A stretch of 32,634 bases of DNA from an uncultured Bacteroidia bacterium (GTDB taxonomy: Bacteria; Bacteroidota; Bacteroidia; Bacteroidales; UBA932), in NCBI GenBank assembly GCA_902785065.1, contig CACZXH010000034.1:1-32634 (forward strand), in the 5' to 3' direction. The notes under the pieces were generated by a model. That model saw nothing but the letters and a program-made list of their open reading frames with translations, made no database searches and was not told the DNA's origin. The translations under genes and the position numbers were made by a program. Shown piece after piece: positions 1-32,634 of the stretch. Every line of letters starts with the position of its first letter. Position 1 is the stretch's first letter.

Positions 1-14
1 TTCACAAATATAGA

Positions 15-22
15 TATATTTG
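15..22 (+). promoter_or_regulatory. TAnnTTTG -7 promoter element of the first operon
   Basis: TATATTTG matches the Bacteroidetes primary sigma factor -7 consensus. It lies 24 bases before the ATG at 47, leaving a leader of roughly 20 bases. The -33 region is cut off by the window edge. Confidence 0.6.
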
Positions 23-46
23 CAGATATTTAAAACGAAAAGCACC

Positions 47-961
47 ATGACTGAAGATCCCCTCGAGAGAATCGAACGCGAAGAGCGTGAGAAGAAAAAC
101 CGCAATGGATCCCTGAAGACCGCCACCATCATCCTTGCCGTCGCCGCCCTGGCCCTCGGCGGTGCCCTGGCCTGGATCTGGAGCCAGAAGAGCAGCCTTG
201 TGAATGAGCTCGAAGGCGAAAAGGCCGAACTCACCCAGCAACTCCTCAATCTGCAGAGCGATTTCGAGAACCTGAATTCCGACTACGAGAACATCAACAG
301 CCAGCTGGACACCTCCCGCGAGCAGGTGGCCCTCCTTATTGACAAACTGTCGAAAACCGAGGCCACGAACCGCGCGAAGATCCGCCAGTACGAGAAGGAA
401 CTCGGTACCCTGCGTTCCATCATGCGCGGCTATATCGTCCAGATTGACTCCCTGAACACCTTGAACAAGCAGCTCACGGCCGATGCCGCCGCCGCGCGGC
501 GTGAAGCCGCTGAGAGCCGCCAGGCCAATGAGAACCTGACCCGTCAGGTGGAGAACCTCTCCGGCCAGGTGGCCGCCGGCTCCGTCGTGAAGGCCCGCGG
601 CCTGCACCTGGAAGCCTACAACGGCTCTGACCGGGTGACCGACCGCTCCAGCCGCGTCACCTACTTTGTCGCCAACCTTTCCCTCGTGGCGAACGAGATT
701 GCCGAGCACGGCCCCATCCGCGTGTACGTCCGCGTCAAGGACCCGAACGGAAACGTCATCTTGAACAGCTCCTCCACGGACTTTACCGTGGGCGGCGAGA
801 CCCTGTCCGCCTCCGCTTCCCGTGAGGTCGATTACGAAGGCGAGGATGTGGAACTGAGCATCTACATCAAGGACGTGGGCGAACTCGGCAAGGGCATCTA
901 CACCGCTGAAGCTTACACGACGAAGACCGCCCTCGGCCGCGCTGAGCTGATGCTGCGCTAA
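47..961 (+). CDS. Coiled-coil membrane-anchored protein of unknown function
   Basis: A 304-residue protein that I cannot assign to a named family. Residues 1-23 are charged and cytoplasmic-looking. Residues about 24-46 form one membrane helix rich in Ala, Leu and Gly. Residues about 47-175 are a long coiled coil full of Leu, Glu, Gln and Asn heptads. The last 120 residues look like a beta-rich globular domain with alternating hydrophobic strands. The ATG at 47 is preferred over an in-frame TTG at 20 because the TTG overlaps the promoter -7 element. The topology predicts an inner-membrane anchor with the coiled coil and globular domain in the periplasm. It is followed after 4 bases by hemW, so the two are probably cotranscribed. 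Similar uncharacterised coiled-coil proteins are common in Bacteroidales; a role in envelope organisation is only a guess. Confidence 0.75.
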   Translation: MTEDPLERIEREEREKKNRNGSLKTATIILAVAALALGGALAWIWSQKSSLVNELEGEKAELTQQLLNLQSDFENLNSDYENINSQLDTSREQVALLIDKLSKTEATNRAKIRQYEKELGTLRSIMRGYIVQIDSLNTLNKQLTADAAAARREAAESRQANENLTRQVENLSGQVAAGSVVKARGLHLEAYNGSDRVTDRSSRVTYFVANLSLVANEIAEHGPIRVYVRVKDPNGNVILNSSSTDFTVGGETLSASASREVDYEGEDVELSIYIKDVGELGKGIYTAEAYTTKTALGRAELMLR

Positions 962-965
962 CCTT

Positions 966-2042
966 ATGATCTACGTCCACGTCCCCTTCTGCAAGAAGTT
1001 CTGCACCTACTGCGACTTCTACTCGGAAATCGCCGAGGAAGGCTGTTTCAAGGCCTACGGCGACGGTGTCTGCGCGGAAATCCGGCAGCGGGCGAAGGAC
1101 ATGGACGACGACCCCAGGACCCTTTATTTCGGTGGCGGCACCCCTTCGGTGCTGCCGCTTTCCGTCCTGACCCGCATCCTGATCACCCTGGACGAGGTCG
1201 GGCACGGCGGCCCCTACCGCGAGTTTACGATGGAAGTGAATCCGGAGGACATCGTCGAGAAGGGGAAGGGCTATGTGGAGAGCCTCCTCTCCCTGGGCGT
1301 GAACCGCCTCAGCATCGGCGTCCAGTCCTTCGATGACAGGATGCTCCAATGGATGAACCGCCGGCACGACGCCGCAGGCGCGAAGGAAGCCTTCCGCCTG
1401 TCGCGGGAAGCCGGGGCCGAGAACATCAGCCTCGACCTCATCTTCGGCATCACGCACCTGGACGACGCCGTCTGGGCCGACACCATCGACCAGGCCATCG
1501 CCCTGGGTCCGGAACACATCTCCTGCTACCAGCTCAGCGTCGAGGGCGAGAGCGCCCTGGCGGAGATGGTGGCCGAAGGCCGCTACACCGAAGCCGATGA
1601 CACCCTGTGCCGCAGACAATATGACATGCTCTGTCAGAAACTCGGCGCGGCGGGCTATCACCATTACGAGATCTCCAATTTCGCCAAGGAAGGCTTCGAA
1701 GCGGTCCATAACGGCGGCTACTGGGCACGCCGCCCGTACGTCGGAATCGGCCCTGGAGCGCATTCATTCCAGGGAAATGCCCGCTCGTGGAACAGTAAGG
1801 TCCTCCGGGGCTGGAAATCCACGAAGGAGGTCCTCTCCCCCGAGGATTCCCTCGTCGAAACCATCATGCTGTCCCTGCGGACTGACAAGGGCATCGACGC
1901 GGACTTCCTGCACGGAAATTGCAGCAAGGAAGACATCGGACGACTCCTGGAAGCCGGAGCCCTGGTCCGCACGGGCGACCGTTACCGGATCCCCGAGGAC
2001 CACTTCTTCGTTTCCGACGAGATCATCCGCGAACTGATTTAA
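966..2042 (+). CDS. hemW: HemW-type radical SAM protein (heme chaperone)
   Basis: A 358-residue radical SAM enzyme of the HemN/HemW family. The iron-sulfur motif CxxxCxxC is at C9, C13 and C16, followed by F18. True HemN coproporphyrinogen dehydrogenases carry a fourth Cys at that position and a longer N-terminal region, so HemW, which binds heme and delivers it to respiratory proteins, is the better call. Typical HemW blocks are visible: YFGGGTPS near residue 55, EVNPED near 90, RLSIGVQSF near 120, and a GIGPGAHSF block near 260 in the C-terminal part. Length fits the family (about 370-380). It starts 4 bases after the upstream gene stops and is followed after 12 bases by the YtxH-like gene, consistent with an operon. 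Confidence 0.9.
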   Translation: MIYVHVPFCKKFCTYCDFYSEIAEEGCFKAYGDGVCAEIRQRAKDMDDDPRTLYFGGGTPSVLPLSVLTRILITLDEVGHGGPYREFTMEVNPEDIVEKGKGYVESLLSLGVNRLSIGVQSFDDRMLQWMNRRHDAAGAKEAFRLSREAGAENISLDLIFGITHLDDAVWADTIDQAIALGPEHISCYQLSVEGESALAEMVAEGRYTEADDTLCRRQYDMLCQKLGAAGYHHYEISNFAKEGFEAVHNGGYWARRPYVGIGPGAHSFQGNARSWNSKVLRGWKSTKEVLSPEDSLVETIMLSLRTDKGIDADFLHGNCSKEDIGRLLEAGALVRTGDRYRIPEDHFFVSDEIIRELI

Positions 2043-2054
2043 AACCACATCGTC

Positions 2055-2429
2055 ATGGCAAGCACGAAATCTTTCTTCACCCTCCTCGCGGGCCTCGCCG
2101 CAGGCGCCGCTTTCGGTATCCTCTACGCTCCGGACAAAGGTTGGAAAACCCGCGCCCGCGTGAAGAAGGCCGCGGAAAACGGCTACGAAGACCTCAAGGA
2201 GAACCTCGGCGACCTGGGCACCAAGGTCGATGAGAAGACCGCCGAAGCGAAGGCCACCATCAAGGACCTCCGCGAAACCCTCCGCACGAAGGGCACCGAA
2301 ATCAAGGAAGGCACCCGCGACCTGCTTATCAAGCAGTTGGAGCGCCTGGAGAACGCCCTCCGGCAGGCCGAGGAAACCGCCGAGGAAACCGTCGGCGAGC
2401 AGCCGGACGAGCAGGCTCCCGAGGCATGA
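2055..2429 (+). CDS. YtxH domain-containing protein
   Basis: A 124-residue protein with the YtxH layout: a short N-terminus, one Gly/Ala-rich membrane helix (about residues 8-23), the motif ILYAPDKGWKTR (YtxH members typically read LFAPxxGxxTR), then a long Lys/Glu-rich amphipathic helix through residue 110 and an acidic tail. YtxH proteins are membrane-anchored, often stress-associated, and of unresolved biochemical function. Its stop codon overlaps the next start in ATGA (2426-2429), implying translational coupling with the holin-X-like gene. The pair resembles in layout the proteobacterial yqjD-yqjE arrangement. Family call is firm; function unknown. Confidence 0.85.
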   Translation: MASTKSFFTLLAGLAAGAAFGILYAPDKGWKTRARVKKAAENGYEDLKENLGDLGTKVDEKTAEAKATIKDLRETLRTKGTEIKEGTRDLLIKQLERLENALRQAEETAEETVGEQPDEQAPEA

Positions 2430-2791
2430 CCCGCTTCACCGAGCCGGCCGAAGACCTCTCCCGGAAAGCCAAGGACTACATCGACCTCCGCCTGGACGAC
2501 GTGAAGCTCCGGACGGCGAGAGGCTTGTCCATCACCGCGTCCAAGCTGGTGGCGTTCTTCGTCATTATCGGCGTGGGGACGAGTCTCATCCTGGCGCTGT
2601 CCTTCGGCCTGATCCTGCTGATCGGCGAACTCATCGGCAGCTACGCCTGGTCGGCGTTCGGCGTGGCGGTCCTGCTGGCCCTCGTCCTCTGGATCCTCAT
2701 CAGCCGGCGCGACCACTTGTTCAAGGACACCTTCGTCCCCCTGTTCATCAATCTCTTCTTCAATGACGACGACGATGAGCAAGAAGAGTAA
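2426..2791 (+). CDS. Phage-holin superfamily III (holin-X/YqjE-like) membrane protein
   Basis: A 121-residue protein. The first 38 residues are amphipathic (LSRKAKDYIDLRLDDVKLR), which is typical of the actinobacterial holin-X/YqjE group. Two membrane helices follow, at about residues 40-66 and 72-92, and the protein ends in a strongly acidic DDDDEQEE tail. Despite the family name there is no phage context here: it is a housekeeping-type membrane protein found beside YtxH or DUF883 proteins. Starts with an ATGA overlap on the YtxH gene, and its 3' end overlaps the next gene. Function is unknown; membrane association under stress is inferred from homologous gene groups. Confidence 0.75.
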   Translation: MTRFTEPAEDLSRKAKDYIDLRLDDVKLRTARGLSITASKLVAFFVIIGVGTSLILALSFGLILLIGELIGSYAWSAFGVAVLLALVLWILISRRDHLFKDTFVPLFINLFFNDDDDEQEE

Positions 2792-3020
2792 ATACCTGGA
2801 CATCAAGACGCTGGACGAGCTAAGCGCCGCCATCCACAGCAACCACGCACGGATCGAGTCGAAAAGCGAATCGGTCCAGACGGGCTTGACCCGCGTCCAG
2901 GCGTTCTACACGCCCCGCAACCTCGCGTTGAGCGGCGTGCAGAAGTTCGCCCTGGACCATCACCTGTACACCATCGGCATCAATGCCGTCCGTTCCCTCC
3001 GAAGACTCCTGGAAAAATGA
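2775..3020 (+). CDS. Small conserved hypothetical protein, third gene of the YtxH/holin-X cluster
   Basis: An 81-residue basic, mostly helical protein with no predicted membrane helix. An upstream in-frame ATG at 2763 would add MTTT, but those codons come from the Asp-repeat tail of the preceding gene read in another frame, so I prefer ATG 2775; either start overlaps the upstream gene. The C-terminus (IGINAVRSLRRLLEK) forms a basic amphipathic helix that could touch the membrane or the partner protein. Its position after YtxH and holin-X genes parallels yqjK after yqjD-yqjE in enterobacteria, although I see no clear sequence similarity. Its stop overlaps the next start in ATGA at 3017. Confidence 0.65.
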   Translation: MSKKSKYLDIKTLDELSAAIHSNHARIESKSESVQTGLTRVQAFYTPRNLALSGVQKFALDHHLYTIGINAVRSLRRLLEK

Positions 3021-3487
3021 CCTACATCCGCCGCGCCATCAAGTATTTCATCCAGACCTGCCTCCTGCTCGCCATCATCATCGGCATCCTGATGCTTTCC
3101 GGAATGGTGTCCAGGGACATCTCCGTCGCCTTCACCCATGGCTGGACCTCCGTCTGGTGGATCCTCGCTATCTTCGCCGTGATGGCGCTCGTCTACCCCT
3201 TCTTCGGCTACCAGAAGCGGAAAATCCATGTCAACGGCGACCCCGCCTTGGCGCAGAACGGCATCGTTGAAGCGCTTAAAATCCGGGGCTATGTACTGGG
3301 AAGCGACGCGGACGGTGTCCTGAAGTTCCATCTTTCCTCTCCCGTGAACCGGGCCTTCCGGTTCTGGGAGGACACCGTCACCCTCACGCCTATCCTGGGC
3401 GGATGGGAGGCGGAAGGCCTCTCCCGCGACCTCGTCCGGGTCGTGAGTTCCATCGAACACTATTTCAGAAACCGGGAGAACGACTGA
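3017..3487 (+). CDS. Two-helix membrane protein of unknown function
   Basis: A 156-residue protein with two membrane helices (about residues 9-30 and 45-64) joined by a short loop, then a cytoplasmic or periplasmic domain of about 85 residues with several predicted strands. I do not recognise the family. It starts in an ATGA overlap with the previous small gene and is the last gene of the plus-strand operon. Its stop lies 12 bases from the end of the convergent atpG gene, and I see no clear hairpin in that gap. Co-transcription with the YtxH/holin-X genes suggests a membrane role. Confidence 0.7.
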   Translation: MTYIRRAIKYFIQTCLLLAIIIGILMLSGMVSRDISVAFTHGWTSVWWILAIFAVMALVYPFFGYQKRKIHVNGDPALAQNGIVEALKIRGYVLGSDADGVLKFHLSSPVNRAFRFWEDTVTLTPILGGWEAEGLSRDLVRVVSSIEHYFRNREND

Positions 3488-3499
3488 TTTTCCGTTTCC

Positions 3500-4381
3500 C
3501 TACTGCTGCTGACTCCCGCCCGCCAGATCCAGGATTTCCGACGTGATCTTCTGCTGGCGGGATTTGTTGTACTGCAGGGTGAGCTCCTGCAGGAGATCTT
3601 CTCCGTTGTCGGTGGCTGTCTGCATCGCCACCGTCCGGGCAGCGTGTTCGGACGCGTTGCTGTCCAGCAGGGCGGTGTAGAACTGGAGGCGCAGGGACTT
3701 CGGAAGGAGGTCCGCCAGGAGGGCGGAGGCGGAGGGCTCGAGGATGTAGTCGATCTCAGATTTCTCGACTTCGCCTTCGGCTCCGCTCGAAATGGCAGAA
3801 CTCATCGGCAGAAGGGTTTCCCGCACGGGAACCTGCTTGCCGGAGGAGACGAAGTGGTTGTACACCAGGTCGATGCGGTCCAGGCGGCCGGCCAGGAAAT
3901 CGGCCATCAGCTTTTCCGCCAGTTCGGCGGCGGGGGCGTAAGAGGGCTTGTCGGCGAGCTTCTGGTAATCCGCCGGCGAGGGATGCCCGGCCTTCCGCAT
4001 CGAATCGGCCATCTTGCGGCCGATGCTGTAGACGGTGACGTCGGCCTCGCCGTAGGAACGGATCGTCTCCAGCGTAAGGCGCACCGCATTCGCGTTGAAC
4101 GCACCGCACAGGGAGGAATTCGAGGCGAAGGCGACGAGGGCGATGCGCTGTTTGGGCGCCCCCTCCGCCGGCGTCCGGGTGTATTCGCCGCTCACCTTCG
4201 CGCCGGAGGCTACGAGGTGGTCCAGCATGCCCTGCAGCTTCCGCTCGTAGGGACGCATCCCCTCGATGGTCTGCTGCGCCTTGCGGAGCTTGGCGGAGGC
4301 CACGAGCTTCATCGCGGAAGTGATCTTCAGCGTACTCTGGACGGAGCCGATGCGGCCCTTGATTTCCTTTAATGACGGCAT
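3500..4381 (-). CDS. atpG: ATP synthase F1 gamma subunit
   Basis: The 293-residue central-stalk subunit that rotates inside the alpha3beta3 head. The N-terminal helix (EIKGRIGSVQSTLKITSAMKLV) and C-terminal helix (ALLDSNASEHAARTVAMQTATDN, then LTLQYNKSRQQKITSEILDL) are classic gamma signatures. Residues about 195-210 (SAISSGAEGEVEKSEI) do not look like ordinary gamma sequence: the DNA there (3758-3800) is a copy of the AGATTTCTCGA...TCGAAATG palindromic repeat found elsewhere in this window. It lies just before DYILEPS in a loop that is variable in the family, so function is probably retained. Last gene of the ATP synthase operon, ending in TAG 12 bases from a convergent gene. Confidence 0.95.
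   Translation of the reverse strand: MPSLKEIKGRIGSVQSTLKITSAMKLVASAKLRKAQQTIEGMRPYERKLQGMLDHLVASGAKVSGEYTRTPAEGAPKQRIALVAFASNSSLCGAFNANAVRLTLETIRSYGEADVTVYSIGRKMADSMRKAGHPSPADYQKLADKPSYAPAAELAEKLMADFLAGRLDRIDLVYNHFVSSGKQVPVRETLLPMSSAISSGAEGEVEKSEIDYILEPSASALLADLLPKSLRLQFYTALLDSNASEHAARTVAMQTATDNGEDLLQELTLQYNKSRQQKITSEILDLAGGSQQQ
3758..3800. repeat. Palindromic repeat copy inside atpG
   Basis: Reads AGATTTCTCGACTTCG, then an extra CCTTCGGCTC, then CGCTCGAAATGGCAGAA. It is the same element as at 4387-4414, 26748-26789 and 27292-27319, with the longer CG-rich centre also seen in the rsmE copy. It is translated as part of gamma (residues about 194-208). Confidence 0.8.
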
Positions 4382-4386
4382 ATTCT

Positions 4387-4436
4387 AGATTTCTCGACTT
4401 CGCTCGAAATGACAAAAGATGTCGCTCGAAATGACA
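4387..4436. repeat. Palindromic repeat between atpA and atpG
   Basis: One full unit (AGATTTCTCGACTTCGCTCG then AAATGACA, 4387-4414) followed by a partial second unit (GTCGCTCGAAATGACA, 4421-4436). It is followed by AAGGAATTAC, which contains the atpA stop codon. The same full-plus-partial layout and trailing GGAA(T/C)TAC occur at 27292-27348. Confidence 0.85.
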
Positions 4437-4442
4437 AAGGAA

Positions 4443-6026
4443 TTACAACATTCCGGCGATAATGGAGGTAGCTTCGACGCGGATGATGTCGCCGATCTCG
4501 TCGGTCATCTTGCCGGCGGCGAGCGGCGCGAGGACATCTTCCTTGTGCAGGGCGCGGATGCGGTCCAGGAACAGGTCCTGGAACTCGCGGACGCGGTCCA
4601 CGGGAATGTCGCGCATGAGGGCGTTCGTGCCGCAGTACAGGACGGCGATCTGCTCGCCGACAGGCATCGGGCTGTACTGGGGCTGGATGAGGAGCTGGTT
4701 GTTCTTGCGGCCCTTGTCCAGAGCCATCGCCGTGACCTTGTCCATGTCGGACGAGAACTTGGAGAAGGCCTCGAGCTCGGCGTACTGGGCCTGGTCGATC
4801 TTCAGGGTGCCAGCGACCTTCTTCATGGACTTCACCTGCGCGCTGCCGCCCACACGGGAGACGCTGATACCCACGTTGATGGCCGGGCGGATGCCCTGGT
4901 TGAAGAGGCCGGACTCCAGGTAGATCTGGCCGTCCGTAATGGAAATCACATTGGTCGGGATGTAGGCCGATACGTCGCCGGCCTGCGTCTCGATGATCGG
5001 AAGGGCGGTGAGGGAACCGCCGCCCCGGACCTTGCCCTTGAGGGCTTCCGGAAGGTCGTTCATCTGCTCGGCCACTTCCTGCTGGCCGATGATCTTCGCG
5101 GCCCGCTCGAGGAGGCGGGAATGCAGGTAGAAGATATCGCCCGGATACGCCTCGCGGCCTGAAGGACGGCGGAGGATCAGGGAAACCTCACGATAGGCGA
5201 CGGCCTGCTTCGAAAGGTCGTCATACACGACGAGGGCGTGGCGGCCCGTGTCGCGGAAGTATTCGCCGATGGCCGCGCCGGCGAAAGGCGCATAGTACTG
5301 CAGGGCGGCCGGGTCCGCGGCGGTAGCGGCGACGACGATGGTGTAGTCCATCGCGCCGTGGTCGCGGAGGGTCTTGACGATGCTCGCGACGGTGGAGCCC
5401 TTCTGGCCCACGGCCACATAGATGCAGTAGACCGGATCCCCCTTCAGGAAATTGTCCCGCTGGTTGATGATGGTGTCGATCGCGACGGCCGTCTTGCCGG
5501 TCTGGCGGTCGCCGATGATGAGCTCGCGCTGGCCGCGGCCGATCGGAATCATCGCGTCGATGGCCTTGAGGCCCGTCTGCAGCGGCTCGTTCACGGGCTG
5601 GCGGTAGATGACGCCCGGCGCCTTGCGCTCCAGGGGCATATCGACCTTCTCCCCGCCGATGTTGCCCATGCCGTCCAGGGGATTGCCGAGCGGGTCCACG
5701 ACGCGGCCCACCAGGGCCTCGCCCACCGGGATGGAGGCGATGCGGCGGGTGCGCCGGACCACGGCCCCTTCCTTCAGCAGGTCCGTCGGACCCATCAGGA
5801 CGGCGCCCACGTTGTCGGGCTCCAGGTTCATCACGACGGCCATCACGCCGTTGCCGCAGTCCAGCAGCTCGCCGGCTTCGGCGTGGTCCAGTCCGTAGAT
5901 ACGGACGACGCCGTCGCTGACTTGCAGGACTTTGCCGATCTCCTCGAACTGGAGATCGCTCTTGATATCCCGGAGCTGGCTGAGCAGCACTTCGGAAATC
6001 TCGCTGGGTTTTATCGCATTGGGCAT
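4443..6026 (-). CDS. atpA: ATP synthase F1 alpha subunit
   Basis: A 527-residue non-catalytic nucleotide-binding subunit of the F1 head. It carries the Walker A motif GDRQTGKT (about residue 170), the alpha-specific block with AIGEYFRD and [14 protein letters not shown], and the [10 protein letters not shown] signature near residue 390. Length is normal for Bacteroidetes. The start at 6026 lies 3 bases after atpH stops, consistent with operon expression. The TAA stop is embedded at the edge of the repeat at 4387-4436. It lies sixth to seventh in the operon order D-C-B-E-F-H-A-G. Confidence 0.97.
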
Positions 6027-6029
6027 AAG

Positions 6030-6587
6030 CTACACGATTCTTCTGTTTTTCTCAATGAACTGGAGTTTGATCAGTTCCAGCTTGCGGGCGACGCTCTTGT
6101 CGATGATCGCGTCGTCGATGTCGAAGACGAATCCGCCGATCAGGTCCGGGTCCACCACCACCTCGATGTCGGCCTCGTCCCCCGTGCGCTCCTTGACGAG
6201 GGCCTTGAGCCGCGTCACGAGCTCATCCGGCGGCGGTACGGCCACCTTCAGGCACGCTTTCCGGAATCCGAGGCTCCGGCGGTACCGTTCCTTGAAATCC
6301 AACAGGATCATCCGGAGGTCGCCAATCCGGCCGTTCGCAATCAGCAGGTCCACAAAACGCGCGAGCTCCGGCGCCATCGGCTCGCCGAGGGCCGCCTGGA
6401 GCAGTTCGCGCTTCTTCGCGTCGGACACCACGTCCTTCGCGGCGACCATCCGGGACAGGTCGGGCACTTCCCCGAGGACACGGGCGAGGCGTTCCGCCTG
6501 CAGGCAGACGGACTCGCCGTTCCCGGTCTCCCGGACGTACTTTACCAGGGCGTCGGCATACCTGGTCCGGATGATGCTGTCGTTCAT
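6030..6587 (-). CDS. atpH: ATP synthase F1 delta subunit
   Basis: A 185-residue peripheral-stalk subunit that joins the head to subunit b (OSCP-type). The N-terminal helical domain ([36 protein letters not shown]) and the C-terminal beta-type domain ([30 protein letters not shown]) are recognisable, although this subunit is poorly conserved overall. The C-terminal DxxIIDxSVxxxL pattern is the usual delta signature. It starts in an ATGA overlap with atpF and stops 3 bases before atpA. Confidence 0.93.
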
Positions 6588-7090
6588 GAGCGGTCTCCGT
6601 CGCGGACGGCCTCCTCGACCATCCTGTCAATATAATCCCGCTGCGCCCGGTCGTCGGCGAGTTCCTTGCGGAGGATCTTCTCGGCGATGGACACGGAAAG
6701 CACGGCGACTTCCCGGCGGACGTCGCGCAGGGCGGCTTCCTTCTCCGCCTCGATTTCGGTGCGGGCGTCGGCGAGGATCTTGGACGCCTCCTCCCGCGCC
6801 TCGTCCTTCGCCTGGGCGAGGATCTTGTTGCGGGTGTCGGTGGCCTCCCGGAGGATCTGCGCCTGCTCCTTACGGGCGTCTTCCAACATCTGGGCGTGCT
6901 CCGCCAGCATGCCGGCCATCTGCGCCTCGATCTGATGAGCGTCCTTCAGCGACTTCTCAATGGTGGCGTTCCGCTTCTCGACCATCGAGGTGATGACCGG
7001 GAACCCGAACTTCCACAGCAGGAAGAAGACGAGTCCGAAGATGACGACCATCCAGAACAGGAGGCCGCTGTCAGGCGTAACGAGGTTCAT
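6584..7090 (-). CDS. atpF: ATP synthase Fo subunit b
   Basis: A 168-residue peripheral-stalk subunit. One N-terminal membrane helix (about residues 9-28, LLFWMVVIFGLVFFLLWKFG) is followed by a continuous charged amphipathic helix with Ala/Glu/Lys/Arg-rich right-handed coiled-coil character. The sequence EKRNATIEKSLKDA just after the membrane is typical of b subunits. It overlaps atpH by 4 bases and begins 3 bases after atpE stops. Confidence 0.95.
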   Translation of the reverse strand: MNLVTPDSGLLFWMVVIFGLVFFLLWKFGFPVITSMVEKRNATIEKSLKDAHQIEAQMAGMLAEHAQMLEDARKEQAQILREATDTRNKILAQAKDEAREEASKILADARTEIEAEKEAALRDVRREVAVLSVSIAEKILRKELADDRAQRDYIDRMVEEAVRDGDRS

Positions 7091-7093
7091 GGC

Positions 7094-7351
7094 TTAGAGA
7101 ACCAGGGCCAGGAGGCAGACGATGATGGCGAACAGGGCGGCGCCTTCGATCATACCGGCGGCGATGATCATCGCGGTCCTCAGGTTGCCGGCGGATTCCG
7201 GCTGGCGGGCGATGGATTCCATCGTGGACTTACCGATCTTGCCGATACCGATGGCGGCGGCGATCGCGGCGACAGCGGCGCCGATGGCGACACCGGCCTT
7301 TCCGAGGGCGGCACCGGCCGCAGCCTGGAGAATCATGGTAACAAGTAACAT
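7094..7351 (-). CDS. atpE: ATP synthase Fo subunit c
   Basis: An 85-residue hairpin of two membrane helices forming the rotor ring. Helix 1 is Gly/Ala rich, the polar loop reads RQPE, and the ion-carrying Glu sits in AAGMIEGAALF in helix 2. The residues after the Glu are Gly-Ala, without the Ser/Thr usually associated with sodium binding, so proton coupling is the more likely inference. The gene sits between atpB and atpF; the 47-base gap to atpB holds another repeat copy (7373-7401). Confidence 0.95.
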   Translation of the reverse strand: MLLVTMILQAAAGAALGKAGVAIGAAVAAIAAAIGIGKIGKSTMESIARQPESAGNLRTAMIIAAGMIEGAALFAIIVCLLALVL

Positions 7352-7372
7352 AACTTTATGGTTTTAAATGTT

Positions 7373-7401
7373 TGTCATTTCGAGCTTGTCGAGAAATCTC
7401 A
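7373..7401. repeat. Palindromic repeat between atpB and atpE
   Basis: TGTCATTTCGAGC, TTGTCGAGAAATCTCA: the AGATTTCTCGA/TCGAAATGACA element in inverted orientation relative to the copy at 4387. The last three bases are the atpB stop codon on the minus strand. Confidence 0.8.
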
Positions 7402-8490
7402 CTCACCGTGGGCCCTGGCGAGCCCGATATAAATCGACGAAAGCATCGTGAACACATAGGCCTGGATGAAAGCGACCAGGCACTCCAGCGCATCCAGGAA
7501 GATGCCGAAAAGCACGGACACCACCGTCATCGACCCCATCAGGAGCGGCCCGTACTTGGCCATGATGAAAATGATGCAGACCATGCACAGGATCATGATG
7601 TGGCCCGCCAGCATGTTCGCGAACAATCGGATGGTCAACGACACCGGTTTCATCAAGGCGCTGAAAACCTCGATGACGGGCATAATGGGCTTCAGGAAAA
7701 CCGGAACGTCCGGGTTGAAGATATCCTTGTAATAGTGCTTGGTCCCGGTCAAGTTCACTGTGAAGAAGGTGCACAAGGCCAACACCAGCGTGATGGCGAT
7801 GTTGCCGGTCAGGTTCGCCCCGCCCGGGAAGAACGGGACGATGCCCATGAAATTGTTCAGCAGGATGAACAGGAAGGCCATGCACAGGTAGGGGGAATAC
7901 TTGCGGTAATCCTCCTCGCCGATGTTCTCACGGGCCATGTCGTGGACCATCATCACGAGCGGTTCCATCAGGGCGGCGATGCCCGTAGGCGCCTCGTTCA
8001 GCACGTCGTGCTTCTTATACCACCGGGCCGTGAGGAGAATGATGACGAGCAGCAGCAGGCTGGACATCATCAGCGACAAGACGTTTTTCGTAATGGAGAT
8101 GTCGAAGGGCCGCTTGCCGCTGTCCACCTCCACAATCTTCCCTTTCTCCGGGTCAATCTTCAGGCCTTCGTAAGACGCCCCGTGCTCCAGGCGCTTGGAC
8201 GAGAACACGTGCCATCCCGTGGAGCTGTGCACGATGACGGGCAGGTGAAGCATCACATGCTTGTCTCCCCAGGTGAGGAGGTGCCACTCATAGTCGTCAC
8301 CGATATGCTCGAAGATAATCCCGGCGACGTCGACGTCCTCCTCTTGGACAGACTCGTCATGGCCGACCTGATCGGCCATCTGGAGATTCCCGGTCGAGCC
8401 GGGAATGACGGAAGAGGTCGAGCCGGGAATGACGGGAGAGGTTATACCGGGAATGACGAGCAACAGCGATATGAGCAAGCTCCAGATCAT
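7399..8490 (-). CDS. atpB: ATP synthase Fo subunit a with repeat-derived N-terminal insert
   Basis: The 363-residue stator channel subunit. The essential Arg is in the helix LTIRLFANMLAGH (near residue 300), and the C-terminus has the usual IGLARAHGE-like end. Bacteroidetes subunit a carries a cleavable signal peptide and a periplasmic stretch ahead of the five membrane helices; both are present here (MIWSLLISLLLVIPG, then GDDYEWHLLTW). Between them, residues about 11-46 contain the tandem pattern VIPGITS, VIPGSTS, VIPGSTG, then MADQVGHDE. This is encoded by palindromic repeats at 8357-8460. The start at 8490 overlaps the atpC stop in ATGA, which supports it over the repeat-derived internal ATG. 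The core is intact, so the protein is expected to work. Confidence 0.93.
   Translation of the reverse strand: MIWSLLISLLLVIPGITSPVIPGSTSSVIPGSTGNLQMADQVGHDESVQEEDVDVAGIIFEHIGDDYEWHLLTWGDKHVMLHLPVIVHSSTGWHVFSSKRLEHGASYEGLKIDPEKGKIVEVDSGKRPFDISITKNVLSLMMSSLLLLVIILLTARWYKKHDVLNEAPTGIAALMEPLVMMVHDMARENIGEEDYRKYSPYLCMAFLFILLNNFMGIVPFFPGGANLTGNIAITLVLALCTFFTVNLTGTKHYYKDIFNPDVPVFLKPIMPVIEVFSALMKPVSLTIRLFANMLAGHIMILCMVCIIFIMAKYGPLLMGSMTVVSVLFGIFLDALECLVAFIQAYVFTMLSSIYIGLARAHGE
8357..8460. repeat. Cluster of palindromic repeats inside the atpB 5' coding region
   Basis: Starts with the palindrome GGCCGACCTGATCGGCC (8361-8377), then ATTCCCGGTCGAGCCGGGAAT with GACG (8386-8410), then two further half copies ending in CCGGGAATGACG (8418-8436 and 8442-8460). 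The same two modules occur in the other order at 8751-8805. The whole block is translated in frame in subunit a. Confidence 0.85.
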
Positions 8491-8735
8491 ACTTCCACGC
8501 AGACGTCCACTTGGTTGTCACGCACTTCGGCAAAGCCTCCGCTGATGGGCAGGCGGGACTCCCGGCCTTCGGAGACATACACGATCTCGCCCTTCTCCAG
8601 GGAGGAGATGATGGGCGCGTGGTTCTTCAGGACCATGAACGGGCCGATGGTGCCCGGCAGCGTCACGCTGGACACCGCCTGTTCCACGAGCGTCCGCTCG
8701 GGCGATACGATATGCAAAGAAATCTCGTCTGTCAT
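8487..8735 (-). CDS. atpC: ATP synthase F1 epsilon subunit
   Basis: An 82-residue epsilon subunit consisting only of the N-terminal beta-sandwich (LHIVSPERTLVEQ, VTLPGTIGPFMVLKNHAPIIS, ISGGFAEVRDN). The C-terminal helical hairpin of longer epsilon subunits is absent, as is usual in Bacteroidetes. The start is placed at 8735 (MTDEIS); an upstream in-frame ATG at 8771 would add MADLIGHLKQER, but that sequence is simply the palindromic repeat at 8751-8805 being read through. The stop overlaps the atpB start in ATGA. Confidence 0.93.
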   Translation of the reverse strand: MTDEISLHIVSPERTLVEQAVSSVTLPGTIGPFMVLKNHAPIISSLEKGEIVYVSEGRESRLPISGGFAEVRDNQVDVCVEV

Positions 8736-8750
8736 TCTTTCTTGTTTTAG

Positions 8751-8804
8751 ATGGCCGATCAGGTCGGCCATGACGAAACCGTCATTCCCGGCTTGACCGG
8801 GAAT

Positions 8805-8807
<3 letters not shown>
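8751..8807. repeat. Palindromic repeat between atpD and atpC
   Basis: GGCCGATCAGGTCGGCC (8753-8769), a short TGACGAAACC link, then GTCATTCCCGGCTTGACC followed by GGGAATCT (8781-8805). Both modules are near-perfect palindromes and recur in atpB at 8357-8410. The atpD stop codon (TAG, 8805-8807 on the minus strand) lies at its edge. Confidence 0.85.
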
Positions 8808-11204
<2,397 letters not shown>

Positions 11205-11208
<4 letters not shown>

Positions 11209-12233
11209 AGCCCGGCCAGGTGCTTTTCCCAGGCCCAGGCGGCGGCGAGGGTCTGCTCGACGGTCCGGGTCGCTTTCCAGCCCATTTCCTCGTTGGCGAG
11301 GGTGGGATCGGCCCAGATGGCGGTGACGTCACCGGGGCGGCGCGGGGCGAACTTGTGCGGGACGGGGACGCCGTTGACCTTCTCGAACGCATAGACCAGT
11401 TCCAGCACGGAGACCGGCCGGCCGGTGCCGATATTGAAGACTTCGCAATCCTGCTTCATCTTCCCTTCGATCATCCGGGTGACCGCGTACACATGGGCCT
11501 TGGCGAGGTCCACGATGTCAATATAGTCCCGGAGACAGGTGCCGTCCGGGGTGGGATAGTCATTGCCGAAGATATTCAGGCATTCACGCTTGCCGATGGC
11601 CGTCTGGGTGATGAACGGGACCAGGTTGTTCGGGACACCGCGCGGGAGTTCACCGATGAGGGCGCTCGGATGCGCGCCGATGGGGTTGAAATAGCGGAGG
11701 AGAATGCCTCGGATGGCCCCCTCGCTGGCTTTCACCGTGTCGCGGAGGATGTCCTCGCACATGGTCTTTGTGTTGCCGTACGGCGACATAGCGGGCTTGC
11801 GCGGCGTCTTTTCCGTAACGGGAACGACCTCGGGCTCGCCGTAGACGGTGGCGGAGGAGGAAAACAGCACATTGCATCCACCCTTTTCCTGCGCAGCCTG
11901 GAGCACGTTCATGAAGCTCAGCAGGTTGTTCTGATAGTACATCAGCGGTTTCGCGACGGACTCGCCCACGGCCTTGAAGGCCGCGAAATGGATGACCGCG
12001 TCAATGGGATAGTCGGCGAAGATCTTCCTTACGGCTTCTGCATCGCAGAAATCCATCTCCACCAGCGGAATGTCGTCCCGGCCGGTAATCATCTTCACGC
12101 CGTTGAAGCAGGTGAGGTCGCAGTTGGAGAAATTATCGGCGACCACCACATCGTAGCCCGCCTCGATCAGTTCCACGGTGACGTGGCTCCCGATGAAACC
12201 CGCCCCGCCGGACACAAGCACTGTCTTTTTCAT
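11205..12233 (-). CDS. galE: UDP-glucose 4-epimerase
   Basis: A 342-residue short-chain dehydrogenase/reductase-type epimerase interconverting UDP-glucose and UDP-galactose. The NAD-binding GGAGFIG motif is at residues 10-16, AVIHFAAFKAVGESV near 80, the Ser in SSSATVYG near 125, and the catalytic YxxxK in SPYGNTK near 150. RYFNPIGAHPS and GTCLRDYI are GalE-specific blocks. The start ATG is at 12233; a longer reading from 12257 overlaps the promoter. It has its own TATCTTTG -7 element and precedes the esterase gene in one operon. Provides galactose for catabolism or for surface polysaccharide precursors. Confidence 0.95.
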
Positions 12234-12254
12234 ATCGTTTAGAATAGCAGGTAA

Positions 12255-12262
12255 CAAAGATA
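12255..12262 (-). promoter_or_regulatory. TAnnTTTG -7 element for galE
   Basis: TATCTTTG on the minus strand, 21 bases before the galE ATG. It is only 11 bases from the oppositely directed -7 element of dacB, so the two promoters overlap in their -33 regions. Confidence 0.7.
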
Positions 12263-12273
12263 CGAAAAAAACC

Positions 12274-12281
12274 TATCTTTG
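12274..12281 (+). promoter_or_regulatory. TAnnTTTG -7 element for dacB, leaderless arrangement
   Basis: TATCTTTG followed by CAGT and then the dacB ATG at 12286. With the usual start-site distance for Bacteroidetes promoters, transcription would begin at or next to the start codon. Confidence 0.7.
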
Positions 12282-12285
12282 CAGT

Positions 12286-13752
12286 ATGCGGAAGATGATG
12301 ATTTCGGGGGCGCTGCTGTTGTGCCTCGGGCTGCAGGCGCAGACGCTGCAGCAGAAAGTGGACCAGGCCGTGACGAAGGAGCCGCTCAAGGGGGCGGTCG
12401 TGGGCGTGATGGTGCAGGACGCGGCCGGGCACGTGCTGGCAAGCCGGGAGGCCGGCCGCCGCCTGGTGCCGGCGTCCAACCTCAAGCTTGTCACCACAGG
12501 GACGGCGCTGCACGCCCTCGGACCTGATTTCCGGTTCGAGACGGGGATCGGCTACACCGGTAAGGTGGAGGACGGAACCCTGCATGGGGATGTGTACATT
12601 ATCGGCGGGGGTGACCCCACCCTGGGCGTCACGGACACCGTCGCCGTCAAGCCGGACGCCCTGTTCTGGCGCTGGAAGTCAATGCTCAAGGACGCCGGAA
12701 TCAGCCGCATTGACGGCCGAATCATCGGCGACGGACGCGCCTACGAGGGCCATCTGGAGAATACGACCTGGGGTTACGACGACACCGGAACCTACTACGG
12801 CGCCGGCTGCAATGCGCTCAGCTACTATGAGAACGCCGTGGACTACCTCGTCTCGGCGGGGACTGCGGACGAGCCCGTCAACGTTACCCAGCGCTTCCCT
12901 GACACTCCCTGGATGCACTTCAGCAACCGCACGTCGACCGGGCCCAAGGGCACCGGCAACAGCCTGTACCTGTACACCACGGACCTGGCGCCTTATGCGG
13001 AGATGCGCGGCACCTACTCCATCGACCGCAAGCCCAAGGTGGAGCATTTCGCGAACAAATACGGCGCCCTCACCTGCGCTTACTACTTCTGGCAGAACCT
13101 CCGCGACACGGGCTGGGACATCTCCGGCGGGTATGCCGACATCGACCGCGGCGGCTACGTCCGCGGCGCGGACTTCGTCCCCGCTTACAAGGCCGGTACT
13201 CCGCAGGTGCTCGGCCAGTCCGCCTCCCCCACCCTCGCCAAGATCGTCCGGCAGACGAACGTCCTCAGCGACAACTTCTACGCGGAGGCCATCTTCCGCC
13301 AGATGGGCGAAAAGGCCTCCGGCATCGCCGAATACGACAGCTGCCGCGTGGCTGTGTACGATGTGCTTGAGAATCTGATGGAGAGCGACCTGGCCGGCAT
13401 CCGGCTCGAGGACGGCAGCGGCTTATCGCGCCTGAACACCGCCTCGCCCGCCTTTCTGGTCTCATTCCTGCGGTCGATGACCCGCTCCCGTGGCTTCGAC
13501 GCTTTCCTCGCCAGCCTCCCGCAGCCGGGCGAAGGCACGCTGAATACGCTCCTTCCCAAGCTCGCCCCCGCCCAGAAAGCCCGTATCCGCGTCAAGAGCG
13601 GTTCCATGGACGGGGTTCTCTGCTATAGCGGCTACATCCTGGACGAACAAGGCAAGCCCGCCCGCATCTTCTCCCTGATGGTGAACGGAGCCACCGAGAA
13701 AACGGCCGTCCTGCGCGAGACGCTGGGCAGCCTGATCGAAGGGATGCTGTAA
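12286..13752 (+). CDS. dacB: D-alanyl-D-alanine carboxypeptidase/endopeptidase (PBP4 type)
   Basis: A 488-residue peptidase S13 family penicillin-binding protein that trims or opens peptidoglycan cross-links in the periplasm. The signal peptide is at residues 1-18 (ends LQAQ). The three active-site motifs are present: SxxK as SNLK at S64-K67, SxN as SDN in VLSDNFYAE near residue 330, and KTG as KSG in IRVKSGSMDG near residue 435. The large insert between SxxK and SxN is characteristic of the family. The start at 12286 sits 4 bases after a -7 element; an upstream open frame from 12178 would run through galE and the promoter and is rejected. Its TAA stop shares a palindrome with the convergent response regulator. 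Confidence 0.93.
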   Translation: MRKMMISGALLLCLGLQAQTLQQKVDQAVTKEPLKGAVVGVMVQDAAGHVLASREAGRRLVPASNLKLVTTGTALHALGPDFRFETGIGYTGKVEDGTLHGDVYIIGGGDPTLGVTDTVAVKPDALFWRWKSMLKDAGISRIDGRIIGDGRAYEGHLENTTWGYDDTGTYYGAGCNALSYYENAVDYLVSAGTADEPVNVTQRFPDTPWMHFSNRTSTGPKGTGNSLYLYTTDLAPYAEMRGTYSIDRKPKVEHFANKYGALTCAYYFWQNLRDTGWDISGGYADIDRGGYVRGADFVPAYKAGTPQVLGQSASPTLAKIVRQTNVLSDNFYAEAIFRQMGEKASGIAEYDSCRVAVYDVLENLMESDLAGIRLEDGSGLSRLNTASPAFLVSFLRSMTRSRGFDAFLASLPQPGEGTLNTLLPKLAPAQKARIRVKSGSMDGVLCYSGYILDEQGKPARIFSLMVNGATEKTAVLRETLGSLIEGML

Positions 13753-13756
13753 AGCT

Positions 13757-14446
13757 TTACTTTCCCGAAAACACGGCGGCGAATGCCGGACGGTAGAGGT
13801 CTCCCACAGGTAAGGTAAGGCCGCCGTCCAGCGTAACGGACGAGCGGGTGTATTCGCGGATTTCCGAAAGGTTCACGAGGTAGGAGCGGTGGATGCGGAG
13901 GAAGCGGTCCTCCGGCAGCTGCTCCGCCAGCCGCTTCAGGCTGTACAGGACCACCAGCGGCGCCGGCTCGCCCCGGAGCCAGATTTTCAGGTATTCGCTC
14001 ATGCTTTCCACATACCGGATTCGCGCCAGTTCCACCCGGACGGCCTTGTAGTCCACCTTGAAGGTCAATGCCTCCGGCTCCGGCCGGGGGCGGGACGCCT
14101 CGATCCGGTCCCGCAAAAGCAACGCCGACGCCTCGAACTCCTGGAAGCTGAAGGGTTTCAGGAGGTAGTCGGCCGCATGGACCTTGAAGCCTTCCAGGGC
14201 ATATTCGGAATAGGCGGTCGTAAATACCACGAGGGGCGGATTCTCCAGCGAGCGGACGAAATCCAGACCCGACAGATCCGGCATGTTGATGTCCACGTAC
14301 AGGATGTCCGCCTGCCCCACAAAAGGTCGTGCCGCGGCGGCCGACGAACAGGCGGCGATGAGCTCCAGGAAGGGAATCTTCCCGATATACATGCCCAGCT
14401 GGCGGATGGCCAGCGGCTCGTCATCGATGGCCACAACCCGGATCAT
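13757..14446 (-). CDS. LytTR-family response regulator
   Basis: A 229-residue regulator with an N-terminal receiver domain (acidic pocket D8/D9, phospho-acceptor D52 in YVDINMPDLSG, Thr/Ser in VFTTAYSEYAL, Lys in YLLKPF) and a C-terminal LytTR DNA-binding domain (about residues 130-225: IRYVESMSEYLKIW, FLRIHRSYLVNL). Such proteins pair with LytS-type sensor kinases and bind direct repeats near target promoters. It starts in an ATGA overlap with the upstream kinase gene. Targets are unknown; the nearest other transcription unit is the SusC/SusD pair about 1.7 kb away, but a link is speculation. Confidence 0.92.
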   Translation of the reverse strand: MIRVVAIDDEPLAIRQLGMYIGKIPFLELIAACSSAAAARPFVGQADILYVDINMPDLSGLDFVRSLENPPLVVFTTAYSEYALEGFKVHAADYLLKPFSFQEFEASALLLRDRIEASRPRPEPEALTFKVDYKAVRVELARIRYVESMSEYLKIWLRGEPAPLVVLYSLKRLAEQLPEDRFLRIHRSYLVNLSEIREYTRSSVTLDGGLTLPVGDLYRPAFAAVFSGK

Positions 14447-15519
14447 GCGCCCTCCTTTTCGGGATTCACCGTCGCGGGAAGCAACAGGACGATGTCATAC
14501 ACGTCCCCGCTCTGGTCGATGCTCAGCGTATACTGATCGCCGTACAGCAGGTCCAGCCGCCCCCGGACATTCGCAAGGCCGACGCCGTGCTGCACCGCCT
14601 GCGCGGAGTCCTGCCGGCTGTTCGCGCAACGGAAAACAATCTTTCCATCCTCCACCGAAACGGCCACCCGCACGAACGACGGCTTCTCGTAGCTGATTCC
14701 GTGCTTGAACGCATTCTCCACGAAGGAAGCCAACATCAGCGGCGGAATCTCGGCTCTCTCGTCCTTTTCCGGCAGGGAAAGGTCGATGCGGACGGTATCG
14801 GCATACCGCAGTTTCATCAGAGAGATGTAATGGCGGAGGAACTCCATCTCCTTGGCCAGGGGAATGGTGGGCCGGTCGCCCTCGTAGAGGACATGCCGCA
14901 TCAATTTCGAGAACTCCTCGATGCTCGCCTTCGCCTGTTCCGGGTCGATGTCCACGAGCGCATGGATATTGTTGAGGGTGTTCATGAAGAAGTGCGGGTT
15001 GATCTGGTAGCGGAGCATTTCCAGCTGCCGGCTCAGGTTCTCCGCCTGCAGTTCCTGCATCCGGCGCTCACCGCGAACCGATTTCAGATAATACTTCACG
15101 CCCAGGTTCACCCCCAGGAGCAGCATCCCCAGGAGGAACTTCATCAAATCGGGAGACAGAGGCATCCGTCCGTCCATCGGCGGCCGGGGGGCGGGCATCT
15201 CCTCGCGCGGGGGTGGGGGTTCGCCCATCCATTCCATAGGCGGGCCGTCGGGGCGCCTCGGGCCGGGATCCTGCCGGGCCGTCCACAGGCATCCGCCGAA
15301 CACCGCCAGGAGCAGCACCGTCACGGCCAGATAGGCCCAGGGCTTTCCTTTCTCCACCCAGAGCGGAGCAACCAGAAGGTCATGCAAGAGGAACAGTACG
15401 AAGAACGGAAGGATGCCCAGCCAGATGCGCAGGACATCCCCGAAACGGAATGCGAGCCCGGTGGAATGCCCCTGGAAATACATCACCACGGGCACCAGGG
15501 CGAGGACGACAAGCGTCAC
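14443..15519 (-). pseudogene. LytS-type sensor histidine kinase, 5' end lost at a junction
   Basis: About 358 residues of a membrane kinase (His_kinase plus HATPase_c). Membrane helices occur at about the first 15 residues, then LGILPFFVLFLLHDLLVAPL and AYLAVTVLLLAVFGGCLW, another after a Pro-rich loop, and then the core. The phospho-accepting His is in YQINPHFFMNTLNNIHAL, the N-box is SFVENAFKHGIS, and the G-box GVGLANVRGRLDLLYG. The frame stays open to 15636, but the DNA beyond about 15522 encodes, on the plus strand, the end of an outer-membrane protein, so those 39 residues are not kinase sequence. Either a GTG at 15519 is used or the true start was lost; only a short N-terminal piece seems missing, so the protein could still be made. 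Confidence 0.75.
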
Positions 15520-15522
15520 GCG

Positions 15523-15684
15523 TTGGAATTCTACCTCTTGGGCGACCACTACAAAGACAAGTCCATTGACACGAACCGCGAAGGCTCCAGCAGCTGGGAG
15601 AAGAACGGCCTCGTCCTGAAGGCCATCGACTGGCACGTCGGGAACCTGATGACGGCCGGCGTGGGCTACAAGTGGTCGTTCTGA
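15523..15684 (+). pseudogene. 3' fragment of an outer-membrane beta-barrel-type gene
   Basis: The last 53 codons of a protein whose 5' part is missing. The reading FYLLGDHYKDK...IDWHVGNLMTAGVGYKWSF ends in an alternating aromatic/hydrophobic strand with a terminal Phe, the usual end of an outer-membrane barrel. A strong terminator follows at 15705-15736, as expected for a real gene end. Upstream of about 15520 the sequence is the antisense of the histidine kinase. The family cannot be named from this fragment. Confidence 0.6.
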
Positions 15685-15704
15685 GGACGTTCCAAGACGA
15701 CGAA

Positions 15705-15736
15705 AGGTGTCCGGAGATCGCTCCGGACACCTTTTT
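15705..15736 (+). terminator. Rho-independent terminator after the outer-membrane gene fragment
   Basis: A 12-base perfect stem (AGGTGTCCGGAG / CTCCGGACACCT) with a 4-base loop ATCG, followed by TTTTC on the plus strand. It may also slow transcription coming from the small minus-strand gene at 15758-15895. Confidence 0.85.
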
Positions 15737-15757
15737 CATATGGGTGTGTGATGCGGC

Positions 15758-15895
15758 TTACTCGCCGAGACCCTTCTTCACGGCCTCGCTGAGCTGGTCG
15801 TAGAGGGCGTCGGTCTTCTAGAGGAACAGCGCGCAGTCGTCCACGAATGCACCGATCACATACTCGATGTCTTTCTTGATGTCTCTCAGATTCAT
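15758..15895 (-). pseudogene. Small conserved gene interrupted by an in-frame TAG
   Basis: ATG at 15895 begins MNLRDIKKDIEYVIGAFVDDCALFL, the next codon is TAG (15818-15820), and the same frame continues KTDALYDQLSEAVKKGLGE to a TAA at 15758. The start (MNLRDIKKDI.YVI..FVDDC) resembles small Bacteroidales proteins of about 100 residues that begin MNxKDIKKDI. This copy is therefore both interrupted and short. TAG ends several intact genes in this window (atpD, atpG, mutL-upstream gene), so recoding is unlikely; a GAG-to-TAG change or a sequencing error is simpler. A TATCTTTG promoter lies 22 bases upstream. Confidence 0.6.
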
Positions 15896-15917
15896 ATCGC
15901 TTGGTTTTTATTCGATG

Positions 15918-15925
15918 CAAAGATA
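15918..15925 (-). promoter_or_regulatory. TAnnTTTG -7 element for the small broken gene
   Basis: TATCTTTG on the minus strand, 22 bases before the ATG at 15895. The rest of the 15684-16104 interval holds only the terminator at 15705, the broken gene, this element and the susC promoter. Confidence 0.6.
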
Positions 15926-16051
15926 ATGATTTTTCAGGGAAACCCAATGATTTATGAAAGGCGTCCGCAAACCCCCACACCCCGATGTCCAATTGAACGA
16001 AGATTGACATTTAATGACGGATTCTTTCTATAAATTTTAACAATCAAGGGG

Positions 16052-16059
16052 TACCTTTG
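16052..16059 (+). promoter_or_regulatory. TAnnTTTG -7 element for the SusC/SusD operon
   Basis: TACCTTTG, 45 bases before the ATG at 16105, predicting a leader of about 40 bases with low GC. No convincing -33 TTTG is visible, which may mean activator dependence. Confidence 0.65.
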
Positions 16060-16104
16060 TAAAAACCTGCCACACTTTAACTCAACTTCATACCTATCAA
16101 ACCC

Positions 16105-19100
16105 ATGTTAAAACACTTATTAAAGGTTGCTGCCCCCCTTCTGGTGATGGCAGCACTCGTGTTGTGTTCAGGCAACGCCTGGGCACAGAACCGCTCTTTG
16201 AGCGGAAAGGTTGTTGACGGTACGGGGGCTCCCGTTGTAGGGGCGGCCGTGATGGTTGTTGGTCAAACCAGCAACGGTACCGTCACGGACGCCGCAGGGC
16301 AGTTCCGGTTGACGGTCCCTGCCAATGCAAGGCTTGTTGTCAGCTGCCTCGGTTACGCCGACAAGCAGGTCGAGGTGGGCAATCAGTCCGTCATCACGAT
16401 CGCGCTCGAGGAGGATGTAACGTACCTCGACGAGACCGTGGTCATCGGTTACGGTGTCCAGAAGAAATCCGACCTCACCGGCGCTGTCGCTTCCGTGCGT
16501 CAGGATGACCTCAAGAACCGTTCGACGTCGGATGCTGCATCCGCCCTCCTGGGAAAGGTGGCGGGCGTTCAGATCATCACGAACTCCGGTGCTCCCGGAA
16601 GCGGCGCTGAAATCAACGTCCGTGGCGTATCGTCCAACAGCGGCAAAATCGGACCGCTCATCATTGTCGACGGCCTCAAGGTCAACAGCATCCAGTATCT
16701 CGATCCTTCTCTGATCGAGTCCATGGAGGTCCTCAAGGATGCGGCTTCCGCAGCGATCTATGGCGCAGAAGCAGGTAACGGTGTGGTTCTCGTCACCACG
16801 AAGCAGGGTGGAAAGGGACAGACCTCCATCACCTATTCCGGCAAATTCATCAATCAGTCGCTTGCGCATAAGCCTGAGATGCTGAACGCGGAACAGTTCA
16901 TCGACTACAAAGGATTGCAAGGCTACGCCATCCAGGATATGCTGAAGAATGCGAATTACAATGGCACGGACACAGACTGGTTTGACGAATACTTCAACCC
17001 TTCCTGGAGCACCCAGCACACCGTCACCTTCCAGGGTGGCAACAATGCGGGCCATTATTTCGCATCCCTCAACTATGTCAACCAGGATGGTATCATCAAG
17101 GGTGACAAGGATCTTTACAAGCGGCTTTCCGCCCAGTTGAACGCCGGTTACAATCTCACCGACTGGTTTGATGTAGGAAACAACGTCTCCATCGAACAAT
17201 GGTCGACCAAATCCGTTTCCCAGCAGGGCTACGGCTCCGCCTTCGAGTCCCTGATGACCATCGACCCTTGCACGCCGGTCTATTGGACCGATCCCAGCCA
17301 GTTCAACCAGGATTACAGAAATAAATACGAGGCGGTCCTGGCCGGCGTTTCCGAGTACCCCTACAGTTTCCTGGGCGACGAGAATGGCTGGTTCGCCACC
17401 TCTGCCATCGACGAAACCCGAGGCGGCAGCCCGTTCGTACAGAGGGACGCCACCGAAGGATCGAGCGGCGGCATCAATGTCCACGGCGTGCTGTATGCGA
17501 ATCTCAAGCCGATTAAGGGCCTGGTCATCACCAGCCGCTTCGGTTTCCGCATCACCCAGGGCAACACGCACAGTTATCAGGCTCCTTTCTTCTCCAACGG
17601 TAAAGCGGACACCAAGACATACACCCTCCGGGCTGTCGCCAACACGGGACTTTACTATCAGTGGGAGAATTTTGCCAACTACAACAAGGTCTTTGCAAAG
17701 AAGCACAGTCTGAACTTGATGGCCGGTATGTCCTTCATCAAGAACAGATCGGATAATGTAAGCGGGACGGCGACCGGTTCGGACATCCTGAAGGGATACA
17801 ATCCCAACTTCCGTTATCTGGACTATGTGAAGGATGATGCGACAAAGAAATTCAGCAATTCTCCCTCCGAGTCCGCCAGCCTTTCCTATTTCGGCCGTCT
17901 GGGATACACCTATGACAACCGTTACAGCTTCCAGGCGAACTTCCGCGCGGACGCCTTCGACTCTTCGAAACTCTCTCCCGAGCACCGCTGGGGCTACTTC
18001 CCTTCCATGTCTGCCGGTTGGACGATCAGCAATGAGCCCTGGTTCAAGAATGCCATCTCCCCCAACGCCCTTTCTTTCTTGAAACTGCGTTCCTCCTGGG
18101 GTATCAATGGTAACGTCAACGTGCTGAGCGGATATCCCTACTCCACCTCCATCTCTCTCAACAGCCAGTGGTATCAGTATCACGTCGATCAGACCGGAAA
18201 CGTCTATGGATCCGCCCCGGACGGACTGGCGAACCCCGACCTCACCTGGGAGAAGTCCAATCAGTTCGACGCGGGTCTGGATGCCCGCTTCCTCAATAAC
18301 AGGCTTTCTCTCACCCTCGACTGGTTCCGCAAGGAAACCCGGGATCTGCTTGTGTCCTATTCTCCGCCGCCGGAGTACGGTGTCTCCATGGTTACCAGCA
18401 ATGCCGGTAATGTGCTCAATACCGGTATTGAAGCCGAACTCGGCTGGAAGGACACCATCGGTGACTTCAGCTACAGCATCAATGGAAACTTCTCTTATCT
18501 GAAGAACAGAGTCACCTACCTGCTCCCCTCGCTTCCGAGACTCACGCAGAACCCGTCCTCGGGCAGCAACTACCCGAACGAAACGGTCTTTGAAGTCGGA
18601 CAGCCGATCTGGTATATCCGCGGATATATCTATGACGGCGTCAAAGAGGACGGGACTCCCGACCTCAGAGATGTCAACGGGGACGGCCAGGTCAGCGATG
18701 CCGATATGACCAATATCGGCAAGGGCCTTCCGGACTATACCTATGGCATCACCCTCAACCTCGAGTGGAAAGGCTTGGACTTCGTCGTGTTCGGTTCCGG
18801 ACAGGGCGGCTGCCAGATCCTGAATACGCTCTATCGCGCCGGCTATCACAACAGCCTCAGATACTTCTATCTGAATTCCAGGAGCGAGAAGAACCCGAAC
18901 GCCAAGTTCCCCGAACCGGCGAAAGTGTCCGGCGACGTAAATTTCTGGGGTTCCACCGCCGGCTTGTTTGACGGCTCTTTCTTCAAGATCCGGCAGATGC
19001 AGCTCGGCTACACGATTCCTCAGAAGATAACGCAGAAGGTATTCATCAAGCAGCTTCGCATGTTCGTTTCCCTGGATGATTTCTTCACTTTCACCAGCTA

Positions 19101-19215
19101 TCCGGGCATGGATCCCGAGACGGCGACTTCCGGCTCGGCGTCCGGCCGCGGTGTGGATATCGGCGCCTATCCCAGCATGCGTAAATGTATGTTCGGTGTA
19201 AATGTTTCTTTCTAA
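16105..19215 (+). CDS. SusC/RagA-family TonB-dependent outer-membrane transporter
   Basis: A 1036-residue transporter that takes up glycan or peptide fragments, driven by TonB. The signal peptide ends near NAWAQ (residue 28). A carboxypeptidase-D-regulatory-like domain follows (about 30-105: LSGKVVDGTGAPVVGAAVMV). The SusC hallmark VVIGYGVQKKSDLTGAVASV is at about 112-131, then the plug (GKVAGVQI, INVRGVSS, IIVDGLKV, VLKDAASAAIYGAEAGNGVV) and the barrel, which ends in Phe (MFGVNVSF). There is no N-terminal anti-sigma-interacting domain. Followed after 19 bases by susD. No glycoside hydrolase, sulfatase or peptidase gene is attached, so the substrate is unknown. Confidence 0.95.
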   Translation: MLKHLLKVAAPLLVMAALVLCSGNAWAQNRSLSGKVVDGTGAPVVGAAVMVVGQTSNGTVTDAAGQFRLTVPANARLVVSCLGYADKQVEVGNQSVITIALEEDVTYLDETVVIGYGVQKKSDLTGAVASVRQDDLKNRSTSDAASALLGKVAGVQIITNSGAPGSGAEINVRGVSSNSGKIGPLIIVDGLKVNSIQYLDPSLIESMEVLKDAASAAIYGAEAGNGVVLVTTKQGGKGQTSITYSGKFINQSLAHKPEMLNAEQFIDYKGLQGYAIQDMLKNANYNGTDTDWFDEYFNPSWSTQHTVTFQGGNNAGHYFASLNYVNQDGIIKGDKDLYKRLSAQLNAGYNLTDWFDVGNNVSIEQWSTKSVSQQGYGSAFESLMTIDPCTPVYWTDPSQFNQDYRNKYEAVLAGVSEYPYSFLGDENGWFATSAIDETRGGSPFVQRDATEGSSGGINVHGVLYANLKPIKGLVITSRFGFRITQGNTHSYQAPFFSNGKADTKTYTLRAVANTGLYYQWENFANYNKVFAKKHSLNLMAGMSFIKNRSDNVSGTATGSDILKGYNPNFRYLDYVKDDATKKFSNSPSESASLSYFGRLGYTYDNRYSFQANFRADAFDSSKLSPEHRWGYFPSMSAGWTISNEPWFKNAISPNALSFLKLRSSWGINGNVNVLSGYPYSTSISLNSQWYQYHVDQTGNVYGSAPDGLANPDLTWEKSNQFDAGLDARFLNNRLSLTLDWFRKETRDLLVSYSPPPEYGVSMVTSNAGNVLNTGIEAELGWKDTIGDFSYSINGNFSYLKNRVTYLLPSLPRLTQNPSSGSNYPNETVFEVGQPIWYIRGYIYDGVKEDGTPDLRDVNGDGQVSDADMTNIGKGLPDYTYGITLNLEWKGLDFVVFGSGQGGCQILNTLYRAGYHNSLRYFYLNSRSEKNPNAKFPEPAKVSGDVNFWGSTAGLFDGSFFKIRQMQLGYTIPQKITQKVFIKQLRMFVSLDDFFTFTSYPGMDPETATSGSASGRGVDIGAYPSMRKCMFGVNVSF

Positions 19216-19234
19216 TTCACAGGAGATCATGATT

Positions 19235-21007
19235 ATGAACAAGTATATTGTAGCCCTTACGGCGATCTGCACATTGTTTTTCTCCGCCTGCACGAAGCAG
19301 CTGGATATCCCGCAGAAGGGCGTCGTCGCCTACGAAACCTATTACACGTCCGACGAAGCGGCAGAAGCCGCCCTGGTGAATGTCTATGCCCGGCTGGTCC
19401 AGAGTGTCTACGGTTCCGTCGGAAACTGGAATCCGTATTTCTTCATGTTGAACTACTCGGCAGATGACGTGTTTGCTGCAGGAAAGAACAAGGACGACCA
19501 TCTTGATGTACGTCTTTTCAACGAGTATCGCTATGATGCGACTTACGACATCATCAAGAGGGTCTATACAAGCCTGTATCATACCATCTACGCCTGCAAT
19601 CTCGTGATCGACAACTTCACCAAGGAAGGGGCCTATTCAAGCCCCGTGGTGGACCGCTGCGTCGCCGAGGCGAGGGTAGTCCGTGCCTGGTGCCATATGA
19701 CGGCGGCGCTCACCTGGCAGCGCCCTCCCCTTGTGGACCATTGCCTGACCGACGAGGAACCTACGAATGTGGAATCTCAGAAGTTCCTCCTCGACTGGTG
19801 TATCAAAGAATGCGAAACCGCCATTCCTAACCTGAGAGAAAGGAGCGGCACGTCAGACAAGGATGCCACCACTTATGCGACCAAGGGCTTTGCCCAGTTT
19901 GTCGCCGGAAAGTCAGCGGTATTTGCCGGCGAAATGGATGTCGCCCGCAAGTATCTCGGCGACCTCATCAACTCCGGCAAATATGCGCTTGTTCCCGGAG
20001 AACGCTGGTGGGAGAATTTCCATACCCCGGGCGACGGCAACGAGGAAAAGATCTTCGAGCCGAACTGGGTCTATGACGCGAACAATTCCTCCGGAGACAA
20101 CCAGTCCCGTGCCAAGTGGAATCAGAACAACACGCTCAACTGGCGTGGCAAGAACATGAATTCCTGGCCGGTCTGCCAGGCGACGACGGGCTGGAACGGC
20201 GGAGCCATCAACGGTTATTTTGCCGAGAAGTTCCTCGCGCACGACGGGAACGGTCCTCGCCGTATGGGCACTTTCTTCACGCCTGACGAATGGCTGTACG
20301 GCATCGACAGCGATGGCAAGGAAATCTTTGACAAATTCCCGTGGATGCGCTGGGATACCGACTATGTCGGAAACAACCATACTTCCGGAGAGCTGAAGCC
20401 GGCTTCCGAATGGACGCTGGCAGACAAGAAGAAAGATCCGAAGAGAGGGATGAATGCCAACGGCTTCTTCGGCCGCACCTACTATATGAATTGGAAGTTT
20501 ATGTCCCTCAACGGCATCGATGTGGTCCCTGAGGTTTCCAGCGGTGCGTCGAATCAGTCCAATTCCAAGTGCGCGCGCTATGCCGAAGCCCTTCTTCTGT
20601 ACGCGGAGGCTTGCATCGGAAGCGGTGACGCCGCCAAGGGCAAAGAAGCGCTCAACCTGATTCAGCGCCGCGCAGAAGTGCCCGAGACCGAGCTTACGCT
20701 CGCCAATGTCCAGGAAGAGAAGCAGTACGAACTCTGGTTCGAAAGCTGCCGGTTCCACGATATCGTCCGCTGGGGCATCGCGGACCAGGTATGCGGCAAG
20801 GATCTCGACCGGTATCCCGAGGCTTTCGATGCAATGTCAAAGAAAGGTGAACCCGAGCACCGGTGGTACTACGTCGAAACAAAGCCTTATGACGGTATTC
20901 CTCACCAGTTCATCAAGGGCAAGCACGAGTATTTCCCCTTCCCGGCCGATGTCTGCTCCATCAACCCCGCGCTCCATCAGCTGAACGGTTGGGCTGTTGA
21001 TAAATAG
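19235..21007 (+). CDS. SusD/RagB-family nutrient-binding lipoprotein
   Basis: A 590-residue surface lipoprotein that caps the SusC barrel and binds the nutrient. The lipobox Cys is C19 in LFFSAC. Typical SusD features are present: the N-terminal TKQLDIPQKG, DEAAEAALVNVYARL, the TPR-like helices with YACNLVIDNF and EARVVRAWCHMTAAL, and the C-terminal block RYAEALLLYAEA, EALNLIQRRAEV, QYELWFESCRFHDIVRWG and the final FPFPADVCSINPALHQ. I place the start at 19235: it is 9 bases after an AGGAG (19221-19225), a better spacing than the in-frame ATG at 19229. The operon ends with a strong terminator after this gene. Confidence 0.94.
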   Translation: MNKYIVALTAICTLFFSACTKQLDIPQKGVVAYETYYTSDEAAEAALVNVYARLVQSVYGSVGNWNPYFFMLNYSADDVFAAGKNKDDHLDVRLFNEYRYDATYDIIKRVYTSLYHTIYACNLVIDNFTKEGAYSSPVVDRCVAEARVVRAWCHMTAALTWQRPPLVDHCLTDEEPTNVESQKFLLDWCIKECETAIPNLRERSGTSDKDATTYATKGFAQFVAGKSAVFAGEMDVARKYLGDLINSGKYALVPGERWWENFHTPGDGNEEKIFEPNWVYDANNSSGDNQSRAKWNQNNTLNWRGKNMNSWPVCQATTGWNGGAINGYFAEKFLAHDGNGPRRMGTFFTPDEWLYGIDSDGKEIFDKFPWMRWDTDYVGNNHTSGELKPASEWTLADKKKDPKRGMNANGFFGRTYYMNWKFMSLNGIDVVPEVSSGASNQSNSKCARYAEALLLYAEACIGSGDAAKGKEALNLIQRRAEVPETELTLANVQEEKQYELWFESCRFHDIVRWGIADQVCGKDLDRYPEAFDAMSKKGEPEHRWYYVETKPYDGIPHQFIKGKHEYFPFPADVCSINPALHQLNGWAVDK

Positions 21008-21025
21008 CCGCGTTCCATAGAATGG

Positions 21026-21060
21026 CACGGGCCGCGCAAGTTGCGCGGCCCGTGTTTTTT
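21026..21060 (+). terminator. Rho-independent terminator after susD
   Basis: A near-perfect GC-rich hairpin (CACGGGCCGCGCAA / TTGCGCGGCCCGTG) followed by TTTTTT. The last part, CCCGTGTTTTTTCG, is duplicated directly downstream (to 21077). Confidence 0.9.
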
Positions 21061-21081
21061 CGCCCGTGTTTTTTCGGAAGC

Positions 21082-22650
21082 TTAGTCCATGATGTACTCG
21101 AACTCGCCCTTCTCCTCGTTCCAGATGAGCTTGTGGATGTCCCAGTTGCTTTGGGAGGCGGGACTTTCGCGCTTCTGGGCGATGATGGCCTTCTTACCGT
21201 CGGTCCGGACGTTGATCATCCCGTAGACCGTCACCACGCGCTCTTTCTTCACGTCCTCGTCTTTCAACTTGCTCACATCCAGGAACTCCTTGCCGGAACG
21301 GGCCAGTTCCGTGGAGAAGACGAGCGGCCGCTCTCCGCGGCTGTGCTTGCCGATGGTTCCGATCGTGTCGGGACGGGGATGGACAAAGGATTCCTCGTCG
21401 CCGCTGGAGATGACCGTGGCGATGGGGTTGAGCGCACGGAGGAACTCGCTGGAGAAATCGGCGCTGCCATGGTGGCACGACTTGGCGATGTCCACCTGGA
21501 GGACGTTTTTGGCAAGCGAGACGGCCTTCTCCACTTCGGCTTCGTACTTGGCCTTCGTTTCCGGCTTGAGTTTCTTGGCGGTTCCGCTCGTCAGCGACTT
21601 CATGTAGGAGGGCACCTTGATGCCGCCGGAATAACGCTGGAGCAAGTAGTGTTCCGCAGGGATGTTCAGGTCGCCGCCCAGCAGGATCTTCATGTTGCCC
21701 ATCGTGAGCAGGATCACGACCGAATTACCGTTCTTGGTCCTGCCCTTGTCGTTGTCGAAGGCGGGCAGGGCGTCCTTTCCGTCGATGGTTTCGGGGATGG
21801 GCGCCAGGACCTCCATCTTCAACTTGCCTTTTTCATACAGCACCGAGCCGGCCCGAAGCGACTCCTTCTCGGCGTCCGCCTTCGCCAGGATGTCCATGTA
21901 ATCTCCGGCATCGACGCTGGCCGCGCGCGCCTTGTAATCCTCATTCGTATCGCACAGGTCGGTGATGTACTTACTGTACTGATGGCCCGTGAGCTCGAGC
22001 AGGGTGCCGAGCGACCGGAGTTTGTCGGCCGTCGTAGCCTTGTTGTCCTTTCCCGTGGCGATGGTCTTGGCTTCCATCAGGCCGTTGTGATAGACCTTGG
22101 TGAAGGAAAATTGCTGGGCATATTCTTTCGGCGTATCGAATATATACTTGAATCCATAGTAATGGTCCGCATCCGGATGGGAGATGACGACCGAGAACGG
22201 CGGGGGCGACGTACTGGATTTCGTCAGATTGAACCGCCATCTCAGGAAACGGAACATGTTGTCGGATTGTCCCGCATCGATCAGGAAATGCTCGTCGTCC
22301 GGGGTGACGATATGGCAACCGTCCCCCTGCCCTACGTCGATGAAATTCACTTCAAGCGGCCGCTCGTCCTGCATTTCCTCGATTTTGATATAGCCATCGG
22401 CATTGCGGCAATGCACCTTGACATACGTACCGGCATTCTTCCCGTCCTCGATCGTTTGCATATCGTAGCCGCCGTCCTTGTCGATGACCCGCATGAAATC
22501 TCCGAAAAGGAGTTCCTTGATGAATACGAGCTTGTTCTTCCCCGTCTCGGAGTCCACTTTGATGTCGTACAACTTGACGGAAGGAAAAGTTGCATAAGCA
22601 TCTTTCAGATACTTGTGATACGTGTAAGTATACTTCATTTTTTTAGCCAT
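21082..22650 (-). CDS. ComEC/Rec2-like metallo-beta-lactamase-fold hydrolase with an SH3-like N-terminus
   Basis: A 522-residue soluble protein. Residues about 45-93 (LLFGDFMRVIDKDG, YVKVHCRNADGYIKI) look like a bacterial SH3-type barrel. Residues about 98-400 are a metallo-beta-lactamase fold of the ComEC type: VNFIDVGQGDG (101-111), LIDAGQSDN (123-131), the metal motif SHPDADH (157-163), GGDLN (325-329) and CHHGS (392-396). ComEC itself has many membrane helices; none are seen here, and there is no signal peptide. The relatives are standalone hydrolases of unknown substrate, possibly nucleic acid or phosphoester. The gene is alone, divergent from the radical SAM gene; ATG 22650 is used, with 22638 as alternative. 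Confidence 0.75.
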   Translation of the reverse strand: MAKKMKYTYTYHKYLKDAYATFPSVKLYDIKVDSETGKNKLVFIKELLFGDFMRVIDKDGGYDMQTIEDGKNAGTYVKVHCRNADGYIKIEEMQDERPLEVNFIDVGQGDGCHIVTPDDEHFLIDAGQSDNMFRFLRWRFNLTKSSTSPPPFSVVISHPDADHYYGFKYIFDTPKEYAQQFSFTKVYHNGLMEAKTIATGKDNKATTADKLRSLGTLLELTGHQYSKYITDLCDTNEDYKARAASVDAGDYMDILAKADAEKESLRAGSVLYEKGKLKMEVLAPIPETIDGKDALPAFDNDKGRTKNGNSVVILLTMGNMKILLGGDLNIPAEHYLLQRYSGGIKVPSYMKSLTSGTAKKLKPETKAKYEAEVEKAVSLAKNVLQVDIAKSCHHGSADFSSEFLRALNPIATVISSGDEESFVHPRPDTIGTIGKHSRGERPLVFSTELARSGKEFLDVSKLKDEDVKKERVVTVYGMINVRTDGKKAIIAQKRESPASQSNWDIHKLIWNEEKGEFEYIMD

Positions 22651-22680
22651 GGCTGTAACGATTTAAAAGACACACCTTTC

Positions 22681-22688
22681 CAAAGATA
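22681..22688 (-). promoter_or_regulatory. TAnnTTTG -7 element for the ComEC-like gene
   Basis: TATCTTTG on the minus strand, 30 bases before the ATG at 22650, in a short AT-rich intergenic region. Confidence 0.65.
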
Positions 22689-22727
22689 TGTAAAAAAATC
22701 CGTCTTTCCGCATTTTTCATTATTTCT

Positions 22728-22735
22728 TATCTTTG
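22728..22735 (+). promoter_or_regulatory. TAnnTTTG -7 element for the radical SAM gene, leaderless arrangement
   Basis: TATCTTTG followed by CCCT and then the ATG at 22740, the same 4-base spacing as at dacB. Confidence 0.7.
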
Positions 22736-22739
22736 CCCT

Positions 22740-23639
22740 ATGGAGTGGGATGGAAAACGATACCATCTGGCCAAAGAGCCGGGGCTGAAACTGGTCGTGG
22801 ATGCGGGGTTCACGTGTCCGCACGGCCGGTGCACGTTCTGTAACAATGCCGCGTTCCATCCCGCATATAGTTCTTCGCGGAAAAGCATTGCGCAGCAACT
22901 GGACGAAGGGATTGCCTTCCACGCGGCAAGGGGAAGGTCGCACGGGCCGTATCTGGCTTATTTCCAATCCTTTTCCAATACGTTTGCGCCACTTGAACGG
23001 CTGCAGGAGGTCTATGCGGAAGCCCTGGCGCATCCTGCGGTTTCGGGTCTGGTCATCGGCACGCGACCGGACTGCGTGGATGCGGAAAAGCTGGATTACA
23101 TCGCCTCGCTCAGGTGCGCGCGGATCGAGTACGGGATTGAGTCCTGCCGGGATGAAACCTTGCTGCGGGTGCACCGCGGTCACGATTTCGCCTGCGCGAA
23201 GCGGGCGGTCCAGGAGACCGCCGCGCGAGGCATTCCGGTCTGCGGCCATTTCATCCTGGGACTGCCGGGCGAAACACGGGAGACGCTGCTGGAAGACGTA
23301 TCCTGCATTAACGCCCTTCCCCTGGACCGCATCAAGTTCCATCAGCTGCAAATCCTGAAAGGGACGCCGATGGCGGAGGAATTCGCCGCGCATCCGGAAG
23401 ACTTCGTCCGGTGGACGCTGGACGAGTATATCGACCTGCTGGCCGATCTCCTGGAGCGCCTGCGCCCGGAGATCGCCGTCGGCCGGCTCGCCGCTAGTGT
23501 TCCGCCCCGCTTCCTCGCCATTCCCGGCTGGGGTGTTCGCGCATCGGACCTGCACCAACTCCTGGAGCGGCGCTTACGGGAAAAAGATTCTTGGCAGGGA
23601 AAGGCCTACTGCAACGGCCACCAGTCGGGCTTGGAATAG
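22740..23639 (+). CDS. YhcC-type radical SAM protein (TIGR01212 family)
   Basis: A 299-residue radical SAM protein. The iron-sulfur ligands are in TCPHGRCTFCNN (C26, C31, C34), with the spacing of the YhcC family and a following AFHP. Other family blocks are AYFQSFSNTFAP (about 73-84), IGTRPDC, ARIEYGIES, GIPVCGHFILGLPGET and the C-terminal LERLRPEIAVGRL. YhcC homologues are widespread, with no firmly established reaction. It is expressed from a divergent promoter shared with the ComEC-like gene. Its 3' end overlaps the convergent deformylase gene by 34 bases. Confidence 0.9.
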   Translation: MEWDGKRYHLAKEPGLKLVVDAGFTCPHGRCTFCNNAAFHPAYSSSRKSIAQQLDEGIAFHAARGRSHGPYLAYFQSFSNTFAPLERLQEVYAEALAHPAVSGLVIGTRPDCVDAEKLDYIASLRCARIEYGIESCRDETLLRVHRGHDFACAKRAVQETAARGIPVCGHFILGLPGETRETLLEDVSCINALPLDRIKFHQLQILKGTPMAEEFAAHPEDFVRWTLDEYIDLLADLLERLRPEIAVGRLAASVPPRFLAIPGWGVRASDLHQLLERRLREKDSWQGKAYCNGHQSGLE

Positions 23640-24286
23640 TCGAAAGAGCGGCGCTCCGCTTCCCAGGCCGTGGAGACATAGACCGTATCGGCCCGGTCGA
23701 TGTACAGGCGGCCTTCCAGGTGGTCGCACTCGTGCTGGAAGATGACGGCGGTGTAGCCGTGGACCGTATCGCGCTGGGGCTCCAGCGTTTCAGGATGGAC
23801 ATAGGAGACGATGACGTCCGTGTAGCGCGGGACGAGGCCGCGCATGGGCGGGACGGACAGGCAGCCTTCCGGCCCCTTGCCGATGCTTCCGAAAAGACTG
23901 TCAATGCGGACGTTCAGGTAACACTCGAACGGACCACCTTCCTTGTCCAGCCGCTGCAGCCAGATGATGCGCTTGCCGATGCCCACCTGCGGCCCGGCGA
24001 TGCCCACGCCGTCGTGCTGCGGCGCGCGCACGGTGGTCAGCATTTTGGCCATCAAGGTCTGGAGGTCCTTGGACTTGAGTTCGGCTTTCGTGAAGTCCAC
24101 GCACGGGGTTCGGAGAATCGCGCTGTCCTCCGGCCAAACGGTCACATACATCACGGAATCGGACTGGCGGATGATCAGGCGCTGCTCCTTCGTGAACGCC
24201 TTCGGGCGGTTGAAAGCCAGGAACACCGCGATCAGGATCAACAGCGGAAACAGGTACCGGTTGATCTGTTTCATCGTCATTTTCAT
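23606..24286 (-). CDS. def: Peptide deformylase with N-terminal membrane anchor
   Basis: A 226-residue protein with all three deformylase motifs: GVGIAGPQVG (residues 93-102), EGCLS with metal ligand C142, and HECDH with H185, E186 and H189. Ordinary deformylase is cytosolic and about 165-190 residues long; this one has an extra N-terminal region with a hydrophobic helix at about 12-25 (LFPLLILIAVFLAF) that predicts a membrane anchor or signal sequence. The catalytic domain starts near residue 50. The ATG at 24286 overlaps the radA stop in ATGA, so the N-terminal region is real rather than a mis-chosen start. If exported, it would act on formylated peptides outside the cytoplasm; a cytosolic deformylase must then exist elsewhere. 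Confidence 0.85.
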   Translation of the reverse strand: MKMTMKQINRYLFPLLILIAVFLAFNRPKAFTKEQRLIIRQSDSVMYVTVWPEDSAILRTPCVDFTKAELKSKDLQTLMAKMLTTVRAPQHDGVGIAGPQVGIGKRIIWLQRLDKEGGPFECYLNVRIDSLFGSIGKGPEGCLSVPPMRGLVPRYTDVIVSYVHPETLEPQRDTVHGYTAVIFQHECDHLEGRLYIDRADTVYVSTAWEAERRSFDYSKPDWWPLQ

Positions 24287-25653
24287 CGGAACAGGGATTT
24301 GACGAGGGCAGGAATGTCAGCCACTTTCACGACCTCGATGCCCTCGGGCTTACGGTCGAAGCGGGTGTAGGACGAGACGAAGATGCGGCGGAAGCCCAAG
24401 CGGGCGGCCTCCACGGCGCGGCGCTCGGCCTGGGAGACCGGCCGGATCTCGCCGCTCAGGCCCACCTCGCCGGCGAAGCACACATCGTTCGGAATGGCGT
24501 AGTCGAAATTGGAGGAAAGGACGGCCACCACGACCGCGAGGTCGCAGGCCGGGTCCGTAATGCGCAGGCCGCCGGCCATGTTCAGGAACACGTCCTTCTG
24601 GCTGAGTTTGAAGCCAGCACGGCGCTCCAACACGGCGAGGAGCATGTTCAGCCGACGGACGTCGAAGCCCGTCGCGCTGCGCTGCGCCGTGCCGTACACG
24701 GCCGACGAAACCAGCGCCTGCACCTCAAACATGAAGGGCCGGTTGCCGTCCAGCATCGCACTCACGGCGGTGCCGCTGAGCCCGTCCTCGTGCTGGGGAA
24801 TAAGGAGTTCGGAAGGGTTCGCCACCTGGCGGAGGCCCGCGCCGGTCATCTCGAACACGGCGAGCTCCGCCGTGGAGCCGAAGCGGTTCTTGATGCTCCG
24901 CAGGACGCGGTAAGGGCCGCGGTTCTCACCCTCGAACTGCAGGACCACATCGACAATGTGCTCCAGCACTTTCGGGCCCGCGATGGCGCCTTCCTTGGTG
25001 ATATGGCCGATGAGAATGACCGGAATGCCGCTGCCTTTCGCGAAGCGGAGCAGGGCGGCGGCGACCTCCTTCACCTGCGTTACGGACCCGGCGGTGGATT
25101 CCACGTTCTGGCAGTACATCGTCTGGACGGAGTCCACGATGACAAGGTCCGGGGCCACCTCCTCCGCTTCGGCGATGATGTTGTCCATCAGTGTCTCGCT
25201 GTAAATCAAGCAGTTGGAAGCATCGCCACCCAGGCGGTCCGCCCGCATCTTCACCTGCTTGACACTTTCCTCGCCCGTGACGTAGAGGACTTTCAGGGAT
25301 GGACAGCTGAGGGGAATCTGGAGGGAGAGGGTGGACTTGCCGATGCCGGGCTCGCCTCCCATCAGCACCAAGGAACCCTTCACGATGCCGCCGCCGAGGA
25401 GGCGGTCCACCTCGGCGCTGCCGAGGGACACGCGGTCCTCCGCGGTCGTGGACACGTCCTTCAGGGGCATCGGCTTGCGACTGGCGCCGGGGACGGATAC
25501 CGCGAGCGGCCGCTTCCCCGTCACCACTTCCTTCTCCACCATCGTATTCCACTCCCCGCAGGCGGGACATTTGCCCATCCACTTGGAGTACTCGTTGCCG
25601 CAGTTCGAGCAGAACCACACGGTCTTCGCTTTCGTCGTTCCTTTCACAGCCAT
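24283..25653 (-). CDS. radA: DNA repair protein RadA (Sms)
   Basis: A 456-residue branch-migration helicase of homologous recombination. The N-terminal zinc finger is C15-x2-C18...C29-x2-C32, Walker A is GGEPGIGKST (99-108), the RadA motif KNRFGS is near 255, and the C-terminal Lon-protease-like domain includes CDLAVVVAVLSS and GEVGLSGEIRPV. Length is normal for the family. The start is placed at 25653 (MAVKGTT) because the upstream extension to 25713 runs through the terminator of the preceding gene. It is the first gene of a two-gene unit with the membrane-anchored deformylase. A clear -7 element was not found; TATCTTAG at about 25676-25683 (minus) is only a weak match. Confidence 0.95.
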   Translation of the reverse strand: MAVKGTTKAKTVWFCSNCGNEYSKWMGKCPACGEWNTMVEKEVVTGKRPLAVSVPGASRKPMPLKDVSTTAEDRVSLGSAEVDRLLGGGIVKGSLVLMGGEPGIGKSTLSLQIPLSCPSLKVLYVTGEESVKQVKMRADRLGGDASNCLIYSETLMDNIIAEAEEVAPDLVIVDSVQTMYCQNVESTAGSVTQVKEVAAALLRFAKGSGIPVILIGHITKEGAIAGPKVLEHIVDVVLQFEGENRGPYRVLRSIKNRFGSTAELAVFEMTGAGLRQVANPSELLIPQHEDGLSGTAVSAMLDGNRPFMFEVQALVSSAVYGTAQRSATGFDVRRLNMLLAVLERRAGFKLSQKDVFLNMAGGLRITDPACDLAVVVAVLSSNFDYAIPNDVCFAGEVGLSGEIRPVSQAERRAVEAARLGFRRIFVSSYTRFDRKPEGIEVVKVADIPALVKSLFR

Positions 25654-25681
25654 ATCCGTCGTCTTTCGTTCCGCTAAGATA

Positions 25682-25718
25682 CAAAAAAAAGATATTGTTC
25701 CATCTCGGGACAATATCT
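25682..25718 (-). terminator. Rho-independent terminator after the small lipoprotein gene
   Basis: On the minus strand a stem AGATATTGTCCC / GGAACAATATCT (one mismatch) with loop GAGAT is followed by a run of T. The stem begins right at the lipoprotein stop codon and separates it from radA. Confidence 0.85.
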
Positions 25719-25873
25719 CATCGCAATGATTGCGGGACTTCGCTTACTCGGCCGGCGGCAGCCTCGACGGCGGCCTCAGCCTCGGACTCGGCCTTCTTGG
25801 AATTGTTGTTTCCGCAAGCGGCGGCGCAGATCATCATCGCGATGACGGCGGCGGACATAAATACCTTTTTCAT
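25718..25873 (-). CDS. Small lipoprotein, 51 residues
   Basis: Begins MKKVFMSAAVIAMMICAAAC and continues GNNNSKKAESEAEAAVEAAAG to end ...VPQSLR. It has a positively charged start, a hydrophobic stretch and a Cys at position 20 preceded by AAA, an acceptable lipobox, so a mature lipopeptide of about 32 residues is predicted. The mature part is low-complexity Ala/Glu. Similar very short Ala/Glu-rich lipoproteins occur in Bacteroidales, with unknown roles. Promoter and terminator are its own. The last seven residues (RVSEVPQSLR) differ in character from the Ala/Glu run, and a one-base shift would end it at a TAA after the Ala run; a small 3' frameshift is possible. Confidence 0.7.
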   Translation of the reverse strand: MKKVFMSAAVIAMMICAAACGNNNSKKAESEAEAAVEAAAGRVSEVPQSLR

Positions 25874-25919
25874 GGTTGTAAGTTTTTACTAACTCGTTAA
25901 ACAAAACACTTTCGGGTGG

Positions 25920-25927
25920 CAAAGGTA
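25920..25927 (-). promoter_or_regulatory. TAnnTTTG -7 element for the small lipoprotein
   Basis: TACCTTTG on the minus strand, 46 bases before the ATG at 25873, giving a leader of about 40 bases. Confidence 0.6.
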
Positions 25928-25933
25928 CACCCG

Positions 25934-25954
25934 ATTCTTGAAACAAGCAAGAAT
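25934..25954. promoter_or_regulatory. Inverted repeat in the -33 region of the lipoprotein promoter
   Basis: ATTCTTG-AAACAAG-CAAGAAT, a perfect 7-base inverted repeat with a 7-base centre, followed on the plus strand by TTTTTT. Its position 7 bases upstream of the -7 element suits an operator. The T-run also makes it look like a plus-strand terminator, but no plus-strand gene ends nearby. Confidence 0.35.
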
Positions 25955-26000
25955 TTTTTAAAATATTTATAATTTAGGGATATTACAATTCCGTTACAGT

Positions 26001-26495
26001 CTACCGCCGATTCAGTTCGAAGACCTCCATGTCATGGATTTTTCCGCTATCAATGTGAAAGCGGAGAGCGGTCCGGAAAGCGTGCCAGCCCTGGTTCCCG
26101 CAAGCTCCGGGATTGATATACAGGACGTTTTCGGACTTATCATCCATAACCTTCAGGATATGGGAATGCCCACAGACAAAGATATCGGGCCGATACCGCC
26201 GGATGAGCGCCCGGGCCTCGGGATAATAGTGGCCGGGCGACCCGCCGATGTGGGTCATCAGCACCTTCAAGCCCTCACATTCCCAGCAACGGTACAGCGG
26301 ACAATGGTCCAGCAGCCGCCGGTCGTCGCAGTTTCCGATGACACCAGTCAGCGGCTTGAAGGCGGCGATCTCCGTCTCCAGGTCCAGCCCGCCCCCGAAG
26401 TCCCCGGCGTGCCAGATCTCGTCGACATCCTTCAGGAACTCCTTGAACTCCGGCGAAAACACCCCGTGCGTATCCGATATGAGTCCGATGTACAT
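26001..26495 (-). CDS. YfcE/MJ0936-type metallophosphoesterase
   Basis: A 164-residue calcineurin-like phosphodiesterase. The two-metal ligands are all visible: D8 and H10 in SDTHG, D32 in HAGDFGG, N55 in GNCDDR, His in MTHIGG, and CGHSHI near residue 110. Length fits the YfcE family. These enzymes hydrolyse phosphodiesters in vitro, with uncertain natural substrate. It starts 9 bases after rsmE ends and is the last gene of the mutL-to-YfcE operon. Confidence 0.9.
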   Translation of the reverse strand: MYIGLISDTHGVFSPEFKEFLKDVDEIWHAGDFGGGLDLETEIAAFKPLTGVIGNCDDRRLLDHCPLYRCWECEGLKVLMTHIGGSPGHYYPEARALIRRYRPDIFVCGHSHILKVMDDKSENVLYINPGACGNQGWHAFRTALRFHIDSGKIHDMEVFELNRR

Positions 26496-26504
26496 GGAAC
26501 AGCA

Positions 26505-27287
26505 CTATTCGAAGTGCAGATAGACCGCCGTGGCCGCAAGGACCGCGGCGGTTTCCGTCCGGAGGCGCGAAGCACCGAGGTGGACGGGGATGTAGCCGTG
26601 CTCCACGGCCAGGCGTGCCTCTTCCGGGGAGAAATCCCCTTCCGGGCCGATCAGGATGGTAATGTCCTTCCCTTCGTAGGCTTTCAAAGCTTCCTGAATG
26701 GAAATGCGCTTGGTGTCGCCTTCGAAGCAGTAGGCGATGAGTTTGAGAGATTTCTCGACTCCGCCCTCCGGGCTCCGCTCGAAATGACAAGGTGTACTGT
26801 CATTTCGACCGAGCGAAGCGAGTGGAGAAATCTGTATGAAATCCTTGACGGAAACCGGCTCCGCGATTTCGGGGATGCGGGCCTTGAGGGATTGTTTGGT
26901 GGCGGAGAGGGCGATGCGGAGGGCGCGGTCTGTCTTATAGACCTTTCGCTCGGATCGCTCGCCGATGGTAGGCACGATGCGGTCCACACCCACCTCCGTG
27001 GCCTTTTCTACAAACCACTCGAAACGGTCGTTGTTCTTCGTGGGGCAGCATGCGACGGTGAGCCGGTAGGGGTGGCCGCCCCAGCCGGGGAAGGCCTCGA
27101 GCACCTCGGCCTCGGCCCCCTTGGGATTGTCATCGACCAGCCTGCAGCGGTACATCGTCCCGAGGCCGTCAATCACGTTGACCTCATCCCCGACACGGTG
27201 CCGTAGCACGCGGCAGCAGTGACCGGACTCGTCGGCGTCCAGCCGGCAGATGCGGCTGTCGGAGTCGTATGCGTAGAAGAGCTCCAT
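26505..27287 (-). CDS. rsmE: 16S rRNA (uracil1498-N3)-methyltransferase with repeat-encoded insert
   Basis: A 260-residue SPOUT-class methyltransferase modifying U1498 of 16S rRNA. The N-terminal PUA-like part (MELFYAYD, HCCRVLRHRVGDEVNVIDG) and C-terminal knot (ILIGPEGDFSPEE, LGASRLRTETAAVLAA) are intact. Residues about 152-181 (QISPLASLGRNDS, TPCHFERSPEGGVEKSL) are not family sequence: they are the translation of an inverted pair of palindromic repeats at 26748-26833, inserted in frame between KDFI and KLIAYCFEG. This makes the protein longer than the usual 230-245 residues. The start at 27287 is chosen at MELFYAYD; the open frame extends to 27554 through a repeat and the end of the upstream gene. 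Confidence 0.93.
   Translation of the reverse strand: MELFYAYDSDSRICRLDADESGHCCRVLRHRVGDEVNVIDGLGTMYRCRLVDDNPKGAEAEVLEAFPGWGGHPYRLTVACCPTKNNDRFEWFVEKATEVGVDRIVPTIGERSERKVYKTDRALRIALSATKQSLKARIPEIAEPVSVKDFIQISPLASLGRNDSTPCHFERSPEGGVEKSLKLIAYCFEGDTKRISIQEALKAYEGKDITILIGPEGDFSPEEARLAVEHGYIPVHLGASRLRTETAAVLAATAVYLHFE
26748..26833. repeat. Head-to-head pair of palindromic repeats inside rsmE
   Basis: The first unit, 26748-26789, is AGATTTCTCGACTCC, a CCGGG-rich centre, then CGCTCGAAATGACA. The second, 26798-26833, is inverted: TGTCATTTCGACC ... GGAGAAATCT. Together 86 bases, read through in frame by rsmE. Confidence 0.9.
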
Positions 27288-27291
27288 AAAT

Positions 27292-27340
27292 AGATTTCTC
27301 GACTTCGCTCGAAATGACAAGGACTTCGCTCGAAATGACA
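27292..27340. repeat. Palindromic repeat between tsaC and rsmE
   Basis: A full unit (27292-27319) plus a partial unit GACTTCGCTCGAAATGACA (27322-27340), followed by AGGAACTAC, which contains the stop codon of the upstream gene. Layout is almost identical to 4387-4445. Confidence 0.85.
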
Positions 27341-27345
27341 AGGAA

Positions 27346-27948
27346 CTACATTCTGATAATCTCGACCTCGCCGTCCAGGCCGACCTTGATGATCTGGGAG
27401 GCCTTGCCGGTGGAGTCGGTGTCGATGGAGGGCGGGACGACGAAATCGACGGCGTCCCTGATCTCCTGCGGGATTTCGCTGAAGCGGGCGGGCGTAGGCT
27501 CGCCGGAGATGTTCGCGGATGTGGACACGACCGGCCGGCCGAGCTTGAACGCAAGGTCGCGGCAGAAATCGAACAGCGGGATGCGCATGCCCACGGAACC
27601 GTCCTCCGCGACGGCGTTCCAGGCGAGGTGCCAACGGTCGCCGGGCTCCCCCTCCACGCCGGCTTGCGCGTCAGGATAAATGATCGTCATCGGCTTGTCA
27701 TTGACCTCCACGAGGTCCACCGCCATGGACGGAACCTGCCGCACGTATTTCGCGACCATATCCAGGTCGGAGGCGAGGAGGACCAGCGACTTGGCCTCGC
27801 TCCGCCGCTTGATGGCATAGATCTTCGCCACGGCTTCGGGGTTCGTGGCGTCGCAGCCCAGGCCCCAGACGGTGTCGGTGGGATACAGGATCGTGCCGCC
27901 GGCCCGGAGGGTCTTCAGGGCCTCGGCAAGGACTTCATCGCGTTTCAT
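27346..27948 (-). CDS. L-threonylcarbamoyladenylate synthase (Sua5/YrdC/TsaC)
   Basis: A 200-residue YrdC-domain enzyme making threonylcarbamoyl-AMP, the first step of the tRNA modification t6A. The substrate-binding core is GGTILYPTDTVWGLGCDA (about residues 13-30), then KIYAIKRRSEAKSLVLL with the KxR...K residues, and GSVGMRIP and STSANISGEPTP downstream. There is no C-terminal Sua5 domain, so it is the short TsaC-like form. I choose ATG 27948 (MKRDEV); ATG 27960 would add four residues. Both overlap the upstream EEP gene. The stop TAG lies at the edge of the repeat at 27292-27340. Confidence 0.92.
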   Translation of the reverse strand: MKRDEVLAEALKTLRAGGTILYPTDTVWGLGCDATNPEAVAKIYAIKRRSEAKSLVLLASDLDMVAKYVRQVPSMAVDLVEVNDKPMTIIYPDAQAGVEGEPGDRWHLAWNAVAEDGSVGMRIPLFDFCRDLAFKLGRPVVSTSANISGEPTPARFSEIPQEIRDAVDFVVPPSIDTDSTGKASQIIKVGLDGEVEIIRM

Positions 27949-29014
27949 AGTACGTGGCAATGACGGGATAATGGTCGGAATACTTGACTTTCGGGACCTC
28001 GTAGCTGACGGCGTGGAGGTCGCGCGGGTAGAGGATATAGTCGATCCGCAGGAGCGGCCACAGGTGCCGGAAGGTGGCGCCGAAGCCCTTGCCGGCCTGG
28101 ACGAACGAGTCCTTGCGGCCGCGGGAGAGGCGGTACACCGTATAGGAGAGCGGATTGTCGTTGAAATCGCCCAGGACCACCGAGCGGACGGGGCATTCGT
28201 CCACGTCCTTCATCACCTCCTCCACCTGCCGGGGCCGCTGCGTGATGGAGCGGCGCATCTTCCGGCCGGTATCCTCCACCATCTCGTCGGTATGTCGGCC
28301 GATGGACTTCACCAGGCCGGACAGGGAAATGTTGTAGCTCTCGAAATGGCAGTTGTAGAAGCGCAGGACCGTGGAGTCCAGCTGGATGTCGGTATGCAGG
28401 GCCAGGTTCGTGGACTTCTCGAAGTCCAGTTTGCCCTTGTACAGGACAGGGAGGCGGGACAGCGTGACGTTCCCCGCGTGGCCGCTCTCCCCCGTGAGCA
28501 CATAATATTCAGCGTGATAGCCCGGGAAACGGTCCCGGAACCAAGCGTCCATGTTCAGGGTATTCGGGAGGTGGAACTCCTGCAGGCAGATGACATCCGC
28601 ATCCAGGCGGCGCAGATAGGCGGCGATGGAATCGGCCAGGACCAGGCGCTTGTCTCCCATGTTCCCGTGCACAAACAGTCCCACGTTGTAGGAAACGACC
28701 TTGAGCGTGGGTTCCCGTTCCGGTTCGGGGGCCTTGTACTGGTAATACTTTCCGAGGAGGAAAATCGCCGGCAGGAGCATCACCAGCAGGAAGCCGGTCA
28801 TCCGGGAGCGCCGGAAGAGGGCCCAGATAAAGAGCAGTACCGTCAGGACCAGCACCGGGATGAACAGGAGGCCGAAGATGGTGAAGAACCAGGCCTTCGC
28901 GGGGTTCACGAGCACGGACACGTAGCTCAGGGCCAGCAGGCCGCCGAGCGCCAATGAGACCGTCCCGAACGTAAGCCGGGAGAACCACCCGTGCCGTTTC
29001 TTTACCTCCGCCAT
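27935..29014 (-). CDS. Membrane-anchored endonuclease/exonuclease/phosphatase-family protein
   Basis: A 359-residue protein. Three N-terminal membrane helices (about residues 12-32, 38-65 and 72-88) are followed by an EEP hydrolase domain (about 100-359) with VVSYNVGLF, the metal ligand Glu in ICLQEFHLP, LGDFNDNP, the Asp in LRIDYIL and the terminal YSDHYPVI. All catalytic positions appear present. The domain is predicted to be extracytoplasmic if the third helix leads out. Such anchored EEP proteins are common in Bacteroidetes next to rhomboid genes; the substrate (phospholipid, nucleic acid or sugar phosphate) is unknown. It overlaps the rhomboid gene by 13 bases and the TsaC-like gene by 14. 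Confidence 0.88.
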   Translation of the reverse strand: MAEVKKRHGWFSRLTFGTVSLALGGLLALSYVSVLVNPAKAWFFTIFGLLFIPVLVLTVLLFIWALFRRSRMTGFLLVMLLPAIFLLGKYYQYKAPEPEREPTLKVVSYNVGLFVHGNMGDKRLVLADSIAAYLRRLDADVICLQEFHLPNTLNMDAWFRDRFPGYHAEYYVLTGESGHAGNVTLSRLPVLYKGKLDFEKSTNLALHTDIQLDSTVLRFYNCHFESYNISLSGLVKSIGRHTDEMVEDTGRKMRRSITQRPRQVEEVMKDVDECPVRSVVLGDFNDNPLSYTVYRLSRGRKDSFVQAGKGFGATFRHLWPLLRIDYILYPRDLHAVSYEVPKVKYSDHYPVIATYYETR

Positions 29015-29670
29015 AATTCGCCGCGTTTACGCCAGTACCAGACGAGCAGGAAGCCGAACAGGGCACCGCCCAAATGTGCGAAGTGAGCCACGCCCACCTG
29101 CGTGCCGGTAATGCCGGTCAGGAGTTCGATGCCGATGAAGATGGCCACCATCCATTTCGCGTCCAGGGTGACAGGCGGGAAGATGAGGGTCATCCGCGCC
29201 TCGGGATAAAGCATCGCAAAGGCGACGAGCACGCCGTAAATGGCGCCGGAGGCGCCCACCATCGGGGTGCGGAACAGGTCGATGACGTCCTGCGACAGGG
29301 CCGCGTCCGTCGATGCGAGGGCCTGGTGGACCTGCAGCCATTCCACGCCCGTGTGCAGGGCGGCGGCGCCGAGACCCGTGACGAAGTACAGGATGAGGAA
29401 TTTCTTCGTGCCCAGCGCCTGCTCCACCACCATGCCGAACATCACGAGGGTGTACATGTTGAAGAAGATGTGCCACCAGCCACCGTGCATGAACATGTGC
29501 GTGAGGGGCTGCCACCACCGGAAGAGCGGCGACGCCGGATAGAACATCGCGAAGGTCCCGATCATGAAGTTCTCGTTGATCAGCGTGGCCACGAACATGA
29601 TCACGTTGATGATGAGGAGGCTCCGGGTAACGGTCGGAATCCTTTCGAGGAAATTGCTTGGGAAGGCCAT
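29002..29670 (-). CDS. Rhomboid family intramembrane serine protease
   Basis: A 222-residue protein with six membrane helices. The catalytic Ser is in GASGAIYG (GxSG motif, near residue 147) and the partner His in VAHFAHLGGALFGF near 199. The first-loop WWQPLTHMFMHGGWWHIFFNM motif is typical of rhomboids. The family cleaves within the membrane; native substrates in Bacteroidetes are largely unknown. Its ATG shares a base with the TGA that would end mutL in the correct frame (29670-29672), confirming both ends. A long reading of the mutL frame that continues through this gene is the result of the mutL frameshift. Confidence 0.93.
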   Translation of the reverse strand: MAFPSNFLERIPTVTRSLLIINVIMFVATLINENFMIGTFAMFYPASPLFRWWQPLTHMFMHGGWWHIFFNMYTLVMFGMVVEQALGTKKFLILYFVTGLGAAALHTGVEWLQVHQALASTDAALSQDVIDLFRTPMVGASGAIYGVLVAFAMLYPEARMTLIFPPVTLDAKWMVAIFIGIELLTGITGTQVGVAHFAHLGGALFGFLLVWYWRKRGELWRR

Positions 29671-31402
29671 CAGAATCGTTTGTCGATTTCGTCCAGCGGC
29701 AGGATGCTGATGATCCGGCGGCCGGAGGAGGTGAATTCAGGGTTGGAAGAGGAAAGGAGGGCGTCCACCAGGCGCTGCCGCCGCCGGACGCGCCCAGGAC
29801 GGCGAATTTCTGCGCCAGGGACTGGATCATCGTCTCCGGCAGGGAGCCGTGGTCGTCGGCCAGGATGAGGGTGAGGTCGCCCACCATCGTATGGACCTTG
29901 CCAGCCTCGGTGCTGTAGCCCTCGGGGACGCCGTTCACGACGACGGTGTCCGTACCGAAGGCCTCGATGTCGAAGCCCAGGCGCTTCAAAAGGTCCGCGT
30001 TCGCGTCGAAGAGCAGCCGTCCTTCCACGCCCACATTGACCTGCACCGGGAACAGGGCGGTCTGGCTCACATGGGCCTCCTGGCCCAGCACCTTGAGGAA
30101 ACGGTCGAAGAGAATGCGCTCCCGGGCGCGGCGGACGTTGACGATCATCACGCCGGACGCGGACTGGGTGAATATGTACTTGCCCTGGACGACCAGGACC
30201 TGGGCCGTGGGCATGGTCCGGTCCTCGAAGAGCTTGCCGTAGTCCTCGTGCTTGTCGATGGTGTAGGACGGGCGCATCGGGGCGCTGGAAGAAGCGCCGC
30301 CGGAGTTCCCCACGGGCGAGAAGTCCCGGACGTCCAGATTACCGTCGCCGGCCGTGAAGGGATTATAGGTCGGGTCCACGCCGGCCGTGGGAATGCTCAC
30401 CGGGCGGTACTCGCCGAAGCGGGGGCCGATGACGGGCAGCTCCCGGGCCTCGGGATTGTCGAAGTCGATGTCCCCGCCGGCGCCGCCGCGGGCCGTGGCC
30501 TCGCGGACGCAGGCGTAGAGCGTCTGGAAGATGACGCTGTCCTCTTCGAACTTGATCTCCGTCTTGGTGGGGTGGATGTTCACGTCGATGGTGGAAGGAT
30601 CCACCTCCAGGAAGATGAAGGGACTGCGGAAATAACGGCCGTTGACGAAGAGAAACTGGTTACCCAGGGTCTTTTTCGCCGCCTCGGGCCGGCCCACGAA
30701 ACCGTGGATCCGTACCAGGGAGGTATCGGCCTGGATGTCCATGACCTCGCCCACGAGCTGCGGGCCCAGGAGGTCCGTCACGCGGAACTTGAGGGACTTG
30801 GCCTTCTTCAGGACATGGATGTCGCGGCCGTTGTGCGTGAGGGTGAAGGCGATTTCGGGCCGGGTGAGGGCCACGCGCTGGAACTCCTCCAGGATGTGGC
30901 GGAACTCCACGTTGTCAGACTTGAGGAACTTGCGGCGGGCGGGAATGTTGTAGAACAGGTTCCGGACGGCGAAGTTGGAGCCTTTGGGGGCGGCGACTTC
31001 ACGCGTGGAGAGGTGCTCGGAACCGGAGAGATGGACCTCCACGCCCACTTCGTCCTCCTCGCGGCGGGTCCGGAGGACCACATCGGCGACAGCGGCGATG
31101 GATGCGAGGGCTTCCCCGCGGAATCCGAAGGTGGTGATCTCCTGCAGGTCCTCGGCGGTGGCGATCTTGGAGGTGGCGTGGCGCTCGAAGCACAGCACGG
31201 CGTCGTCCGGTGACATGCCGCTGCCGTTGTCGATGACCTGGATGAGGGTGCGGCCGGCGTCGGTCACCGTCACGGAGACCTCATCGGCCCCCGCGTCCAC
31301 GGCGTTCTCCATGAGTTCCTTTACCACGGAAGCGGGCCGCTGGACGACCTCTCCCGCGGCGATCATGTCCGCGATGTTCCTGGGGAGTATCTTCAGTTCC
31401 AT
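29670..31402 (-). pseudogene. mutL: DNA mismatch repair protein MutL, frameshifted near the 3' end
   Basis: About 577 codons. The N-terminal GHKL ATPase is intact: IAAGEVVQRPASVVKELMENAVDAGA, DNGSGM, ATSKI and TFGFRGEALASI. The C-terminal domain ends normally only if the reading frame changes at about 29775-29800, within a GGCGGCGGC tract: before it the frame gives SLAQKFAVLGASGG, after it another frame gives QRLVDALLSSSNPEFTSSGRRIIS...LDEIDKRF and stops at 29670. That end is typical of MutL and joins the rhomboid start in TGATG. Relative to Bacteroides MutL about four residues are also missing there. The expected DQHxxHERI motif reads NVRRARERI near residue 422. Either a sequencing error, decay, or a divergent MutL. 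Confidence 0.85.
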
Positions 31403-31717
31403 CTAGACGCCGAGCAAGCCGTAAATCTTGGTGACATAGATCAGTACGAGGGCGATCAGCAGCAGGGTGATGATGCCGATGATGGCCTGCGTGCGGGAGG
31501 CGGTGGAGCGGGTGCGCTTGTAGTTGCCGTCGCGCCAGGCGCCGCGGATGCTGCTGCCCGGAACGTACTTCCCTTCCTCCTTGGCTTTCTCGTTGGTGCC
31601 GTCCACGTCACCGAACATGCGGCGGCGCTCCTCCTCTTCGGGATCGTAGTAACGGGGCTTGTAGTTGAACACCCGGTGCTCCTGGTTTCCGAAGAAACCG
31701 AAATTGAAAACTGCCAT
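31403..31717 (-). CDS. Small conserved membrane protein upstream of mutL
   Basis: A 104-residue protein with an aromatic, basic/acidic N-terminal half (FNYKPRYYDPEEEERRRMFG) and one C-terminal membrane helix (about residues 80-100, IIGIITLLLIALVLIYV). Small proteins with the FNYKPRYYD(P/E) opening are commonly found immediately upstream of mutL in Bacteroidetes, so this is a conserved context gene without known function. Its TAG stop directly abuts the mutL ATG. First gene of the operon, with a TACATTTG promoter element 26 bases upstream. Confidence 0.85.
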   Translation of the reverse strand: MAVFNFGFFGNQEHRVFNYKPRYYDPEEEERRRMFGDVDGTNEKAKEEGKYVPGSSIRGAWRDGNYKRTRSTASRTQAIIGIITLLLIALVLIYVTKIYGLLGV

Positions 31718-31743
31718 GGCCGCTTCGTTTTAGTCTTAACTTA

Positions 31744-31751
31744 CAAATGTA
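31744..31751 (-). promoter_or_regulatory. TAnnTTTG -7 element of the mutL operon
   Basis: TACATTTG on the minus strand, 26 bases before the ATG at 31717, and 13 bases from the divergent ispF -7 element. Confidence 0.65.
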
Positions 31752-31764
31752 GCATTTTTTTCGT

Positions 31765-31772
31765 TACCTTTG
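31765..31772 (+). promoter_or_regulatory. TAnnTTTG -7 element for ispF, leaderless arrangement
   Basis: TACCTTTG followed by TGGTC and then the ispF ATG at 31778. Initiation is expected at or very near the start codon. Confidence 0.65.
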
Positions 31773-31777
31773 TGGTC

Positions 31778-32257
31778 ATGGAACTCAGAATCGGAAACGG
31801 ATACGACGTGCACGCCCTCGAAGAAGGGCTGCCCATGTGGCTGGGCGGGGTGAACATTCCCTCGGCCATCGGTTTCGTGGCACACTCGGACGGAGACGTC
31901 GCCATCCACGCGCTCTGCGACGCCATTCTCGGGGCGCTGGCCCTCGGCGACATCGGCCATCTCTTCCCCGACACATCCGACGAATGGAGAGGCATCGACA
32001 GCAAGATCCTGCTTGCGAAAGTCGTCGCCCTCATCGGCGAACGCGGCTGGCGCGTGGGCAATGCCGACATCACCATCGCCCTGCAGCTTCCCAAGCTCGC
32101 ACCGCACATTTTGACCATGCGCGAAACCCTCGCCCGCGTGATGGGCGTTCCCGTCGACGCGGTCTCCGTGAAGGCCACCACCACCGAGCGCCTGGGCTTT
32201 GTGGGCCGGGGCGAAGGCTGCGAAGTGTGGGCTTCCGTCACCGTGATTAAACCTTGA
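31778..32257 (+). CDS. ispF: 2-C-methyl-D-erythritol 2,4-cyclodiphosphate synthase
   Basis: A 159-residue enzyme of the non-mevalonate isoprenoid pathway, forming the cyclic diphosphate from the CDP-methylerythritol phosphate. Metal ligands are D10 and H12 in GNGYDVH and H44 in AHSDGDVAIHALCDAILGA. The signature GDIGHLFPDTSDEW and the C-terminal KATTTERLGFVGRGEG are present. Length matches the family (about 160). The start at 31778 is set by the MELRIG opening; an open frame from 31676 crosses the divergent promoter. A bidirectional-looking terminator follows at 32278. Confidence 0.96.
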   Translation: MELRIGNGYDVHALEEGLPMWLGGVNIPSAIGFVAHSDGDVAIHALCDAILGALALGDIGHLFPDTSDEWRGIDSKILLAKVVALIGERGWRVGNADITIALQLPKLAPHILTMRETLARVMGVPVDAVSVKATTTERLGFVGRGEGCEVWASVTVIKP

Positions 32258-32277
32258 CGGCCGCTTCGTGTCAAAAG

Positions 32278-32308
32278 AACTGTCTGCAAATTCAAGAGAC
32301 AGTTTTTT
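32278..32308 (+). terminator. Rho-independent terminator after ispF
   Basis: Stem AACTGTCT / AGACAGTT with an 11-base loop, followed by TTTT; flanking AAAAG upstream could extend pairing with the T-run. Confidence 0.8.
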
Positions 32309-32320
32309 ATGTTATCTGAT

Positions 32321-32634
32321 ATGAAAGCTTTACGAATCCTTGCAGCGGCAGCGGGAGTGCTGTGCGCTGTTTCCCTGTTTGCGCAGGAAGGAAGGCCGGA
32401 GCGCGGCGGCCGTGGCGGCCGCGGCGGTCGCGGTGATTTCCCCGAGCCCGTGTCCGACAGTGTCTGGGTGATCCAGCGTACCCAGGAAATGGTGGAGAAG
32501 TACACCCTGACCCCCGAGCAGGAGGCCCAGGTGCGCGAACTCAACGTCAAGTATGCCCAGCAGCTGAACTTCCGTCCCGGCAACATGTTCGGCGGTGAGA
32601 ACGGCGAACGTCCCGACTTCCGCTCCATGAGCGA
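32321..32634 (+). CDS. Secreted Arg/Gly-rich LTPEQ (Spy-like) protein, 3' end outside the window
   Basis: The first 104 codons of a gene that runs off the edge. The signal peptide is MKALRILAAAAGVLCAVSLFAQ (cleavage after FAQ). A Gly/Arg repeat follows (RGGRGGRGGRG), then a helical segment with the motif TLTPEQEAQVRELN, found in Spy/CpxP-like and DUF4890-type periplasmic proteins of Bacteroidetes. These are thought to be envelope-stress or chaperone-like proteins. An in-frame ATG at 32309 would add four residues but lies in the terminator T-run region, so 32321 is preferred. Confidence 0.75.
   Translation, partial: MKALRILAAAAGVLCAVSLFAQEGRPERGGRGGRGGRGDFPEPVSDSVWVIQRTQEMVEKYTLTPEQEAQVRELNVKYAQQLNFRPGNMFGGENGERPDFRSMS

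Follow-up and report, generated by a model that had tools for sequence, protein, structure and literature searches.

The rsmE gene raises the question of how palindromic repeats come to be read as part of a conserved enzyme. It lies in a stretch of 32,634 nucleotides from an uncultured Bacteroidia bacterium, referred to here as the window. A sequence-only reading had placed a palindromic repeat pair, in frame, inside rsmE at positions 26748–26833. This was correct. A search of the 2.74-Mb source genome with the pattern GTCATTTCGA..GAGAAATCT gave 83 matches; the reversed pattern gave none. The features are listed in Table 1.

Table 1. The rsmE gene, its repeat pair and further repeat units in the window.
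Feature	Positions	Strand	Basis
rsmE, 260 aa, with the in-frame repeat pair; 16S rRNA methyltransferase family	26508..27287	-	family profile
41-nt palindromic unit with TGTC tag (minus-strand reading GTC..TCT); in gene sense, the right dimer half (CHFERSPEGGVEKS)	26748..26788	-	
10-nt spacer separating the two facing tags	26789..26798	.	
35-nt palindromic unit with TGTC tag; in gene sense, the left dimer half (ISPLASLGRND)	26799..26833	+	
27-nt unit, same family, in the intergenic stretch directly upstream of rsmE	27292..27318	-	
27-nt unit, same family, not scored as inside a gene	4387..4413	-	
26-nt unit, same family, 3' end of atpB	7374..7399	+	

A facing repeat pair within the RsmE reading frame

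Both rsmE units carry TGTC at the tag and share an ATGAC motif (reverse complement GTCAT). The GTC ends of the 41-nt and 35-nt units point at each other across the 10 nt between them. In each unit a perfect outer stem of 5 bp is followed by mismatches and a long inside. Folded as DNA, the pair forms a single hairpin of −24.8 kcal/mol (shuffled mean −11.7; z = −5.1). The RNA fold has an energy of −42.3 kcal/mol (z = −5.2). The window sequence confirms that residues 152–181 of RsmE (QISPLASLGRNDSTPCHFERSPEGGVEKSL) are the translation of the two facing units, as had been proposed.

The protein scores 101.6 bits against TIGR00046, the RsmE family model, for which the cut-off is 41. Stricter NCBIfam equivalog models also match, all under their cut-offs. 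The GPEGDF and SRLRTET blocks are invariant across 34 aligned RsmE rows. With the codon-usage model of the source genome, RsmE has a coding-model score of 98.8. RsmE was also aligned with the solved structure PDB 3kw2_A ('Probable r-RNA methyltransferase'). This chain aligns either side of the insert; its adjacent residues 161 and 162 are matched by RsmE residues 158 and 181, respectively. Residues 159–180 have no counterpart. This bears out the earlier statement that both flanks match the family.

The stretch from KQSLK to KLIAYC is 46 residues long here, compared with 22–26 in most repeat-free congeners. Because the repeat-free loops are ~22 residues shorter, the insertion is not a clean one of 86 bases, and some native residues were replaced. 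The sequence-only reading, which expected a clean insertion of 86–90 bases, was wrong on this point. The net gain is ~22 residues, or ~66 bases (~60–72 from the lengths of the congener stretches), with a few native residues replaced. The repeat-coded loop is probably on the surface. Although known here from DNA alone, RsmE carrying the repeat is presumably active.

Repeat copies in the source genome and inside other genes

The repeat was said to occur between genes as well, and the last three units in Table 1 agree with this. A stem rule matches the window 10 times, with one match lying inside another, against 0.27 expected from dinucleotide-block shuffles. The atpB gene (window 7399–8490, minus strand; Pfam ATP-synt_A) has repeats of two other stem types at 8356–8409, in frame near the N-terminus (SPVIPGSTSSVIPGSTGNLQMADQVGHDES). 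A near copy of this hetero-dimer lies at 8749–8806, around the start of the next gene.

The 83 pattern matches rise to 97 with a wider pattern, which is found in 30 of the 61 genomes of a genus sample, with copy numbers from 1 to 114. This genus resembles Candidatus Cryptobacteroides. Of 80 RsmE relatives, 3 are recorded as Candidatus Cryptobacteroides and the others as Bacteroidales or Bacteroidia; many are from ruminants. One exact 27-mer type, the only type sought, was absent from all 88 other genomes of an order sample, one of which is a congener, and the idea that this type had spread outside the genus was dropped. The units number 82 in 72 clusters, and most are single by this pattern. 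Facing pairs besides that in rsmE are found at C5:39923/39972, C28:26074/26128, C40:55953/56000 and C45:5515/5601. Since the GTC start is built into the pattern and the rule, the tag of units outside rsmE is no independent check. A 26-nt variant, GTCATTTCGAGCTTGTCGAGAAATCT, is common in the source genome, and none of the in-frame mid-gene units scored is of this length.

A genome-wide search for copies and their frame extends the proposed coding role beyond rsmE. In the source genome (G000), 17 clusters by a loose standard, or 14 by a strict one, sit in a single open frame that is coding on either side of the repeat; the 72 clusters examined come from regions around the 83 pattern matches plus the window, rather than from all 97 wider-pattern matches. 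Three sites separate the two sets (NtrC-like, RsmA and MFS). The congener G081 has 13 of 50 clusters in frame inside genes and none out of frame; these clusters represent 40 fetched regions rather than all 85 of its matches, and were scored with the G000 coding model. The codon-usage model itself was trained on fetched parts of the source genome and seeded with five window genes.

Family searches identify the G000 host genes as RsmE, CysRS, DnaX, IspG, RsmA, a LacZ-type GH2, a sigma-54 regulator (called NtrC), TruA, MnmG, AroD-AroA, an M16 peptidase, an MFS protein, a kelch/NanM-like protein, an alpha-2-macroglobulin and a THUMP-like protein. The GH43-like and GNAT-like host proteins have no NCBIfam or Pfam match and were named by eye. 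For CysRS, TruA, RsmA and MnmG, solved relatives show gaps or unaligned stretches at the inserts. A GH2-like protein (named by eye) at L098 (G004:C61) has two separate in-frame insertions, one a single unit and one a dimer.

Ten sites in G000 seemed at first to be out of frame or to contain a stop. All ten look like junctions at which one gene ends and another begins; examples, named by eye, are MurG/MurC, MurD/FtsW, SufS/SufE and XseA/XseB. We therefore dropped the idea that the repeats break genes. Among the sites examined, no mid-gene copy was out of frame. At 6 of the 10 junctions (L036, L044, L051, L064, L069 and L077) the upstream stop is a TAG made from a T of the gene and the outer AG of the repeat. 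At junctions L063 and L081 the stop is TGA, from TG and the first A of the repeat. Near 1465–1527 of L034, the protein upstream of a PrmA-like gene (named by eye) has a C-terminal tail from two repeats (VIPSEAKESDPPVISSEVEKSES).

Frame use was scored for 32 units. The sense frames are used 15, 6 and 1 times and the antisense frames 2, 7 and 1 times. With all six frames in use, the notion of one conserved repeat-coded peptide was dropped. A related proposal is that the segments are kept for function, whereby the RNA hairpin would slow translation or the encoded peptide would contribute to binding. The energy of the RNA fold, the uneven frame use (15 of 32 units in one sense frame) and the identity of the hosts (by family, four of 17 genes in tRNA or rRNA modification, and one CysRS) are in keeping with such a role. 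However, single units and dimers alike occur, in every frame, the target genes are varied and sister-species orthologs are found without the repeat. We regard retention for function as quite unlikely.

Most genomes compared are metagenome-assembled, and the source genome is in 50 contigs. Repeats invite misjoins, so they might have been joined into these genes during assembly. However, the flanks come from the same gene, with the frame kept, at 14–17 sites. Moreover, other records, among them L156, L157 and L158, have related dimers at these codons. An assembly artefact is thus extremely improbable.

The same loops in related species

Orthologs of 15 of the 17 repeat-bearing proteins were found in G003, the nearest relative. 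In six of these the repeat is missing and the stretch is shorter (MnmG, AroA, RsmA, GH2, IspG and CysRS). Another five carry a different stem type by rule (RsmE, GH43-like, TruA, GNAT-like and NtrC-like). Two have the G000 type in common (M16 and DnaX), and two contain repeat-like sequence that fails the rule (alpha-2-macroglobulin and THUMP-like). The rule required GTC, a five-base arm starting with AT, the reverse complement of that arm, and C. By this rule, 16 of 42 ortholog loops contain a repeat (G003, G019 and G005, with G081 for CysRS; one of 43 orthologs did not span the loop). There were 20 matches (one nested) in 2640 nt of loop versus 3 in 14646 nt of other aligned segments. Those three, kept in the count, seem to be other dimer halves in the same loops (GH43-like of G005, THUMP-like of G019 and CysRS of G081). 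The G081 CysRS has a dimer at the same place. For 9 of the 17 proteins, another species has a different stem type in the same loop.

The RsmE loop was followed across the genus. By rule, a repeat is present in 18 of 103 distinct congener RsmEs, with six five-base stem arms. Across these arms the two sides of each stem change together. The set of 103 derives from 110 RsmE loci; L024, which is cut off by the end of its contig, was not parsed, and six of the remaining 109 were removed as duplicates. Control counts used a stricter start motif, by which 102 RsmEs were parsed and 96 were distinct. Shuffled loops gave 0.03 rule matches per 96, and outside the loop the rule matched 7 times in 61578 nt of RsmE genes. 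On an RsmE tree built with most of the loop left out, there are at least 12 changes of presence or absence and at least 16 changes of type, counts in which gains and losses are not told apart. L163, which has a diverged tag, was set by hand to repeat-bearing in the presence/absence count.

Rule-negative loops reach at least 30 aa in 14 of 85 cases; therefore, the loop also grows in other ways. The same loop is enlarged by glycine-rich or tandem peptides, non-repeat by rule, in the L005, L176, L217 and L179 RsmEs. Tandem GHDATF copies occupy a different loop of the L029 RsmE.

The clade containing the window's RsmE has support of 99/97. Within it, the left half of the dimer is kept in L156 and L158, and the right half in G003, L159 and L163. 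The L157 loop contains a hetero-dimer whose left half is of the window's type and whose right half is of the G003 type. L161 has another type and L162 has none.

We also compared loop types with the repeats of the surrounding genome. The type in the loop was multi-copy in its own genome for 6 of 6 genomes in one set (6–43 matches). In a second set this was so for 5 of 11 genomes, those that the pattern covers (24–94 matches); the loop types of the L156, L157, L159, L161, L162 and L163 genomes fall outside this pattern. Reversed patterns gave 0 matches in both sets. With a wider pattern that fits them, those six genomes and that of L158, seven from the same clade, have 3 to 163 matches. The L161 genome contains ~30 exact copies of its RsmE-loop unit. 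The L158 genome has only the 3 matches, one of which is probably the rsmE site, and by this pattern its unit is not multi-copy.

These data bear on whether each gene took up one old insertion, which was then inherited, diverged into the present types and disappeared from many lineages. The M16 and DnaX inserts common to G000 and G003 fit such a history, as does the left RsmE half, identical in L001, L156, L157 and L158. Stem types are also slightly clustered on the RsmE tree (11 changes against a shuffled mean of 12.9), and the tree counts mix gains with losses. However, six stem arms occupy one RsmE loop with both stem sides changing together, and the type found in a loop is mostly one with multiple copies in that genome, the ~30 exact copies of the L161 unit included. 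Furthermore, the type differs at one site between G000 and G003 despite RsmEs that are 92% identical. A single old insertion per gene is, on this evidence, unlikely. The evidence favours recurrent insertion or exchange at hotspot loops.

We consider it probable that the RsmE insert is a facing dimer of a CGTC-type (TGTC-tagged) repetitive palindromic element, inserted or exchanged in a tolerant loop. On the simplest account, the elements would spread through genomes of the genus as non-autonomous repeats, presumably moved in trans. Copies landing in genes would survive only where the frame stays open and the loop is dispensable, and would then persist as about 8–30 extra residues, a peptide likely to be nearly neutral. 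The same loops may take repeats again; a resident may disappear, shrink to one half or give way to another stem type, always with the frame intact. Such refilling could reflect either few insertion-tolerant places or a resident repeat that attracts exchange. As a tentative extension, which we rate as rather less likely to be right than wrong, a DNA-level process may preferentially swap repeats at resident repeats, so that the loop peptide turns over between species with the frame kept. If so, palindromic repeats would continually supply loop diversity to core enzymes, RsmE, TruA, AroA and RsmA among them. As a caution, an inserted loop seen in an alignment or structure from these bacteria can stem from a repeat.

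Relation to known palindromic elements

One possible source of mobility is a host RAYT-type Y1 transposase. The repeats would then be REPINs, and the intragenic copies by-products. As in REPIN/RAYT systems (PMC6006769), there are doublets that form a single hairpin, and Y1 proteins are present in the genus (46 of the 61 sampled genomes). The source genome has two Y1_Tnp proteins. Matches to Y1 occur in 27 of 30 repeat-bearing versus 19 of 31 repeat-free genomes (Fisher p = 0.016; Spearman 0.32, p = 0.011), but the association is not significant in genomes at least 90% complete (p = 0.14). G076, which is 98% complete, has 26 repeats and no Y1 match, and G068 has 7 Y1 matches and no repeat. Unlike in REPIN/RAYT systems, neither Y1 locus of the source genome is repeat-flanked, with no repeat within ~1.5 kb of either gene, and the tag is not GTAG. 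Rule matches were present at 3 of 14 Y1 loci, two of them apparently by chance, and at 3 of 29 control flanks. Given the weak co-occurrence, and Y1 loci that are not clearly richer in repeats, RAYT mobilisation was dropped as the main account; we hold it to be possible but doubtful.

The Rickettsia elements RPE-1 to RPE-3 (Ogata et al., 2000, as cited in PMC2229807, PMC10969869 and PMC3767692) are likewise mobile palindromic elements read in conserved proteins. As those citing texts describe them, they are about 100–150 bp long, and orthologs have the same group at similar sites. The units here differ, being 26–41 nt long and read in all six frames.

The elements resemble the CGTC-tagged REPs, which include Rickettsia RPE-4 and RPE-6 (Di Nocera et al., 2013; PMC3733652). 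As defined in the main part of that paper, these have an unpaired CGTC (often TGTC) tag at one end, a stem of 8–9 bp starting with A-T pairs and a loop of 4–5 nt, and head-to-head dimers predominate. The same text places Bacteroidetes among the hosts, describes intragenic REPs in several species and reports finding no dedicated transposase. It also gives a pair of REPs at the same site, in recB of two Xanthomonas species. Our elements share the TGTC/CGTC tag, the AT-starting stem, the dimers and the presence of several families per genome, as well as intragenic units of 20–30 residues and no dedicated transposase known. We read facing tags as the equivalent of 'head-to-head'. The window unit 8781–8806 fits the stem and loop form (ATTCCCGG CTTGA CCGGGAAT). 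Unlike CGTC REPs, the rsmE units have an imperfect stem and a long variable inside, and PMC3733652, in its main part, names no intragenic Bacteroidetes case.

The sequence-only reading knew of no such elements in Bacteroidales. In part this had been anticipated; intragenic CGTC REPs, and CGTC REPs in Bacteroidetes, are already in print (PMC3733652, main part), as are different RPE groups at one Rickettsia locus. The narrower point may stand; in the main texts of the open-licence literature we found no report of intragenic repeats in Bacteroidales, though Additional file 3 of PMC3733652 might list Bacteroidetes cases. What is new is the Bacteroidales case, its scale and the evidence favouring recurrent insertion or exchange at hotspot loops. 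Protein-coding palindromic elements are thereby seen at scale in an uncultured gut lineage, beyond intracellular Rickettsia.

Because the elements resemble CGTC REPs, which include RPE-4 and RPE-6, the parallel with Rickettsia drawn from the sequence holds. The repeats lie in frame in many conserved genes, their GTCAT motif corresponds to the ATGAC of RPE-4, RPE-6 and RPE-7 as given in PMC3767692, and they form dimers as CGTC-tagged REPs do. By description and motif, the repeats may work like RPE, a likeness for which we claim no membership. As with RPE-4, RPE-6 and RPE-7, different groups are found at the same ortholog locus; in Rickettsia, PMC3767692 leaves a hotspot and a common origin open, leaning to common origin, a view that would suit a single old insertion here. 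Unlike those elements, the present ones belong to another phylum, and here the loops without repeats, the hetero-dimers and the types typical of each genome speak for insertion or exchange having happened repeatedly. The choice between a hotspot and one diverged insertion, open from Rickettsia, can be tested gene by gene in dozens of genomes of this genus.
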